The notes beneath the pieces were generated by a model, which saw only the letters and a list, made by a program, of their open reading frames with translations, did not search any database and was not told the DNA's origin. Of a DNA stretch of 64,000 bases, positions 1 through 64,000 are shown piece by piece. Location: the NCBI RefSeq assembly GCF_026013645.1, contig NZ_CP110224.1, positions 3,782,001-3,846,000 on the forward strand, given 5' to 3'. The number at the start of each line of letters is the position of its first letter. The stretch's first letter is position 1. The stretch comes from Virgibacillus natechei. Lineage in GTDB: Bacteria; Bacillota; Bacilli; Bacillales; Amphibacillaceae. The position numbers and the translations under genes were made by a program.

Positions 1-189
1 TCAACTTTATTATTCGTAATCGTTTGATCAAATTTTTGCGAAAAAAGCAGAATGACCTTTGATAGTTCCTAATGAAGTTTTTACCCATTGAAAATTAGAA
101 CTGAATAATGGTAAGCGTTACACATAGTTGAGCGTCTTTTTTTGAGGAAAGGCGCTTCTTTAAAAATATTATTAGGAAGGGTTGGAAAG

Positions 190-417
190 ATGAATTATAT
201 AAAAGAATTGAATGCGTTTCATAATCGTTTGGAGACTAATCCGTTGTCAGCTTCAGCAGCAAATCTATGGCATGTGCTAATGCATGTCAACAATAAACCC
301 GGCTGGCTAAAAGAGTTCACCGTGGCGGTATCCGTACTTTGTGCGAAAGCGGCATTAACTGAAAGCACATTTAAGCGAGCGCGGGCAGAACTGGACGAAA
401 AGGGCTATATCCGTTGA
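190..417 (+). pseudogene. Truncated replication-protein-like HTH fragment
   Basis: A 75-residue frame starting at the ATG at 190, chosen because AGGAAGG (174-180) lies nine bases upstream. The peptide (MNYIKELNAFHNRLE..., then LTESTFKRARAELDEKGYIR) resembles the N-terminal winged helix of phage/plasmid replisome organisers and DnaD-like proteins, where a helix carrying 'STFKRAR.EL...GYI' reads DNA. Such proteins are usually 200-300 residues long; here a TGA follows the HTH and no continuation was found in any frame. It is best read as a relic of an integrated element at the edge of the island. The family call is by motif resemblance only. Confidence 0.4.
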
Positions 418-1104
418 TATAATATTTAAGTGAAACCTGAGAAACGAAGGATTTACTTAAATAATCATAATAAAAAAATCGTTATTGTAGATGATTCGCC
501 AGATGAAAGAAACGCCGAGGCGATTCAATTGTTCTATGTGTCTTTACTAGAATAACCTTTTTCAACTTATGATATGATTCTCCGTTCCTCATTCACTAGT
601 AAAACATTGTCAAATACATCGAAGAAGATCGGAAGAATATTATTTTCCTCCTCAAACCCAAGAGTTATTAACTAAACGCGTTTTATTGTCTGCAATATCA
701 TTCAACCTACCAAATTCTTTTAAAATCCTGTAACACCAAGCCCAAACCAATATTAAAAGAAGCTGAATAGTTATTAATATAAACTTCGTATTCTGCCATC
801 GATCTTTCATTTTCTAATTTTTCCCTCTTTAATAGCACATTGCTGACCAATGTGCTAAGCACAACTAAACCAGTATCTTTTTTAATTTTTTTAGTACCTG
901 CAAGCTATATCTTCCAATTCAAGGCCAGTTTCCACTTCATATTTATCAACCGATTCATTAAATAAAGGTTATTCCATTAAAGGTTATTATTAAATCCCAG
1001 CAGTGCTTCTTCATTACCAATATCAATTTGTATAAAGAGTATTATTTATAATAATTACTTGACAGCCTGGGCACTGTTCGCCATAGGTGGCGCCAATATA
1101 ACGC
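418..1104. other. A+T-rich gap with decayed coding traces
   Basis: No intact gene is visible. On the minus strand, about 850 down to 661, a short frame (LLKREKLENERSMAEYEVY...) continues after a stop in another frame as RLNDIADNKTRLVNN, which looks like a frameshifted remnant of a small protein I do not recognise. The rest is featureless A+T-rich sequence at the boundary of the restriction-modification operon. Confidence 0.3.
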
Positions 1105-2352
1105 TTATAAGTAAAAATTTATGACCTCTCGAATATCTAAATATTCTTCGGAAATCACTAAACTTTGATTAGACTTATTAAATCTTGGATCCATTTTAAA
1201 GTGAATTTTACTACTACGACTTTCTGATGGAAGAAGAAGTGCAGAATACGTGTTAGAAAATTTAGGGGTATTATTTATATCTTCACGATATTCATTTAAA
1301 AATAAGTAGTAAGCTATTTGTTTGTAGTCCATTCCTCGGGTATTTGTATAATACTTTGCATCAAATATTAATTGCGTATCTCCCTCGCCATAATAATAAT
1401 CTGGTGTAAAGTAATGATCTTTATTAGCAATATTTGGGCGAAATGAAACTTTAGAAAACTCGATTTGATTTAAATTCTCTTCATCAAAAACAATTTTTTC
1501 ATTTTTTATTTCTTTATAGTTCGATTTTAAATAGCTCATCACCATGTCTTCCCAAATAGAAGAGAATGAATAATGTTTAAAATAATAACTACCGCCTTCA
1601 TTCAGATCCGCAAAGAAATTGATTAAATGATCAATTAATTCTAGGAGACTATCTTTGAATGTCTGTTGGCGCAACGAAAAAAGGTTTTCCAATACTATTT
1701 CCTTCTCACCAAGAAAATTAAAATTAGGAAACGCCTTTCCCGTTTTATTTAAATCGATAAACACACCAAATTTATCAATTGTATAATCAATGGCAAAAAT
1801 CATACATTCCGTTAAAAACTCTGAAAAGTAGTACTTCTTCTCATAGTAAATGGGAAATAAGTTCAGTTTCCCATTTGAAATATACTTGTTTGAAAGCCGG
1901 ACTGTTTCCTTCCAATTTACTTTCCCACCGATATTTGGTTTAATATGAATCTTATCTTCAAAATACAAACCATACTTATCGAGGTAATCGTAAATACCAA
2001 AAAAAGCAGCGAAAGGATAGTCTGTCTTAAACCTTTTGCCATACTCAGTTCCAAAATACAGATCGGGTCTTACTTGTCTGTGTTTCACAATCAATCTAAA
2101 TAATTGTGCAGAATCTCTGTTCAACTCTTCTACTCGATAATTCTTAGGAAAGACTGAAAACACTTCGTGATTGCTATTTATAATAAAGCCTACAAAATTC
2201 AGAACATAGGCGTGGCCCTCTGTATCTTCTCCTGAATTCGTATCAGTAACATAATTTTTCCGAAAGTCTCTTCTTTCTTGAAGAATAAAACCTTCATCAA
2301 TTAGTCTATCTTTATCAAACTCTTCTCCATCATTAGCATAGTCAATTATCAT
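1105..2352 (-). CDS. McrC-like / LlaJI-family restriction nuclease subunit
   Basis: A 415-residue protein and the last gene of the restriction operon, 17 bp after the McrB-like gene. The C-terminal third carries a PD-(D/E)xK nuclease core: Asp318 in 'FTPDYYYGEG', then Asp331-Ala-Lys333 in 'LIFDAKYYTN'. This matches the arrangement of McrC and of the McrC-like subunits of the LlaJI and BsuMI systems. The preceding 300 residues would be the part that docks on the McrB-type motor (family knowledge). In such complexes NTP hydrolysis by the motor drives DNA translocation and the McrC subunit cuts. No frameshift is seen and the nuclease residues look intact, so the gene is probably functional. Cleavage of unmodified DNA is inferred from linkage to a methyltransferase. 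Confidence 0.8.
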   Translation of the reverse strand: MIIDYANDGEEFDKDRLIDEGFILQERRDFRKNYVTDTNSGEDTEGHAYVLNFVGFIINSNHEVFSVFPKNYRVEELNRDSAQLFRLIVKHRQVRPDLYFGTEYGKRFKTDYPFAAFFGIYDYLDKYGLYFEDKIHIKPNIGGKVNWKETVRLSNKYISNGKLNLFPIYYEKKYYFSEFLTECMIFAIDYTIDKFGVFIDLNKTGKAFPNFNFLGEKEIVLENLFSLRQQTFKDSLLELIDHLINFFADLNEGGSYYFKHYSFSSIWEDMVMSYLKSNYKEIKNEKIVFDEENLNQIEFSKVSFRPNIANKDHYFTPDYYYGEGDTQLIFDAKYYTNTRGMDYKQIAYYLFLNEYREDINNTPKFSNTYSALLLPSESRSSKIHFKMDPRFNKSNQSLVISEEYLDIREVINFYL

Positions 2353-2369
2353 ATAACCACCACTTTCAA

Positions 2370-3365
2370 TTAGTAGGGATATTTAATAAGGTTAGGTGAC
2401 AAGAAATCGTAAATGAAAATATCACTAAACACTTTATCATTTCCATAATTTGAATACAAATCATCAAAACTTCTTATATCATTCGCGAAAAGTTTTGAAG
2501 AAGTATTAAAAGAAGAACTTCCCTGCACGTCTTGCCATAAGTACAACAACAACTTGTTTTTGAGCATTTTATTAATTTTTTCCTCTGCACCTCTTGCTGT
2601 TGCATGTAAGCCTGAATGTGAGTCTTCAGTTATTTGTTTACCAAAATCGACAAAAAATTGTCCGAGTTGCTTGTCCTCGCTCTTACCTAAACCTTTTTCT
2701 TTATCTGTAATAAATATATTTAACGCAGTATAAAAAGATTGCCAAGTTGTTACTAAATTATTTGAAGGATTTGTATCAGTTGCAATTGATATTTTAGGAT
2801 TATTTAATTTTTTTAGTCTATCGCCATGATCATCTAACGAGGGGCGGCTTGTTACATATTCCCAATCAAAGCGTCTTTTGAAAGCTGTATCCATAGGAAA
2901 GACATTTTGGTCATTCACATTTACCGTCCCCATAATATTAAAATTCGAAGGAAGTTCAACCTCGTCAGTACGTAACTCTACAATTTGATCAGCAATATTT
3001 TTGTTTCGAATTGGGTATTTACTAACAAAATATTCATTTCTATCTAATAGTTGGAAAATATCACCAAAAATTGCAGCTACATTCCCGCGTGACATTTCTT
3101 CTAAAATCAAATAAACATTTTTATTAGAATCACTGTAGGCTTCAGCTAGAGCTCTTGTGAATTGCCCTTTGTTAAAAGGAAACTCGACTACATGGGTCAT
3201 CGGATTTTCTTCTGGTAATAATTGTCCAATAAAATCAGAATATGTAAATTCCGGGTGAATGGTCACTCGAAAAATTTTATCATTACTTACACCATTCAGC
3301 TTTTCTTTAACAAGGTGACTCTTTCCTGTGCCAGGTGCACCAAAGTAAATTATCTGTTCACGCAT
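2370..3365 (-). CDS. McrB-like AAA+ GTPase/ATPase motor of restriction system
   Basis: A 331-residue AAA+ protein. The Walker A motif GAPGTGKS is at residues 9-16, Walker B VYLILEE at 84-90, and MGTVNVND at 145-152 corresponds to the McrB-family MGTxNxxD motif tied to GTP specificity; 'AFKRRFDW' follows as sensor/arginine-finger region. Escherichia McrB has a DNA-binding domain of about 160 residues before its P-loop; this protein begins directly with the P-loop, as in the short LlaJI/BsuMI motors, so target recognition must come from another subunit. The gene starts 3 bp after the stop of the upstream gene, indicating translational coupling. It probably assembles as a ring with the downstream McrC-like nuclease. 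Confidence 0.85.
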   Translation of the reverse strand: MREQIIYFGAPGTGKSHLVKEKLNGVSNDKIFRVTIHPEFTYSDFIGQLLPEENPMTHVVEFPFNKGQFTRALAEAYSDSNKNVYLILEEMSRGNVAAIFGDIFQLLDRNEYFVSKYPIRNKNIADQIVELRTDEVELPSNFNIMGTVNVNDQNVFPMDTAFKRRFDWEYVTSRPSLDDHGDRLKKLNNPKISIATDTNPSNNLVTTWQSFYTALNIFITDKEKGLGKSEDKQLGQFFVDFGKQITEDSHSGLHATARGAEEKINKMLKNKLLLYLWQDVQGSSSFNTSSKLFANDIRSFDDLYSNYGNDKVFSDIFIYDFLSPNLIKYPY

Positions 3366-3368
3366 CTT

Positions 3369-4337
3369 TTATACCTCACTAAAAGTTAATTTTTTTATAA
3401 ATTGAAGGAGTATTGAAAAACGTTGGAGCTTTTCATCAGTTTCACTAAATTTATCAACATTCGAATTGTAGAAGTGCTCTAAATTCGAATAATCTACATC
3501 GTAGCCATCACGACAGGCTAAAATAATAATTGGGAAAATTTCCATCCAATAGAATTTCTCGTTGCTTCCTTTAAATTGAAGTTCAGTAGAGTCCTGTTTT
3601 CTTATTAGGGACTCACCCTCTACTAATTTATTGGTATTTAACGTCAATTTTCTCAAAGAAAAATCAACCTTATAATAATCGGATGAAAAAGTAGACTGAC
3701 CTTGTACATAGTCTTGCTCATAAGTTTTAACAAATCCTTGAACATCCATTGGAACCGTTTTTGGGTTAATAGTTTCAGCAAAAACCTCGATATATTCAAA
3801 TCGCACCGCCACTATACCGGCTAGTCGTTTCAATAAGCTCTGAGCTGTGATTTCTTTGTTCATGATATTAATAAAGTAAATCGGATGATTTGCGATTGTA
3901 TAGCTTGGTGATGAAAGAAAATCTCCCATATAATCAATAATTGCCGGAAAGATAGATTGAGAAAATAAAACATTACGACCTTTTTCCTTATATTCCGATA
4001 AAAATACATAATTTACAATTTTTCTTGCAAACAATTTATTATTGATCTCCCAAACAAAATACCCCGCATTTGAAAATCTTGTCTCATCTTCTTTTTGAAT
4101 TTCGACATCTTCTACAATAAGTCCTGTAAACTTACTAACACGTACTTGCGGAAACTGAGTCCTTAAATTAATATATTCCACTTTTTTCACTTTTAGTTTT
4201 GGATTATATGTATTAATAGATTTAAGAACCTGTTGCTCAACATAGCTTTGTTTCAACAAATTTTCTGGCGTTTCAATATCAATCAATTCAAGTTTTTCTG
4301 GAAACCCCGAACTTTCCAATAGGAGAGTACGTTCCAT
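3369..4337 (-). CDS. Unrecognised restriction-operon protein (candidate specificity subunit)
   Basis: A 322-residue soluble protein. The start at 4337 (MERTLLLESSGF) was chosen over an upstream in-frame ATG at 4409 because AAGGAGGTTGTAAT precedes it. I recognise no catalytic motif, no membrane segment and no nucleotide-binding loop; the protein is rich in aromatic and beta-forming residues. It lies between the methyltransferase and the McrB-like motor, 3 bp from the latter. The B. subtilis BsuMI system has three restriction genes (ydiR, ydiS, ydjA), of which two are McrB- and McrC-like; this gene occupies the place of the third. Because the motor lacks a DNA-binding N-terminus, a DNA-recognition role is a reasonable inference, but it is untested. 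Confidence 0.6.
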   Translation of the reverse strand: MERTLLLESSGFPEKLELIDIETPENLLKQSYVEQQVLKSINTYNPKLKVKKVEYINLRTQFPQVRVSKFTGLIVEDVEIQKEDETRFSNAGYFVWEINNKLFARKIVNYVFLSEYKEKGRNVLFSQSIFPAIIDYMGDFLSSPSYTIANHPIYFINIMNKEITAQSLLKRLAGIVAVRFEYIEVFAETINPKTVPMDVQGFVKTYEQDYVQGQSTFSSDYYKVDFSLRKLTLNTNKLVEGESLIRKQDSTELQFKGSNEKFYWMEIFPIIILACRDGYDVDYSNLEHFYNSNVDKFSETDEKLQRFSILLQFIKKLTFSEV

Positions 4338-4424
4338 ATTACAACCTCCTTCATAATTCATGTATAATTTATCGTAACAGTAATTGCTAAAACAAAAAAG
4401 TAGGACCACTCACATGGCCTACTT

Positions 4425-6290
4425 TTATTCAAAGATATTATAATTTGTGATTAATACCTCTGTTCGTGGATACTTTATTCCTGTTTTACCAATTTCTACA
4501 ACGTTAAATTCATGGTTGTGGATCCACTCAATTAATAAATGATGCTTTTTTTCCCTGTGCTGAAGCACATTTGAAAGCATAAACTTGTAACCCTTCTGAT
4601 GTATAGATAATAAAAAATTCAGTAACGCTGATTCCTTATCAGCATCCCACCCATCAAGGCCTCGTTTACCATCATTATATGCAGCATTTGTCACAAAGTA
4701 TGGTGGATCAAAATAGAAAACTGAATCCTTTGGAAAATCGTCAATAACCAGGTCTTCATATTTTCCATGGCGAAATTCAAACTTACATGAATTAATTTTA
4801 AATTCCTCAATACGTTCCTTCGTTCCCCCATTAAACTCATTGTTCCCAACAGGGGTGTTCATTTTTTGAGAACTATTGAATCGAATCATATTTTGGAATG
4901 CATAAATTTGCAGTGTAAAAAGATTTAAAGGCGAACTGTCTTCATTGTTAAAATGATCCCTTAAAGCAATGTATTCATCTTTTGCTTTTTTTTTCAATCC
5001 AAATCGATTTACCACTTCTGTAACATCATTGATTAGCTCATTTTTATCTTTGGTAACAATCATTTCGATAATTTGATATACATACGAATTATACTCGTTA
5101 TAGATCACCTTATTTGTTGCAAACACATTTGCCCCAACATTAAAAGCCCCTCCCATCGCATCAACAAATGTTCCTACATGTTTTGGGAGCTGCTTAAATA
5201 TAATCGGAAGTAAAACATCTTTACTACCAGAATAATTAAGAGGCGATTTTTTAATCTCATGATTCTTTTTAAAATAAATTATAACTTCTTCTAGTTTTTT
5301 ACCATTGCCTTTATAACTAGAATTATTCGTTGTATACTCACGGTACTCATTTGTTTCCACAAAAACTTCATTGTCTATCGCAAATAATTTAGCTAAATCA
5401 ATCAATTCTTCTATTGGGACAATCGATTGATTACTATAACTCACTAATACATGATCAAAGTTAATTTGTCGAAATAAATCTTCAAACTCATATAACGCTT
5501 TCTGCTTATTTGAATAGCCCGATAACTCTCGTTTCACACGTCTTCCTGTCTTCCCAAAAATCTCTGGATAATCATATCTCGCTACAGTTTCTAATAAATG
5601 ATATGAATTCGTGTACTGCGTAATTGTGTAGGGGGGATCAATATAAGCAATATCTCCAGATATATCTCTTACAAGCTTATTAGTGTTTTCACTGTAAACG
5701 ATGTTATGTTTATCTACACTTAGCGATTCATTCATTTCCAAAGGCTCTAAAACAAATTCTTTTAAAGCTCGCGCTTCCCAGAATTTGAAAAACGCCTGAT
5801 AAGTTCCAGATGTATTTGATACCTTCGGAAGACTCTCAATTAAAGAAGCTAATAAAAACGCATACTCCTTTTCATCAATAATTTCCGATTTATAAAACTC
5901 TTCAATATCTAATCGCATCCCATCAATTTTAACGGCATTTGCTTCTGTCAAATACATTCGTGCGCCAACTGGAGTATAGTTTTGATAAATAAAGTAATTA
6001 TCCTGAGGTTCATAGCGCTGTGTATTTAACCATTCAAAAGGTGTACGGTTATATTTTTTTATAAAACCTTTAAAACCAGGTGTAGTATTGTTTAAGAGTT
6101 TCGCTTTATTCAATATTTTTGAGAAGTACATATAATCATTTGAAATGATTTGGTATTTTCCTTTAAAAAAGTCCCCCACAGTTCCCGTTCCCGCTAACAA
6201 ATCAGCGAAAGTTTCTCCCTGAATATTGTATTTCTCTATTACACTTTCTATAAAATGGAGTAGCTTAGTCTTATTTCCTAAGTATCTCAT
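4425..6290 (-). CDS. Fused two-domain D12-class adenine-N6 DNA methyltransferase (M.FokI-like)
   Basis: A 621-residue protein made of two complete Dam/D12-type methyltransferases in tandem. Domain 1 has the N-terminal 'RYLGNKTKLLHFI', AdoMet-binding FADLLAGTGT (28-37) and catalytic DPPY at 218-221. Domain 2 starts near residue 350 with 'NYSGSKDVLLPII', has FVDAMGGAFNVG as AdoMet motif, and DPPY at 528-531. This is the architecture of M.FokI, where each half methylates one strand of an asymmetric site. It is the first gene of the operon, separated by 87 bp from the next gene, so modification can be made before restriction. An asymmetric recognition sequence is inferred from the fusion; the site itself cannot be read from the sequence. 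Confidence 0.88.
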   Translation of the reverse strand: MRYLGNKTKLLHFIESVIEKYNIQGETFADLLAGTGTVGDFFKGKYQIISNDYMYFSKILNKAKLLNNTTPGFKGFIKKYNRTPFEWLNTQRYEPQDNYFIYQNYTPVGARMYLTEANAVKIDGMRLDIEEFYKSEIIDEKEYAFLLASLIESLPKVSNTSGTYQAFFKFWEARALKEFVLEPLEMNESLSVDKHNIVYSENTNKLVRDISGDIAYIDPPYTITQYTNSYHLLETVARYDYPEIFGKTGRRVKRELSGYSNKQKALYEFEDLFRQINFDHVLVSYSNQSIVPIEELIDLAKLFAIDNEVFVETNEYREYTTNNSSYKGNGKKLEEVIIYFKKNHEIKKSPLNYSGSKDVLLPIIFKQLPKHVGTFVDAMGGAFNVGANVFATNKVIYNEYNSYVYQIIEMIVTKDKNELINDVTEVVNRFGLKKKAKDEYIALRDHFNNEDSSPLNLFTLQIYAFQNMIRFNSSQKMNTPVGNNEFNGGTKERIEEFKINSCKFEFRHGKYEDLVIDDFPKDSVFYFDPPYFVTNAAYNDGKRGLDGWDADKESALLNFLLSIHQKGYKFMLSNVLQHREKKHHLLIEWIHNHEFNVVEIGKTGIKYPRTEVLITNYNIFE

Positions 6291-6953
6291 TATTCTCCCT
6301 CATTCTTTTAATTGCAATTATTTTCGGTTTTAGAATCGTTATTCTCATATATTTTTCTATAATTATAGCAACCTTCATTAATTAATTATGACGTCTGCTT
6401 ATTTTATATCTATTGTTTAATTTAAGATATATAATTCGAATGTTCATAAAGTATCTGTGAATTAATGACGAATAGTACTATTATCCAAAAACCTCTTGTC
6501 TCTTTAATATTATATCGCAATCTCTTACGTTCTGTCACAAATAGAACATAAATTCCTTTTTTCAGATTTATGTGGGAGTTTAGCTCTCAGATTATAACCA
6601 TTTAGAGAACAAATATCCCTTTGTAGTGCCAAAACAAGTTATTATAAGTCTTTCTCCTTTCAAAATTTCCAACTCTATTTCTTTAAGATTCTAGTTATTA
6701 AATAAATAAATTCATCAAAACCGACCTTAACTTAACACGTTTTAAAGGGGCATCTTCCGAAATTCTGTGCTACTACAATCACATCCCGTACTATACCAAA
6801 GGGGTTTTTATTCCATTACAATAATTTTATTGTAAATTTAATTACATTATATATAATTTTTATCATAATGTAAACCTTTTAACATTATGTTTTTAGATTT
6901 ATTTTTTGATTTGTTATTTACTTTAATTTAAAATATTAGAGAGGTGTATATAT
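6291..6953. promoter_or_regulatory. A+T-rich divergent intergenic region with dyads
   Basis: This 660-bp stretch separates the divergent methyltransferase and XRE genes and must hold both promoters; no further gene is seen. GTTCT (6529-6533) and AGAAC (6543-6547) form a short dyad. TTACATTAT (6842-6850) and ATAATGTAA (6865-6873) are a perfect 9-bp inverted repeat, and TTAACATTATGTTTTTAG follows at about 6879-6896, close to the XRE start. The last motif closely matches the arm of the operator at 24646-24681. Operator function is inferred. Confidence 0.4.
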
Positions 6954-7532
6954 ATGAACAATTACTTACTAATACTTGGTACTAGTATTTCTGATATACG
7001 AAAAATATTAAATTTTACTCAAGAGGACTTAGCATATAAAGTGGGGGTTAGTAGACCAACTATTGTTAAACTTGAACAAGATCCTTCTAGGCTAACAAAA
7101 ACATTAGCGCTCGCATTTTTCACGACTGTTTCTTATGAAATTAATATTCGTATAGAAGATGTGAAAAAGTTAGATCCTAAAGAATACAATAACCTTGACA
7201 AACTAAAGAAATTTATTAATGAAATTAAAAAAACTACATCATTACCAATTGGAACCGTTGCAACTGCAGCAACATTGAGTTTAGGTGGTTTAATACCAGG
7301 GATTGGAGCAGTTATCACTAGCATTGGAACTACAGGGGTAATACCCGAGAAGAAAAAGTCAACAGAAGAAATAAAATGGGATGAAGAAAAAGTTAGAAAG
7401 ATAATAGAAGAAGTGCAGAAGAAACTAATTGAAGATAAAAATAAAATTGTAAACTGCTTTCAACTAAGCGCTCTACAAATTGATCAATTTGTTGAGAAAA
7501 TAGAAGAAGGAGAAAATACAAACGAAGAATAG
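6954..7532 (+). CDS. XRE-family regulator with hydrophobic C-terminal region
   Basis: A 192-residue protein. Residues about 10-55 are a helix-turn-helix of the Cro/C1 type (LNFTQEDLAYKVGVSRPTIV is the HTH core). A Gly/Ala-rich hydrophobic stretch around residues 98-125 (TVATAATLSLGGLIPGIGAV) could be a membrane hairpin, followed by a charged, coiled-coil-prone tail. The ATG at 6954 is preceded by GAGAGGTG. It is divergent from the restriction-modification operon, so it could control it, but controller proteins of such systems are normally about 80 residues; a membrane-linked immunity or stress regulator is equally possible. Nothing beyond the HTH family is recognised. Confidence 0.65.
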   Translation: MNNYLLILGTSISDIRKILNFTQEDLAYKVGVSRPTIVKLEQDPSRLTKTLALAFFTTVSYEINIRIEDVKKLDPKEYNNLDKLKKFINEIKKTTSLPIGTVATAATLSLGGLIPGIGAVITSIGTTGVIPEKKKSTEEIKWDEEKVRKIIEEVQKKLIEDKNKIVNCFQLSALQIDQFVEKIEEGENTNEE

Positions 7533-7544
7533 TAACGCGAACTC

Positions 7545-7596
7545 AGGGTCAATCCCCCAGTGTACTAAAGTATTAACGCAACGGGAGACTGACCCT
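7545..7596. repeat. REP-like palindromic element, copy 1 (complete)
   Basis: The left arm AGGGTCAATCCCCC and right arm GGGAGACTGACCCT form a near-perfect inverted repeat around the core GTACTAAAGTATTAACGCAA. The same arms and core recur at 8917, 9281, 9983, 10064, 11203, 14723, 16361 and 19602. It sits in the convergent gap between the XRE gene and lspA and could also act as a bidirectional terminator. Confidence 0.75.
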
Positions 7597-7639
7597 GTTT
7601 TCCCCCTTTTATTATACTCGATTATGGCGGGAACTTAAT

Positions 7640-8107
7640 TCAATCCACCGACTTCCTCTTTCTCAAAGCCCCAATAAAAGTATCTATAAAAATCAAAACC
7701 ACACCAAAAATAAGAGCATAATCAGCCAAATTAGGAATACCCTGGCGAAATGAGAAATCAATAAAATCCGTTACCTGATTAAATAAAACACGGTCAATGG
7801 CATTCCCGATAGCACCACCGACATAAAGTGCAACCCCTATTACCAAAAGCTTTCCGTTTATATAACCTTTCTTCAGCATGTAAATACATACAACTGCAAT
7901 AATGATTGCAACGGGAACAAAAAGACGACCATATCCTTCAAATAATCCGCCAACAGCACCACTATTTTGTATGTGGGTAAAATTTAACACATCTTCCCAA
8001 ATTACCAACGTTTCTCCAACATTCAGTTGTGCACGAATCCAATACTTGGATAGTTGATCAATGAAAATGACAAGAATAACAACACTATAGAAAAGGATAG
8101 AAATCAC
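7640..8107 (-). CDS. lspA: Lipoprotein signal peptidase II
   Basis: A 155-residue four-helix membrane aspartic protease that removes signal peptides from diacylglyceryl-modified prolipoproteins at the outer face of the cytoplasmic membrane. The catalytic aspartates are Asp105 in 'GGAIGNAIDRV' and Asp129 in 'PNLADYALIFG'; the conserved 'IQNSGA' is at residues 46-51. Many Bacillaceae keep a main lspA next to rluD/pyr genes; this copy is isolated among accessory genes and is likely a paralogue, with Tyr in place of the usual Ser after the second catalytic Asp. Two lipoprotein genes (8356 and 57860) and a TAXI lipoprotein (20861) in the window are potential substrates. Confidence 0.93.
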   Translation of the reverse strand: MISILFYSVVILVIFIDQLSKYWIRAQLNVGETLVIWEDVLNFTHIQNSGAVGGLFEGYGRLFVPVAIIIAVVCIYMLKKGYINGKLLVIGVALYVGGAIGNAIDRVLFNQVTDFIDFSFRQGIPNLADYALIFGVVLIFIDTFIGALRKRKSVD

Positions 8108-8355
8108 GCTTTCTTTGTTTTACTTATTATCTTTCATTTAATTTTAATATGAAAACACAAGATTTTACATTAAATAGATTCGTGGCTAACGTTGGAACAG
8201 TATTTTTTTATTCATATCCTCCTTAATAATCAATAAGAAAAGTAAGGTAGATGTCCCTTTCCTTAGGCTCACCATAGTATATCTGATTGTGTTGTTTATT
8301 CTACTTCTATCTTGGAAATAATAAAACTAACCAGAAATACAGGAGTGATTATTAG

Positions 8356-8847
8356 GTGAAAAAAAGACTACTTTGGATAGGGAGTTTCATGATTTTGTCC
8401 ATATTACTTGTTGCTTGTGGTGATAATGATGAGGTAGAGAATCCCCCGCAAAATGCAGATGAAGAGCAGCAACAAGCAAATGAAAACAATACAGACTCGA
8501 CTAACGATACAGATGCTAACACAAATACCGAGTACGATTTTACGAAATTTGATCTTGAGGCAGATTATGAAGATACAGATGATACGCTTGATGTTGATTA
8601 TGAAAATGAACAGGATGAACAAATGGAAGCATCCTATCGAGATAAATCACAAGATATAGATTTAAATGGTGATGCAGCAATGGAAGAACTGGATAGTATA
8701 TTTTCTTCCTTTAACTTTGATGAAAGTACACCAGAGGAAGAAATATTAAATACCATTACAGAGGCTTTTAACATACCTAAAGAAGCGCAAGATATTGAAC
8801 TAGAGATCCAATTTAGTAGTGGCACTGAAAAAGAGTATAGAAAGTAA
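8356..8847 (+). CDS. Acidic secreted lipoprotein of unknown function
   Basis: A 163-residue protein with a lipoprotein signal peptide: KKR, a hydrophobic core, then lipobox LLVAC with the lipidated Cys at residue 21. The rest is extremely rich in Asp, Glu and Asn, with no recognisable fold. The start is GTG at 8356, set by AGGAGTG (8341-8347). The acidic composition fits a surface protein of a salt-tolerant bacterium. The gene is monocistronic, closed by a hairpin terminator just downstream and divergent from lspA. The function is unknown. Confidence 0.75.
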   Translation: MKKRLLWIGSFMILSILLVACGDNDEVENPPQNADEEQQQANENNTDSTNDTDANTNTEYDFTKFDLEADYEDTDDTLDVDYENEQDEQMEASYRDKSQDIDLNGDAAMEELDSIFSSFNFDESTPEEEILNTITEAFNIPKEAQDIELEIQFSSGTEKEYRK

Positions 8848-8854
8848 ATATAAA

Positions 8855-8880
8855 ACAGGCTTGAGACTAAAGCCTGCTTT
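8855..8880 (+). terminator. Intrinsic terminator after the acidic lipoprotein
   Basis: CAGGCTT (8857-8863) pairs with AAGCCTG (8870-8876) around a short loop; the following bases are T-rich. It lies immediately after the stop of the lipoprotein gene. Confidence 0.65.
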
Positions 8881-8916
8881 ATATCTTTACATTCTGTTTT
8901 ACCACTATTAGCAAAA

Positions 8917-8950
8917 CTCAGGGTCAGTCCTCCAGTGTGCTAAAGCATTC
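8917..8950. repeat. REP-like element, left half only
   Basis: ACTCAGGGTCAGTCCTCCAG followed by TGTGCTAAAGCATT matches the left arm and core of the repeat family, but the right arm is absent. The truncation suggests an old, decaying copy. Confidence 0.6.
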
Positions 8951-8964
8951 TAAATAGCTCCCAT

Positions 8965-9017
8965 AAAAACATCCCGATCTGGTTGACTATATTCTACCAG
9001 ATCGGGATGTTTTTATG
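8965..9017. terminator. Strong orphan hairpin terminator
   Basis: AACATCCCGATCTGGT pairs perfectly with ACCAGATCGGGATGTT (16 bp) around a 12-base loop, flanked by A-rich and T-rich tracts so it can terminate in both directions. No gene ends directly at it; it may mark a deleted gene. Confidence 0.65.
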
Positions 9018-9118
9018 TTTATCTGATTCATATTATTTTGTGAAAACAGAGCCAAGCAGTATAAAATATTTGTAATTTACTCGCTTAATACAAAACATAT
9101 TTTCCCTTAGTGTTAAAT

Positions 9119-9400
9119 ATGGAGATCGTGGCATCGTTCACAGCTATTCTTGAATTAACCACAGCGGTGGTTAATTTGACAGTCACGTTACTCGACATCA
9201 AGAAAAAAAGACCATCGCTGTGGCCAGCGATAGTCTGTGATCCAGCTAGCAAGGAGATTTTCTCTCCTTGCTTCTCCATCCAGTGTACTAAAGCGTTAAC
9301 GCAACGGAGGACTGACCCCATAGCCACTTCAGAAACTGTTGAAGGGAATGTTGCAAATCGCCGACCCGTTGACGCATCGGGGAAGGTCGAAGCCTTATAG
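9119..9400 (+). CDS. Small hydrophobic ORF, possible type I toxin-like peptide
   Basis: The ATG at 9119 opens a frame whose first 30 residues are a hydrophobic helix ending in a basic tail (MEIVASFTAILELTTAVVNL, then TVTLLDIKKK). This is like the holin-like or TxpA-type small membrane peptides of Firmicutes. The frame then runs through two perfect hairpins (9210-9234 and 9248-9272) and half of a REP-like repeat (9281-9319), so the C-terminal 60 residues are probably not a native protein. No good ribosome binding site is visible. Alternative: noncoding repeat debris. Only the N-terminal hydrophobic helix is suggestive. Confidence 0.25.
   Translation: MEIVASFTAILELTTAVVNLTVTLLDIKKKRPSLWPAIVCDPASKEIFSPCFSIQCTKALTQRRTDPIATSETVEGNVANRRPVDASGKVEAL
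9281..9319. repeat. REP-like element, right half only
   Basis: CAGTGTACTAAAGCGTTAAC followed by GCAACGGAGGACTGACCCC matches the core and right arm of the family; the left arm is missing and is replaced by a separate hairpin. Confidence 0.6.
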
Positions 9401-9572
9401 GAAAAAACACTTAAATGTACTATAAAGGAAGCCGGGATATGGGTTCTAGCGTTCAAACATCTAGAGAAAGATTTTCAAAGTAACAACGGGGAGATCCTAC
9501 TTCCAGTCGCGACGACAACAACTATGGATATGTTTATAAGGCGACCCAGAATCAGGTGAAAGCTCCACTGAA

Positions 9573-9833
9573 TCAAGTCTTCTTTATATTTGCCAATTCC
9601 TCTGTTAATTGATCTATTTGCGCTTGCATTTCTTGCAACTTAACATCCAGTCCATTTTGGTTTTGAATTTCTTGTTCTTCAGCAATATTTGCTTCTTCTA
9701 TCGCTTCCAGGACTGCCCATACACTAATCGCATCAGCAATTATCCCTAATAGAGATGCGATTAATTCAAGCTCCAGGCTGAATGGTAACGGCGACTCCTC
9801 ATTTTGATCAGCGTTTTTATCGTTCTCGTTCAT
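9573..9833 (-). CDS. Small hypothetical protein with hydrophobic and coiled-coil parts
   Basis: An 86-residue protein: an acidic, Asn-rich start, an amphipathic/hydrophobic helix around residues 20-45 (LELELIASLLGIIADAISVW), and a C-terminal Gln/Glu-rich coiled coil (residues 60-84, LQEMQAQIDQLTEELANIKK). The ATG at 9833 is preceded by AGAGGAGCGATGAA, a good ribosome binding site, which supports a real gene. No family is recognised. It is alone between repeat elements, with no neighbour that suggests a role. Confidence 0.5.
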   Translation of the reverse strand: MNENDKNADQNEESPLPFSLELELIASLLGIIADAISVWAVLEAIEEANIAEEQEIQNQNGLDVKLQEMQAQIDQLTEELANIKKT

Positions 9834-9982
9834 TTCATCGCTCCTCTGCTGATAACCGAGTGATGTGTTTTACTATATGTATATGTCGTCACGCGGATTC
9901 CATGCGGGGTTTGTTTGTATGTGGAGACTACTCCCTGGTTTAGTCTGATTCATCTTTTGCAAACGGGCGCTTATTTAGAATT

Positions 9983-10038
9983 CAGGATCAGTCCCCCCAG
10001 CGTGTTAAAGCGGTAACACAACTGGGGACTGTGACCCT
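9983..10038. repeat. REP-like element, complete copy
   Basis: AGGATCAGTCCCCCC and GGGGACTGTGACCCT form the arms around a CGTGTTAAAGCGGTAACACA core; two substitutions and one insertion relative to other copies. The 630-bp gap between 9840 and 10470 holds this copy, the next half copy and the promoter region of the PadR gene. Confidence 0.65.
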
Positions 10039-10063
10039 ATTTCCTCCGTCCATCTTGAGAAAT

Positions 10064-10094
10064 CAGGGTCAGTCCTCAGTGTGCTATAGCATTA
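10064..10094. repeat. REP-like element, left half only
   Basis: CAGGGTCAGTCCTCAGTGTG followed by CTATAGCATT is the left arm and core of the family, 26 bp after the preceding complete copy; the right arm is lost. Confidence 0.55.
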
Positions 10095-10470
10095 AATTGA
10101 AATTATCAACTCTTTCACCGATTGCTTTTAATTACTTTGATCGATCAATCACGTGTCCTTCACTAATTGGTTTGATGGTGTGAAAAATGTGAACATCTAT
10201 CGTCAAGTAAGGTTATATAAGAAGCTTTTATATACACACATAATCAATCCTGCTAATTTTTAAGACCAAATTCCGAGTATCCAATTTGATAAAAATGCCT
10301 ATGGATCTCGTAATAACGAGTTTTTTGACGAAAATTTTAATTCTTGACAAACCACACTATTCTGCGTTACTATATACCAGTAGTGAGTAATACTGAATAC
10401 TAGTAACTCAAAGTACCTGTGCTATGAGTACAAAATAAAATATAATGAAATACAAATGGGGAGGATAAAT

Positions 10471-10797
10471 TTGGAATATATCACGGAAATGCTGAAAGGG
10501 GTTCTTGAGGGTTGTGTGCTTGAGATCATCAGCCGTGGCGAAACGTACGGCTATGAAATCACGCAAAAGCTACGAGAACTTGGCTTCACTGATGTGGTTG
10601 AAGGTACAGTTTATACGATTACCATGCGTTTGGAGAAAAACAATCTGGTGGACATCAAGAAGAAATCATCTACTAAGGGGCCGCCGAGAAAATTTTATAC
10701 ACTTAACGCTGCAGGTCAAGAGCATCTTGAAGTTTTTTGGAGAAAATGGGAATTTGTATCAAGTAAAATTAACGAACTCAAAAATAAAATAAAATAA
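10471..10797 (+). CDS. PadR-family transcriptional regulator
   Basis: A 108-residue PadR-type winged-helix repressor. The start is taken as the TTG at 10471 because GGGGAGGA (10458-10465) is well spaced to it; an in-frame ATG at 10456 would overlap that site. The pattern '[14 protein letters not shown]...[17 protein letters not shown]' is the canonical PadR fold, with '[10 protein letters not shown]' as the wing. It is followed 14 bp later by a DUF1048 gene, a pairing common in Firmicutes next to drug exporters. A TTGACA at 10344 and dyad-rich DNA at about 10371-10420 suggest autoregulation. Confidence 0.85.
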
Positions 10798-10811
10798 AAA
10801 GGAGAATTAAT

Positions 10812-11150
10812 ATGAGTATTTTTGAAAAAATCATCGGAAGTCTGGATGAGAAGCGTGAATGGAAGGCGTTGGAGGCACGTGCTAAGGCACTTCCAAGTGA
10901 GTACCGTAACGCTTACACCGCTATCCAAAAATATATGTGGACCTCTGGTGGTCCCTCCGAGTGGAAAGATATCAGCCATATCTTTGGTGGCATTCTCGAC
11001 CTTTTCGAGCAAGGTGCTGCGGAAGGCATGAAAGTCACTGACCTTACGGGTAAGGACGTGGCCGCTTTTTGCGACGAACTAGTGAAGGACACGAAAACGT
11101 GGAGGGAAAAATATCGTGCAAAATTAAACGACACGATTGGTCGTGGCTAA
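10812..11150 (+). CDS. DUF1048 family protein
   Basis: A 112-residue soluble, helical protein ([20 protein letters not shown]...) of the DUF1048 family, which almost always follows a PadR regulator. AAAGGAGAATTAAT precedes the ATG. Motifs typical of the family include '[18 protein letters not shown]' and '[20 protein letters not shown]'. Its biochemical role is not established; the association suggests a cofactor or effector of the PadR-controlled stress or drug response. The paired exporter often seen nearby may be the ABC-2 system at 11463-13989, although here it is on the opposite strand. Confidence 0.8.
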
Positions 11151-11202
11151 CGACGAAATACTAGTGGGGTTTGGCCTATCATCGACACGGAGCAAGGAAC
11201 TT

Positions 11203-11234
11203 AGGGTCAGCCCCCCTGTGTGCTGAAGCGATTG
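11203..11234. repeat. REP-like element, left half only
   Basis: TAGGGTCAGCCCCCCTGTGT followed by GCTGAAGCGATTG matches the left arm and core; no right arm. The rest of 11151-11462 shows no gene. Confidence 0.55.
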
Positions 11235-11462
11235 AAGAAAGTAAATTCAAATTCAATAGATAATACAGACTGAATAGCTAGTTACAAATGTGAATTGCAT
11301 CTTAACTATTCAGTTCTATTTTTGATCTAGTAGTGAGAGCTGTGACTATTTTCTATAGTAACAAATAATACTTTTATGTTCGAAGTATGGGTTAGTAAAA
11401 ACCAGTGCTTGAATTATGCTTGAGCAACGATTTATATCATCTCTCACTATTTGTTTTTCATT

Positions 11463-13085
11463 TTAAAACGTTAAGTTACGACGACGAAAACGCAGTATCC
11501 CAACGGCTGAAAATATTATCGCTATTAAAACCAATCCTAGTGCAGGGTTCCAGTCTAAATCTCCTGATTGGTCCACAGTCAAATGAGTAAATGGAGAAAT
11601 ATTTTGAATACTATCTGGCAAACCAAGCATCGTACCAAACATGGGACCTGAAATTAAACTAAATAGAACTGCAGCGATGGATACTGCAATGGCTCCTTTT
11701 GGCACAATACCTATCATAAGAATTGTAAATCCTCCAATGGCAAGTATTGCAGGAGCTTGATAAAAGGTGGTTTCAATCATGGTCAGAAACATATAATCAC
11801 CTGTAGATACTTTAGCTGTGATTCCTGCGCCCAATGCTAAAAAGAACAAAATAGCACCTAACCCTAAACTAGCACAAATAACTTGACTCATGAATAAACG
11901 CACTCTACTTACTGCCGTAGCAAGGACTCCTTCCATATAGCCGTCTGCTTCATCATGGCGTAACCTTAACAGCGTCAGGACATAATACACAGCCACAAAT
12001 GTAGCTAAAAACGCTACAAATGACGCCAGGATAGAACTAACTACATTCGGATTTCCACCAAACATCTCTAATAACTGATTGTTGTTTAAGCCTGATATCA
12101 TATCTCGTATTTCATTACCAATTCCCCCTATGACCATCCCGAAGATAAACATTACGATAAGCCAACTAAAAACCAACCTGCGCTGAAGCCTCCATATCAA
12201 CCCAATTGGACTTAACAGCATTTTAGAAGCAAAGGCTGGCCCCTTTTTGGCAGGGAATAATCCCATTCCAACATCCCTTTTTCCAATAAGATAGAAAGCA
12301 ATAAGGACAGTTGTAAAAAATAATAGACAGAATAACCAAAGAACCCACCAATTATTATCATGGAATGCATATACTTGACCAAACCAGCCCCACGGTGATA
12401 ACCATGCTAACCAATGACTTTCAACAGCAAAAGTATTTCTATTAAACTCTCCTAGTACATCACCGATAGAGCTGATAAGGAAAAACACTCCAAAAGTGAT
12501 AGTAACCATGCCAGCTGCACCACTGGAAGTTTGGGATAGTTGAACTGCTATGGAAGTGATACCAGCAAAGGCGATCCCCATTCCAGCAAAAGCAAATCCT
12601 GTTAATAATGCCCCTTCCATTTGAAAATCATTCAATAACATCGCTGCAGCAATTGCCATGCCTACTAATATATTAAAAATAACAGTAATAATTAACCCAG
12701 TTGTTAAATTGGCATATTTACCTACCGCAGTGGAATTAATCATCTCTGTTCGTCCTGTTTCCTCGTTCTGCCTAGTATGGCGTATAATAGTATACATACT
12801 TACTAATACAATGATAATGCCAATTAAGATAGAACTTCTCATCAACATTGCAGATTCTACACTGATCCCTGCTGCTGGTATATCAAATAGTCTAATTGCA
12901 GGGCTTTCAGCTCTAGCAACTATCTGGTTCATCACTTCTTCTTGCGTGGGCATTAGATCATTCATAGCAACACCTACAGAAGTAACTAAAGTCGTTATTA
13001 CTGCTAACCAAATAGGTAATTTTATGCGTTCCCGTTTAAAAGCAAGAGAAGTTAAAAGACCTGTTCCCGTAAACTCATTTCGCAT
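11463..13085 (-). CDS. ABC-2 type exporter permease
   Basis: A polytopic membrane protein of 540 residues with about twelve hydrophobic segments, arranged as two homologous halves each having a long extracytoplasmic loop, as in the tetronasin-type (TnrB) exporters. The start at 13085 (MRNEFTGTGLLTS) is preferred to an upstream ATG at 13145 because GGGGGTGAAAGG precedes it and it lies 4 bp after the stop of the ATPase gene. It forms one operon with the ATPase and the TetR-type regulator upstream. The substrate is probably a hydrophobic antibiotic or ionophore, by family; it cannot be determined from sequence. Confidence 0.85.
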   Translation of the reverse strand: MRNEFTGTGLLTSLAFKRERIKLPIWLAVITTLVTSVGVAMNDLMPTQEEVMNQIVARAESPAIRLFDIPAAGISVESAMLMRSSILIGIIIVLVSMYTIIRHTRQNEETGRTEMINSTAVGKYANLTTGLIITVIFNILVGMAIAAAMLLNDFQMEGALLTGFAFAGMGIAFAGITSIAVQLSQTSSGAAGMVTITFGVFFLISSIGDVLGEFNRNTFAVESHWLAWLSPWGWFGQVYAFHDNNWWVLWLFCLLFFTTVLIAFYLIGKRDVGMGLFPAKKGPAFASKMLLSPIGLIWRLQRRLVFSWLIVMFIFGMVIGGIGNEIRDMISGLNNNQLLEMFGGNPNVVSSILASFVAFLATFVAVYYVLTLLRLRHDEADGYMEGVLATAVSRVRLFMSQVICASLGLGAILFFLALGAGITAKVSTGDYMFLTMIETTFYQAPAILAIGGFTILMIGIVPKGAIAVSIAAVLFSLISGPMFGTMLGLPDSIQNISPFTHLTVDQSGDLDWNPALGLVLIAIIFSAVGILRFRRRNLTF

Positions 13086-13089
13086 CCTT

Positions 13090-13989
13090 TCACCCCCTAT
13101 CACTTGGCTGCGTATTATCGTAATGTCGCATAAAAAGATCTTCAAGTGATGGTGGTGTGCTTGTTAATGTCTTTATTTCAAACTGAAGAAGGTGGCGCAA
13201 CACATAGTCAAGGTTTTGATTATCAACTTGAAACTGCGCTTTCTTTCCTGCCACTGATACATCAAAAACACGCTGTAAATCCTCTAAACCAACAATTTCG
13301 CGTCCTGTCTCTACAGTTACAGTAATACGGGTTAAGTGGCGTAATTCCCCCAAAGTACTCGTCTCCACAACCTTCCCTTTCTTTATTATACTTACTCTGT
13401 CGCAAAGTCGTTCTACTTCTGAAAGAATATGGCTGGAAAGCAGAACTGTTTTTCCAGCTGCTTTCGCTTCTGCAACGCAATCTTGGAAAGCCATCTCCAT
13501 TAAAGGATCCAATCCTGAAGTCGGTTCATCTAAAATGAAGAGATCCACATCAGATGCAAAAGCAGAAATAAGTGCTACTTTTTGTCTATTGCCTTTTGAA
13601 TAGGTTCTACATTTCTTTCTTGGATCAAGATCGAAACGCTCAATTAGCTCTGATCTGCGTTTCGTATTCATACTCCCTCTCAAATTGCCAAACAAGTCAA
13701 TGACCTCTCCTCCGGTTAAGTTCGGCCATAAATTTACATCCCCTGGAACATATGCCAAACGTTTGTGGAGATCAACTGCATTTTCCCAAGGATCCTTACC
13801 GAATAGCTTCGCCTCCCCACCAGTTTTCCGTAATAATCCGAGAATAATGCGAATAGTAGTCGATTTTCCTGCCCCGTTTGGTCCAATAAACCCTAATACT
13901 TCTCCTTGATTTAATTCTAAATTCACACCATCCAAAGCAACAGAATGACCGAATCTCTTTGTTATATCTTTTAATTCCAAAACAGTCAT
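13090..13989 (-). CDS. ABC transporter ATP-binding protein (drug exporter type)
   Basis: A 299-residue ATPase. Walker A GPNGAGKS is at 36-43, the signature is the degenerate YSKGNRQK typical of the DrrA/TnrB-like group, Walker B plus D-loop is 'LFILDEPTSGLDP', and the H-loop lies in 'VLLSSHILSE'. The C-terminal domain of about 80 residues after the H-loop is also typical of antibiotic exporters. It energises the permease encoded 4 bp downstream. The TetR gene lies 14 bp upstream, so the three genes are probably one transcript whose repressor is displaced by the substrate. Confidence 0.9.
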   Translation of the reverse strand: MTVLELKDITKRFGHSVALDGVNLELNQGEVLGFIGPNGAGKSTTIRIILGLLRKTGGEAKLFGKDPWENAVDLHKRLAYVPGDVNLWPNLTGGEVIDLFGNLRGSMNTKRRSELIERFDLDPRKKCRTYSKGNRQKVALISAFASDVDLFILDEPTSGLDPLMEMAFQDCVAEAKAAGKTVLLSSHILSEVERLCDRVSIIKKGKVVETSTLGELRHLTRITVTVETGREIVGLEDLQRVFDVSVAGKKAQFQVDNQNLDYVLRHLLQFEIKTLTSTPPSLEDLFMRHYDNTQPSDRG

Positions 13990-14003
13990 TGCATCATCTC
14001 CCT

Positions 14004-14636
14004 CTATTTATAAAAGCAGTCTTTCAACACCGATAAACAATGTTCAATCTTTTCTATCGTTTCGTCCAGATTATAGTTTTCAACTGATATATCCTTTGCC
14101 TTATTCCTCTCTTGTTCAATAACACCTTCCATTGTCCAAGTAATCACCTGTAAGGCCTTGTCCAATTCTAAATTCTCTTTAAATTTGGATGCATCAATGT
14201 TTTTAAATAAATCATTTACTTTAGATGGATTAAAATCCTCTATCCTTCCTTGCAGTTCAACTGCTACTTCTTCTGCTTCTTCGAAATAAGCGGACATGAT
14301 GAAATTAATGATTTCAGGAAATTGACGCATCAAGTTAAATTTTAATAAAGCCATATGCCTCCAAACTTTTAAAACGTCCGTTTCCGTATAATCTAGTCCT
14401 GAATAGAATTCATTATCTGCAATTTCCACAGCCCTATCAAATAAATATAAGTACAACTCTTTTTTATTTCTAAAGTAATGAAAGAGCAGCCCCTTTGAAA
14501 TACCGGAATCTTTTACAATTTCATTTGTAGAAGCTTTTTTATAACCTTTATGTGCAAACTCATTTATTGCAGCATTTATTATTTTTCTTTGTTTATTTAT
14601 GTCGATCTCAAAAAATTTAGAGTTGATATTCATCAT
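14004..14636 (-). CDS. TetR-family repressor of the ABC exporter operon
   Basis: A 210-residue protein with an N-terminal TetR helix-turn-helix (about residues 16-62, with 'EIVKDSGISKGLLFHYFRNK' as the HTH). The C-terminal helical domain (about 80-200) is the ligand-binding and dimerisation part and is divergent. A GGAAGGGAA ribosome binding site precedes two consecutive ATG codons. It is the first gene of the operon with the ATPase and permease, which suggests direct autoregulation. The ligand is unknown. Confidence 0.88.
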   Translation of the reverse strand: MMNINSKFFEIDINKQRKIINAAINEFAHKGYKKASTNEIVKDSGISKGLLFHYFRNKKELYLYLFDRAVEIADNEFYSGLDYTETDVLKVWRHMALLKFNLMRQFPEIINFIMSAYFEEAEEVAVELQGRIEDFNPSKVNDLFKNIDASKFKENLELDKALQVITWTMEGVIEQERNKAKDISVENYNLDETIEKIEHCLSVLKDCFYK

Positions 14637-14722
14637 TTCCCTTCCAAATAAGTCTTGGTTAACTTAAAGGTATAACGATTGACCACTTAATTCAAGGTAG
14701 CTATAGCATTTTTTGAGAACTC

Positions 14723-14764
14723 AGGGTCAGTCCCCTAGGTGCTAAAGCACCGGGGGCTGACCCT
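14723..14764. repeat. REP-like element, compact complete copy
   Basis: AGGGTCAGTCCCCTAGGTGC, then TAAAGCACCGGGGGCTGACCCT: both arms with a shortened core that lacks the GTTAACGCAA part, making a tighter hairpin than other copies. It sits between the divergent-looking ends of the exporter operon and the mph gene. Confidence 0.7.
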
Positions 14765-14847
14765 ATTTCCCTATTTCCAAATATTTTTTTGTTTTGTTCA
14801 ATACGTTTCAATTTATATTCACCTTACTTAACGACCAGTCCATTTCA

Positions 14848-15744
14848 TTACATTTCGCTAGCAAGCATGTGTGCAGCCGTTTCATGCATCTCTTGCAGAC
14901 CAGAAATTTCAGCAAATTCAGCTACAGTGATGCCGCTTGTTGTTAGAAGTTCTACAATATGCTCATCCATTCTTGGCCACGTTTTTCCACCGGCATTATC
15001 ATAAGCGTCGATTAAATTAGTTAATCCATCATTCCCAAAAAGGAGTTGATGTGACAAAAAATCTACAGACACATCAGCAATCCCCACTTCTGTCCAGTCA
15101 ATTAAGCCAGTTACTTGTTGATTTTTATTAATGAGGATATGACCCGGATGGAGGTCGCCGTGTTTTACCCCTACATGGGAAGGCCAAAGGGAGTCTTCCG
15201 CTAGCCATGTTTGCCAGCGATCCCATAAAATTGGATTGATCTCGTACTGTTCTTTTACACGTTCCATTCGCTGTTTCATGGAAGCTCTTAACTCACTGGC
15301 GCGAAGAATTTTAACTCCGGTATGTTTGAATGCACCGTGAGGAAATGAGTGTAAATCTGCTAGGGCTTTTCCTAATGACTTATAATACGCAGGTGGTACA
15401 TTAGATTCATCAAAACTCCATACATAGTTCTGCTGCTCTACATCAATCGTCGCTGCCGGAATTCCGCTTAATTGCTTATAAGCAATTAAATCTTCAGAGA
15501 AGATAGACCAATCCGGAACTTGAAAGCTAGCTTGGTGATGAATGATATCTAACGCTTTTTTCTCTTGTCGTGCATGTCGCATTGACTCTTGTCTGCGTGG
15601 GATTCTTAGGATCCATTTATTATCATGTTGATCTTTGGCGTAGGCTACTTGAAAATCCACACCGGACTCATTGATTTTGATTGTGCTTTCTACAATATCC
15701 AATCCTTTATTTGTTGCTAATTGTTTAATTTTAAGTGTATTCAT
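14848..15744 (-). CDS. mph: Macrolide 2'-phosphotransferase
   Basis: A 298-residue aminoglycoside/macrolide-phosphotransferase-fold kinase that would inactivate macrolides by phosphorylating the desosamine 2'-OH using GTP (Mph family knowledge). The Brenner motif is 'HGDLHPGHILIN' with catalytic Asp, followed by the metal-binding 'GLIDWTEVGIADVSVDF'. The N-lobe includes 'WILRIPRR' with the ATP/GTP-contacting Lys/Arg region. The start at 15744 was chosen because GGAGGAAAGAAAC precedes it; an ATG at 15759 lies inside that site. It follows the 3' remnant of an ABC-F gene and an ErmD-like leader, so it is probably induced by macrolides through attenuation. It most resembles the chromosomal mph genes of Bacillus (YcbJ-like). 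Confidence 0.88.
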   Translation of the reverse strand: MNTLKIKQLATNKGLDIVESTIKINESGVDFQVAYAKDQHDNKWILRIPRRQESMRHARQEKKALDIIHHQASFQVPDWSIFSEDLIAYKQLSGIPAATIDVEQQNYVWSFDESNVPPAYYKSLGKALADLHSFPHGAFKHTGVKILRASELRASMKQRMERVKEQYEINPILWDRWQTWLAEDSLWPSHVGVKHGDLHPGHILINKNQQVTGLIDWTEVGIADVSVDFLSHQLLFGNDGLTNLIDAYDNAGGKTWPRMDEHIVELLTTSGITVAEFAEISGLQEMHETAAHMLASEM

Positions 15745-15768
15745 GTTTCTTTCCTCCAAATGTTCATT

Positions 15769-15899
15769 TTAATGAATTTGTTTGATTCTTTTTTCTTGTA
15801 TATCATAACGATGATCTGCTGCACGCTTGACAAACTCACGGTCATGGCTAACCAATAAAACGGTTCCTCATCTTTTAATTCCAAAACTAGTTTTTCCAT
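15769..15899 (-). pseudogene. 3' remnant of an ABC-F ribosome-protection ATPase
   Basis: The minus strand encodes EKLVLELKDE, then after a one-base frameshift TVLLVSHDREFVKRAADHRY and DIQEKRIKQIH before a stop at 15769-15771. 'LLVSHDREF' is the H-loop and end of the second ATPase domain in ABC-F proteins (Vga/Msr/Vml type). Only about 45 of roughly 500 codons remain; a deletion has joined the upstream leader to this 3' end, and a missing G in a GGG run explains the frameshift. The remnant ends 25 bp before mph, so the ancestral operon was probably leader - ABC-F - mph. Confidence 0.75.
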
Positions 15900-15913
15900 T
15901 ATTATTTAATCAT

Positions 15914-15943
15914 AAAAAACCACAGACAGGCTACTGTCTGTGG
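15914..15943 (-). terminator. Intrinsic terminator in the macrolide leader (attenuator)
   Basis: The minus strand reads CCACAGACAG - 4-base loop - CTGTCTGTGG, a perfect 10-bp stem, followed by a T-run (TTTTTT). It lies upstream of the ABC-F remnant and mph but downstream of the leader peptide, which is the place expected for a conditional terminator. Confidence 0.75.
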
Positions 15944-16004
15944 TGAAGAGTAAACGAGGTATAGCAAATAGACGTCTTCCGATATATGAACGAAAAAAGG
16001 CATA

Positions 16005-16029
16005 CAAAAAAGACAGATGGATATCTGCC
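16005..16029 (-). terminator. Second hairpin with T-run in the macrolide leader
   Basis: The minus strand reads GGCAGAT-ATCC-ATCTGTC followed by TTTTTT. The arm ATCTGTC shares CTGTC with the stem of the terminator at 15914-15943, so the two could exchange partners. Terminator or antiterminator role is inferred. Confidence 0.55.
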
Positions 16030-16082
16030 TTTCTTCACGTAAAAATTGTATACTTCCCCGTAGAAGAATATTAAAAATGTGC

Positions 16083-16169
16083 AGACTACTCCCGTTTACT
16101 CTGTTTTATGAAAACAGAGCCTTTGAACATATTAAGTTACCTATTGTTCAAAGTTTGTTGGCGTAGTCT
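16083..16169 (-). promoter_or_regulatory. Structured leader region coupled to leader peptide
   Basis: On the minus strand AGACTAC (16163-16169), inside the leader-peptide codons for Arg-Leu-Arg, pairs with GTAGTCT (16083-16089). It encloses two hairpins: CTTTGAACA/TGTTCAAAG (arms at about 16121-16153) and CTCTGTTTT/AAAACAGAG (16099-16119). A ribosome stalled on the RLR codons would open the outer stem. This is the layout of drug-inducible erm leaders; the pairing was found by eye. Confidence 0.6.
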
Positions 16170-16184
16170 TCCTGAATGCATCAT
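16137..16184 (-). CDS. ErmD-like macrolide-sensing leader peptide
   Basis: A 15-residue ORF, MMHSGRLRQQTLNNR, beginning at 16184 with AGGAGGG (16194-16200) nine bases upstream. It aligns with the ErmD leader peptide (MTHSMRLRFPTLNQ, from memory) at M.HS.RLR..TLN. The Arg-X-Arg (RLR) motif is the known arrest sequence at which macrolide-bound ribosomes stall. The ORF overlaps the outer stem of the structured leader, so translation and folding are coupled. It is followed by two intrinsic terminators, then the ABC-F remnant and mph. Too short for ordinary gene finders. Confidence 0.75.
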   Translation of the reverse strand: MMHSGRLRQQTLNNR

Positions 16185-16218
16185 TTTTAATAACCCTCCT
16201 TTTCATAATATAAAATTT

Positions 16219-16247
16219 ACTTTACACTAACAATTAGTTATTGTCCA
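16219..16247 (-). promoter_or_regulatory. Candidate sigma-A promoter of the macrolide leader
   Basis: On the minus strand TGGACA (16242-16247) and TAAAGT (16219-16224) are separated by 17 bp, placing the start of transcription shortly upstream of the leader-peptide ribosome binding site. An alternative TTGTTA-N17-TATTAT lies slightly downstream but would start within that ribosome binding site. Confidence 0.45.
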
Positions 16248-16360
16248 TAAAAAACATTGAGAACCCAGCGCCATTTGCTGCGCAGTACAACAATACTGTT
16301 CAATAGGAAGACGATCTTTAACAATCAGGCACTATTGTTGTATACACGATAAAGGTACTT

Positions 16361-16405
16361 AGGGTCAGTCCCCAAGTTACTAAAGCGTTAACGCAACGGG
16401 ACCTA
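16361..16405. repeat. REP-like element, degenerate copy
   Basis: AGGGTCAGTCCCCAAGTTAC then TAAAGCGTTAACGCAACGGGACCT: an intact left arm and core with a shortened right arm. It lies just downstream of helD. Confidence 0.6.
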
Positions 16406-16425
16406 TTTGGTGACTAACTGTTTTC

Positions 16426-18708
16426 CTATTCCACCTCATACGTCTCTCCCGCCGCTTCCTCAATAAACTTACACGGCTTCTCAACAGAAATCATCGCCAA
16501 TGCATGCATTGCCCGCGTGCAAGCAGTGTAGAAAAGCGTTCTGTCGGATTCCTTGCCATAGTGTGCTTCGGAAGCGTTCGGAATAATGACTGCGTCGAAT
16601 TCGATTCCCTTCGCTAAATAAACGGGAAGAATGAGGAGCCCTTTTTCAAACGTATAGGTTTCTTCATTTATTTGATTGAATTCCACTTTTCCTTGCAGGA
16701 CTTCAGCTATCTCATCACTTTCCTGAAGTGTTTTACAAATGATGGCCGTCGTTTCATAACCTTCGTTCGCAAATCCTTTCACACGTTGAAGCAATGTTTC
16801 CCTTATATCATCCTGAATAAGCACAGGCTTACTTCCTTCCCGGTTAAATGGCTCAATCATTTCTCCTCCAGGGGCAAAATGCTTCGTAAATTCTACGATC
16901 TGCTTTGTCGAACGATAACTTTTCATTAGTGTAATTCGTTCTTGGTTTTCTTCATGATCAACTGGCAGGAGCGGGTTTTCCTTCATGGCATACGTATAAA
17001 TCGCTTGATTAATATCACCAAGCAACGTCATTCGTGTATACGGGAAAATATGTCTAATGTAAGCAAACTGGAATGCAGAATAGTCTTGGGCTTCATCGAT
17101 AATCAGCTGACGAACCGAACGATCCGTCGTATCCCCTAAAATACGATCCTGAAAGTATAAATAAGGGGTTGCATTTTCCCATGTCAAATACCGTTCCTTC
17201 AGCTGTGTTAGAATATGTCCAGCAATCTCCTGCCAATCCTTTGGGGCATTTTCTAATTGCACTTCAGTGAACAACGCTTGATAGGTTGCAGGAATGTTAA
17301 CAAATTCAAGATTCCTGATGCGTTTTTTCAGTGGTGCAAAAACACGCTTGACCATTTGGGCACGTAGGACTTCTTCCTCATCCGATATACTGCTGCCGTA
17401 GTCTTCTTGTTCTTCTGCCTGATGATAGGCCTCCATATAGTCTTCCTTATCAAGCAATTCGACCTTTTCCATGACCCAGTCTTTATTCAATTCTTCCTTC
17501 TGCTGTGTTCGAACTTCCTCAAGCAACCATTTTACAACTAATTCCAGTTTGTTCGGAATTGCAATTTCTTCACCAAGCGCGTAGAAATAATCATAAATTC
17601 GCTGCTTGGAAACAATCGTTTCGCCCCGAAAAGCAATACGTTTAAATCGAAGTCCAGCTTCATTTATTTTTTCCACATACGTGTCAATTAGATCTTTAAA
17701 AGCAAGACTGGCCAAATACTCCATGCTTTTCTTCCGTGTTGGATAGTCTTGGCTCTCGTCTTGAGTCAGAACGTACTCCATTTGCTTAAATGGGGACTCC
17801 ACTGTAAAGTTATCCATCAGCCGTTTCTCAATATAATTCAGGAAAGTCATTTGTCTCACGTTCGTCTCACCAAGCTCTGGCAATACATTGGAAATATAGC
17901 TGCCAAATAGCGGGTTCGGCGAGAAGAGTACGACATTATCCGCATTCAGCTCTTCTCTGTAACGATACATTAAGTATGCGATTCGTTGTAGGGCTGCGCT
18001 TGTTTTCCCACTACCGGCGACGCCTTGCACAACAAGGAGGCTACTGCGTTCATTACGGATAATCTGATTCTGCTCTTTTTGTATCGTAGCAACAATGCTT
18101 TTCATCGTCGTACTCGCATTATTTCCGAGTGCCTGTTGCAACATCTGATCACCGATGGTTACCCCTGTGTCAAACATGCCTTCAATGACACCATGCTTAA
18201 TGATGAACTGCCTTTTTAGTGAAACTTCACCTGTAATTGTCGTTTCACGAGTCCTGTACCCTGCCCTTCCAGTGGAAGAGTCATAGTAAAGACTCGAAAT
18301 AGGTGCACGCCAATCATAGATGAGAAAATCCTTATCATCTTTATCCATGAGCGAGGAAATACCGATATAAATAGCTTCTTTCTCTGGGTAGGAATCCTCC
18401 ATAAAATCAATTCGCCCAAAATAAGGAGAATGTTTAAGTCTATCCAGTGTTTTCAGCCTCTCTCCTACCTTTCCATGAAACCGTTCCTTCTCCGATAGAA
18501 GTGCTGCTTGCTGCTTAATACTTTCCTGCGTCTCAATGACATCATCGGGTTCATCCATGTTCACTGTGATATCATCCCAAAACGTTTTCCGTTGCTCAAT
18601 AACATCCTCTTTTAAGCCTTTTGACTGCTTATATAATTTTTCCTCTTTGGTTTTAATCTCATTCATAATTTTATCGACCCGCTGCTGTTCCTGGGCACGT
18701 TCATCCAT
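16426..18708 (-). CDS. helD: HelD-type RNA polymerase recycling motor
   Basis: A 760-residue UvrD/Rep-like superfamily 1 ATPase of the HelD type, which binds RNA polymerase and releases it from stalled complexes using ATP. An N-terminal coiled coil (residues 1-90, rich in Glu/Lys/Gln) precedes the split helicase core. Walker A GVAGSGKT is at 229-236, 'LIIDEAQDYSAFQ' is motif II, and 'GDINQAIY' and 'LMKSYRSTKQIVEFT' are motifs III and IV; 'AKGIEFDAVIIPNA' and 'FYTACTRAMHAL' close the protein. Length and order match Bacillus HelD (about 770 residues). The start is preceded by a GGAG site. HelD also gives rifamycin protection in some bacteria. Confidence 0.88.
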   Translation of the reverse strand: MDERAQEQQRVDKIMNEIKTKEEKLYKQSKGLKEDVIEQRKTFWDDITVNMDEPDDVIETQESIKQQAALLSEKERFHGKVGERLKTLDRLKHSPYFGRIDFMEDSYPEKEAIYIGISSLMDKDDKDFLIYDWRAPISSLYYDSSTGRAGYRTRETTITGEVSLKRQFIIKHGVIEGMFDTGVTIGDQMLQQALGNNASTTMKSIVATIQKEQNQIIRNERSSLLVVQGVAGSGKTSAALQRIAYLMYRYREELNADNVVLFSPNPLFGSYISNVLPELGETNVRQMTFLNYIEKRLMDNFTVESPFKQMEYVLTQDESQDYPTRKKSMEYLASLAFKDLIDTYVEKINEAGLRFKRIAFRGETIVSKQRIYDYFYALGEEIAIPNKLELVVKWLLEEVRTQQKEELNKDWVMEKVELLDKEDYMEAYHQAEEQEDYGSSISDEEEVLRAQMVKRVFAPLKKRIRNLEFVNIPATYQALFTEVQLENAPKDWQEIAGHILTQLKERYLTWENATPYLYFQDRILGDTTDRSVRQLIIDEAQDYSAFQFAYIRHIFPYTRMTLLGDINQAIYTYAMKENPLLPVDHEENQERITLMKSYRSTKQIVEFTKHFAPGGEMIEPFNREGSKPVLIQDDIRETLLQRVKGFANEGYETTAIICKTLQESDEIAEVLQGKVEFNQINEETYTFEKGLLILPVYLAKGIEFDAVIIPNASEAHYGKESDRTLFYTACTRAMHALAMISVEKPCKFIEEAAGETYEVE

Positions 18709-18735
18709 ACCATCAACTCCAATGTTTCTTTTTTG

Positions 18736-18826
18736 TTGACATCCTGTTTTGTTTTGTAGTATAATAAAGTTAGGATAAATATATTATAATTTAAACAGGA
18801 GTGCTAACTAATATAGTTTAGCACTC
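18736..18826 (+). promoter_or_regulatory. Strong promoter followed by CIRCE-like half sites in reversed order
   Basis: On the plus strand TTGACA (18736-18741) and TATAAT (18760-18765) are 18 bp apart, a near-consensus sigma-A promoter pointing away from helD. Downstream, GAGTGCTAA (18799-18807) and TTAGCACTC (18818-18826) form an inverted repeat that can fold into a 12-bp hairpin. These are exactly the half sites of the HrcA operator CIRCE, but in the opposite order. No gene follows on the plus strand within 800 bp, so the transcript may be a small RNA or the site may control helD on the minus strand. Confidence 0.45.
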
Positions 18827-19299
18827 TTCGTCGTTTACATCAACTAATTAGTGAACTTTATAGTAGCAAAGCTTTAGTTGCACTTATGCTTTTTTATCTG
18901 CCAATAAACAATTTACCTTTTAGGACAACCTTCAGCTATTGGGTGAGTCCGCCAGTGTGCTCGTCAATGGTTAATTAACTACATCATGCCTATGACAACC
19001 AAACTTTCTTGTGCCGAACTCCCTAATAAACCTGAATATAAACCAATCAATTCAGCATAGAAAGTTCACCCAGTTAAGCCCATTCCCTTAGACAACTTTA
19101 ACTTACTTATTCAACTTTCGGGCATAGAAAACAAACTGCAAGCCTTGATACAAAAGGGTTAAAGTGGATTATTTATCAAGTTGCATCATAGGGAAACAGC
19201 GTCTGCCGTAGAAATCAGGTAGATTATTAAAAAAGCGATCCAAAAATAGTTGGATTTGTTCATCGGTTAGAAGGTAATCCTCTGCCAAGACGGAACCAA

Positions 19300-19395
19300 A
19301 GTGCTAAGCTCCAGATGATTTTAAATCATGCTAAACCAGAAATAACTTTACGCTATATCGGAATTACTGAAGTAAAAATTGAAAGTGACTTATAA
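19300..19395 (+). pseudogene. C-terminal remnant of a tyrosine recombinase
   Basis: The plus strand encodes SAKLQMILNHAKPEITLRYI then GITEVKIESDL and a stop. This matches the C-terminal 'LQKILNHSSPxITLRYIGI' segment of phage/transposon-type tyrosine integrases, with the catalytic Tyr in 'RYIGI'. Upstream codons (about 19200-19300) are broken by stops and frameshifts. It is evidence that an integrative element once resided here. Confidence 0.6.
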
Positions 19396-19601
19396 GAAAT
19401 TTAACAATTGCTTTACCAGGTTCTTTCCCTAATTGTTCGGGTTATGCCCCAAAATATAAAGCGGTATGCAAGTGCAATAAGAAAAAATAAATAAATTCGA
19501 AAAGAGAAAAGGGCTCATAATCGATTAAATATCAATTAATAAAAATTAATATTAAAGACAATAGCTCCACGGCCGTCGTTTCGTAAATTCCTCTGCACTA
19601 T

Positions 19602-19651
19602 TGGGTCAGCCCCCGTGTGCTAAAACGTTAGCGCAACGGGAGGCTGACCCT
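19602..19651. repeat. REP-like element, complete copy
   Basis: GGGTCAGCCCCCGTGTGC then TAAAACGTTAGCGCAACGGG and AGGCTGACCC form both arms and core. It lies about 40 bp beyond the 3' end of the DUF1801 gene. Confidence 0.65.
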
Positions 19652-19687
19652 AAAATTTAGGATAACTAATAATAAGAGCGGTGGAAT

Positions 19688-20059
19688 TCACATCCATTTC
19701 GCATCATTTTCCACAACATCTCTAAATCGATATTTTGCTATTTCACGGATTAATTTAAATGGTAAAGGTTTATCCAATGGTAACTGTAGTGCACTTTTAG
19801 TTATTGAGTAGGATTTCAATTCTTTTTTAAATGCGTTGATCGCAGCAGGAGTAGGATAAAAATTTATATGATTCTTAAAGGCTCCGACTGTGAACAAAAC
19901 TCTGCGATAGGTAAATGCAGGCCCCCCCCATTTAAGCCCTGTTTCTGCCTCTGGGACTACTTCATGAAGACATGATAGTAGAGCATTCAATACTTGCTTT
20001 GTCTCCAAAGGAAACTGAGATACATATTCATCAATATTTTGTGGTTTTTGATTAGTCAT
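19688..20059 (-). CDS. DUF1801 / YdhG-like protein
   Basis: A 123-residue soluble protein of the DUF1801 (YdhG/YdeI-like) superfamily: 'IDEYVSQFPLETKQVLNALL' at the N-terminus, 'ETGLKWGGPAFTYRRVLFTV', 'HINFYPTP' and the C-terminal 'LPLDKPLPFKLIREIAKYR'. Some members are described as frataxin-like iron chaperones (Fra/YdhG), but the general function is unsettled. The start at 20059 is set by AAAGGAAG; an upstream in-frame ATG at 20104 lacks a ribosome binding site. It lies directly downstream of rlmH on the same strand. Confidence 0.78.
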   Translation of the reverse strand: MTNQKPQNIDEYVSQFPLETKQVLNALLSCLHEVVPEAETGLKWGGPAFTYRRVLFTVGAFKNHINFYPTPAAINAFKKELKSYSITKSALQLPLDKPLPFKLIREIAKYRFRDVVENDAKWM

Positions 20060-20135
20060 GTTTTCACTTCCTTTCAGTAGATTTTTATCTTTAGACGACT
20101 TCATTTTATAACTATTTCAACTCTCTGCTTTACCA

Positions 20136-20615
20136 CTATTTGTGATACGGTTCCCCCCGAATAATCCGAAACCCTCGGTAAACCTGCTCCAACAAAATTA
20201 GCCGCATCATCTGATGAGGAAACGTCAACTTAGAAAATGACAGTGCCAGGTCACTCCGCTTCTGCACCGCTTCACTAATGCCAAGCGATCCGCCAATCAC
20301 AAATGCTATTTTGCTTTTTCCATACGTAGCAAGTTCGTCCATCTTTGCTGCCAGCTGCTCTGAGGTCAACATTTTTCCATTAATCTCAAGCGTAACGACA
20401 TAGCTGTCTTGCCCAACTTTACTTAGAATCCGCTCTCCCTCTTTCCGCTTCACTTCTTGCATCTCTGCTTCGCTCATATTTTCCGGGGCTTTTTCATCTG
20501 CTACTTCTGTGATATCGACCTTTGCATAGGTGCTCAGGCGCTTTAAATATTCCTCGATGCCTTGCTTGAGGTATTTTTCCTTTAATTTTCCGACTGCTAT
20601 GATCGTTATTTTCAT
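20136..20615 (-). CDS. rlmH: 23S rRNA pseudouridine-1915 N3-methyltransferase
   Basis: A 159-residue SPOUT methyltransferase, exactly the usual length, that methylates pseudouridine 1915 in helix 69 of 23S rRNA on the assembled 70S ribosome. The AdoMet-binding trefoil knot is in the C-terminal half: '[20 protein letters not shown]', '[20 protein letters not shown]' and the terminal '[14 protein letters not shown]'. In B. subtilis (yydA) it lies next to htrC/yyxA and the walRK operon; here htrA is about 25 kb away, so this locus marks one breakpoint of the insertion. Confidence 0.97.
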
Positions 20616-20860
20616 GTAAAATACGTCCTTTTTATTTCATTGTTTGTAGATAGTTTACCATATAACTGCGTGCATACTAAAAAAACAGGGCATCCTCCAA
20701 CGAGAATACTCTTAACTCTACATTTAAAAATTATATAGATGTTTTTCGTTAATTTTACGCTTCACAGTTGAAATAATTCGGATATAAGTTGCATAGAATG
20801 CAATAATATTGACTTCGATCAAACGAACTAAAATTTTTAGAAAAGAAGGGGGACAATCAC

Positions 20861-21859
20861 ATGAAAAAAACATCTAAGATGAAATTCCTCGGAGCAATCA
20901 TTGCATCCTTCTTAATTGTAACCGGTTGCGGCGAGGGTAATGAGAACGGCGATGAGGCGCAAAGCGTAGAAGCGGATGACATGTTCGTAACCATTGCAGC
21001 TGGTGGTACGTCCGGAGTCTATTATCCGATTGCCGGTGCCATGTCCAATATCTATGAGGCGGAAGGAATCGATACATCTGTGCAGGCGACGGGAGCTTCC
21101 GTTGAAAATATTAACCTATTGCAAAGTGACCAGGCCGAGCTCGCGATTGTCATGGCCGATGCTGTGGAACAAGCATATGAAAGTTTTGGTTCATTTGAAG
21201 ATGAGGATCCACAAAAAAACCTCGTCGGGATCAGTGGTTTATATCCAAATGTTGTCCAAATCATTACAACAGCTGACTCGGGAATTGAAACCTTCTCCGA
21301 TCTTGAAGGGATGAATGTTGCAGTAGGTGATGCGAATTCTGGCGTTGAACTGAATGCGCGCATGATGTTTGAAGCTCACAGCATGAGTTATGATGACATC
21401 AGTGAAGATTATCTCTCTTATGGAGAAGCCATCGATCAAATCCGTAACGGCATCATTGATGCTGCCTTTGTTACAAGCGGTGTCCCTAATGGAGCTGCCA
21501 TGGATCTGGCAAGCACGCATGATGTCACCGTCGTTGAACTTGAAGACGAAGGACTGGATTATTTAAATGAGAATTATCCGTTCTTCCTTGAAGATGAAGT
21601 CCCCGCTGGCACCTATGATAACGAAAAGGACATCCAGACTGCGTCCATTACAAATTTATTAATACCGAACCCTGACCTTCCCGATGAGGAAGTCTATGAA
21701 TTAACACGTTTATTCTATGAAAACCTTGAAGCTATTCAAGCTTCCCACGATGCCGCCCAGGATATTGATATTGAAACGGTGGAAGAGGGATTAAATGTCC
21801 CTATGCACCCAGGTGCTGAGCAATACTTTGAAGAACAAGGCGTACTATCCGGTGAATAA
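20861..21859 (+). CDS. TAXI-family TRAP transporter solute-binding lipoprotein
   Basis: A 332-residue extracytoplasmic solute receptor anchored as a lipoprotein: a lysine-rich N-terminus, hydrophobic core and lipobox IVTGC with Cys23. 'VTIAAGGTSGVYYPIAGAMS' is the hallmark of the TAXI (TRAP-associated extracytoplasmic immunogenic) family, and 'ASVENINLLQSDQAELAIVM' follows. AGAAAAGAAGGGGG precedes the ATG. It delivers substrate to the fused permease at 22417. Substrates of TAXI systems include glutamate and other carboxylates; which one here is not readable. First gene of a three-gene operon. Confidence 0.93.
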   Translation: MKKTSKMKFLGAIIASFLIVTGCGEGNENGDEAQSVEADDMFVTIAAGGTSGVYYPIAGAMSNIYEAEGIDTSVQATGASVENINLLQSDQAELAIVMADAVEQAYESFGSFEDEDPQKNLVGISGLYPNVVQIITTADSGIETFSDLEGMNVAVGDANSGVELNARMMFEAHSMSYDDISEDYLSYGEAIDQIRNGIIDAAFVTSGVPNGAAMDLASTHDVTVVELEDEGLDYLNENYPFFLEDEVPAGTYDNEKDIQTASITNLLIPNPDLPDEEVYELTRLFYENLEAIQASHDAAQDIDIETVEEGLNVPMHPGAEQYFEEQGVLSGE

Positions 21860-21877
21860 AATGAACATGAGGAGCGT

Positions 21878-21901
21878 GAGGGAGCCGTTAGCCGCTCCCT
21901 C
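21878..21901 (+). promoter_or_regulatory. Intercistronic hairpin in the TRAP operon
   Basis: GAGGGAGC (21878-21885) pairs with GCTCCCTC (21894-21901), followed by ATCTTATTCTTT. Located between receptor and membrane genes, it probably lets most transcripts stop or be stabilised after the receptor, giving the usual excess of binding protein. Confidence 0.5.
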
Positions 21902-21913
21902 ATCTTATTCTTT

Positions 21914-22411
21914 ATGAAAAATAAAATGAAGCTGGGCATCGCCATCATCGGGATCATCTTATTTATATGGTGTTTTTTTCCTAGACAAGCATACCTCACT
22001 TTTTCTTTTCCGCTTAGTGAAGAGGTTTATTTCCAAGAGCACGTGGAAGCAGGCGATGAAGTCGAGATTACCTGGACACACTCCGTTGAGCATACGCCTT
22101 GGATGGAGCGACTACGTGTGGATGAAGACGGTCATCTGATCATGATTGAAACACGATTTCAGTCTTATGGCGCAGGAACACCAGAAAATACAAACGGAAC
22201 CTTAACAGTCGAAAATGGCTTTATCGTCATCACTGATCTGAATGAAAAGCATGAGGCTTATAATTGGTTTCACTCTCATGATGCCGATTTTACGGTGACG
22301 ATTGATAATGATAAAGAGATCGAAACAACAGCACTTCCTGATCAAACACCGATCGAAATGAAAGTAGAGCGACTTCGTTTTCCAGCTATCTTTTTCACGA
22401 AGGGAGAGTAA
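21914..22411 (+). CDS. DUF1850 protein of the TAXI-TRAP system
   Basis: A 165-residue protein with one N-terminal membrane helix (about residues 6-23) and an extracytoplasmic beta-rich domain containing 'DEVEITWTHSVEHTPWMERL' and 'ESYGAGTP'-like 'FQSYGAGTPENTNG', typical of DUF1850. This family is found between TAXI receptor and fused permease genes, and is presumed to be an accessory subunit of the transporter. The ATG at 21914 has no clear ribosome binding site (an ATG at 21926 is an alternative), so translation may depend on coupling. It ends 5 bp before the permease gene. Confidence 0.85.
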   Translation: MKNKMKLGIAIIGIILFIWCFFPRQAYLTFSFPLSEEVYFQEHVEAGDEVEITWTHSVEHTPWMERLRVDEDGHLIMIETRFQSYGAGTPENTNGTLTVENGFIVITDLNEKHEAYNWFHSHDADFTVTIDNDKEIETTALPDQTPIEMKVERLRFPAIFFTKGE

Positions 22412-22416
22412 ATACG

Positions 22417-24384
22417 ATGAAAAATAAACGCAGCCATGAACAGCTAGATAAAAACCAACAAGAAGTTCTAGAAAAATATGATACGGAATCACGCTTTCGA
22501 AACTTTGACAACCGTTTTCTCGTTATTCTCGTCACGCTAATTGCGGTGGGATTTTCCCTTTATCATCTGATCACCGCATTTACCGGCCCCCCGGTGCCAG
22601 TACTCGTCCATCGAGGGTTACACGTGTCTTTCGTACTCATCCTTGTTTTTCTTCTTTTTCCACCAACGAAGAAAGCACGAAGAGATCACTTGCCTTGGTA
22701 TGATATAGCATTAAGCGGTTTATCCATTCCATCAACCATCTATCTGTTTGTCAACTATGAAGAAATTGTCACTCGCGGTGGTTTGCCAATTACAGTGGAC
22801 ATCATTATGGGAACATTATTGGTTGTACTCGTTTTTGAAGCAGGAAGGCGTGTGACGGGGATAGCTTTACCGATTCTCGCACTTCTGTTTGTCGCATATG
22901 CGATGTTCGGCCGAGATTTGCCAGGTATTTTCAGGCACAGAGGTTACGACTGGCCGCAATTAGCCGAACAATTTTACATGACGACGGAAGGGATCTTTAG
23001 TACAGCGATTGGGGTATCATCCACTTATATTATTCTTTTTATTATATTTGGCGCCTTTCTGGCAAAATCGGGAATGGGTCAACTTTTCAATGATTTAGCT
23101 ATGGCTCTTACTGGTCGTTCGCGAGGTGGGCCAGCCAAAGTGTCGGTGATCGCCTCCGGTTTTCTCGGAAGCATTAACGGGTCGGCAATTGCAAACACGG
23201 TAACCACCGGTAACTTTACGATCCCATTGATGAAAAAAATCGGCTATAGTCGAGTATTTGCTGGAGCAGTGGAATCTTCCGCCTCTGTGGGGGGACAAAT
23301 CTTACCACCGATTATGGGTGCTGCCGCCTTTATTATGGCGGAAACACTAGGGATTCCCTACACAGATATTGTATTAATCGCGATTTTACCAGCCGTGCTT
23401 TTTTATCTCGGAATACTTGTGCAAGTTCATATACGCGCAACCAAAGATAATTTATCGGGTATCCCGCGCTCAGAACTTCCAAAGCTAACCGATGTTCTAA
23501 AAGAACGAGGACATTTATTATTGCCGATTTTCTTTCTCCTATATATGTTATTTTTCAGTGGCACGACCATTCTTTTCTCTGCTGCTTGTACGATTATCGT
23601 CACGATCTTCATTAGCGCGTTCCGAAAATCGACACGTATGAGTTTCAGAGATCTTATAGATGCTTTGGAATCAGGCGCCCGCATCACGATAAGTGTGGCG
23701 ATTGCCTGTGCCACAGTAGGGATTATCGTCGGTGTTTCCGGTATCACTGGTTTCGGGCTTAACTTGGCCAATGCCATCGTTGCTATCGGTGGGGAAAGTC
23801 TCTTTCTAACCCTTCTATTCACAATGGTTGCCTGTATTGTTCTCGGAATGGGGATGCCTAGTATTCCTGCTTATATCATTACAGCAACGATGGCCGCACC
23901 TGCACTCGTTCAACTTGGAATTGAGCCAATTGTGGCGCATTTATTCGTGTTCTACTTCGGCATTTTCGCCAACATTACACCACCTGTAGCGCTAGCCGCC
24001 TTTGCAGCTGCCGGGCTATCAGGTGCCGGGCCAATGCGAACAGGATTCAACGCGTTGAAGTTAGCACTTGCAGGATTTGTTGTACCGTTTATGTTTGTGT
24101 ACAACGAAGCGTTACTATTGATTGACACGACTTTGATGAGTGGCATTCTCGTCATTATATCCGCAATTCTTGGCGTACTTATGCTCGGAATCGCTGCAGA
24201 GAGATATTTTCTCTACAAACTTAATCTCCTCTTCAGCGGACTAATGGCGGTCGGTGGGATCTTGTTTCTTTACCCAGGTGTAATGACGGATGTTATTGCT
24301 TTAGCCATTCTCTTATTCATCTTTACCGTGCAGTTCATCAAGAAAAAACGACATAGCACGGCTGAAATAACAACCGCGTCTTAG
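22417..24384 (+). CDS. TRAP transporter fused permease (DctQ-DctM, TAXI type)
   Basis: A 655-residue membrane protein joining a DctQ-like four-helix part (about 35-190) to the DctM-like large subunit of 12 or more helices. Conserved signatures include 'GFLGSINGSAIANTVTTGNF', 'ASVGGQILPPIMGAAAFIMA', 'GMGMPSIPAYIITATMAAPA' and 'FYFGIFANITPPVALAAFAA'. It uses an ion gradient (Na+ in most TRAPs) to import the ligand delivered by the TAXI receptor; a Na+-coupled transporter fits a salt-adapted host together with the Mrp antiporter. A modest hairpin (about 24435-24463) and a strong terminator at 24572 follow. Confidence 0.94.
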   Translation: MKNKRSHEQLDKNQQEVLEKYDTESRFRNFDNRFLVILVTLIAVGFSLYHLITAFTGPPVPVLVHRGLHVSFVLILVFLLFPPTKKARRDHLPWYDIALSGLSIPSTIYLFVNYEEIVTRGGLPITVDIIMGTLLVVLVFEAGRRVTGIALPILALLFVAYAMFGRDLPGIFRHRGYDWPQLAEQFYMTTEGIFSTAIGVSSTYIILFIIFGAFLAKSGMGQLFNDLAMALTGRSRGGPAKVSVIASGFLGSINGSAIANTVTTGNFTIPLMKKIGYSRVFAGAVESSASVGGQILPPIMGAAAFIMAETLGIPYTDIVLIAILPAVLFYLGILVQVHIRATKDNLSGIPRSELPKLTDVLKERGHLLLPIFFLLYMLFFSGTTILFSAACTIIVTIFISAFRKSTRMSFRDLIDALESGARITISVAIACATVGIIVGVSGITGFGLNLANAIVAIGGESLFLTLLFTMVACIVLGMGMPSIPAYIITATMAAPALVQLGIEPIVAHLFVFYFGIFANITPPVALAAFAAAGLSGAGPMRTGFNALKLALAGFVVPFMFVYNEALLLIDTTLMSGILVIISAILGVLMLGIAAERYFLYKLNLLFSGLMAVGGILFLYPGVMTDVIALAILLFIFTVQFIKKKRHSTAEITTAS

Positions 24385-24571
24385 TATGAAAGTTGCATTT
24401 CATGTCTGTTTGACTTTCCATGTCGAAGGGTCCCAGTCATGATGGGGGTCCTTTGAGACCGTTCATGGTGGAAATACCTGAATTTCAAATGATGCGCGTC
24501 AGCTATATCATATAGAACATGTTGAAATTATCAAGTGTGGTAGAAAAATAATAGCGGAATAAGAGAAATGG

Positions 24572-24608
24572 AGCTCTTCTCACTTTTGTGTGGAAGAGCT
24601 TTGTTTTA
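24572..24608 (+). terminator. Intrinsic terminator of the TRAP operon region
   Basis: AGCTCTTC (24572-24579) pairs with GAAGAGCT (24593-24600), followed by TTGTTTTATTT. Confidence 0.7.
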
Positions 24609-24645
24609 TTTAGTAGTTAAGAAATCAAATGAAAGCAATAATAAC

Positions 24646-24690
24646 CTAACATAATGTTAACTTGACTTAACATTATGTTAGATTTATCAT
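24646..24690 (+). promoter_or_regulatory. Double palindromic operator overlapping a promoter
   Basis: CTAACATAATGTTAA (24646-24660) and TTAACATTATGTTAG (24667-24681) are a perfect 15-bp inverted repeat around CTTGAC, and each arm is itself nearly palindromic (TAACAT-A-ATGTTA). The -35 TTGACT (24662-24667) and -10 TATCAT (24685-24690) are 17 bp apart, so a protein bound here would block RNA polymerase. The downstream XRE protein is the obvious candidate repressor. Confidence 0.65.
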
Positions 24691-24732
24691 ATACATAAAT
24701 TAACTTAAAATAAAGAAAAGAAGGAGATTAAT

Positions 24733-24942
24733 GTGCAACTATCCAACCGAATAAGAGAATTACGTGCTCGTTTTCAATGGACACAGCAAGATCTTGCGTC
24801 AAGAGTGGGGGTAACTAGACAAACGATTGCTGCATTAGAAAAGGGGGACTACATTCCTTCTCTGCTCTTAGCAATGAATATTTGTATTGAATTTCAACTG
24901 ACTGTTGAAGAGGTATTTCATTTGAAAAGGGAGGAACAATAA
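24733..24942 (+). CDS. Small XRE-family repressor
   Basis: A 69-residue stand-alone helix-turn-helix protein of the YozG/Cro type: 'RIRELRARFQWTQQDLASRV', recognition helix in 'GVTRQTIAALEKGDY', ending 'LTVEEVFHLKREEQ'. The start is GTG at 24733, preceded by AGAAGGAG. Its stop overlaps the ATG of the next gene (TAATG), so the pair is translationally coupled. It belongs to a class in which such a regulator is paired with a membrane protein gene. Likely autorepressor acting at 24646-24681. Confidence 0.85.
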   Translation: MQLSNRIRELRARFQWTQQDLASRVGVTRQTIAALEKGDYIPSLLLAMNICIEFQLTVEEVFHLKREEQ

Positions 24943-25421
24943 TGAAATTAAAAGGAATTTATTTATTCAATATAACGGTTTTAGCCTTGTTTGGATGGGC
25001 AATGGTAGCATTTTATGATACAGCAGCGCAAATTAAATCCACGATTGATAATCCCAATATAGATGGTTTTGCATTATCGTTGAATGTACTACCTCTTATC
25101 CTTTTGTTAATAGTTGGCATACCAGCTGGGGTTGTATTAACCCGAAAACAACGAAAGGAAAAAAAGGGATGGAAGGCAGCCATACTTTTGCCAGCAGAAT
25201 TGAAAGAGAATGATGAACGAGAAAAAGCGCTGACTTCAAAGGCGTGTCGAGATACTTATATTTCAACGATGATTGCATTTCCATTTCTTGCTGCACTTAT
25301 GCTATTTCAGCCGTTTGTTTCTAGTTATTTTGCTGCCTATCCTATCGTTATTTTAATGCTTTTCCCAATTATTCAAGTAACAGTGTTTTACTTGTCACTA
25401 AGAAAGAATTACGCCGATTGA
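24942..25421 (+). CDS. Membrane protein partner of the XRE regulator
   Basis: A 159-residue protein with four predicted membrane helices in two pairs (about 5-25, 48-66, 105-123 and 130-150). The charged cytoplasmic loop between them contains 'LKENDEREKALTSKACRDTY', reminiscent of DUF2178/DUF3169-like proteins with a 'DERE' element. Coupled by TAATG overlap to the preceding XRE gene. Such pairs are common in Bacillaceae and often involved in antimicrobial or envelope stress; a specific role cannot be given. Confidence 0.7.
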   Translation: MKLKGIYLFNITVLALFGWAMVAFYDTAAQIKSTIDNPNIDGFALSLNVLPLILLLIVGIPAGVVLTRKQRKEKKGWKAAILLPAELKENDEREKALTSKACRDTYISTMIAFPFLAALMLFQPFVSSYFAAYPIVILMLFPIIQVTVFYLSLRKNYAD

Positions 25422-25577
25422 TGAGCTTTTACATGAAACGAACAATTTAACCGTGAATGATGTTGATACTTCACGGGAGTTCTTAGAAAACATACACACC
25501 CTACAAACCTGAACAGATTTTATCGGATCATTGAATGGTTATCTTGTTATTCTTAAAAGGGAAGGGAGGTTATTCAA

Positions 25578-26399
25578 ATGGATGTGCTTGAAAATATGAA
25601 CACAGCAGTAAGCTATATCGAAAACCATTTGGATGAAGAGATCAATTACAAAGAGGTTGCAAAGATCGCATGTTTTTCTGAACATCATTTTAAACGAATG
25701 TTCTCGTTCATAGCAGGTATATCTTTAACAGGATATGTTCGTAGAAGGCGTTTGACCTTAGCGGCTTTTGATTTAAAAGAAAGCAACATGAGAGTAATTG
25801 ATGTAGCTGTTAAATATGGTTACAATTCAGCTGATTCATTTTCAAGAGCATTTCAAGCGCTACACGAAGTAACTCCTAGTTCAGCCAAAAATGCTGACGT
25901 TCCATTAAAAGCTTATCCAAGGATGACCTTCCACATTGCAATTAAGGGAGATGTTGAAATGAATTACAAATTTGTCGAAAAAGAAGCCTTTACCGTGGTC
26001 GGGAAAAAAGAAACGGTCCCTGGTGGATCCGAATTCAATCCGAAAATGTGGGAGCGCCTCGAAGCGATCGAGGAAATAGTTAAGGCATACGATAATACCT
26101 ACTTTCCGGGCACATTACATGTTTCATTGACAAAAGAGAATGGAGACGTCGATTACTATATTGCTACAGCGACTACCAAGGAATGTCCTGAAGAACTGGA
26201 GAAATTGGAGATCCCATCCCTTACGTGGGCGGTATTTAAAGCAACGGGAGAAATGCCAGATGCATTATTAACGACATGGGAGCGCGTGTATACCGAGTGG
26301 TTCCCTACCTCTGGTTATGAATTAGCTGAAGCTCCTGAATTTGTTAGAGGCGACGATACAAAAACAGAAATTTGGGTTCCTGTTAAGAAAAAGAAGTAG
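25578..26399 (+). CDS. AraC-type regulator with GyrI-like effector domain
   Basis: A 273-residue protein. Residues 8-106 are two AraC helix-turn-helix motifs ('YKEVAKIACFSEHHFKRMFS' and 'VIDVAVKYGYNSADSFSRAF'), N-terminal as in SoxS/Rob and MarA-like activators. Residues about 128-270 form a GyrI-like/BmrR-type small-molecule binding domain ('FTVVGKKETVPGG', 'WAVFKATGEMPDALLTTWER', ending in 'TEIWVPVKKKK'). This layout is typical of multidrug or toxic-compound sensors (Rob, YdeE-like). GGGAAGGGAGG precedes the ATG. Monocistronic; the target genes are not evident. Confidence 0.88.
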   Translation: MDVLENMNTAVSYIENHLDEEINYKEVAKIACFSEHHFKRMFSFIAGISLTGYVRRRRLTLAAFDLKESNMRVIDVAVKYGYNSADSFSRAFQALHEVTPSSAKNADVPLKAYPRMTFHIAIKGDVEMNYKFVEKEAFTVVGKKETVPGGSEFNPKMWERLEAIEEIVKAYDNTYFPGTLHVSLTKENGDVDYYIATATTKECPEELEKLEIPSLTWAVFKATGEMPDALLTTWERVYTEWFPTSGYELAEAPEFVRGDDTKTEIWVPVKKKK

Positions 26400-26478
26400 G
26401 TAGAGCGGGGCTCTTTGTGATTTTGTGATCCCTCTTTTGCTTATTTAGCAATCTGGACTCATTTGTGCAAAATCATAA

Positions 26479-26519
26479 GCCTAATTCCTCGCTAAATGAC
26501 GGAGGGATTAGGCTTTTTT
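26479..26519 (+). terminator. Intrinsic terminator after the AraC-type gene
   Basis: GCCTAATTCCTC (26479-26490) pairs with GGAGGGATTAGGC (26501-26513), followed by TTTTTT. Confidence 0.8.
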
Positions 26520-26616
26520 GATCTTTTGAAATGCTTTCGTTACCCACTGGTAAATGCATTGAACAGACTAGCCGTTATTTTAATCACATCACCACTTTAC
26601 ATTTCTCGTTTTTCCT

Positions 26617-26652
26617 GTATCATATATCATAAAGATACATATCATATTGATA
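26617..26652 (+). promoter_or_regulatory. Palindromic operator candidate upstream of PadR
   Basis: GTATC (26617-26621) and GATAC (26634-26638) flank TATATCAT-rich DNA, and TATCATATTGATA (26640-26652) is a palindrome immediately upstream of the ribosome binding site. PadR repressors commonly bind such ATGTAT/ATACAT-like dyads in their own promoter. Confidence 0.45.
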
Positions 26653-26665
26653 GGGTGTGTTCATT

Positions 26666-27223
26666 ATGAAACAAACCAACAACACGAAATTCGCCATATT
26701 AGGATTACTCACGACAGGCTGCCATACAGGCTATGCGATAAAACAAATGATTGACCAAAGCCTGAATCACTTTTGGAAAATCAGCTATGGGCAAATTTAT
26801 CCCACGTTAAAACAGCTTGTTGCTGATGGATTGGCTACTGTCCAAGATACATCTCAAGAAGGTAAGCCAGATAAGAAAGAATATTTTCTTACCGAAAAGG
26901 GGGAGATGGAGCTGCGGACATGGCTTCAGGCTCCAATAAACGCAATAGCTACGGAGAAGAATGAAGTGTTATTAAAGCTTTTTTTCAGTCGGCACCAAAG
27001 CAATCAATCAACCATCATTCAACTCGAACAATATAGACAGAAACTGCATGAGCATTATCATACGTACGATGCAATCGAGAAGATGATAACTACTGAGTTG
27101 TTCAATAAGGAAGATGCAGCGTTTTGGCTTTTCACCCTGGATTATGGAAAACGAACCACAGCAGCCGCTATGGAGTGGTGTGCGGATACGGTTCAACAAA
27201 TACAAAATTGGGAGGAGGAATAG
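26666..27223 (+). CDS. PadR-family regulator with C-terminal Vir domain
   Basis: A 185-residue protein. Residues 1-85 form the PadR winged helix ('FAILGLLTTGCHTGYAIKQM', 'FWKISYGQIYPTLKQLVADG', 'KKEYFLTEKGEMELRTWL'); residues about 95-180 are the helical PadR C-terminal (Vir_act_alpha_C-like) dimerisation domain. The ATG at 26666 is preceded by AGGGTG; a GTG at 26657 is an alternative. It is followed two bases later by a DUF4188 gene, which it probably controls together with itself. Confidence 0.87.
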   Translation: MKQTNNTKFAILGLLTTGCHTGYAIKQMIDQSLNHFWKISYGQIYPTLKQLVADGLATVQDTSQEGKPDKKEYFLTEKGEMELRTWLQAPINAIATEKNEVLLKLFFSRHQSNQSTIIQLEQYRQKLHEHYHTYDAIEKMITTELFNKEDAAFWLFTLDYGKRTTAAAMEWCADTVQQIQNWEEE

Positions 27224-27225
27224 GA

Positions 27226-27738
27226 ATGGGAAAAACCGTATATGAAGGCCGGTATACGACGGAGAATGATCAGGACATCGTTGTATTTCTCATTGGAATG
27301 CGGGTGAACAAACGGCGTGCGATAGGCAAATGGCTACCCGTTTTTACCGCGATGCCCGGAATGATCAGAGAGCTTTACGAGAATAAGGATGAACTTGGTT
27401 TTCTATCCATGGAAAGTTTTTTTGGACTCCGTACAACCGTCATGATCCAATATTGGCGTTCAGATGAGGATCTGCTTGCTTACGCGAAAGGCCAAAAGCA
27501 TTTAAAGGCATGGAAAAATTTCAATCAAAAAGTGGGAAACACGGACGCAGTCGGTATCTACCATGAAACCTACATCGTGCCTCAGGGAAATTATGAATCC
27601 ATCTACGGGAATATGCCGCTTCACGGACTTGGCAAAGCAGCAAAACGTATACCAGTTACAGCGGAAAACCTTTCTGCTAAAAAAAGATTAACGTCTGTTC
27701 AATATGAAGCCGCACAAACAAAGCCTAAGTCACTATAA
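27226..27738 (+). CDS. DUF4188 protein (ABM/monooxygenase-like fold)
   Basis: A 170-residue protein of the DUF4188 family, related to dimeric alpha-beta barrel monooxygenases: 'VVFLIGMRVNKRRAIGKWLP', 'SFFGLRTTVMIQYWRSDEDL' and 'KAWKNFNQKVGNTDAVGIYH' are characteristic. GGGAGGAGGAATAGGA precedes the ATG at 27226. It forms a two-gene operon with the PadR regulator and ends in a terminator hairpin that overlaps the stop codon. In Bacillaceae this pair is thought to respond to phenolic or other toxic compounds; enzymatic activity is not established. Confidence 0.82.
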   Translation: MGKTVYEGRYTTENDQDIVVFLIGMRVNKRRAIGKWLPVFTAMPGMIRELYENKDELGFLSMESFFGLRTTVMIQYWRSDEDLLAYAKGQKHLKAWKNFNQKVGNTDAVGIYHETYIVPQGNYESIYGNMPLHGLGKAAKRIPVTAENLSAKKRLTSVQYEAAQTKPKSL

Positions 27739-27760
27739 AAGTAACTTAGGCCTTGTTTTT
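27723..27760 (+). terminator. Intrinsic terminator overlapping the DUF4188 stop
   Basis: GCCTAAGT (27723-27730) pairs with ACTTAGGC (27744-27751), followed by CTTGTTTTT. The loop includes the stop codon. It can serve the convergent carboxypeptidase gene less well because the opposite side lacks a T-run. Confidence 0.75.
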
Positions 27761-27763
27761 GTT

Positions 27764-29293
27764 TTACTCATCAAATTCATGCCCAATCAGCACAGTCGCA
27801 ATCGCGTCTTCAATCTCCTTTACTGAAGGTCCGATGTAATTATTAATCATAATAGAGAATATCAACTCTTCACCGTCTGCGGCTGTAACATAGCCCGATA
27901 ATGCCGATACCCCGTTCAGATCGCCTGTCTTAGCTGCAACTTTTCCTTTCGTCGGATCTTCTGTCATCCGGTAGCGCAACGTCCCGCCAACAAGGCGTTC
28001 TGATTCTCCTGCTACTGGCAAGGAGTCTTTAAATTTTGGGAACCAGCTTTTGTCCTGGATCGTATAAAGCAGTTGTGAAAGTTCATTTGCAGGGATCAAG
28101 TTCTTATGGGACATCCCTGATCCGTCACGCACCATGATCGTATTATCATCCATACCCAATTCCGCTACCGCTTCTTCAATCACATCAAGCCCTTTATCCC
28201 AGCTTCCTTCATCATGTACAACTTTCCCCATTTCTTTCGTTAACGTTTCACCATGGCCGTTATTGCTTAATTTCATAAAAGGAATGAGCAGTTCTTCTAA
28301 CGTCATGGAGTTTTTAGCTGTTAAAAGGGTTGCATCCTCTGGTGTACGAGCCATTTTAAATTCGGAATCTGCCGTAATGTCTATACTGTTTTCTTCTAAC
28401 CTATTTTTAAAAACATCCAATACATACCCTGTAGGCTCCCATACCGATGACCATGCCTTCGTCTCTACGCCATTCAAAGGAATTTCTCCTTCAACAATGA
28501 TGTTATTCGATCCATGCTCCCGTTCAATGGTAATATCCTTTTCTTGTGTCTCAGCAACCATTTCGGTGTTATTTACAATCGTGACGTAATCTGTTTTCGG
28601 CGTAATACTTACTTCCGCCTGTTCGCCCATTTGCGCGGTAGGGACTACTTCCACAATGACCGTTCCCGCGTCATAATCTTCATCTGGAGAAAGGGTAAGT
28701 GCCGACACTTGGGCACCCGTGTGGAAAGGTTGGTCGGACCAATTTAAATCTTGAGAAAGTCGAATGTCGTCGTACCAGCTATCATCCGCAATCACGTTTC
28801 CATCTATTTCATGGATACCTTGATCCTTTAAATCCTTAGCAAATTGATCGAGATCCGTTTTTAATAGAGTAGGATCACCTTTTCCTCTCACATACAGGTT
28901 ACCTGCCAGGACATCTCCTTTTTGTTCTCCATCCGTTAATACGTCCGTAGAAAATTGATAATCCGCTCCAAGTGTTTCCAGCGCTGCAACTCCTGTTAGC
29001 AACTTCATATTGGAAGCGGGACGCAGTCGTATGTCACCATCAGCTGAATAGAGCACGTCACCAGTGTTCGCGTCACGAATACTCACGCCAGTTACCGCTC
29101 CGTCCAGCTTTTCGTCATCCAGAATCGTATCTATCTTTTCATGTAATGTTGCATCTTCACGAAAGACCTCTTCTACTTCTTCCTGTTCGTCTGTTGCCAC
29201 GATAAATAAATCATCCTCCTGGTCAATAAATAATAGCAACGCAACCACTGCAATAAGGAAAAATAATAGCCATTTCTTCATGTTCCTTCTCAT
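27764..29293 (-). CDS. Peptidase S13 D-alanyl-D-alanine carboxypeptidase (DacB/DacC-like)
   Basis: A 509-residue secreted or membrane-anchored penicillin-binding protein 4 family enzyme that trims or cleaves peptidoglycan peptides. An N-terminal membrane helix (about 7-24) is followed by the catalytic SxxK as 'RPASNMKLLTG' (Ser94, Lys97), the second motif in 'DGSGMSHKNLIP', and KTG in 'GKVAAKTGDLNG'. Between them lies the large insertion typical of S13 enzymes. The start at 29293 has GGGGGAG nine bases upstream; other in-frame starts (29299, 29281) are possible. Monocistronic, convergent with the DUF4188 gene. Confidence 0.88.
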   Translation of the reverse strand: MRRNMKKWLLFFLIAVVALLLFIDQEDDLFIVATDEQEEVEEVFREDATLHEKIDTILDDEKLDGAVTGVSIRDANTGDVLYSADGDIRLRPASNMKLLTGVAALETLGADYQFSTDVLTDGEQKGDVLAGNLYVRGKGDPTLLKTDLDQFAKDLKDQGIHEIDGNVIADDSWYDDIRLSQDLNWSDQPFHTGAQVSALTLSPDEDYDAGTVIVEVVPTAQMGEQAEVSITPKTDYVTIVNNTEMVAETQEKDITIEREHGSNNIIVEGEIPLNGVETKAWSSVWEPTGYVLDVFKNRLEENSIDITADSEFKMARTPEDATLLTAKNSMTLEELLIPFMKLSNNGHGETLTKEMGKVVHDEGSWDKGLDVIEEAVAELGMDDNTIMVRDGSGMSHKNLIPANELSQLLYTIQDKSWFPKFKDSLPVAGESERLVGGTLRYRMTEDPTKGKVAAKTGDLNGVSALSGYVTAADGEELIFSIMINNYIGPSVKEIEDAIATVLIGHEFDE

Positions 29294-29480
29294 GGTCATA
29301 AGCTCCCCCAAACTTTTAATATTGCTGTTCTCTAATAAAAAAGTTATGATTTCCCAATAAATAGCTCGTTCAATCTATTCGTGTTTCATTATGTGTTTTG
29401 TATATTTCACTCCAGGGTACCACTATCTATAGATGGTTATGTTAGAAAACTAGATACCATACTTAAAAGGAGTGTTCACG

Positions 29481-29840
29481 ATGAAGCAGGTTTTATTTAT
29501 TCAAACTGGTACAGGCATTGACGTACATGGACAGGATATTACAAAAGCATCGATACGTGCGGTGGAGAATGCTATTTGGTATAACTCCATGCCTGGAATT
29601 GAGAAAAGCCTTCCTGATCAGAACCTTAAGAATATGAAAGTTACGATTAAACTTGCTATACCCCTTGACCGCGACAAGCTGGACACAGAAAAAATAAAAG
29701 AATCTGTCCCATATGGAACGGTTGGGGTCGAATTAACAGAAGGCGGAATGGCGACATCAAGCGGAATTATTTTGGAAGATAAACAGGATGACAATGACTT
29801 GATGTATATCGTAAATGCTGCCGTTGAAGTCGGGTATTAG
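29481..29840 (+). CDS. Lin0512 family protein
   Basis: A 119-residue conserved protein of the Lin0512 family: 'KQVLFIQTGTGIDVHGQDIT' start, 'KASIRAVENAIWYNSMPGI' and 'VPYGTVGVELTEGGMATSSG'. The ATG at 29481 follows AGGAGTG; the GTG at 29472 would overlap that site. The family is small, soluble and of unknown function. Monocistronic with a terminator 15 bp downstream. Confidence 0.82.
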   Translation: MKQVLFIQTGTGIDVHGQDITKASIRAVENAIWYNSMPGIEKSLPDQNLKNMKVTIKLAIPLDRDKLDTEKIKESVPYGTVGVELTEGGMATSSGIILEDKQDDNDLMYIVNAAVEVGY

Positions 29841-29854
29841 GAAATAAGTATTAT

Positions 29855-29885
29855 AAAGCCTCTCTATTAAAGAGAGGCTTTATTC
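29855..29885 (+). terminator. Intrinsic terminator after Lin0512 gene
   Basis: AAAGCCTCTCT pairs with AGAGAGGCTTT around a TATTAA loop, followed by ATTC; also usable for the convergent traB-like gene because of the flanking A-run. Confidence 0.75.
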
Positions 29886-29939
29886 ATTATATTACGTAAA
29901 AACACGGATCATTCATTTTAAATGGCTGTTCAAAAAAAA

Positions 29940-31109
29940 TCAGCCTATATTTTCGATAAATAGGCGAATAACATCAGCGCCACCTATCAAGGTTCCTAAT
30001 GAACTTCCAAGATTAGTTAAGACAACCAACAGAAGGATGCGCGTAACCTTGTTACTCCAAAACCCTTTAACACTAAAAACATCCTCAGAAAGGCTCTCAA
30101 AATCTGCTACATTTGGTCGTCGAATCATGGTTTGAACAATACCTGCAAAAAAACCAGCAGCAAGTAGCGGATTTAAGGAGGTTATGGGAGCCGCAACAAA
30201 TGCTGTGATAACGGCCAATGGATGTCCCAGCGCAATAATTGCCCCAATTGCTGAGAAGGATCCATTCCATAGTGCCCAACTAATTGTCTGTTGAACACCA
30301 GCAGACGGGTTTGCATAAAAGGTGTATGCAATAATCGATAGTATCAGGATTGGAATGGCCCAGCCAATAATTTTTGGTACTTTCGATTTAGCTGGAATTT
30401 CGGATAACCGTTTTAAATCATGGTCTTTGTTGATTTCCTCTTTTATGCCGGGAACATGTGCAGCACCCAAGATAGCAACTACCTTTTCTCCTGGAGCTTC
30501 TTTGATTTTTTGCGATAAATATTGATCCCTTTCATCGATGAGAGGAGTCTTTAACTTTGGAAAACTTGCCGTAAACTCCTTAAGCATTGCGTTTAATGTA
30601 TCTTGTGACTTCATATTTTCCATTTCTTCTTCGGATATGGTTTCTTTGCTGAAAATACCTGCAATCACTTGCATAAGAAGCATAGCTTTTCCTTTTAGGC
30701 CAATATTACGCCACACACGAGAAAAGGTTGTTTGAATATTTCTGTCAGCTAGTACAAGTTCTGCATTTGCTTCTTCCGCTGATTCAATACCCTGAATCAT
30801 TTCCTGGCCCGGTTTAATATTAAATTGTTTCGCTATTCGATTTTGAAAAGAAGATATGGCAAGATTCATTAAAAGTAAAGTCGCTTTCTTTTCTTTAACA
30901 ACCTTAAATATATCCATATCCCTCCATTTATTCCCGTCCTTTATCGAATTATACCTTCCTTCATCTAACTCTACACAAACAGAGTCCGGATTTTCCGCTT
31001 CAATAACTTCCTTTACCTGTTCTGCACTGTTTCTGGAAACATGCGCCGTACCAATTAAAATAAATTCTTTATCATCTATATGTATACGCGTAATATTTTC
31101 TTCAGACAT
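29940..31109 (-). CDS. TraB/PrgY family membrane protein
   Basis: A 389-residue protein. The N-terminal soluble domain (1-230) has the TraB/GumN motifs 'FILIGTAHVSRNSAEQVKEV' and 'VAILGAAHVPGIKEEI' with paired Gly-x-x-His sites; 'VCVELDEGRY' carries conserved acidic residues. The C-terminal part has four or five membrane helices (about 250-385). The family includes enterococcal TraB/PrgY, which limit pheromone activity, and is proposed to be a metal-dependent protease-like fold (Tiki-related). The role in free-living Bacillaceae is unknown. AAAAGGAAGG precedes the ATG. Confidence 0.88.
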   Translation of the reverse strand: MSEENITRIHIDDKEFILIGTAHVSRNSAEQVKEVIEAENPDSVCVELDEGRYNSIKDGNKWRDMDIFKVVKEKKATLLLMNLAISSFQNRIAKQFNIKPGQEMIQGIESAEEANAELVLADRNIQTTFSRVWRNIGLKGKAMLLMQVIAGIFSKETISEEEMENMKSQDTLNAMLKEFTASFPKLKTPLIDERDQYLSQKIKEAPGEKVVAILGAAHVPGIKEEINKDHDLKRLSEIPAKSKVPKIIGWAIPILILSIIAYTFYANPSAGVQQTISWALWNGSFSAIGAIIALGHPLAVITAFVAAPITSLNPLLAAGFFAGIVQTMIRRPNVADFESLSEDVFSVKGFWSNKVTRILLLVVLTNLGSSLGTLIGGADVIRLFIENIG

Positions 31110-31290
31110 AAACTACCTTCCTTTTCAGAGCATCTCATTCTATAATAAACTAGATAAGCGTGCCTGTCACTTCCCGCTTTTTGTCGAATGGGAGAATTTT
31201 ATAGTCAACGACCGTTTCCGTAAATGTTATATTTTCGTCTTTTCAGATTGTTTTTGTGTTAATATATTAGAAAAAGGTGGGTGGGAGTTT

Positions 31291-31830
31291 ATGTGGTTTA
31301 TTGAAGTAGATGACGATATATACTTGAGGTTATTTGAGGTTGGGGATGCAGAAGCATTATTCCAGCAGACGAATAATTCAAGAGACTATTTACGTGAGTG
31401 GCTTTCTTGGGTGGATGGAACGAAAACGGTGGATGACTCCCGAGCTTTTATTGAACATACATTACGTTTGCACGAAGCGGAAAACGGACGAACTGGTGGT
31501 ATATTTTATCAAGGTAAGCTTGTGGGTGCAGCTGGCTTTAATAGTTTTGATTGGCCGAATAGAATAGGGTATATCGGTTATTGGCTCACACAAGATGCAC
31601 AAGGACACGGCATTATGACGCGCACCTGCCGCGAGCTGACGAATTATGCCTTCCATGTACTGAAGCTGAACAAAGTTGAGATTCGAGCTGGCTATGAAAA
31701 TAAGCGTAGCTGGGCGGTCCCTGAAAGACTTGGCTTTACAAAGGAAGGACAGATCAGGCAGGCCGAGTGGATATATGATCATTACGTAGATCATTTGGTT
31801 TATGGGAAGTTGGCACATGAGTGGGATTAG
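31291..31830 (+). CDS. GNAT N-acetyltransferase (RimJ/RimL type)
   Basis: A 179-residue acetyltransferase. 'IYLRLFEVGDAEALFQQTNN' is the N-terminal strand-helix of RimL-like enzymes; 'IGYIGYWLTQDAQGHGIMTR' contains the acetyl-CoA pyrophosphate loop (QGHGIM); 'KVEIRAGYENKRSWAVPERL' and 'GFTKEGQIRQAEW' complete the fold. The start at 31291 follows GGTGGGTGGGAG. Such proteins acetylate ribosomal proteins or small amines; the substrate cannot be assigned. Not in an obvious operon. Confidence 0.87.
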   Translation: MWFIEVDDDIYLRLFEVGDAEALFQQTNNSRDYLREWLSWVDGTKTVDDSRAFIEHTLRLHEAENGRTGGIFYQGKLVGAAGFNSFDWPNRIGYIGYWLTQDAQGHGIMTRTCRELTNYAFHVLKLNKVEIRAGYENKRSWAVPERLGFTKEGQIRQAEWIYDHYVDHLVYGKLAHEWD

Positions 31831-31909
31831 CATCCTACTAAAGAGATCTTAATGCGAATGCCGCTTGGGTAAGACTATTATAAGGCACCATCAATGGGGG
31901 GGTATTACA

Positions 31910-32497
31910 ATGACAACGATCTGCTTAATCAGACACGGCGAAACAGATTGGAATGCTATAGGAAAGCTACAGGGAAGTACGAATATCCCTTTAAATAATA
32001 AGGGTATCCAGCAAGCGGAGGAATGTGGGGCTTTTTTGATCCCCTCCGATTATGACGTGCTTATCGCAAGTCCATTAAAACGAGCAAAACGTACTGCTGA
32101 AATTATTAATTCTTATTTAAATCTTCCGCTTGTTGAGATGGAAGACTTTGTTGAACGATCGTTCGGTGATGCGGAAGGAATGACTGTGGAAGAGAGACAA
32201 ACTTTATATCCAAACAGGGAATTCCCAAATAAAGAAGAAAGACAGCTATTTAATAATAGGGTCATGGCAGGAATTGATAAATTAGCACAAACCTATTCAG
32301 ATCAGCGAATATTACTTGTTGCACATGGTGCTGTAATCAATGCTATTTTATCTACTATATCTAAAGGTGAAATAGGCTCTAGAAAAACAACATTAAAGAA
32401 TGCCTGCATTAGCAATATCAATTTTCACAAGGAACAGTGGAGTGTGAAAAATTATAATAAGATCGACCATCTAACGAATTACCAACATATTAAGTAG
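31910..32497 (+). CDS. Histidine phosphatase superfamily (phosphoglycerate mutase-like)
   Basis: A 195-residue phosphatase: 'ICLIRHGETDWNAIGKLQGS' holds the phosphohistidine RHG motif, 'IASPLKRAKRTAEII' the conserved Arg, 'FVERSFGDAEGMTVEE' the acidic residue, and 'LLVAHGAVINAIL' the second catalytic His. It resembles Bacillus PhoE/YhfR-type broad-specificity phosphatases. The start at 31910 follows GGGGGGGTATTACA; an upstream frame to 31865 lacks a ribosome binding site. Its 3' end overlaps the convergent DUF3889 gene by 8 bp. Confidence 0.88.
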   Translation: MTTICLIRHGETDWNAIGKLQGSTNIPLNNKGIQQAEECGAFLIPSDYDVLIASPLKRAKRTAEIINSYLNLPLVEMEDFVERSFGDAEGMTVEERQTLYPNREFPNKEERQLFNNRVMAGIDKLAQTYSDQRILLVAHGAVINAILSTISKGEIGSRKTTLKNACISNINFHKEQWSVKNYNKIDHLTNYQHIK

Positions 32498-32828
32498 GGG
32501 TTTCTTCAAATGTAATGGAAAGTACTTCTTCCGTTTCTGAATTAAATTCTATCGTTATATAAACACCAAATTCTCTACTTTCTTCTTGTAACCACAACTT
32601 GAATTCTTGAATCGTCGTATTATCACCTGACTGGCTCCCTACGTGCAAATAATCAACGATTTGAGCGTTTGGATAGTTCTCTTTCGTTTCCTGCATCGCA
32701 AGTTGTCCCCATTTTGCATATGGCGGATCTCCATCTTCCGCATTAGCGGTTTCTTGCATATGTAGTGATAATGATTGTAAGGAAATAACGAATAAGGCAA
32801 TGACGAGAGCTTTGTAAAATCGTTTCAT
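32490..32828 (-). CDS. Secreted DUF3889 family protein
   Basis: A 112-residue protein with a cleavable signal peptide (KRFYKALVIALFVISLQSLS, probable cleavage after TANA near residue 29), then a small alpha-beta domain containing 'PPYAKWGQLAMQETKENYP' and 'ITIEFNSETEEVLSITFEET', as in the YqzG/YhdC (DUF3889) family. The function is unknown; it is secreted and has no cysteines. Convergent with and overlapping the phosphatase gene by 8 bp. Confidence 0.8.
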   Translation of the reverse strand: MKRFYKALVIALFVISLQSLSLHMQETANAEDGDPPYAKWGQLAMQETKENYPNAQIVDYLHVGSQSGDNTTIQEFKLWLQEESREFGVYITIEFNSETEEVLSITFEETPT

Positions 32829-33412
32829 ATACTGATTATTCTCCTTTATAAATAGGATCTATTCGTAAATGAGTAAAGACATGGATTATGAAACAGGTAT
32901 CTGTGTCTTTTTTCTATACACTACCTAACCGTGTAACGTCCTATTTAGGCCAATTTAAATGTTCATGGCCTGATAAAATTCCTTGTTCCATTAATATACT
33001 GCCTCACTTCAGACGAAACATAACTATTTTGCCACGAAAGTACCCATCTATGCATCAAAACCTCTTAGAAAACTTGGCATTCGTCAGTCCTTAAAATTAG
33101 CTATATAATAGAAAAGGAGAACAATTTATGTACCCTTGCTATTATGCATTCCAATATGTGTGATAATTGCTCTGCGATATAGTGTGACATTTCTACTTAT
33201 AATTACTAAAATCGATGAATTCCACAAAAACCAGGAATCACTATGTTAAAATAGATGGATATTGTGAAGGAGTATGCTTAAACTATAACAGCAGAATACT
33301 TGAATAAGAAAACAATATTTACCGTGTTGAGTTTTGGTATACTTTAATTGATAATCTGAGAAAATGGTGAGGAAAAAAATATTTATTAATTTGAAAAAGG
33401 TGTGTGTTCATA
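32829..33412. other. Gap without a convincing gene
   Basis: A possible minigene lies at 33128-33163 (MYPCYYAFQYV), preceded by AAAAGGAG and by TATAAT (33103-33108); it is too short to judge. The longer plus-strand frame at 32888-33094 has no ribosome binding site and unlikely composition. Otherwise nothing is seen. Confidence 0.3.
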
Positions 33413-33847
33413 ATGACTGGAGTAGAAATTGATATGATTGTTACAGACAGCAGGAAAGCATTAGAATTATACGAAAAAATATTTGATGTTGAGCGTGTGG
33501 AGGTTACAGATTTCTCCAAAGGTGAAAATGAAGTCATTTTTAGCCTATACGGGGTGCGTTTTCACATGCTGGATGAAAATCCGGAATTTGATTTGATGGC
33601 ACCAAAACCTGATAACCCTCAAACAATTTGGTTTAACATTATGGTCCCTGACATCAACGGAACTTTTTCCAAGGCAATGAATGCAGGCTGTACTGAGCTT
33701 CAACCGGTGACTGAACTGACTGATTTCGGCGTGTCAAATGCCATGTTCAACGATCCTTTCGGCTATCAATGGATGCTGCATCAAATACATAAAGAAGTGA
33801 GTTTTGAAGAACGCATGCGACTGTTTGAGGAAAAAAAGGAGAATTAA
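33413..33847 (+). CDS. VOC-superfamily (glyoxalase-like) protein
   Basis: A 144-residue protein with two beta-alpha-beta-beta-beta modules: 'GVEIDMIVTDSRKALELYEK' with 'GVRFHMLDENP', then 'TIWFNIMVPDINGTFSKAMN' and 'NAMFNDPFGYQWMLHQ'. The last resembles the PhnB/glyoxalase C-terminus with metal-binding Glu/His positions partly kept. PhnB-like VOC proteins include antibiotic resistance and dioxygenase members; no substrate can be assigned. The start at 33413 follows AAAAGGTGTGTG. Monocistronic. Confidence 0.83.
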   Translation: MTGVEIDMIVTDSRKALELYEKIFDVERVEVTDFSKGENEVIFSLYGVRFHMLDENPEFDLMAPKPDNPQTIWFNIMVPDINGTFSKAMNAGCTELQPVTELTDFGVSNAMFNDPFGYQWMLHQIHKEVSFEERMRLFEEKKEN

Positions 33848-33967
33848 TAATTGGTGTATTATTAGACTAAATAACATCTTCCGAGAACCGTTTACCTAGG
33901 TAAAGGCTTTAATTTCATCTTCAATTATCACGCGATTGCTTAATAAAATAGTAACTTTTCATATTTT

Positions 33968-33997
33968 AAAAGCTCAGATTAAATCTGAGCTTTTTTG
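33968..33997 (+). terminator. Intrinsic bidirectional terminator
   Basis: AAAAGCTCAGATT pairs with AATCTGAGCTTTTTT. It lies between the convergent VOC and SDR genes and works in both directions (A-run and T-run flanks). Confidence 0.8.
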
Positions 33998-34074
33998 CTT
34001 GCTAATTACCCTAAACTGAACCCGTTAAATTTATGTTCTTTTTATTCATAAACCGATTGAACACGAAAGTTTAT

Positions 34075-34836
34075 TTAAAACGCAGCAGTCCAACCTGCAT
34101 CTGCCGTAATAACGGTACCATTCACAAAGCTGGATTCATCCGACGCTAAGAATAGCGCAACATTCGCAATTTCTTCTGCCTTTCCTGCTCTCGGCATTAC
34201 AGATTGTGCTACCTGCGCACGGCTAGCACCAAATTCGTTAATATTTTTCATTGATGCACCAATATTTGTTTCCACTCCACCTGGCGCAATTGCATTACAA
34301 CGGATACCTTTGTTTGCATACATAAAGCCTGTATTCTTCGTAAACCCTACAACAGCATGTTTTGATGCACCATAAGTAGCACCTGCATGTGCACCGTTTA
34401 ATCCTCCAGTAGAGGCAGTGTTAATAATTACACCCTTTTCTTTCTCCAAGAATATAGGCAATGCTTTACGTGTCGCCCGCATTACTGACGTTGTATTGAT
34501 AGCGAAGATTCTTTCCCACTTTTCATCCTCAATATCGCCAGCAGGTTCCATGCCATCCATGATGCCTGCATTATTAACCAAGATGTCTAGTGTTCCGTAT
34601 TCCTTAACAGCTGTATCAACCATATCTTCTATATCTTTTAATTCTGCAACATTTGTTTTTACAGCTTTAGCTGTCTCTCCGCTGGAATTAATTTCAGAAG
34701 CTACTGCATCAGCACCTTCGAAGTTAATATCAGAAACAACTACCTTTGCACCTTCTTTTGCATACAATTCTGCAATTGATTTACCCATTCCTGAAGCTCC
34801 ACCTGTCACAATTGCAACTTTTCCTTCAAGTCTCAT
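34075..34836 (-). CDS. Short-chain dehydrogenase/reductase (SDR)
   Basis: A 253-residue classical SDR. The NAD(P) loop is 'VTGGASGMGKSIAELYAKEG', Asp37 region 'VVVSDINFEGA' favours NAD(H), 'NNAGIMDG' is the structural motif, Ser in 'INTASTGGLNGAH' and YGASK give the catalytic Ser-Tyr-Lys. It resembles glucose 1-dehydrogenase / 3-oxoacyl-ACP reductase-like enzymes, but the substrate is open. AAAGGAGAAATTCTT precedes the ATG. It is divergent from a TetR-type gene with a dyad between them, so that regulator likely controls it. Confidence 0.9.
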   Translation of the reverse strand: MRLEGKVAIVTGGASGMGKSIAELYAKEGAKVVVSDINFEGADAVASEINSSGETAKAVKTNVAELKDIEDMVDTAVKEYGTLDILVNNAGIMDGMEPAGDIEDEKWERIFAINTTSVMRATRKALPIFLEKEKGVIINTASTGGLNGAHAGATYGASKHAVVGFTKNTGFMYANKGIRCNAIAPGGVETNIGASMKNINEFGASRAQVAQSVMPRAGKAEEIANVALFLASDESSFVNGTVITADAGWTAAF

Positions 34837-34969
34837 AAGAATTTCTCCTTTTATTGGGAATTTATAAACCTAGTTCTTAGAAGAATCAACTGATAGAAGC
34901 GAATTATCAATTGTTCATAATAAGCATAATGTACTATAATTGTGATAGCAATAATCAAAAATCTCATAT

Positions 34970-34989
34970 AATGTTTACTAATAGACATT
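34970..34989. promoter_or_regulatory. Dyad in SDR/TetR divergent promoter region
   Basis: AATGT-TTACTAATAG-ACATT is an inverted repeat between the divergent SDR and TetR genes, of a size usual for TetR operators. Function inferred from position. Confidence 0.4.
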
Positions 34990-35044
34990 ACTAGATTAAA
35001 TCATTGAATAACTGACGTAGTAAACAAATAGGTGGTAATATGTT

Positions 35045-35647
35045 ATGAAAGTAGACCGACGAATTAATAGATCAAAAAAAGCATTAAAAGATGCATTGAT
35101 TTTACTTTTGGGAAAAAAAGATCTTGCCAATATTAGAATTAAAGAACTTGTTACGATTGCAGATTTAAACAGAGGAACTTATTATAAACACTATTATTAC
35201 AAAGAGGAAATACTAGATGAGATTATTAATGAGGTTATCGACAACTTGATAACATCCTATCGAGACCCTTATTTAAATACGAATGAATTCAAAATAAATG
35301 ACCTAACTGCTTCATCTGTCAAAATTTTTGAACACGTTGATGCGTATGCCAATTTTTACACAGCCATCATTAACTCACATGCATTACCAGGATTTCAGAC
35401 TAAAATATGTGACGTATTCAAAACTCTTATTACGCATGATCTTTCAGATGAAAATTCTGGTGTGGATGTAAATACTGACTTACGTGCAAGTTATTATGCC
35501 TATGCACTATTCGGAATCATAATAGAATGGGTAAATGGTGATTATCAATATACACCCAAATATATGGCCGAACAATTGATTAAAATAATAGATGATAGGC
35601 CAAGTAACGTAATCTACAAAACAACCCATAAAGATGCTACAGATTAA
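35045..35647 (+). CDS. TetR-family regulator (TetR_C_7-like)
   Basis: A 200-residue protein. The N-terminal HTH is 'ANIRIKELVTIADLNRGTYY' followed by 'KHYYYKEEILDEIINEV', the variant TetR pattern of DhaS-like and related regulators in Firmicutes with an extra Tyr-rich turn. The C-terminal helical ligand domain spans about 75-190. It is divergent from the SDR gene with a dyad between them. Most likely a repressor of the SDR gene; no inducer can be suggested. Confidence 0.87.
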   Translation: MKVDRRINRSKKALKDALILLLGKKDLANIRIKELVTIADLNRGTYYKHYYYKEEILDEIINEVIDNLITSYRDPYLNTNEFKINDLTASSVKIFEHVDAYANFYTAIINSHALPGFQTKICDVFKTLITHDLSDENSGVDVNTDLRASYYAYALFGIIIEWVNGDYQYTPKYMAEQLIKIIDDRPSNVIYKTTHKDATD

Positions 35648-35827
35648 AGATTTCACAATACAAGCTTGCCCTGCTTGGCTACTAACTCTCCCTCTCACGC
35701 TCCTAATACGCATGTTCGTTTCATTATTTCCAGGGAAATATCGACAAACTAATTTGCGTTTCGAGTAATTTCAGCTTGCTCCTATCCTTCATCAATATGC
35801 CTAACCATTTTGATATCCATCTCCGAT

Positions 35828-35882
35828 AAAGTAAAACTTCATTCAACAGGGTCTCTTTCCCGGTTGAATGAAGTTTTACTTT
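35828..35882. terminator. 20-bp perfect hairpin between TetR gene and mrp operon
   Basis: AAAGTAAAACTTCATTCAAC (35828-35847) pairs without mismatch with GTTGAATGAAGTTTTACTTT (35863-35882). It lies at the 3' ends of the convergent TetR gene and mrpG and can terminate both. Its left arm recurs at 45064-45085, so it belongs to a dispersed repeat family rather than being a plain terminator. Confidence 0.75.
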
Positions 35883-35887
35883 ACTAG

Positions 35888-36244
35888 CTATTCATTTTGA
35901 CGTAATATACCTTCCAGTTCATCCTCTGTTGCTGTATCTGCCATCTTTACATTAGATCGATAAGCAGCTCTACAAATAAGATGTCCTGATACAGGAGCTG
36001 TGATAAAGACAAACAATATTCCAAGTAAAAGTCTCACACTTACAAGGGATTGAGTTATCCATAAGTAAAAAAATGCTCCAACAAGTGTTAACAACACGGC
36101 CAGCGCTGCACTTTTAGTAGCTGCATGTGAACGAGTGTATACATCAGGAAATCGAATGAGACCTATCGCACTAATCACACTTATAATGGCACCAAGTAAT
36201 ATTAAAAGTGCTGACAGAAACTCAAGAATCTCGCTTACGTTCAA
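35888..36244 (-). CDS. mrpG: Na+/H+ antiporter subunit MrpG
   Basis: A 118-residue membrane protein with three helices, last gene of the mrp operon. 'SAIGLIRFPDVYTRSHAATK' is the family signature. The start is taken as TTG at 36244 (MNVSEILEFLSA), preceded by GAGAGGTG and overlapping mrpF by 23 bp; the ATG at 36274 would lack a ribosome binding site. MrpG is a small subunit needed for assembly of the heteromeric antiporter that exports Na+ in exchange for protons, important for pH and salt homeostasis. Confidence 0.92.
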   Translation of the reverse strand: MNVSEILEFLSALLILLGAIISVISAIGLIRFPDVYTRSHAATKSAALAVLLTLVGAFFYLWITQSLVSVRLLLGILFVFITAPVSGHLICRAAYRSNVKMADTATEDELEGILRQNE

Positions 36245-36506
36245 TAATAACACCTCTCTCCATGTATTTCCCAAAAGCGATCGTGCTTATAAATGCCAGA
36301 ATACCAAAGATCAGTATAACATCAAGAAACACGTTCGTATTAAGTAATATGGACACGATAGCTATAACGGAAATAAGGGTGATACCTATCATATCCAAAC
36401 CGAAGATTCGATCAGCTAATGAGGGGCCAAGAATGATTCGTATAAGTGTAATCGCTATTGTCAAACCAAACAGAACGAGAGAAGTAACAAGCATTAATTC
36501 AATCAT
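36222..36506 (-). CDS. mrpF: Na+/H+ antiporter subunit MrpF
   Basis: A 94-residue protein with three membrane helices; 'RIILGPSLADRIFGLDMIGI' is the MrpF/PhaF hallmark. Its start overlaps the last base of mrpE's stop (TGA/ATG overlap) and its end overlaps mrpG, so the genes are translationally coupled. In B. subtilis MrpF also affects bile salt efflux. Confidence 0.94.
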   Translation of the reverse strand: MIELMLVTSLVLFGLTIAITLIRIILGPSLADRIFGLDMIGITLISVIAIVSILLNTNVFLDVILIFGILAFISTIAFGKYMERGVIIERKRDS

Positions 36507-36982
36507 TATCGAGTCACCTCCATTATGGCTTTTTCAAATTTAGTTAAAGATTGTATTAATTTTTCACGTAATTCCTCAATATCCATTGCATGAATGTAGA
36601 AAGCGTTCCCTTCAGGAGTTACTTCCATTACACAAGAGCCCGGTGTCAGTGTCAGCAATAATGCTAGCGCTGGAACTTCCCAATCGCCCTCAAGCTCTGT
36701 TTCATAATAAAATATCCCAGGCTTAAGTGTGATTTTTGGTTTTAAAGTATGTTTGATAACATAGAAACTGGATGATAATAACTCCGTAATAAAAATCAAG
36801 GTTAACCTTAGTATGGAATAGAATCGACGTAAGTAAAATTGTCTTCCAAAGAACCGGTGCAATATAAAAACAACAACAATCCCAACCAGATATCCCGACA
36901 TAAACGAAGAGAAACTCAGCTCATCCGTAACTACCATCCAAAAAAAGGAAATAAATAAATTTAACAGAAATTGACCAGCCAT
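36506..36982 (-). CDS. mrpE: Na+/H+ antiporter subunit MrpE
   Basis: A 158-residue protein with two or three N-terminal helices and a C-terminal soluble domain: 'ALALLLTLTPGSCVMEVTPE' and 'FYIHAMDIEELREKLIQSLT' are typical of MrpE/MnhE. It contributes to complex assembly and activity. It starts 18 bp after mrpD. Confidence 0.94.
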   Translation of the reverse strand: MAGQFLLNLFISFFWMVVTDELSFSSFMSGYLVGIVVVFILHRFFGRQFYLRRFYSILRLTLIFITELLSSSFYVIKHTLKPKITLKPGIFYYETELEGDWEVPALALLLTLTPGSCVMEVTPEGNAFYIHAMDIEELREKLIQSLTKFEKAIMEVTR

Positions 36983-37000
36983 TCACAACCTCCTCTTTTC

Positions 37001-38488
37001 TTATTCATTATTCATAACAGCATCAATATAAATTTCAGGATTTAATAAGGTTTCAACTGCATCATTTACATATAGAGCAATTGATTCTGCACCCAAACCA
37101 AGTCCAATTGTTGCAACGGTAAATAGAACGCACGGTATGATTAACCCTTTTGTCAGTGGGACCTCATCCTCTTTACTTATAATGGTTTCACCCCAAAACG
37201 CATTTATGAAAATACGAAGTAGAGAATAGATGACAAAAATACTTGATAGAAATGCCAAAGTCAGTAAGATATATGAACCAGCTTCAACGGTACCTTGCCC
37301 TACCAAAAGCTTACCTATAAAACCACTTAATGGTGGAATACCAGCTAAAGATAACAGAGCAATGAAGAACATCCATCCTAATAATGGATAATTTCGGATA
37401 AGCCCACTCATATTTCCTATTTTACTCGTTCCAGTTAATGCAATCATTGTTCCACCAAGCAAGAAGAGTAATCCTTTTGCAATCATATCGTGGATTAAAT
37501 AATAAATGGACCCTTCGATCGCTGCCGGGGTAGCAACAGCTAGTCCTACCAAGATAAAACCTACGGCTATTACAACATTGTACGAAATAATTTTTCGAAT
37601 ATCATTATATGCTATGGCACCAATACTTCCCCCAATAAGCGTTAACCCTGCCATAATCCCGATCAATGTATGTGTAATGGACGGTTCATGGTAAAACAAG
37701 AGTGTAAACATTCGAAATAATGCATAAATTCCTACTTTCGTCAGCAAAGCTCCGAACAACGCAGCAATTGCGGTGGGCGGCGCACTATAGGATCCAGGAA
37801 GCCAGAAATACAAGAGTAACCCTGCTTTTAAACTGAAAACAACGAGGAATAAAACACTAATAACGGTTAAAGTAGGTGTTTGTCCAGACTCCGCAATACG
37901 AGCTGACATATGCGCCAGATTTAATGTACCGAGCATTCCATATAGATAGCCAATCGCTATAAGGAAGAACCATGAGGACAATACATTAATCGCTACGTAT
38001 TTGAGGGACTCTCTTAACTGTACCTTTGTTCCACCAATTGAAATAAGTGCATAAGAAGCCAAAAGCATTATTTCAAAACATACAAATAGATTAAACAAAT
38101 CGCCCGTTAAAAAGGAGCCATTAACGCCAGCTACCAGAAGGTTAACAAACGGATAAAAAAACATGTTTTCACGTGCTCTATCAATCGAATTAAAGGCATA
38201 GAGCAAACAAATTGCAGTCACAATACTTGTAGTTAGTACTAGAAGTACTGAAAAAGAATCCCCAACAAAAAGAATTCCATAAGGTGGCAACCAACCTCCG
38301 AAATCAAGTCGCATGACTCCCTCAGACTGAATTGTATTTAGAATATATAAACTAATCCCTGTATTTACAACCATTACAGCAAAACTCATCCATCGCTGCG
38401 TTCGTATGAATGGACGTAAGAACATAAGAATAATTCCAATAATAACAGGGATAATCATAGGTAAAACAAGAATATTATTCATCTTCAA
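37001..38488 (-). CDS. mrpD: Na+/H+ antiporter subunit MrpD
   Basis: A 495-residue, 14-helix subunit homologous to NuoM/N of complex I. 'FVCFEIMLLASYALISIGGT' carries the conserved Glu and 'GSIGAIAYNDIRKIISYNVV' the conserved Lys of the proton path; 'SAPPTAIAALFGALLTKVGI' holds a further channel Lys. With MrpA it forms the ion-translocating core. Its start overlaps mrpC by 14 bp. Confidence 0.95.
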   Translation of the reverse strand: MKMNNILVLPMIIPVIIGIILMFLRPFIRTQRWMSFAVMVVNTGISLYILNTIQSEGVMRLDFGGWLPPYGILFVGDSFSVLLVLTTSIVTAICLLYAFNSIDRARENMFFYPFVNLLVAGVNGSFLTGDLFNLFVCFEIMLLASYALISIGGTKVQLRESLKYVAINVLSSWFFLIAIGYLYGMLGTLNLAHMSARIAESGQTPTLTVISVLFLVVFSLKAGLLLYFWLPGSYSAPPTAIAALFGALLTKVGIYALFRMFTLLFYHEPSITHTLIGIMAGLTLIGGSIGAIAYNDIRKIISYNVVIAVGFILVGLAVATPAAIEGSIYYLIHDMIAKGLLFLLGGTMIALTGTSKIGNMSGLIRNYPLLGWMFFIALLSLAGIPPLSGFIGKLLVGQGTVEAGSYILLTLAFLSSIFVIYSLLRIFINAFWGETIISKEDEVPLTKGLIIPCVLFTVATIGLGLGAESIALYVNDAVETLLNPEIYIDAVMNNE

Positions 38489-38813
38489 AACCTCTCATGT
38501 CGCTCAGATTATCCGTACCAACTTCCTGGTATGCACGATATGCTATAACTAGGAAAATGGCAGTTACAGCAAAACTAATTACAATAGCTGTTAATATCAG
38601 CGCCTGTGGAAGGGCATCTGTGTACGTTGCCGCCTCTTCTCCAAGCAGCGGTGCACTACCTATTTTTAACCCACCCATCGTCATTAACAGCAAGTGAGCT
38701 GCATGGGAAAGAATAGCCGTTCCCAAAATGACTCGTATCAAATTCCTTGAAAGGATTAAATAAGTAGCCACCGTTACCAGAACACCTGCTAGGACGATTA
38801 TTAACGTTTCCAT
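38475..38813 (-). CDS. mrpC: Na+/H+ antiporter subunit MrpC
   Basis: A 112-residue, three-helix NuoK-like subunit: 'RNLIRVILGTAILSHAAHLL' and 'DALPQALILTAIVISFAVTA' are the conserved elements. It overlaps mrpD and follows mrpB by 3 bp. Confidence 0.95.
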   Translation of the reverse strand: METLIIVLAGVLVTVATYLILSRNLIRVILGTAILSHAAHLLLMTMGGLKIGSAPLLGEEAATYTDALPQALILTAIVISFAVTAIFLVIAYRAYQEVGTDNLSDMRGFEDE

Positions 38814-38816
38814 AAA

Positions 38817-39239
38817 TTACACATCCTCACTAATACTTAAAATTATCGTACCAACGACTCCCACAACAGCTAAAGCAACACCAGCTTCAAAGATCATCAT
38901 TGTAGCAAGCTCTGTTTCGCCCAAAATAGGAAGATCAAAATAAGAGAATGCTTGTGTTAAAAATGGGGCATCAAAAAACAAAGCACCCAGACCTGATCCA
39001 ACAGCAAGTAAAGTACCTAAGGCAGCAACCTTTTTAAAATCAACGGGAATTCCTTTTTTCACACTTTCAATATCAAATGAAAGAAAAAGCAAAACCAAGG
39101 CGGAAGCAAGGACTAGCCCACCGATAAAGCCACCACCAGGTTCGTTATGACCCGAAAAGAATAAATAGATCCCAAGTGTTAATATAATAAACACGACAAC
39201 TTTCGCAACGGCTTGCAAGATAACATCATTAATTTTCAC
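38817..39239 (-). CDS. mrpB: Na+/H+ antiporter subunit MrpB
   Basis: A 140-residue, four-helix protein: 'LYLFFSGHNEPGGGFIGGLV'-like sequence (here 'IYLFFSGHNEPGGGFIGGLV') is the MrpB signature, also found in MrpA C-terminal domains of some species. It overlaps the 3' end of mrpA by 11 bp. Its Gly-rich loop and the conserved Asp are intact. Confidence 0.95.
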   Translation of the reverse strand: MKINDVILQAVAKVVVFIILTLGIYLFFSGHNEPGGGFIGGLVLASALVLLFLSFDIESVKKGIPVDFKKVAALGTLLAVGSGLGALFFDAPFLTQAFSYFDLPILGETELATMMIFEAGVALAVVGVVGTIILSISEDV

Positions 39240-41634
39240 TGTTAGGCCCTCCTTTTTTAGCTTTAAGTTTGATTAAACTGTATACACCAATACCAGCTAT
39301 TAGGAGCACAACAACTTCTAACATTGTATCAAGAGCCCGGAAATCACCAAGAATCGCATTAACAATATTTCTTCCGCCAGCTAGCTCATAAGCATCTTCG
39401 AAAAATCCTGATATGGTCTCAAATAATTTGTTATGTTGAACAGATAGAGCCACCAGCACAAATGTTAGCCCAACAGAAATCGAGATAAGTAAATTCACAG
39501 TTTTTGTCTTTACCCCATTGGATTCCTTTTTCCATTCTGGCAAGAAATAAAAACATAGTAAAAACAATACGGTTGTTATCGTTTCTACAACAATCTGGGT
39601 AAGCGCAAGATCCGGTGCCCGAAACAAGACAAATAATACAGAAATCGAATAGCCAAGAACTCCATTTAATACAATCGCAGTTAAACGTGATTTAGCAAAC
39701 AAAATTGCAATCCCTGCAACCATCATAACAACGACCATAATCCATTCATATATACTGATTGGGACATCATTAGACATATCAAACGAAAAGGCTCCTGTAT
39801 AGAATAATGTGATTCCAATTATCCCAACAAAGAAAATGTATATATATAAAAAGTAATCACGAAGAACTCCTGTCATATACGTTTTCGTAATAGCAGTAGA
39901 ACTGCTCTCTATTTGTGTAAGCGAATAATCGTACAACGTGTTAAATGTCCATTTATCAGGGAACAATTTAAAGATGCCCTTCCAATATCGAAGAAGCAGA
40001 TAAAGGATAACACCTGTTATGACAACTCCAATTGTCATCCATAACTCTGTATTAAAGCCATGCCATGCTGTGATATTCTGTCCTAAATCAACGGTTGTTC
40101 CAAACCCTGGGTACACACTTCCCATAGCTGGGTTCAATAAGTAATACCCTATTACATTTGGGAAGAAGAAAATAAGCACAACAAGAACAGCAAGAATACC
40201 AGGTGAAATCATCATACCGATTGGTGGTTCAGCAGCTTCATGTTCCAATTTCTCCTCCTGATAGGGGCCGAAAAACGTCTTAAATACAATGATCAAGCTA
40301 TATATAAATGTAAAAACACTTGCTATCCATGCAACTACAGGGAAAAGGACTCCCAGACTATTTAGTGAAAAAATATCAAGCTGGCTTATGTTTATAACAG
40401 CAGTAAAGAACATTTCTTTACTTAAGAAGCCGTTAAAAAGTGGTAACCCAGCCATCGAAAAGCTACCAATTAAAGCGATCGTAAATGTCACTGGCATAAA
40501 GGCCATTAATCCACCAAGTTTCCGTATATCCCTTGTCCCAACTTCATGGTCAATAATACCGATGACCATAAACAGCGCACCTTTAAATGTTGAATGATTT
40601 ACAAGATGGAACAAGGCTGCAAAGGTTGCTTGCGTATAGAAGACGGAATCCGCGCTATAGCCGTAGTATAGTGCAGCTGACCCCATACCAAACAGACTCA
40701 TAATCAACCCAAGCTGACTAATCGTTGAATACGCAAGCAGTGCCTTAAGGTCTGTTTGCCGAATTGCATTAAAAGAGCCCCAAATCATTGTTACCATACC
40801 TACTCCTGTAACAAGCCAGAACCAGATTTCTCCACCACCAAAGATCGGTGTGAAGCGAGCTACTAAGTAAATACCAGCCTTAACCATTGTTGCGGAATGG
40901 AGATAAGCACTAACCGGAGTCGGCGCTTCCATCGCATCCGGGAGCCAAATATGGAAAGGAAATTGTGCAGATTTCGTAAACGCGCCAAGCAGGATAAGGA
41001 TCATCGCTGGAATAAACAGCTCGTGAGCAGGCAGTTCGCTAACCAACGGAAGGATCTCCTGTATACTAAACGTTCCTGTCATTACGTAAAGCATAATAAA
41101 GCCTACGAGCATAGCTATTCCGCCACCAACCGTAATTAGAAACGATTTTTGCGCACCATATCTAGACTGCTTTCGATGAAACCAAAAAGCGATTAAAAGA
41201 AAGGACGAAATACTCGTCAATTCCCAGAATAAATATAAAACCATTAGATTATCAGAAAATACGACACCTAACATACCGCCCATAAATATTAGTAAATACA
41301 TATAAAAAGAATGTAAATCTTCATCTAAATCAAAATAATAGATAGAGTAAAGTATGACCAATGCACCAATACCAGTAATTAATAATCCAAATATCATACT
41401 TAATCCATCAAGATATGTGGTAAAATTGATTCCAATAGAAGGAATCCATTCAACTATGTTTATATATGTCTCCCCGTTTGCTATAGAAGGAACATAACGA
41501 ATAAGATAAATAAACAATAATAAGGAAACTGCAAATACAAACCAACCGATGTGGATTCGGGTTAATTTTTTATATATAAATGGGATTATTGCAGCAACTA
41601 AAAAGGGGATCATAATTGCTAAGTTTAAAGTCAA
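39229..41634 (-). CDS. mrpA: Na+/H+ antiporter subunit MrpA
   Basis: The first and largest subunit, 801 residues, about 21 membrane helices; NuoL-like core plus a C-terminal NuoJ/DUF4040-like module. 'LFWELTSISSFLLIAFWFHR', 'SAYLHSATMVKAGIYLVARF' (channel Lys) and 'LKALLAYSTISQLGLIMSLF' are complex-I-type motifs; 'GYSISVLFVLFRAPDLALTQ' marks the C-terminal module. Translation starts at TTG 41634, set by AGGAGG at 41642-41647. The operon order A-B-C-D-E-F-G is the standard group 1 arrangement. It gives Na+ and alkali tolerance, fitting a halophilic host. Confidence 0.96.
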   Translation of the reverse strand: MTLNLAIMIPFLVAAIIPFIYKKLTRIHIGWFVFAVSLLLFIYLIRYVPSIANGETYINIVEWIPSIGINFTTYLDGLSMIFGLLITGIGALVILYSIYYFDLDEDLHSFYMYLLIFMGGMLGVVFSDNLMVLYLFWELTSISSFLLIAFWFHRKQSRYGAQKSFLITVGGGIAMLVGFIMLYVMTGTFSIQEILPLVSELPAHELFIPAMILILLGAFTKSAQFPFHIWLPDAMEAPTPVSAYLHSATMVKAGIYLVARFTPIFGGGEIWFWLVTGVGMVTMIWGSFNAIRQTDLKALLAYSTISQLGLIMSLFGMGSAALYYGYSADSVFYTQATFAALFHLVNHSTFKGALFMVIGIIDHEVGTRDIRKLGGLMAFMPVTFTIALIGSFSMAGLPLFNGFLSKEMFFTAVINISQLDIFSLNSLGVLFPVVAWIASVFTFIYSLIIVFKTFFGPYQEEKLEHEAAEPPIGMMISPGILAVLVVLIFFFPNVIGYYLLNPAMGSVYPGFGTTVDLGQNITAWHGFNTELWMTIGVVITGVILYLLLRYWKGIFKLFPDKWTFNTLYDYSLTQIESSSTAITKTYMTGVLRDYFLYIYIFFVGIIGITLFYTGAFSFDMSNDVPISIYEWIMVVVMMVAGIAILFAKSRLTAIVLNGVLGYSISVLFVLFRAPDLALTQIVVETITTVLFLLCFYFLPEWKKESNGVKTKTVNLLISISVGLTFVLVALSVQHNKLFETISGFFEDAYELAGGRNIVNAILGDFRALDTMLEVVVLLIAGIGVYSLIKLKAKKGGPNSEN

Positions 41635-42376
41635 AATTTAAACCTCCTGTTTATTCTTCTCTTACAGTTCTAAGTATAGGAAACGATGACAGATGAAAAT
41701 ACTCCCATTTGGGTACAACTTTGTTCAGTGAGGATGTTCGGGCGCACATAACCATACTACGACGCGCGGGAATTGCTAGTGCAGACGTTTTCACAAGGTT
41801 TTTCGGTGGGGTGAGCCATTTACGCACAGTCCCACGACATTACAACATGCCGTATTTAAGTCAGACCCGCCCATTAAACGGTGATAAACCAAATCCATCT
41901 CTAAATCATATAGTTTAGTATGGGGGATTGTTAACATACTACAGGGTGATTTTTTTATTCTTAGGTTTACTCGACGATAAACAATAGTAGAAAGTTTATC
42001 TTAATTAAAGTACAACTAACTCAATCGAGGTGTTCCACCTTGCATGTTTTTGAGGAAAAACACAGCAGTACAATCGGAATTAAGGGTAAGGAGGGTAATT
42101 TTCATCCTGTCATTTTATTACTATGAAAATTGGGATATACTACGAAAGAGAATATTATTTAGCACATTTTATCCTAATTTTTAATTATACACGAAACAAA
42201 ATATGTCTGCACTTCAGACGTTTAGGGATTTTTAAAATTTTTTCCAAATAAGACTGGAAATATTTCATTTATTAGATTATGCTATATTGAAATAATACTC
42301 CTTATGGGGTAGAATAGATACGTTTTGAAAGAAACATTAACTAAATTATAATTATGAAAAAGAGGTGGACGCTGCC
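41635..42376. other. Intergenic region between mrpA and the USP-like gene
   Basis: This 740-bp divergent region must hold the mrp promoter. A plus-strand frame at 41709-41918 lacks a ribosome binding site and known motif and is probably not a gene. TAGTATG (41916-41922) and CATACTA (41935-41941) form a small dyad. No c-di-AMP or other riboswitch consensus could be recognised. Confidence 0.35.
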
Positions 42377-43051
42377 ATGAAAAAAATAAAAGGTCGGATG
42401 GATGAAAGCATACTCGTTTGTGTATATTATGGTCCCAATGGTGAACGCTTAATCCGCCGCGGTTATAAATTGGCGAATATGCTTGATTGCCCATTATATA
42501 TATTGACTGTCGATCGGTTACCATATGATGAATTTAATGAGGAAAAATCTGCCTATGTGGACCATTGGAAAGAACTTGCGGAAGAACTGGACGCGGAAGA
42601 GTTTCTTCTTCGTGACAATGAAAAACGATCATCAATCAGAGCCATTAAAGAAGTTGCCCATAAGCATAATATTACACAAGTAATTATTGGAGAGCCTCCA
42701 CAGAATAGATGGGAAGAAATAACGAAGGGGTCATTCGTTAATGCCCTTCTCCGTGAATTAACGTTTATTGATGTTCACATTGTATCTGTTGACCGTACTA
42801 TTAAAAGTAGTAGTGAAGATGCCATCTATGAAAAAGGCGTTCGTGGATTTTTACAAGAAAGTGGTGATTCCTACCGAATAGTTTTCACACGGTCCATGCA
42901 CAACCAGTATGAAGGTATTTTCTATAAAGATATAGGGACTGATTTTAATAACGGCATTTTCAAATTTATTCATGAGGGGAAAACATGTCAAGTTCATATA
43001 ACAGAGGACAAAGTAACCCAAAAAATAAAACAGCCACCAAACTTAAAATAA
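42377..43051 (+). CDS. Stand-alone KdpD-like universal stress domain protein
   Basis: A 224-residue soluble protein. Residues 8-130 ('ILVCVYYGPNGERLIRRGYK', 'CPLYILTVDRLPYDEF', 'HNITQVIIGEPPQNRWEEI', 'LTFIDVHIVSVDR') match the USP-like nucleotide-binding domain found in the cytoplasmic part of the K+ sensor kinase KdpD, but there is no KdpD N-terminal domain, membrane part or kinase. The last 90 residues are unassigned. The start at 42377 follows AGAGGTGG. It is divergent from the Mrp operon, which hints at a role in cation homeostasis, perhaps binding a nucleotide such as c-di-AMP or ATP; this is inference. Confidence 0.7.
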   Translation: MKKIKGRMDESILVCVYYGPNGERLIRRGYKLANMLDCPLYILTVDRLPYDEFNEEKSAYVDHWKELAEELDAEEFLLRDNEKRSSIRAIKEVAHKHNITQVIIGEPPQNRWEEITKGSFVNALLRELTFIDVHIVSVDRTIKSSSEDAIYEKGVRGFLQESGDSYRIVFTRSMHNQYEGIFYKDIGTDFNNGIFKFIHEGKTCQVHITEDKVTQKIKQPPNLK

Positions 43052-43097
43052 GATCACTGAACGACTTCGGAATAATTCGACTATCAATATATTAATC

Positions 43098-43140
43098 CTA
43101 CCCGACCTTATAATATTTGTATAAGATCGGGTAGTTTTTA
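43098..43140 (+). terminator. Intrinsic terminator after the USP-like gene
   Basis: CTACCCGACCTTATA pairs with TATAAGATCGGGTAG (one mismatch), followed by TTTTTA. Confidence 0.8.
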
Positions 43141-43154
43141 ATTTTTTCATAAAT

Positions 43155-43537
43155 ATTGGGACTGCGCTTACTCGTCCCATCGAAAAACAATCGTTGCTTT
43201 TAGATCTTCGTAGTTGATATAAAGACGACGAAGTGATAATTCTTTTGCAAACGTCGATGAGAGCAGGGGATTCGCTACGGAAACACATTTCGCTTTCCGC
43301 GGGCGGCTGGTGAGCCCTCTCATGCTACCGCATTTCGGGGTCTCACCGAGGCCTTTCCTCCCGCTGGAGTCTTCATGTGTTTCCTCCGCTAGGTGTTGTG
43401 GTTACTGCCGCTAAATTGCATTAGTAATCAATATTGGAAACATCGAGTCCACCTCACCAGCTCGGGTGAGCGAAGGGCGGTGACTCCTGCGGGGAACAAA
43501 GGTTTTCGGTGGGACGAGTAATCGCTGCAGTACCAAT
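43155..43537. repeat. Long imperfect inverted-repeat element (MITE/REP-like)
   Basis: The ends ATTGGGACTGCGCTTACTCG and its inverse (GGTTTTCGGTGGGACGAGTA, ATCGCTGCAGTACCAAT) mirror each other; the interior holds CTTTCCGCGGGC, GGTGAGCCCTCTC and GGAGTCTTCATGTGTTTCC. The same end motif appears at 60858 and 61071. No ORF of its own. It is a GC-rich, noncoding, probably mobile or REP-like Bacillaceae element beside the TnpB element. Confidence 0.65.
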
Positions 43538-43578
43538 CTTTTAGAAAACAGCCTAGTAGCTTTACTGATTAAACTGTA

Positions 43579-43720
43579 TTGAACTACCCTCCACTTAATT
43601 TCTCCTGAAATTTGAAGTGGGGGATTCCTAAGAACACCGGCGTAACCGCCAGTTTTTTATTAGGCTATCCCTGTCGTTCCGACAGTTAAGAGACGAATGG
43701 CTTCGTTTCTAAGATTTAAT
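43579..43720 (-). ncRNA. Predicted omega RNA and right end of the TnpB element
   Basis: In IS605-type elements the guide (omega) RNA overlaps the 3' end of tnpB and the right end. Here the minus strand after the stop has CCCCCACTTCAAATTTCAGG, then AGAAATTAAGTGGAGGGTAG and TTCAA: a stem CCACTTCA/TAAGTGG-type hairpin and a typical scaffold end. The next bases outward (from 43578 down) would be the guide, TACAGTTTAATCAGTAAAGC. The limits are estimated from family structure, not measured. Confidence 0.45.
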
Positions 43721-44835
43721 CCTGCGTTACTATCTCTTTGGTGATGACTTCCGCAAGAAGCGCAAGTCCATTCACGCAAAGCGAGATGTTTAACGTCTTT
43801 ATTTTTATGGCCACATCCAGAACAGAGCTGGCTGCTTGCAAAGTTTTTGCCAACAACAACGACCTTTTTGCCGTACCACGCTGCTTTGTATTCACACATC
43901 GTTCTGAATTGGCCCCAGGAGGCTTCACTTATAGCTTTGGAAAGGTTTCCATTTTTAAGCATATTGCTTACAGACAAGTCTTCCAAACCAATCACATCGT
44001 GGTTTTTGACGAGGGAGGTTGAAATCTTATCCAGATAATCCTTTCGACTATTGGCTATCGCTTCATGAATACGTGCAACTTTGATTCGTTGTTTGTTCCA
44101 ATTAGAACTGCCCACGGTACGCCTTGATAGAATGCGCTGTGCCTTCACTAATTTTCCTTCCAATGTACGGAGCCATTTCGGGTTACGGAATACGCTCCCA
44201 TCTGAAAGTGTTGCAAAATCTTTTAACCCCAAATCAACGCCGACAACCGAATCGGTTTTAGCAAATGCTTGAACTTCCGTTTCTGTTAGGATGGATACAA
44301 AATATTTCCCACTTGGATTACGTCGGATGGTGGCATTTATGATACGCCCCTCCACTTCACGGCTCTTTGCAAAACGGATAAGACCCAATTTTGGTAATTT
44401 GATGTGTTTACCTAACACATCAATATTGCCATTTGTTTGCTTTGTACTATAGGACTGGACCTTGTTCTTTTTGCTTTTAAAAAGCGGTTTTTGGTTTTGT
44501 TTCCTGTAGTAGCGCTGGTAGGAATCAGCTAAGTTTTCAACGGACTTTTGAAGCGAAATACTATCTACCTCTTTAAGGAAAGGATAGTATTCTTTGAGCT
44601 GGCGAACCGTCTTCACCGATTCGTATTTATTGAAATATTGACCTTTCCAGTTGTTGATTGGTAGCTGCCCGTTTAGTCTCATTTCTTCCGTTATGTACCA
44701 ATAGGCATCCTTCTCTTTCTGTTTACCAAGAAAGAAGTTGAAAACAAATCGGGAACAACCGATTGTTTTATTAATAAGCTCTACTTGTTTTTTATTTGGA
44801 AAGATACGAAACTTAAAAGCTTTTTGAACCAGCAT
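43660..44835 (-). CDS. tnpB: TnpB, RNA-guided nuclease of an IS200/IS605-type element
   Basis: A 391-residue intact TnpB. RuvC residues are Asp201 in '[14 protein letters not shown]', Glu285 in '[13 protein letters not shown]' and Asp368 in '[11 protein letters not shown]'; the zinc ribbon is CSGCG...CASCG ('[16 protein letters not shown]', '[14 protein letters not shown]'). The start at 44835 ([13 protein letters not shown]) is set by GAGGTG; a GTG at 44844 is the alternative. No tnpA neighbours it, so the copy cannot move alone unless helped in trans, possibly by the IS200-type TnpA at 53312. It probably persists as a programmable nuclease that favours element retention. Confidence 0.92.
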
Positions 44836-45463
44836 CCTATCCACCTCATCCGTATATATGTTCCTATTATATCATAGGGAGGCTCCTTTTGCTATCGCCA
44901 ACCGAAATTCATCTCCCCCTTACCGCTGGCCTATAGTCCTTCATGCGCTTGAAGAGGGAGTCTTCTTTCGGGAAAAGATAAAAACTATAATTTTCAGACA
45001 TATCAACAGTCTATCCACAGATTGTGGATGGATTTATCATTCATTTTGGATTTCAATACAAAAGATAAAGTAAAACTTCATTCAATAGGGGTTTTACTGC
45101 CCATTAATCTGCGATAATTTCCATTCAATCAGGGTGGGAAACATCTCTTTCACGCATCTGCACCTGCACCCTGTGTATATGAACCAACATTTCAGCAACT
45201 TATCATAACTTCATTCTTCCCAATCCCGTCCTTATAACTATAATTTGACCGCAATTTTAAAGTCAACAGTCTGTACATCATCACAAATACTGGACCATCT
45301 TTTGCAAGCTCATTCAGAACTTTTGAATCGGCTTTTTAAACATACGCGGTTATTCACTTTAAACTCATTGCCACCAAAATTTAGTTTTTATAAAAGGTTG
45401 TCAAGGTTGTCCTTGTCTCTGCATATATATGTAACTAACCATTACACTGGAGGTGATATCCTC
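44836..45463. other. Left end of TnpB element and gene-free DNA
   Basis: CCTAT-TATATC-ATAGG (about 44863-44878) is a hairpin where the left end of the element is expected. GATAAAGTAAAACTTCATTCAA (45064-45085) repeats the arm of the hairpin at 35826-35847. No gene is seen up to the DoxX start. Confidence 0.4.
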
Positions 45464-45838
45464 ATGGAATTAAATATGAATAAATGGATTTGTTATGCGG
45501 TTGGTTATGTTTTTATAACATCAGGTATTTTAAAATTGCTTGTCAGTGATTTTGCAAACCTATTTATCAACCTAGGTCTCCCATTTCCCGAAATAACCTT
45601 ATATGTCGTCGCAATAACGGAAGTGGCTTGCGGTATGCTCATTGCCGGGAGAATGTATTTAAAATACGCACTCGCTCCGCTTATCCTAGTCATGCTTGGT
45701 GCTCTTTATTTAACGAAGATTCCAGTCTTATTAAATGATGGGTTTTTATCATTTGCCTTTGATGCGAGACTTGATATAGTCATGCTCATTTTATTATTAC
45801 TTATATGGCAGCACACTCGTGGAAAAGTTGTGGCTTAA
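45464..45838 (+). CDS. DoxX family membrane protein
   Basis: A 124-residue protein with four membrane helices: 'CYAVGYVFITSGILKLLVSD' with the conserved 'SG.LKL', 'ITLYVVAITEVACGMLIAGR' and 'LDIVMLILLLLIWQHTRGKV'. This is the DoxX/YfmK-like pattern. The start at 45464 is firmly set by GGAGGTGAT (45449-45457); longer in-frame starts upstream have no ribosome binding site. DoxX proteins are linked to redox stress and membrane thiol chemistry in other bacteria; the role here is open. Confidence 0.83.
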   Translation: MELNMNKWICYAVGYVFITSGILKLLVSDFANLFINLGLPFPEITLYVVAITEVACGMLIAGRMYLKYALAPLILVMLGALYLTKIPVLLNDGFLSFAFDARLDIVMLILLLLIWQHTRGKVVA

Positions 45839-45869
45839 ATAAGGATTACGGATAACTTTGTTAATAACA

Positions 45870-46020
45870 AGTGGATAACTGAGTTTACCTGTTAAAAACT
45901 CTTAGTTATCCACATTTTTATGCACATATGCACAAATGTTCGGAGTTATTTTGTGTTAAATTTTATATTTAATACTATATCTTGATTTTATCTACAGGGT
46001 TATGCACAGCCTGTGCATAA
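45870..46020. promoter_or_regulatory. DnaA-box cluster beyond htrA
   Basis: Within 150 bp there are TTATCCACA (45906-45914, perfect), TTATGCACA (45918-45926 and 46000-46008), TGTGCATAA (46012-46020, inverse), AGTGGATAA (45870-45878), ATATGCACA (45926-45934) and TTATCTACA (45988-45996). TTATNCACA is the DnaA box consensus. B. subtilis has a DnaA-box cluster at the yyxA/yydA (htrC/rlmH) junction near oriC; this cluster is at the matching place beside htrA. Confidence 0.7.
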
Positions 46021-46062
46021 CCTTCACGTTCCTCCTACCCGAAAGATAACTTCCCTATCTGC

Positions 46063-46102
46063 AAAAAAAGGCTATCTTCTCTTGAGCTTGAGAAGATAGC
46101 CT
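46063..46102 (-). terminator. Intrinsic terminator of the walRK-htrA operon
   Basis: On the minus strand AGGCTATCTTCTC pairs with GAGAAGATAGCCT (13 bp), followed by TTTTTTT. It lies 8 bp after the htrA stop. Confidence 0.88.
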
Positions 46103-46109
46103 CCTACAT

Positions 46110-47339
46110 TTATTGGGAACCTAGTTCTATTGTCGTTTCAGACCGTTGACCATCACGATAATACGTAACAACTACCTCGTCACCTATTTCTTTCTCATGA
46201 TATAAAATCTTGCGCAGATCAATCATATCCATAACTGGCTCGCCATCAAGTTCTGTAATAACATCCAGTCGTTCCATGCCTGCTTGATCGGCTGGTGATG
46301 CTGATTCAAGACTCCAAACATAGACACCACCTTCTACCTCTTCTGGAAGGGTTAACGTTGCATCCCATTCAGACCTTGGTACTTCCTCAAGTGAATATAT
46401 TTCAACACCTAAATAGGGGCGGACGACTTCACCTGTTTCTTCTAGCTCTTGAATAGTCGGCATAGCTGTTTCCACAGGAATTGCAAATCCAATTCCTTCT
46501 ACCGCCGCTTCATTTATCTTCATCGAATTAATACCAATAAGCTGTCCATAGATATTAATCAGCGCTCCACCACTGTTACCCGGATTAATCGCTGCGTCCG
46601 TCTGAATAACTTCTGCTTGCCAATCAGCACGTCCATCTTGATTAAAATCCTGTGGAATCGTTCGTTGTGTTCCGCTGATTACCCCTGTGGTAACAGAACT
46701 AGAAAACATCATACCTAATGGGTTACCAATTGCTATCGCTGGTTCGCCGACTTTGACATTATCCGACGAACCAACTTCAATCACAGCTTGAACCTCCGAA
46801 CCATCCATCCTTAAGACGGCTAAGTCGGAAAATAAATCCCCGCCAATTATTTCTGCCTCAATATGTGTTTCATCTGATAAAACGACTTCTACGGTATCAG
46901 CACCTGCAACAACGTGTTGATTGGTAACAACAAAGGCTGTTCCACCTTCATTTTTATAAATCACACCAGATCCTGTGCCCGCCTCATTTTCCGCTTCTTG
47001 CTGCCAATAATCCGTTCCACCTTGAAGATTGATGACTCCTACAACTGCTGGCGTTACTTCTTCAACAACATCCGTTATTTGGGTGGAGACATCCACATTT
47101 ACACTTCTGTTTTCAATATTGTAATCTGCATCTGCGTTATCATATGTTTGGATAGTTGCTTCATCGCTTTCATCTTGTGTTGCCCTTTGATCAGGTAGTA
47201 TAGATGAACCCGTAAAAGCCGGCATTCCTATAACCACTAATAAAATACCGATAATAACACCTAACATAGCTGGCACTAACCAACCACGTCTTTTCTTTCG
47301 ATGTGGATTTGGCGGATAATTCTTATTGTAATATCCCAT
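46110..47339 (-). CDS. htrA: HtrA-type serine protease with PDZ domain
   Basis: A 409-residue membrane-anchored protease (one helix at about 20-40, catalytic domain outside). The catalytic triad is His142 ('VVTNQHVVAG'), Asp172 ('LFSDLAVLRMDG') and Ser256 ('INPGNSGGALIN'). A C-terminal PDZ domain (about 310-400) contains 'YLGVEIYSLEE' and 'VITELDGEPVMDMIDLRKIL'. It degrades or refolds damaged secreted proteins. It is the last gene of the wal operon, equivalent to B. subtilis htrC (yyxA), followed by a strong terminator. Confidence 0.94.
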   Translation of the reverse strand: MGYYNKNYPPNPHRKKRRGWLVPAMLGVIIGILLVVIGMPAFTGSSILPDQRATQDESDEATIQTYDNADADYNIENRSVNVDVSTQITDVVEEVTPAVVGVINLQGGTDYWQQEAENEAGTGSGVIYKNEGGTAFVVTNQHVVAGADTVEVVLSDETHIEAEIIGGDLFSDLAVLRMDGSEVQAVIEVGSSDNVKVGEPAIAIGNPLGMMFSSSVTTGVISGTQRTIPQDFNQDGRADWQAEVIQTDAAINPGNSGGALINIYGQLIGINSMKINEAAVEGIGFAIPVETAMPTIQELEETGEVVRPYLGVEIYSLEEVPRSEWDATLTLPEEVEGGVYVWSLESASPADQAGMERLDVITELDGEPVMDMIDLRKILYHEKEIGDEVVVTYYRDGQRSETTIELGSQ

Positions 47340-47424
47340 ATATCTATCCCCCTATTATCTAATTGTATTTATTTGTTTTGTTATAGTATTACCTGAATTT
47401 CCAAAAAGATAAACAAAAATTTAA

Positions 47425-48210
47425 TTATACGACATCATATAAAGCTGTTGGAGCGTTCGGATCTGTATCACATAAATCAATTTTAATACCACGCTCTTGC
47501 AGTAGACTATCTACGGACATCCTCGCAAGGTCTTTCATGTTATTATCTTGGCTTAAATGTGCTAAATAAATTCGTTTTGTTTCATTTCCTATAATATCTG
47601 CTAGTGCATATCCAGCATCTTCATTCGATACATGACCCGAATCACCTAGAATACGGCGTTTTACATTCCACGGATACCGCCCCATACGGAGCATACCTAC
47701 ATCATGATTGGCTTCAAATATATATGCATTTGCACCTTCTACTGTTTTTTTAATGTGCTCTGACACATAGCCTACATCTGTTACCAATGCTACTTTTTTC
47801 CCGTCATGACGAAATGTGAAAAACATCGGTTCTGCTGCATCATGCGAAACACCGAAGGATTCGATATCCATATCGCTAAATGTTTTCGTTTCTCCCATAC
47901 CAAAATGAAACTTCTGATCCAATGAAAGCTTGCCAATCGAACCTTCCATCGCTTTCCATGTTTTTTCGTTAGCATAAATTGGCAGGTTATACTTTCGGGC
48001 AATAATACCTAATCCTTTAATATGATCCGTATGCTCGTGGGTTACTAAAATACCGGTTAGATTCGATGGGTCTACTTGAATTCCATTGAACAACTGATCG
48101 ATTTTCTTTCCACTTAACCCAGCATCAACGAGTATTCTTTCTTTTTTTGATTCAATATAAAAAGCATTTCCAGTGCTCCCGGACGCTAATACACTAAAGC
48201 GAATTGTCAT
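47425..48210 (-). CDS. walJ: WalJ (YycJ) metallo-beta-lactamase-fold hydrolase
   Basis: A 261-residue protein of the metallo-beta-lactamase superfamily: HxHxDH at 58-63 in '[14 protein letters not shown]', '[13 protein letters not shown]', '[16 protein letters not shown]' and '[10 protein letters not shown]' supply the metal ligands. YycJ homologues are 5'-3' double-strand DNA exonucleases implicated in mismatch repair and coordinate division with replication (family knowledge). It starts 3 bp after walI. Confidence 0.94.
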
Positions 48211-48213
48211 TTT

Positions 48214-49149
48214 TTAGTTCACTCCGTTATCTTCATCAAGCATTGGTTCCATTCTTTCTAATACATCATTCTTTAGCTCACTGTCGTCATCCATTGTCTC
48301 GATATTTGCAACAATGGATTCGATCGGTTCATCTAAAAAGTCCGTATATCGATTATTTAACACCGTTCCTTCAATCGCATTAACGAAATATTCCTGTTCA
48401 TCATTACTAGTATCCAATGTAATTTTATACGTGGGTGCGAATACTTGTTCATTATTTTCTAAAGGTACTCTTGTATAAAATCCAATATCCATGGACATTA
48501 CGGCTTCATTTGGATATAGTTCATTGTTTACATACAGTGCTTCAACTGCTCTAATCGGCTGGATTAATGTTCTACTATCCCCTTGAGACTCAGCATCTTC
48601 AAGAATTGTTTGTGTGTAGAATTCCATATTATTTTCTTCATCTAAGAAAACAAGGACAATACCACTGCGATTATAATAGACGGAACGTTCATTTTTTTCC
48701 TGGAAAAAAACGAGTACATTCATTTCATTATTCCATTCACCAAACACATATTCCTCTAAGTAGAGAATATTATCCTCTAAAATTGTGAGTATATCGTCGC
48801 CTGATGCGTCATCTGGAATAGAAATAGACTCTTCAAACTGTGAAACAATGATACTGTCATTAATCACTTCCGTGTTTTGATCGTCAAAATCAGCTATTTG
48901 CTCACGTTCCTGCTGACTAAACTCTTTTTGTTCAGCTGAAATATAGGATTCTTCTGTAACATCTATATGAATATCATCGATTGTAATATTTTCAGATTCA
49001 AGCTGGTCTTCAATTGAGGATTCCTGCTCCTCCAATACACCTAAGTCTGCTTGTTCCTGCTTATTAAGGAATTCTATTAACAAATAGATATTGAGAATAA
49101 AGAAGCAGAGGATAAACAAGGTTTTTATTTTACTCCATTGCATCCTCAA
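48214..49149 (-). CDS. walI: WalI (YycI), regulator of WalK
   Basis: A 311-residue protein with a single N-terminal membrane helix (about 8-26) and an extracytoplasmic domain. With WalH it holds the sensor kinase WalK inactive in the membrane. 'MQWSKIKTLFILCFFILNIY' start and 'VEALYVNNELYPNEAVMSMD' are family features. The start overlaps the walH stop by 4 bp (ATGA). Confidence 0.93.
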   Translation of the reverse strand: MRMQWSKIKTLFILCFFILNIYLLIEFLNKQEQADLGVLEEQESSIEDQLESENITIDDIHIDVTEESYISAEQKEFSQQEREQIADFDDQNTEVINDSIIVSQFEESISIPDDASGDDILTILEDNILYLEEYVFGEWNNEMNVLVFFQEKNERSVYYNRSGIVLVFLDEENNMEFYTQTILEDAESQGDSRTLIQPIRAVEALYVNNELYPNEAVMSMDIGFYTRVPLENNEQVFAPTYKITLDTSNDEQEYFVNAIEGTVLNNRYTDFLDEPIESIVANIETMDDDSELKNDVLERMEPMLDEDNGVN

Positions 49150-50483
49150 CCGCCCCCTTCATCTGGTCCAATATCTGTTACATTAATTTCTCTCCAGTTA
49201 TCGTTATACTTCAGATACCATCCAGGTTCAAGCGCAACATAATCACCGTTATAGACCAAACGATAACCAGGTTTTACATCCTGAATATTTTCCACATCAT
49301 AATCTGTTCTGAATTTATTATTTATATAATAAAGAACATCATTACCTGAGGGTAGTTCATGTGATTGACTGCTTAGCGTATTATTTAAATTAAAAATAGG
49401 ACGATGATATTGCGCCAATTCCTGATCATTCCATTCCTGCTCTATTTTCGACAAACCTAAAAAATTAAACACCGGATATCCATTATGATACTTACGGTAT
49501 AAAACTCTATTGGTAGCAGCGGTTTCTAAATCCATAAGTTTGTATTCTTCTGTCCAGCCATTATGATCATTAATTTGTGAGATACTTCTCTCCAGCAAAT
49601 CTATTGGCACTTCATCGTTAGGAGTCGACGATTGTGGGTTAATGTATTCCATAGTTCCTCGCTCTTCATAAATGCTCATCCCTCGCTGTGCATCGGAATA
49701 ATAGACTTCTTCTGTACTTGCAACGGATTCATTTGATTGACTAACTAATGAAGGGTCTGGAAATAAAGCATTTACCATGTCATTTGGATTAATAACATCA
49801 GCAGCTAAGGAATACTGCTGCATACTAACACCCTCTTGCGGAATATAAATAGGTGACTCTCCTTCGTCAAAGTGTACATATTCCGTTAATCCCTCACGCA
49901 CCGTAACGGTATCCCATAATTGCTCATATCGATCTGAATCATTGATAACGGCAGTAGCTTGTTCGTTTTCATCAATCGACGGAATTTCGACATTTATAGA
50001 TGATGTTAGATCATCAAACGTTAAATACATACGATCAAACGACCAAGTTGGGAGTATCTCTGCATCATCATCACTCAAGGTAAAAAGATCATTCAATAAT
50101 TCGACAGGTAACGCACTCGGAAATATAATCTCTACTTCGTAATTATTCTGCGATCTTGCATTTGATTCCCTAACTTCTAAGTTCGTAAATGACCATGATT
50201 GCATGTCCTGATAGAAGGCTTGTCGGTCACTCGGATCCGTGAAACCAAAATGATGATCATTGGTATGGATTATGATGGAACTTGGCTCAACAATCGTTGC
50301 TTTTGTTTCTTCCCTGCTACCACCTATATCCGCTTCATTGATATGTGAAGAGATATCTAGCGTTTCATAATTAGGTTGGTAGGTCCATAAACCGAACGTC
50401 AATAACAGACTTACTCCGATTAAAATAAATAATGTAAATGTCTTCACTGTTTCAAGTTTAATAGTAACCCCTCCGCTTCTCAT
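49146..50483 (-). CDS. walH: WalH (YycH), regulator of WalK
   Basis: About 445 residues with an N-terminal membrane helix ('FTLFILIGVSLLLTFGLWTY') and a large extracytoplasmic domain. It binds WalK with WalI and tunes its kinase activity. Its 5' end overlaps walK by 26 bp. The ATG at 50483 has no ribosome binding site, while GGAGGGG sits seven bases before an in-frame ATT at 50462, so initiation at ATT is possible; the listed start is the conventional choice. Confidence 0.9.
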   Translation of the reverse strand: MRSGGVTIKLETVKTFTLFILIGVSLLLTFGLWTYQPNYETLDISSHINEADIGGSREETKATIVEPSSIIIHTNDHHFGFTDPSDRQAFYQDMQSWSFTNLEVRESNARSQNNYEVEIIFPSALPVELLNDLFTLSDDDAEILPTWSFDRMYLTFDDLTSSINVEIPSIDENEQATAVINDSDRYEQLWDTVTVREGLTEYVHFDEGESPIYIPQEGVSMQQYSLAADVINPNDMVNALFPDPSLVSQSNESVASTEEVYYSDAQRGMSIYEERGTMEYINPQSSTPNDEVPIDLLERSISQINDHNGWTEEYKLMDLETAATNRVLYRKYHNGYPVFNFLGLSKIEQEWNDQELAQYHRPIFNLNNTLSSQSHELPSGNDVLYYINNKFRTDYDVENIQDVKPGYRLVYNGDYVALEPGWYLKYNDNWREINVTDIGPDEGGG

Positions 50484-52290
50484 TCATAAGCGGTAATGTA
50501 AAGAGAATAGTCGTCCCTTTACCTTCTTTGCTCTTTGCCCATATTCTACCGTGCTGTGCTTCGATTATTTCTTTGGAAATGGCTAATCCCAGACCTGTTC
50601 CACCAAGGTTCCTCGTTCTTGCTTTATCTGCCCTGTAAAAGCGTTCAAATATTTTCTCCAGTTTATCATAAGCAATTCCTAGTCCCTGATCCTGTACACT
50701 CACAAGCAGGTGATGTCTCTGCTTTTCTACTTTTAATCGAATGACTCCACCCTCTGGTGAATATTTGATTGCATTAGATATAACATTATCGAGTACCTGT
50801 GTCATTTTATCCTTATCCAGCCAAACCTCTAACGCACTTTTTGGCAATTGCCTTTGCAAAATAACATGTTCTGGCTTATTCATATCAAACCGGTCAATTA
50901 CCTCGTGAAAATAACGGACGAAATCTGTGCGTTCCATTTGCAGGGCATGATCCTTTGTGTCCATTTTGGAAAGTTGCAGCAGATCATTTACCATGCGAAT
51001 CATCCGTTCTGTTTCATTTTGCGTTACACTTAAGAATTTAGGTGCAATTTCTTTGTCTTGCCATGCACCATCCGTCAAGGCTTCCATATAGCTTTTCATC
51101 GTTGTAAGTGGTGTGCGTAATTCATGTGACACGTTCGATACGAATTCCCGTCGCTCTTGATCGATTCTTTCTTGTTCTGTTACATCCGTAATAACAGTAA
51201 TAAACCCTGTCACTTCATCCTCATCATCAAAAACAGTAGAAAATTCAGCTCGAATTAAGAAATATTGTTCTTCATCACTAAAATCAATAATCATGGATCC
51301 ATTATCTTGTAACTGGGATATATCTACAATTTTATCCTCTAATGGGATGACATCAAGCAAGTATGCACCTATAATATCTTCGGGATTACGACCAATTAGC
51401 CTGCCAGCTGTCTCATTCATTAACGTTACCGCCCCGGTTCCGTCTGTTGATATAACACCATCAGACATATTAGACAGCACCGAACTAAGCTTGCGTCTCT
51501 CTTCTTCTATTGTTGAATAGGAGTGCTTTAATCGGCTATTTAAGTCATTAAACGTATCCGCCAATTGACCAATCTCATCTTTACTATATACATTTACTTT
51601 TTGGGTGAAATCTCCCTTAGCCATCGTTTGTGCCTGGCTTCTCATTTCTGAAATTGGTTTTGTAATCGTACGCGCTACTAATATTCCAATAAATGCTGAA
51701 ACGACAATAGCCAGAATCGAACCTCGTAAAAAGATTTCATTGATATTTTGCAGCTGGTCATAAACACCTTCCAGTGACGCTTCTAAATAGATCACACCAG
51801 CCACATTATCCTCATCGTCAAATAGAGGTACTGCTTGAACATATACCCGGTTTCCAGTTTCCCCGTCCACTACTGTGTTTTCCTGCTGTTCATCAAGAAA
51901 AAGTGCACTTTGCACCATCTCCCTCGTTGTCTTCTTTCCAACTTCGTCTTGACTGAAAACATCATTCGTTCCCAAAATACGGCTTTGACTATTAATAACT
52001 TGTAAGTTTGTAATATCAGCTGTATCAACATCACTTACTATATTTTGAATTTCTTCCAGCAGTGTTGGCCCCTCATCATCATCTTCACGTTCCCTATCAA
52101 AAGCCTGTTCCAGGTTATATCCCATTAAATCAACTCGACTATTAACGGAATCCTCGAAACTATTTATCAGCTCATCTTCCAATTCTCTGGTAAAAAATGA
52201 ACCAATAACTTGGATGGCCACAAGCAATAGTAAAATATAAATGATAATAAATTTTAATTGAATCGAACGAAAAAAACCAACTTTATTCAT
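50458..52290 (-). CDS. walK: WalK, cell-wall sensor histidine kinase
   Basis: A 610-residue two-helix sensor kinase. Membrane helices at about 10-30 and 185-205 flank an extracytoplasmic PAS-like domain; then HAMP ('RTITKPISEMRSQAQTMAKG'), a cytoplasmic PAS (about 260-370) and the kinase core: phosphorylated His389 in 'FVSNVSHELRTPLTTMKSYM', N box 'VISNAIKYSPEGG', G boxes 'VQDQGLGIAYDKL' and 'LGGTGLGLAISKEI'. The start ATG 52290 follows AGGAGTA; the preceding GTG is less well spaced. It senses cell-wall status and activates WalR. Confidence 0.96.
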   Translation of the reverse strand: MNKVGFFRSIQLKFIIIYILLLLVAIQVIGSFFTRELEDELINSFEDSVNSRVDLMGYNLEQAFDREREDDDEGPTLLEEIQNIVSDVDTADITNLQVINSQSRILGTNDVFSQDEVGKKTTREMVQSALFLDEQQENTVVDGETGNRVYVQAVPLFDDEDNVAGVIYLEASLEGVYDQLQNINEIFLRGSILAIVVSAFIGILVARTITKPISEMRSQAQTMAKGDFTQKVNVYSKDEIGQLADTFNDLNSRLKHSYSTIEEERRKLSSVLSNMSDGVISTDGTGAVTLMNETAGRLIGRNPEDIIGAYLLDVIPLEDKIVDISQLQDNGSMIIDFSDEEQYFLIRAEFSTVFDDEDEVTGFITVITDVTEQERIDQERREFVSNVSHELRTPLTTMKSYMEALTDGAWQDKEIAPKFLSVTQNETERMIRMVNDLLQLSKMDTKDHALQMERTDFVRYFHEVIDRFDMNKPEHVILQRQLPKSALEVWLDKDKMTQVLDNVISNAIKYSPEGGVIRLKVEKQRHHLLVSVQDQGLGIAYDKLEKIFERFYRADKARTRNLGGTGLGLAISKEIIEAQHGRIWAKSKEGKGTTILFTLPLMNEKRRGYY

Positions 52291-52295
52291 CACAA

Positions 52296-52997
52296 CTACT
52301 CCTGATCAGGATTACGTAAATAATAGCCAACTCCTCGACGCGTAACAATCCACATCGGGGTACTTGGAGTCTCCTCAATTTTCTCACGAAGTCTTCTTAC
52401 CGTTACATCCACTGTACGTACATCCCCAAAATAATCATAACCCCATACAATTTCAAGTAAGTGTTCGCGTGTCATAACCTGACCAATATGACGTGCTAAG
52501 TAATGCAATAATTCGAACTCGCGATGCGTCAACTCAATCTCAACGCCATTTCTTGAAACAACATACGCATCTGGATGAACGATGAGAGATCCGATAACAA
52601 TATCTTTCGTTGCCCTCACCGTATCATCTGGAACCTCTTGTCTGCGCAGGTTCGCTTTTACTCGTGCAATCAACTCCCGATTACTAAATGGCTTTGTCAC
52701 ATAGTCATCTGCACCAAGCTCCAGACCTAATACTTTATCAATTTCTGTATCCTTCGCTGTCAACATAATAATCGGCATCGATTGTGTCTTACGAATCTCG
52801 CGGCATACTTCATTTCCATCTCTATTTGGTAACATAATATCTAATAAAATTAACTCAGGTTTCTCCGATTCAGCAAGCGAAATAGCCTCATCTCCATCAT
52901 AAGCTAATACGACTTCATATCCTTCTTTTTCTAAATTGAATTTTAATATATCTGCGATTGGCTGTTCATCATCTACAACTAAAATTTTCTGACTCAT
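52296..52997 (-). CDS. walR: WalR, essential cell-wall response regulator
   Basis: A 233-residue OmpR/PhoB-family regulator. The receiver domain has Asp53 as phosphorylation site ('[13 protein letters not shown]') with 'DDEQ' acidic pocket and 'TAKD...KPF' switch residues; the C-terminal winged helix ends with '[20 protein letters not shown]'. It controls autolysins and cell-wall metabolism genes. First gene of the operon; AAGGATG precedes the ATG and a GATAAAAT-like -10 lies about 55 bp upstream. Confidence 0.97.
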
Positions 52998-53126
52998 AAT
53001 GCCACATCCTTTTTTTGCATTGCTTGTTTCTATTTTATCGTACTTTGGGTTAAATGTCTTGGGTTGTCATTGATTGTTTTACGTTTTAGTTTAAGGTAAT
53101 GGGTGACTTCCCACTATATTTGAGTA

Positions 53127-53216
53127 TGAGCGAGCGGGAGGGTGGTTCACTCGAGCGAGAGAGGGAGTCACTCGAGCGACAGGAGATTCTACTCGAGCGA
53201 GAGAGGGAGTTTTTAA
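53127..53216. repeat. Left remnant of the CTCGA tandem array
   Basis: CGAGCGGGAGGGTGGTTCA, then three CTCGAG-headed 21-bp subrepeats ending in GGGAGTTTTTAA. It is the same sequence as in the main array to the right, separated from it by the IS200-type insertion. The upstream stretch 52998-53126 holds only the walR promoter. Confidence 0.8.
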
Positions 53217-53865
53217 CTTACAAATACGTGGTCTAACTCCACCGTCTTTAGACGGTATCCGCTTTTAGCCTTATCCTTAAATGTTCATACTTGAAGTATG
53301 AGGTGATTAGTATGGACGGATATCGAAAAAGTGGTCATGCAGTGTATGATATCAAGTATCACGTAATATGGGTAACAAAATATAGATATAAGGTATTGCG
53401 GGGGCACATAGCAGTAAGGACAAGGGAATTGATTAGACAGGGTTGTGAAGCAAGAGGAATTACAATTTTGCAAGGAAGTGTCGGTAAAGACCATATTCAC
53501 TTATTGTTATCCTGCCCGCCAAGTATTGCTCCAAGTAAAGTTTTGCAGTATCTAAAAGGGAGATCATCAAGATTATTACAGGATGAATTTCCAGAACTCA
53601 AAAAGCGCTATTGGGGTCAGCATTTGTGGGCAAGAGGATACTTTTGCGCCACAGTTGGAACGGTAACAGATGAGATAATAAGAAATTATATAGCCAATCA
53701 ATTCAATGAAGGCAAGGACGACATATTCAAGATTGAAGAATGAGTTTAGTCAAATTTTGAATATGCTTTAGCTTAAGGACTTTGAGCAGGACTTCAGCCT
53801 GAAAAGCGACTTTAGTCGCCGACATTTATGTCCAAATCCACCTGCTTTAGCAGGTGGTCGTTTAA
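53217..53865 (+). mobile_element. IS200-type insertion sequence inside the tandem array
   Basis: About 649 bp bounded by the array sequence GTTTTTAA on the left and (TTTAA)GCTTGG on the right, so the insertion point is seen directly by comparing with uninterrupted repeat units. The ends hold the hairpins expected of single-strand transposition: CCGTC-TTTA-GACGG (53243-53256) at the left and CCACCTGC-TTTA-GCAGGTGG (53839-53858) at the right. It carries one gene, tnpA. Confidence 0.75.
53312..53743 (+). CDS. tnpA: IS200/IS605-family Y1 transposase TnpA
   Basis: A 143-residue HUH single-strand transposase. The HUH pair is His61-Ile-His63 in 'GSVGKDHIHLLLSC', and the catalytic Tyr126 lies in 'TDEIIRNYIANQF'. 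Length and motifs are those of intact IS200 transposases. The ATG at 53312 follows GAGGTGAT; a TTG at 53291 is an alternative. Alone in its element, it could also mobilise the TnpB-only element at 43.6-44.9 kb if the ends match. Confidence 0.93.
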   Translation: MDGYRKSGHAVYDIKYHVIWVTKYRYKVLRGHIAVRTRELIRQGCEARGITILQGSVGKDHIHLLLSCPPSIAPSKVLQYLKGRSSRLLQDEFPELKKRYWGQHLWARGYFCATVGTVTDEIIRNYIANQFNEGKDDIFKIEE

Positions 53866-54797
53866 GCTTGGTGCTCGAACCAGAGGTGGTCTTGCTCGAC
53901 CTGGGGATGCTGGCGCTCGAACCTGGGATGCTCCCGCGCGAGCGAGCGGGAGGATGGTTGACTCGAGCGGGAGAGCGACTCACTCGAGCGACAGGTGATT
54001 CTACTCGAGCGAGAGAGGGAGTTTTTAAGCTTGGTGCTCGAACCAGAGGTGGTCTTGCTCGACCTGGGGATGCTGGCGCTCGAACCTGGGATGCTCCCGC
54101 GCGAGCGAGCCGGAGGATGGTTGACTCGAGCGGGAGAGCGACTCACTCGAGCGACAGGAGATTCTACTCGAGCGAGAGAGGGAGTTTTTAAGCTTGGTGC
54201 TCGACACAGAGGTGGTCTTGCTCGACCTGGGGATGCTGGCGCTCGAACCTGGGATACTCCCGCGCGAGCGAGCCGGAGGATGGTTGACTCGAGCGGGAGA
54301 GCGACTCACTCGAGCGACAGGAGATTCTACTCGAGCGAGAGAGGGAGTTTTTAAGCTTGGTGCTCGAACCAGAGGTGGTCTTGCTCGACCTGGGGATGCT
54401 GGCGCTCGAACCTGGGATGCTCCCGCGCGAGCGAGCGGGAGGATGGTTGACTCGAGCGAGAGAGCGACTCACTCGAGCGACAGGAGATTCTACTCGAGCG
54501 AGAGAGGGAGTTTTTAAGCTTGGTGCTCGAACCAGAGGTGGTCTTGCTCGACCTGGGGATGCTGGCGCTCGAACCTGGGATGCTCCCGCGCGAGCGAGCG
54601 GGAGGGTGGTTGACTCGAGCGGGAGAGCGACTCACTCGAGCGACAGGAGATTCTACTCGAGCGAGAGAGGGAGTTTTTAAGCTTGGTGCTCGAACCAGAG
54701 GTGGTCTTGCTCGACCTGGGGATGCTGGCGCTCGAACCTGGGATGCTCCCGCTCGACCTAAAGAGGCTCCCGCTCGATCCGACATGCTCCTCTCCTG
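53866..54797. repeat. 163-bp tandem repeat array with nested 21-bp subrepeats
   Basis: Five full units start at 53866, 54029, 54192, 54355 and 54518, and a partial unit starts at 54681. Each 163-bp unit is five 21-bp subrepeats starting CTCGA (for example CTCGACCTGGGGATGCTGGC+G and CTCGAGCGACAGGAGATTCT+A) plus one 25-bp and one 33-bp variant; 5x21+25+33=163. Units are almost identical. Long frames on both strands (94-144 residues) arise from the repeat; 163 is not divisible by three, and none has a ribosome binding site, so they are not genes. Confidence 0.9.
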
Positions 54798-55145
54798 GTC
54801 CCGCTAAAATTGCTTCTCATCAATGCGAATGTAACGATTTTACTAGTTGGCATTTAGTTAATGAAGGGCCGGTTATAGGGAAAAAGAAAATTCAAGCGTT
54901 CCTTCCTGATTTAGGTCGACACTCTCCCGATCCAGTTATAGGTTATAATAATATTAGAAAACTTGGTTGTCACCAAGCCTTTAGGTGACAGCCCTAGTTG
55001 CACTTATGCAGTAAGAAAGTTTTTATACTTTTTTAACTGCAAATAAAGAGCCATATGACCGCAGCGGCCGTCCCGTCGAAAACATATAAATTTATTTTCT
55101 GATAAATGGAAGAAAAGAGTGGAATTTAAGCTGCTATTTAACCAA
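54798..55145. other. Gene-free region between array and purA
   Basis: No gene. GTTGTCACC (about 54966-54974) pairs with GGTGACAGCC downstream, and TAGTTGCACTTATGC (54993-55007) repeats a segment at 18874-18888, suggesting a dispersed element end. The composition returns to A+T-rich. Confidence 0.4.
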
Positions 55146-55177
55146 TAAAAAGAGGCTATCGATGAAGACAGCCTCTT
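55146..55177 (-). terminator. Intrinsic terminator of purA
   Basis: On the minus strand AAGAGGCT pairs with AGCCTCTT (with inner extension GTC/GAT), followed by TTTTT. It lies 6 bp past the purA stop. Confidence 0.8.
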
Positions 55178-55182
55178 ACCAA

Positions 55183-56472
55183 TTAGTCTCTATAAACACT
55201 TCGTACAACATTCGTCTGCGAGCGATCTGGCCCGACAGAAAATACAGAAAGCGGAATTTCCGTTAATTGTGAAATACGCTCTAAATAATGGCGCGCATTT
55301 TCCGGAAGTTCATGCAGGTTTTTCACATGTGTAATGTCTTCTGTCCAGCCGGGCATTTCCTCATATACCGGCTCACATTCTGCTAAAACGGATAAACTTG
55401 CCGGAAACTCATTCATTATTTCACCTTTATAGCGATAAGCCACACAGATTCTCAAATTTTCTATTCCTGTTAAGACATCCAATGAATTTAATGATAAATC
55501 CGTAATTCCACTCACGCGACGTGCATGACGAACGACCACACTATCAAACCAGCCGACACGACGAGGTCTTCCTGTTGTTGTTCCGTACTCACGCCCGACT
55601 TCCCGAATTTGCTCACCTACTTCATCATCCAGTTCTGTTGGAAAAGGGCCATCACCAACACGGGTTGTATATGCTTTAGACACACCTACAACATGATTGA
55701 TTTTCGATGGGCCTACACCAGACCCAATTGTCACACCACCTGCAACCGGGTTGGACGATGTAACAAATGGATATGTTCCCTGATCGATATCAAGCATAAC
55801 ACCTTGCGCCCCTTCAAATAAGACGCGACGGCCATCATCTAGTGCATCATTTAAAACAACCGATGTATCATAAACGTACTGTGCCATTTGCTGGCCATAT
55901 TCATAGTACTCTTCTAAAATATCTTCTACCTTGATCGGGTCTACCTCATATACTTTTTCAAATAAGCGGTTTTTCTCTTTTAAATTCTGCTCCAATTTCG
56001 TGCGAAAGGCTTCTTTATCGAGCAGGTCGGCAATTCGAATTCCACTACGTGCGGCTTTATCCATATATGCAGGTCCGATGCCTTTTTTCGTTGTACCGAT
56101 TTTATTATCGCCCTTTTCATCTTCCTGTAAAATATCCAATTGCAGGTGATAAGGCAAAATCACATGTGCGCGGTTACTGATGCGCAGATTATCGGTCGAA
56201 ATATTACGTTCATGCAGGTAGGCAACCTCCTCGACAAATGCTTTTGGATCAATCACCATACCATTTCCCAACACACAAATTTTATCATCAAAAAATATGC
56301 CAGACGGGATTAAATGCAATTTATACGTTATATCATCAAACTTGATCGTATGCCCAGCGTTGTTTCCCCCTTGATAACGAGCAACAACCTCGGCATTTTG
56401 CGATAAAAAGTCCGTAATCTTCCCTTTCCCTTCATCGCCCCACTGCGTTCCAACTACTACTACTGAGGACAT
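55183..56472 (-). CDS. purA: Adenylosuccinate synthetase
   Basis: A 429-residue enzyme that joins IMP and aspartate using GTP to form adenylosuccinate, the first committed step to AMP. The P-loop GDEGKGK is at 12-18 with catalytic Asp14, 'GNNAGHTI' contributes catalytic His, '[20 protein letters not shown]', '[13 protein letters not shown]' and 'SLDVLTGI' are conserved. GTGGAGGTGCACG precedes the ATG. Length is standard. A PurBox pair lies about 90-130 bp upstream, indicating PurR control. Confidence 0.97.
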
Positions 56473-56558
56473 CGTGCACCTCCACTAATTTATGTATTAT
56501 ATGATTTTTATTGTTTCCTAGCGTAAGTTTATCAATAATGGAGATGTAAGTCAATTTG

Positions 56559-56602
56559 AAAAGCGAACGTTGTGTGGATATTAATTTTTATTGTTCGGTA
56601 AA
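56559..56602 (-). promoter_or_regulatory. PurBox pair upstream of purA
   Basis: AAAAGCGAACGTT (56559-56571, plus strand) and TTTACCGAACAAT (minus strand, 56590-56602) match the PurR consensus AWWWCCGAACWWT at 11 and 12 of 13 positions, in inverted orientation with 18 bp between them, close to the 16-17 bp known from B. subtilis. Located where purA control is expected. Confidence 0.6.
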
Positions 56603-56712
56603 GTGCCAGTCTAAAATGGAATTATCTTATCGTTGGATATAAAAAGAACCCGGTTTGAAAAAGGTTAATTAAAATGGATTCTTAGCCAATAGATTCTAAT
56701 TTGGTTTTCATC

Positions 56713-56925
56713 TTATACATCACGTGATTCCTTCAAAAGATCATCCAGTGTGACGTAATCGCCTTTTTTGATGCATTACCGAGCTTGTTCTATTTCTTTT
56801 TTCGTAGTATCATTTATTTCTAATTCATCTTCGTCGAATAAGTGCCGTGAAAAATCCTTCATCCTTGGCAACTTTTCTTTAGGAAATTTGTCAACGATTT
56901 GGTGTAATTCTTCACGATCAATCAT
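56713..56925 (-). pseudogene. Antitoxin gene with in-frame stop, toxin lost
   Basis: The ATG at 56925, preceded by AGGAGG nine bases upstream, opens MIDREELHQIVDKFPKEKLP and onward to KKEIEQAR, then TAA (56776-56778). The same frame continues past the stop as CIKKGDYVTLDDLLKESRDV and ends at 56713. 'EIEQA(R).(I)KKGDYVTLDDLL' is the usual C-terminal element of RelB/YefM-like antitoxins in Firmicutes, so the TAA is a nonsense mutation in a 70-codon gene. No RelE/ParE toxin frame follows. The 49-residue product could still be made. Confidence 0.55.
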
Positions 56926-57149
56926 AACATTTTACCTCCTTTTTATGAACTATACCCATAGGTGGGATAGTTTAATTTAAATATTTTTTTGTTATAACGC
57001 CGTAATAATACCTTATAAGTATAAAGCCTCGCAACTTCTTAAATGATATAACTGTCAATTACTTTTATGCTTATTTTCTGGCTTATTGAATAAAACAAGC
57101 CTTGCAGCAAAAAATATCTAGAAATACTTTACACGATGAGGTGGAAAAA

Positions 57150-57767
57150 ATGCCTTCAATTGAACCACATTTATCCATGACCGGGCGGTTGAAAGGGAGC
57201 TTGCTCAAGTTAACGGAAGAAATCAATCAAATGATTGATACCATTGATATGCAAGAATCCAATGTGTTAAACAAATTTGAACAAATTCATCATTCCTTTC
57301 ATAATGTTCAAGCCGCTACAGCATCTTATTACCTAAAATTGTATTTATCGCCCTTTATAGCCCAGTATGATGTACTTTCCACAGCCGTCCAGCATTTATC
57401 AGAGCGTAATCATGGCGCATTAATTGTCATCCAACGGAAAGATGAATTGGATAGCCTTGTTCATTCTGGTTTACCCCTAAATGCTGACCTATCTTATGCA
57501 CTGCTGGAATCCATTTTTTACACCGGCAGTCCCTTGCACGATGGAGCAGTCTTAATTTGTAATGATACGATTACTTCTGCTGCAAATGTCCTCCCATTAT
57601 CAGAACACAAGGTAGAAGGGAAGAAGCTAGGAACCAGGCATCGCGCAGCTCTTGGCCTTTCTGAACAAACGGATGCGCTGGTGCTGGTTGTGTCAGAGGA
57701 AACCGGGAGAGCGACTTTTGCATTAGACGGGAAATTATATCCGATACGGACGACTGGGATGGTGTGA
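57150..57767 (+). CDS. cdaS: Spore-type diadenylate cyclase
   Basis: A 205-residue c-di-AMP synthase of the CdaS (YojJ) type. The N-terminal two-helix autoinhibitory YojJ region (about 1-65) precedes the DAC domain (about 70-200) with catalytic DGA at 131-133 ('GSPLHDGAVLI') and GTRHR at 161-165 ('KLGTRHRAALGLSE'). The start at 57150 is set by GAGGTGG and gives the usual CdaS length; a TTG at 57102 is not supported. CdaS is made in the forespore and needed for germination in Bacillus. The c-di-AMP phosphodiesterase gdpP lies 4.3 kb away. Confidence 0.92.
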   Translation: MPSIEPHLSMTGRLKGSLLKLTEEINQMIDTIDMQESNVLNKFEQIHHSFHNVQAATASYYLKLYLSPFIAQYDVLSTAVQHLSERNHGALIVIQRKDELDSLVHSGLPLNADLSYALLESIFYTGSPLHDGAVLICNDTITSAANVLPLSEHKVEGKKLGTRHRAALGLSEQTDALVLVVSEETGRATFALDGKLYPIRTTGMV

Positions 57768-57859
57768 TTAAGCTGAAATTAAACTTATTGTATCCTTGTT
57801 AGTTGATTGACATGCGATCTTACTATGGTATGTTGTGATCAAGGGAAAGGGGTGATCAC

Positions 57860-58528
57860 ATGAAGAAACTAACAAGGGTTTATTGCTTTACTATTGCCCT
57901 ACTATTACTCGTTCTATTTCTTGTTGGATGTGCAGGGAATACGAACGCAGAATCTGAAAAAGAAAATGACAAGACAGAAGAAAACAATTTAATAGACGAG
58001 GAGGAAGATGAACCGGAGCCTACCACAGGATCTGAAGAAGCTTCAAGCGACGATGATAATAATACTTCTTCTGACAAATCAACAAACGAAGAGCCTTCAA
58101 ATAATACATATGAAGATGACAATGCATCTGGAAACGAAGAAGATAACCCATTGTCCGAATATTCTTCTGAGGAAATCGAATACGCTCGAGTTTGGTTGCA
58201 GCTTGGAGTTATGAAAGATGTAGATGAATTAAATGTTCGACATATTCCAGCTGGTACAGCCCTTAATTCTGATGATGAAACCAGTGCTAGCTATCCGGAA
58301 GATGTGTTCCAGCTAGCAGGTGCTCGCTTAGTAGCTGGCTCAGTAACTTACAGTGGTAATGGAGATGGAACGATTAATGTATACAACGTTCCTTTACGTT
58401 GGGATGGAGAGTACCCTGCAGGCGAAGAATTCTACGAAGATATTATTGAAAATACAGAGTTGGAGTACATTGATACAGGTGACGATGAAGAAATCATAGA
58501 GCTCATTGATAAAATGAATATTCATTAA
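57860..58528 (+). CDS. Acidic lipoprotein of unknown function
   Basis: A 222-residue lipoprotein: signal peptide 'KKLTRVYCFTIALLLLVLFL', lipobox LVGC, then a long Glu/Asp/Asn/Ser-rich linker (about 28-110) and a globular C-terminal domain (about 115-222) with 'EIEYARVWLQLGVMKDVDEL', 'FQLAGARLVAGSVTYSGNGD' and 'VYNVPLRWDGEYPAGEEFYE'. AAAGGGGTGATCAC precedes the ATG. Similar two-part lipoproteins occur in Bacillaceae, but no function is known. Monocistronic. Confidence 0.8.
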   Translation: MKKLTRVYCFTIALLLLVLFLVGCAGNTNAESEKENDKTEENNLIDEEEDEPEPTTGSEEASSDDDNNTSSDKSTNEEPSNNTYEDDNASGNEEDNPLSEYSSEEIEYARVWLQLGVMKDVDELNVRHIPAGTALNSDDETSASYPEDVFQLAGARLVAGSVTYSGNGDGTINVYNVPLRWDGEYPAGEEFYEDIIENTELEYIDTGDDEEIIELIDKMNIH

Positions 58529-58794
58529 TCAGAAGTCGTTAAATTGATTTACGCAAAAAATAAGGGGGGATTCAACGTTATATTGAACACCCTTCTATAT
58601 AGTACATTACCGTCCATGTAGCAATTTTAATACACTCACATTTATAATTTAAGAAAAAGAGACGTTTATTAAACAATTGTGGCCGATTGTAGAAATGAGT
58701 GTGCAAAAAATATCATGAACTTGCAGGATACACGGGAGGGACAGAATTGGTATAACCATGTCCACCTCATGCCTCGCATCACTATTTTATACGG

Positions 58795-59350
58795 TCACGC
58801 CGATATTTTTCTATCTTTTCCAGACTCTACCCCGGCAATCACGATAATAATAGCCACAACGCCTAACGCAATGAGAGGTACCAGCCACCCATTCGTTACA
58901 TCATGAAGTGCACCAGCCGTGACAGGTCCAGCAGCTGCCATTAAATAGCCAAGGGACTGTGCCATGCCTGACATTTCCGATTGCAATTGCTAAGCCAATT
59001 AATATCGTCCCTACAAATAGTAGGGTAGCCCCGAAGAATGGACGAACGATAAGTCCGATTGTTAAAAGTATTAAGGAAAAGAAAATAGTCCTTTCCATCC
59101 CAATTCCGTTTGCAATTTTCGGTGCGAACGGCGAAAGCAATCCAAAGGCAAGCAATGGAAGTGTCGTAAGCGTTCCTGCTAGTGTATTGCTGATATCTAA
59201 GTCATCGCGAATAAATGATAGGAGTGACCCTACTGAAGTCAATGGTGCCCTAAGGTTGGATGCAATTAATATAATTCCAATTAGCAAGCCTCAGCTAGCT
59301 ACTTTATTTCGTTGGGTATTATTATCTAGTGTTGCTCTCGTTTTCTCCAA
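58795..59350 (-). pseudogene. YycB-like (CynX/NimT) MFS transporter relic
   Basis: From a TTG at 59350 (GGAGG upstream) the frame has a TGA within 20 codons, then gives 'GIILIASNLRAPLTSVGSLL', 'FIRDDLDISNTLAGTLTTLP' and 'FGATLLFVGTILIGLAIAIG', the first four helices of CynX-type transporters. At about 58980 it jumps by deletion and frameshift to the C-terminal 'SGMAQSLGYLMAAAGPVTAG' and 'VESGKDRKISA'. About 200 central residues are missing. B. subtilis has yycB in this neighbourhood, so this is probably its decayed counterpart. Confidence 0.75.
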
Positions 59351-59374
59351 GTCTAGTCCTCCATTATGCTAATC

Positions 59375-59424
59375 AAAGGGTCTGTCCCTCACCACCTTAG
59401 CGTAGTGAGAGACAGACCCTTTTA
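59375..59424 (-). terminator. Terminator of dnaC, related to the REP-like family
   Basis: AAAGGGTCTGTCCCTCAC (59375-59392) pairs with GTGAGAGACAGACCCTTTT around CACCTTAGC. It sits 6 bp after the dnaC stop. The arm AGGGTCTGTCCC resembles the AGGGTCAGTCCC arm of the REP-like elements at 7.5-19.7 kb. Confidence 0.75.
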
Positions 59425-59429
59425 AAAAA

Positions 59430-60797
59430 TTAAACAGGAACCGGCGGAATATCACTTTCTTGATAGCGATGGTCCAGATCCACGAATTTATTATATTCCT
59501 TCACAAACGCTAACTCTACTGTTCCGGTCGGGCCGTTACGTTGCTTGGAAATGATGATCTCAATAATATTCTCTTTCTCAGACTCATCGTCATAATAATC
59601 ATCACGATATAAGAAACCTACGATGTCCGCATCTTGCTCAATACTACCCGATTCTCTTAGATCAGACATCATTGGGCGTTTGTCCTGACGTGATTCGACA
59701 CCACGGGAAAGCTGTGATAGCGCGATTAAAGGAACATTTAATTCACGGGCTAGACCTTTCAATTCCCTGGAAATCTCCGAGACCTCTTGTTGTCTATTTT
59801 CACCAGATTTCCCGCTACCTTGAATAAGTTGCAAGTAATCTATCAAAATCATACCCAAACCGCTTTCCTGCTTTAACCTTCGACATTTAGAACGAATTTC
59901 ACTTACACGAATTCCTGGAGAATCATCGATGTAAATTCCTGCATTGGAAAGAGATCCCATTGCCATCGTCAATTTACTCCAGTCATCTGATTGCAATTGT
60001 CCATTACGTAGACGCTGGGAATCAATGTTACCTTCCGCACAAAGCATACGTTGTACAAGTTGTTCTGCGCCCATTTCCAGACTAAAAATAGCAACATTCT
60101 CATCCGTATTTACTGCCACGCTTTGGGCAACATTTAAGGCGAAAGCTGTCTTACCAACAGATGGACGTGCGGCAACGATAATTAGATCATTTCGTTGGAA
60201 GCCGGAGGTGATCCGGTCTAAATCGCGAAAACCGGATGAAACACCTGTTATATCAGAAGTGGCATGATGTAGCTGTTCAATCGTATCATATACTTCAATT
60301 AGCACATCTTTAATTGTTTTAAAGGATCCCGCTTGTTGACGACTCGATACTTCCAGAATATTTTTCTCTGCTTCGTTCAATACAGCTTCTACATCATCTT
60401 CTCTTTCAAACCCAGATGTAACAACATCCGTGGCTGCACGAATCATACGGCGAAGTAATGCTTTCTCTTCTACTATTTTACTGTAGTATCCAACATTTGC
60501 AGCGGTTGGTACACTGCCAGCAACTTCAGAAAGATATGCGACACCACCAACTTCATCAAGTTGTTTTAAATTTTGTAAATAGGTTGTTACGGTAACAACA
60601 TCAATTGGTTCCCCTTTATCAGAAAGGTGCATCATTGCTGCAAATATACGCTGATGCCCTGCACGATAAAAGTCTTCAGCAACCAATAGCTCTGAAGCTT
60701 GAGGAAATGCTTCTGGTTCTAAAAACACAGCTCCTATGACAGATTGTTCGGCTTCTATATTATGTGGTGGTATACGATTATTCCAAGATTCACTCAT
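59430..60797 (-). CDS. dnaC: Replicative DNA helicase (DnaB type)
   Basis: A 455-residue hexameric helicase that unwinds DNA at the replication fork; called dnaC in Bacillus. The N-terminal primase-binding domain (1-150, 'IPPHNIEAEQSVIGAVFLEP') is followed by the RecA-like core: Walker A 'ARPSVGKTAFALN', 'MILIDYLQLIQGSG' Walker B, 'ELKGLARELNVPLIALSQLS' and 'GSIEQDADIVGFLYRDDYY'. No intein. In B. subtilis rplI directly precedes it; here about 800 bp of repeats intervene. Confidence 0.97.
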   Translation of the reverse strand: MSESWNNRIPPHNIEAEQSVIGAVFLEPEAFPQASELLVAEDFYRAGHQRIFAAMMHLSDKGEPIDVVTVTTYLQNLKQLDEVGGVAYLSEVAGSVPTAANVGYYSKIVEEKALLRRMIRAATDVVTSGFEREDDVEAVLNEAEKNILEVSSRQQAGSFKTIKDVLIEVYDTIEQLHHATSDITGVSSGFRDLDRITSGFQRNDLIIVAARPSVGKTAFALNVAQSVAVNTDENVAIFSLEMGAEQLVQRMLCAEGNIDSQRLRNGQLQSDDWSKLTMAMGSLSNAGIYIDDSPGIRVSEIRSKCRRLKQESGLGMILIDYLQLIQGSGKSGENRQQEVSEISRELKGLARELNVPLIALSQLSRGVESRQDKRPMMSDLRESGSIEQDADIVGFLYRDDYYDDESEKENIIEIIISKQRNGPTGTVELAFVKEYNKFVDLDHRYQESDIPPVPV

Positions 60798-60857
60798 AAC
60801 CCGAAGTCACCTCCCTTATTTGTGTGACATTTTTTCTAATGGCTCTTTTCATAAGTG

Positions 60858-61510
60858 TTGGGACTGCGGTAACTCGCCCCACCGAAAAGAATTGTTGTTT
60901 TGACATAGGATTTATAAAGTACGACGTAACTGCCAGGTGATTTCCGCTGCGTACAGTCGCTTTCCGCGGGCACGGCTTTGCCCTGGCAAAGGGTATGTCG
61001 ACGTTGTTCGCAAAGAACGGTTTTAGTCGACCTTCCTTAGAGTAGTCCTGTGGGGTCTTCAGACTCGTGCTGGGACTGCGCGTAAATGCTCGCCCCACCG
61101 AAAACCATTGTTCCCGCAGGAGTCGACTGTACTCCGCTCCAATCAACCATCATAAAAGTGCATGTCTATGTCTATTATATGATCAAGCAATTTTGATGAA
61201 GTTGAAAAGCATCTTACCAGCGGAGGAAATACACGGAGACTCCTGGTCGGCTAAGAATGGTCACGTCCTGTGACCAACGCCGACACTTGAACGTCCTGTT
61301 CGGCGCGGGAACAGTGGCCAGAGTGAGACCCCGCAGTGCGTAAAATGATGAAGGCCGACTAAAACCGCCCTTTGCGGGCAACGTCGGCATACCCCTTGCC
61401 GGGGCAAGGAGGCTCACGGGTCACCCTAAGGTGCGCGTAGTGTATTTCCGCAGCGGGGTAAAAGTATCATCCTTCATTTCAAGTTACGTCGCCTTTTATA
61501 TCCACTGCGA
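60858..61510. repeat. Composite long inverted repeat between rplI and dnaC
   Basis: The left arm has TTATAAAGTACGACGTAAC, CGCTTTCCGCGGGCACGGCT and GACGTTGTTCGCAAAGAACG; the right arm carries the inverse of each (for example GGGCAACGTCGGC, CGGGCAAGGAGGCTC and GTTACGTCGCC). TTGGGACTGCGGTAACTCGC at 60858 and TGGGACTGCGCGTAAATGCT at 61071 repeat the end of the 43155-43537 element, followed by CACCGAAAA. Frames through it (for example 60790-61146 minus) are not genes. It is GC-rich compared with its surroundings. Confidence 0.7.
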
Positions 61511-61604
61511 CGATTCAAAAGCAACAACACCTACGAGAAGACCTTTTTCTCATTAACTATTATTATTTTTCACTATAAATCAATCATGCCATTATCCTTC
61601 AAAC

Positions 61605-62051
61605 TTACTTTTCAGTTATATGAACAGTAATAGATCCAGTAACTTCAGGATGTAACTTAACAGGCACAGTAGTATAGCCTAGTTGACGGATTGGTTGATC
61701 CAGTTCGATTTTGCGTTTATCGATCTTATGCCCATAATCTTTTAGTAGAGCTTCAGCAATTTGTTTACTTGTAATCGAACCAAATAGACGTCCTTTGTCT
61801 CCTGATTTGGCTTTTAACTCTACGTTCAGGTCTGCTAATGTATTTTTTAAATCGATTGCTTCATCTTTCTGCTTTTGTTCCTGCTGAGCATCTTTACGCT
61901 GTTTCGCTTCCAAAGCTTTCAAGTTTCCAGGTGTTGCTTCTTGTGCAATTTTATTTTTCAATAAATAGTTGCGTGCATAACCATCCGAAACTTCTTTTAC
62001 TTCCCCTTTTTTACCTGTACCCTTTGCGTCTTTTAAAAAAATTACTTTCAT
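61605..62051 (-). CDS. rplI: Ribosomal protein L9
   Basis: A 148-residue large-subunit protein that stabilises the L1 stalk region. The N-domain '[20 protein letters not shown]' with '[20 protein letters not shown]' binds 23S rRNA, a long connecting helix spans about 45-75, and the C-domain ends '[16 protein letters not shown]'. Its ATG overlaps the gdpP stop by 4 bp (ATGA), so the two genes are co-translated. Confidence 0.97.
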
Positions 62052-64000
62052 TCTGATTCTCTCCCTTCCATATACTCATTAATAATATCTTTCAATAGGT
62101 TCTCAGCGTCATCGAGGTTCGTATCTTCGATTTGTGTCGCCGCATTTGTTAAGTGGCCACCACCGTTCATTTTTTCCATAATAATCTGCACATTGACCTC
62201 ACCAAGCGAACGTGCACTTATGCCAATTTTACCATCGTCACGTTCAGAAATGACAAACGATGCCGTTATACCACTCATCGTTAAGAGTGTGTCAGCTGCT
62301 TGTGCAATCAATATATGACCATATGTTTTTCCAGGACCAGCTTTAGATATTGCAATAGAATCGCGATAAACTTCTGCTCTTTCTATTAATTTACTTCGTT
62401 TCACATAAACATTCAGGTCTTCCTTCATAAACTTCTGTACCAGAATATTATCTGCACCTTTAGAACGTAAATAGGATGCAGCATCAAATGTACGTGATCC
62501 TGTACGTAATGAAAAACTCTTTGTATCAATAATAATACCAGCTAACAGTGCAGTAGCCTCCAGTATTTTTAATTTCAGGTTTTTCGGTTGATATTCCAAT
62601 AGTTCTGTAACCAATTCTGCCGTTGATGATGCATATGGTTCCATATATACCAAGGTTGGATTATCAATAAATTCCTCACCACGGCGGTGATGATCAATAA
62701 CCACCTTATACTCTGTTTTTTGAAGCAAGGTTTCATTTGCAACCATTGAAGGACGATGTGTATCCACTACAACCACTAAGCTGCGGCCTCCGGTAATTTC
62801 TTCGGCTTCTTCTGGATCGATGAAATGATCCCATAAACTATCATCTTTCTTAATTTCATCAATTAAACGGGAAACTCCTGTATCAATATCTTCTGGATCA
62901 AATACAATATAGCCATCAACACCGTTTGTTTTAGCAATGTTTAAAATACCTATTGCAGCACCAAGCGAATCCATGTCTGGTGCTTTATGCCCCATAATAA
63001 TAACATTATCACTTACTTTAACAAGTTCCATCAACGCATGGGAAATAACTCGTGCTCTAACACGGGTACGCTTCTCCATTGGATTCGTCTTACCACCATA
63101 AAAACGAACCTTTCCTGCCTCATCTTTAATTGCAACTTGGTCACCACCACGCCCAAGCGCCAAGTCAAGACTAGATTGTGCCAATTCACCCAAAGTAGTA
63201 AGTTCTGCATCACCAGAGCCAACTCCAATACTCAATGTGACTGGATTATTTTGTTCCCCATTTACTTCACGAACTTGATCTAAAATATCAAACTTTACTT
63301 TTTCTAAGTTTTGTAGTATTTGTTTCGTTCCCACAGCCAAAAACCGTTCTTGTGAGGTTCGTTTCAAATAGAGCCCATTCTCTGTCGACCAGTTATTTAA
63401 TAGAGAAGTTACTTGTGAATTTAATTGACTTTTTGTTTTGTCATCCATGTTTTGCGTGATTTCCTCATAATTATCTAAGAAAATAATAGCGATAACCGTT
63501 TTCTCATTATGATACAACATTTGCAATTTGGATTGCTCTGTTCGGTCAAACAAATATAATAATCGTTCATCTCGTTTTATTCGCGTCTTAAATTCATAAT
63601 CGTTTATTTCGATCCACATATCATCTTTATTTTCCTTAATCATCGGAATGAGCTTTTCGGAAAAGGTGTTTAGTGAATCGCCGATGACCGTATCTTTTTC
63701 TCCACTAAATTTATTCATATATGGATTTACCCATTCAACCGTATAGTCATCATTATATAACACGATACCTAATGGCATTTCAAGTAACGCTTCGTCTCCC
63801 ACTTTCTTAACGCGATGAGAAAGCACAGATATATATTCTTCTGCTTCATTAATCAATACTTTTTCTTTTCGTATACTATAGAAGATAGAAGCAGCTAGAA
63901 ATACTGTCATAATGATTCCTAACTCCCATTGGAAGTACCATATGACAACAAGCAAAATAATAGACAGTGAATAAATCACCCATAAATGACTACTAAGTGT
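62048..64000 (-). CDS. gdpP: c-di-AMP phosphodiesterase GdpP, 5' end outside the window
   Basis: At least 650 residues; the frame is open to the window edge ([20 protein letters not shown]), so the true start lies beyond 64000 and the GTG at 63979 is probably internal. Two membrane helices are followed by a PAS domain (about 55-130), a degenerate GGDEF domain (about 150-300) and the DHH/DHHA1 phosphodiesterase: '[20 protein letters not shown]' with metal-binding Asp residues, '[12 protein letters not shown]', and '[13 protein letters not shown]'. It hydrolyses c-di-AMP to pApA, opposing CdaS and other cyclases, and affects K+ and osmolyte balance and beta-lactam tolerance. Confidence 0.95.

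Follow-up and report, generated by a model that had tools for sequence, protein, structure and literature searches.

An RLR leader RNA ahead of a macrolide phosphotransferase gene in Virgibacillus natechei: a probable transcription attenuator with relatives before several resistance-type genes of Bacilli

The leader-mph unit of Virgibacillus natechei

The window (the whole stretch of 64,000 nucleotides analysed here, positions 3,782,001 to 3,846,000 of contig NZ_CP110224.1 of Virgibacillus natechei) carries on its minus strand, one after the other, a promoter, a Shine-Dalgarno (SD) sequence, a 15-codon open reading frame (ORF), a structured leader, the hairpins T1 and T2, a remnant of an ABC-F gene, and mph (Table 1). 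In the genome, a single contig of 3.87 Mb, the leader is present once; a second, weak match is its antisense. The encoded Mph matches NF038057 (MphL, the nearest NCBIfam model) over its full length with 544 bits, below the cut-off of 612 of that model, and PF01636 (APH fold) with 130 bits.

Table 1. Elements of the leader-mph unit in window coordinates
Feature	Position	Strand	Basis
Promoter-like -35 TGGACA / 17 nt / -10 TAAAGT	16219..16247	-	promoter scan; same place as the boxes of relatives
SD AGGAGGG of the leader ORF	16194..16200	-	conserved in alignment A1
Leader peptide ORF MMHSGRLRQQTLNNR, 15 codons	16137..16184 (ATG 16184, stop 16137)	-	
Conserved leader RNA	16063..16202	-	covariance models R1, R2
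P1: 16192-16182 (through AUG) with 16079-16069	16069..16192	-	
P2: RLR codons 16169-16163 with 16089-16083	16083..16169	-	
P3: 16153-16146 with 16128-16121	16121..16153	-	
P4: 16119-16111 with 16107-16099	16099..16119	-	
Candidate antiterminator AT1: 16085-16081 with 16028-16024 (5' arm of T1)	16024..16085	-	folding
T1 hairpin and U-run	16006..16032	-	structure; missed by consensus rules
Long-range helix PX: 16101-16093 with 15956-15948, just 5' of T2	15948..16101	-	folding
T2 intrinsic terminator (hairpin 15944-15919 and U-run)	15913..15944	-	terminator scan
52-codon open frame left from the two ends of an Msr-type ABC-F gene	15741..15899	-	
mph, macrolide 2'-phosphotransferase	14848..15744	-	profile matches

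The original prediction, made from the letters of this DNA, had described an unannotated 15-codon ORF with a good ribosome binding site and promoter, with its RLR codons in the outer stem of a structured leader. The ORF lies where it was placed, its RLR codons (AGA CTA CGC, 16169-16161) take part in the closing stem, and the SD is spaced 9 nt from the ATG. The promoter-like boxes are likewise present; the promoter scan of the region returned 11 sites where 5.2 were expected, so that the window promoter is weak taken alone. By eye, relatives with the same leader type carry at this place TTGACA (5/9) and TATAGT (8/9). Of the two intrinsic terminators proposed, T2 is a clear terminator found by the scan, and T1, a 10-bp hairpin with a U-run (16032-16009), is the weaker hairpin and fails both the scan and our own terminator rule. 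The further order, i.e., terminators, ABC-F remnant, and an intact mph, is as foreseen.

Two further features lie at the unit. The remnant frame closes with a TGA that shares bases with the start codon of mph (ATGA); if the frame is used, its translation could be coupled to that of mph. On either side of the unit, at 14724-14735 and 16362-16373, GGGTCAGTCCCC repeats as part of hairpin-like stretches; this exact 12-mer has nine copies in the genome, eight of them within the last 113 kb of the contig.

Conservation of the leader RNA and its peptide

The 140-nt window leader folds with -46.9 kcal/mol, compared to -21.0 (sd 3.2) for 200 dinucleotide shuffles (z -8.2), and its branched architecture is much alike in the leaders of relatives, with the exception of a shortened one (L014). 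An alignment of 100 leaders shows two-sided changes in 41 of the 51 pairs and a covariation score of 0.282 (slid versions, at most 0.074), counts which lean towards the structure to which the alignment was fitted. In an unfitted 15-row alignment, two-sided changes occur in 10 of the 51 pairs with a score of 0.170 versus at most 0.076, and one of five measures (further pair types) is no higher than in shuffles. Two covariance models were employed: R1, from 15 leaders including four MTHSM-type Planococcus leaders, and R2, from 100 chosen loci (alignment A3); alignment A2, with two antisense matches, was left out. The window leader, itself part of the R1 training set, obtains the top score of all against R1 (161.7 bits). 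Rfam 15 gave nothing above gathering score at the leader in the window and eight related loci; a sub-threshold greA match (E 0.75) overlaps the leader end in one locus (L089).

Conservation extends to the peptide. Among 15 loci from named records that encode relatives of the window Mph (72-91% identical), 14 have a leader ORF with an R/K-x-R motif, namely, nine of the MM[HP][SA]GRLR type, four of Planococcus (MTHSMKLRFPTLNQ) and one of Geosporobacter (MCGIFRSRLNTLCD); at the remaining locus (L008), no such ORF was found directly upstream of mph. In the covariance-model search of the order described below, 134 of 138 places hold an R/K-x-R/K ORF and four lack one by our rule, which also set the starts (some GTG or TTG). 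The motif is RLR in 122, RIR in seven, and RWR, RLK, RRR, RFR and RQR in one each, with the first basic residue at codon 6 (71 ORFs), 5 (53), 7 (4) or elsewhere (6). The first Arg is written AGA in 127/134. The Leu is written with five codons (CTA, TTA, CTT, TTG, CTG), as is the second Arg (CGA, CGT, CGC, AGA, CGG), and this variety points to selection on the peptide. In view of the conservation, a chance ORF was rejected.

A closely similar known system is the leader of ermD/ermK, for which transcription attenuation was reportedly described by Kwak in 1991 and Hue in 1992. At the ermD leader of Bacillus licheniformis (L223:3512-3647), R1 scores 120 bits (E 7.8e-26), and blastn aligns it with the window leader at 76.3% identity (E 7e-17); judged by these matches, the window RNA is homologous to the ermD leader. 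The ErmD leader peptide (ErmDL) was given correctly in the original prediction, since the leader ahead of a 501-nt region predicted as ErmD on the B. licheniformis plasmid pBL141-1 reads MTHSMRLRFPTLNQ. Common to both systems are the R6-L7-R8 register, the M-x-H-S-x-RLR..TLN peptide, the homologous RNA and, by eye, similar T1/T2 hairpins, so that the predicted ErmD type holds for both peptide and RNA. The window differs in having mph downstream, an ABC-F remnant in between, 76% leader DNA identity, and other peptide residues at positions 2 and 5. According to PMC8298421, the first R of ErmDL is at codon 6, and the RLR motif is dispensable for erythromycin stalling on ErmDL, to which the N-terminus contributes.

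Genes behind the leader in Bacillales and beyond

The R1 search of Bacillales, the order of the window, gave matches at 138 places in 120 of 397 genomes and 59 of 136 genera. The first gene was taken as the first ATG-started ORF of at least 80 aa that starts within 1.5 kb and falls into any of eight protein clusters; ORFs of other kinds ahead of it were skipped. It is Mph at 36 places, HflX at 26, Msr ABC-F and Mef-like MFS at 25 each, Erm at 10, RlmA/TlrB-like at 8, LmrB-like MFS at 3 and a sugar ABC transporter at 1, with none at four places, two of which are cut by contig ends. A macrolide/lincosamide-type class is thus the first assigned gene at 133/138 places, with HflX counted by analogy with HflXr. 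Each cluster takes its name from one or two of its members: the Msr, HflX and broad Erm models passed, and the Mef, LmrB and RlmA/TlrB models matched below their cut-offs. The sugar-type ABC transporter ATPase (RbsA/AraG-like; L059:736-2232), which follows an ermD-type RLR leader, is alone among the assigned first genes in falling outside the seven resistance-type classes.

With R2, matches were obtained in 86/398 genomes drawn from the class and 12/398 drawn from the phylum, both draws including the genome of the window and others of its order. At 60 places from the class and phylum draws, chosen by hand so as to span genera, the first gene is Erm (19), Mph (11), Msr (11), Mef-like (8), TlrB-like (5), HflX (4), LmrB-like (1) or unknown (1), and an R/K-x-R/K ORF is present at 53 and absent by our rule at seven. 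The original prediction had seen an erm-type sensor that now serves a different resistance gene. As a one-off move, this picture is not supported. The family is widespread, and within Bacillales erm follows the leader less often than mph, hflX, msr and mef do, although at the 60 hand-picked places erm is the commonest first gene.

Approached from the gene, the leader lies at most 2.5 kb upstream of 50 of the 72 mph places in the 397 Bacillales genomes (37 directly, 13 with a longer gap) and was not detected at the other 22. It precedes 21/22 genes whose Mph is at least 65% identical to that of the window (the window included), 18/23 at 50-64%, 11/23 at 40-49%, and 0/4 below.

Exchanges of the downstream gene do occur in the leader family, as two leaders that are 97% identical precede a Mef-like gene (L163) and an Mph gene (L165). 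In a tree of 205 leaders, the type of the downstream gene must change 54 times or more, versus 128.7 (minimum 119) with labels shuffled 200 times. This tree is drawn from only ~140 nt, 120 of its 202 inner nodes are weak (their contraction gives 61 changes), and a few loci are one place under two identifiers (e.g., L004 and L165, whose contigs are equally long), for which reasons the near-identical pairs are preferred as evidence.

The leader is also found on plasmids. Two largely overlapping searches matched 23 and 19 plasmid records, and in eight of them the surroundings of the leader were inspected; it stands before mef(F)-msr(G) in Macrococcoides and Lysinibacillus, mphN in Exiguobacterium, mph in Planococcus, and an RNA methylase followed by Msr in Priestia. 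On a plasmid record labelled Stenotrophomonas rhizophila (L225), it precedes an msr-type ABC-F gene. The YitT family is typical of Bacillota, and a YitT-family neighbour in this record casts doubt on its label or host. A Latilactobacillus plasmid typed as conjugative is an exception, with a weak match of 41 bits (L230:3473-3586) before an SDR oxidoreductase. Just upstream of one leader-mef unit, group II intron matches (L045:565-759 and 1310-1394) hint at mobility; phage records gave no match to the leader of this locus.

Ribosome cover, probable attenuation and the origin of the window copy

A ribosome stalled at the RLR codons was modelled by masking the RNA up to nt 35 of the ORF. P1 and P2 of the window leader then vanish, and the probability of PX rises from 0.00 in the free RNA to 0.78. 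AT1 has a probability of 0.00 in the free RNA, 1.00 in the masked RNA before the 3' arm of T1 exists, and 0.09 once this arm is present. Under the mask, T1 drops from 0.98 to 0.80 at its own end and stands at 0.96 by the end of T2, where AT1 is 0.00; T2 stays formed at equilibrium in every state (0.98-0.99). No thermodynamic switch is therefore seen in the folding runs, and a kinetic one is at best possible. The helices are unchanged when the mask is extended to the stop codon, so that timing must separate stalled from passing ribosomes. From the loss of AT1, the identical helices under both masks and the persistence of T2, we infer that control would be co-transcriptional and kinetic.

The helices were also followed across loci with a terminator found by our rule. 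Such a terminator is present in 101 of 128 leader-gene spacers versus 2.7 expected from shuffles, a count that omits 10 of the 138 places (four without a gene, six with a spacer below 40 nt). An expected number of at least four PX pairs is reached at 6/66 loci in the free RNA, 60/66 when masked, and 31/66 when masked with a shuffled partner. For AT1 the numbers are 6/63 free, 58 masked and 43 also with a shuffled partner, which makes it a soft test; the window falls outside these 63 loci because T1 failed the terminator rule, and is covered by its own folding run. In a duplex test, the natural pair ranked among the best 3 of 51 at 123/128 loci for P1/P2, 35/67 for PX, 21/64 for AT1 and 2/64 for a control pair, the shuffles being made per locus and thus ignoring relatedness; another run with a slightly different segment and shuffles gave 42/67 for PX. 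These tests are weak for Erm and HflX loci (AT1, 0/8 and 1/8; PX, 0/6 and 4/15, respectively). Pairing of the 3' arm of T1 with the 5' arm of T2 was weak and was rejected, with 8/30 loci versus ~1.8 by chance and 0.0 in the window.

Loci of different gene classes share PX, with compensating letters in its two strands, e.g., GAGTAAACG/CGTTTACTC in the window, GTAAATGG/CCATTTAC before hflX, and AGTAATCGGAT/ATCCGATTATT in L148. In the window, PX adjoins T2 without overlap, and by eye a PX strand of four Planococcus leaders overlaps the base of T2. That PX opposes T2 is a guess, helped by these four leaders.

The following course of events is proposed. Without drug, a ribosome would translate the 15 codons and leave, P1-P4 would close with the RLR codons paired to their downstream strand, and RNA polymerase would stop at T1 or T2. 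If the exit tunnel holds a macrolide or ketolide, translation would stall with Leu7 in the P site, a geometry borrowed from ErmDL, and the ribosome would cover P1, P2 and part of P3. The downstream strand thus freed might capture the 5' arm of the nascent T1, forming AT1. Next, the junction that follows P4 could form PX with the stretch that immediately precedes T2, and transcription would run on into mph. Drug stalling, read-through and the opposition of PX to T2 are what we infer in this scheme. With a leader, a closing stem and a terminator in front of mph, the predicted transcription attenuation is probable, and we give a probability of about 0.83 to the reading that the window leader is a macrolide-sensing transcription attenuator controlling mph.

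Access to a ribosome binding site offers another way to control mph, or formerly the ABC-F gene, and translational attenuation by ermC-type leaders is a precedent. It would agree with the persistence of T2 in the folding runs, and B. subtilis tlrB uses both modes (PMC6851288). In the window, however, the mph SD lies ~380 nt past the leader ORF, behind two hairpins, and does not take part in the predicted leader structure. Together with the terminators in most spacers, this makes translational control quite unlikely, and in its pure form it was rejected. The broken ABC-F gene and -35 and -10 boxes that differ from the commonest letters of relatives could also mean that the leader became a relic that regulates nothing after the ABC-F loss; this was rejected as very improbable, given that every helix is preserved, as are the ORF, T2 and the whole mph frame, and that the leader scores so high against R1.

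The origin of the window copy can be traced in its relatives. Two loci (L002 and L003) consist of the leader, an intact 487-aa ABC-F gene, and mph (91 and 90% identical). Of the L002-type ABC-F region, the window keeps a 35-nt head (94%) and a 124-nt tail (91%), with an internal deletion of ~1.3 kb (about 1.33 kb) relative to L002, and AAGGGAG, which stands ahead of the L002 ABC-F gene, is absent. ABC-F traces occur in 6 of 47 leader-mph spacers (the window and five others, of which L020 is marginal, E 0.006) versus 0 of 235 shuffled ones. The homology with the ermD leader and the near-identical leaders before different genes would also suit a direct capture of an ErmD leader by mph in the lineage of the window. 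This is a highly improbable course and was rejected, since the retained head and tail are those of the ABC-F gene in L002 and L003, and the window leader resembles that of an ABC-F-mph locus (L019, 95%) more closely than that of ermD (76%). The sequence comparison derives the window copy from an ancestral leader-ABC-F-mph operon, arranged as in L002 and L003, via a deletion inside the ABC-F gene, the loss of which made mph the first gene in this lineage.

Attenuation by RLR leaders is published for ermD/K (PMC8298421), mef(E) (PMC4335068) and hflXr (PMC6310831). As described in the latter, hflXr/rli80 of Listeria has a 14-aa RLR ORF, a terminator/antiterminator arrangement and drug-dependent read-through like that proposed here; its target is HflXr, and the likeness is one of description and not of sequence. 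The uORFC-6-1 motif, a structured uORF RNA with RLR found mainly in Bacillales, differs in its 51 examples being primarily upstream of hflX (PMC8632094), and going by that description it is probably the hflX branch of the RNA family of the window. The mef(E)/mel leader MTASMRLR also works by transcription attenuation, the likeness being at the peptide level; a table in PMC4335068 compiles resembling peptides from the leaders of mef, msr and erm genes, with no mph, hflX or tlrB among them. B. subtilis tlrB (yxjB) has an RxR stalling leader (MIIQFIRYR) before a TlrB/RlmAII methylase, with its motif at the C-terminus and tylosin rather than erythromycin as the drug (PMC6851288); it is likened to the window by peptide, which does not imply the same RNA. 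In staphylococcal msr(A)-mph(C), mph likewise lies behind a +x+ leader (MTASMRLK) and msr(A), but this leader is short and degenerate, msr(A) comes first and mph second, and R2 matches it weakly (25 bits, filters off, 601 bases searched).

The attenuation mechanism is hence known from ermD/K, hflXr and mef, and what is new is mph as a direct target and one RNA across gene classes; in open-licence PubMed Central, covered mostly as listings and without supplements, no paper was found that places such a leader immediately in front of mph or that joins the RNAs of these gene classes into a single family. The breadth of the family and PX, of which we met no earlier description, are the surprising parts. 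We consider it likely that one homologous RNA serves as a portable ribosome-stall attenuator cassette over the macrolide/lincosamide resistome of Bacilli (Mph, Msr ABC-F, Mef-like, Erm, TlrB-like, HflX, and LmrB-like), with repeated gene exchange and with PX acting on the promoter-distal terminator. Separate cases such as ermD/K, mef, msrA and hflXr would thereby become one testable RNA family, and the role of PX, a conserved helix, at a strong terminator can be tested directly. The covariance model can recognise hidden inducible resistance genes, and the family suggests that several resistance mechanisms could be induced at once by a drug under which ribosomes stall on RLR.
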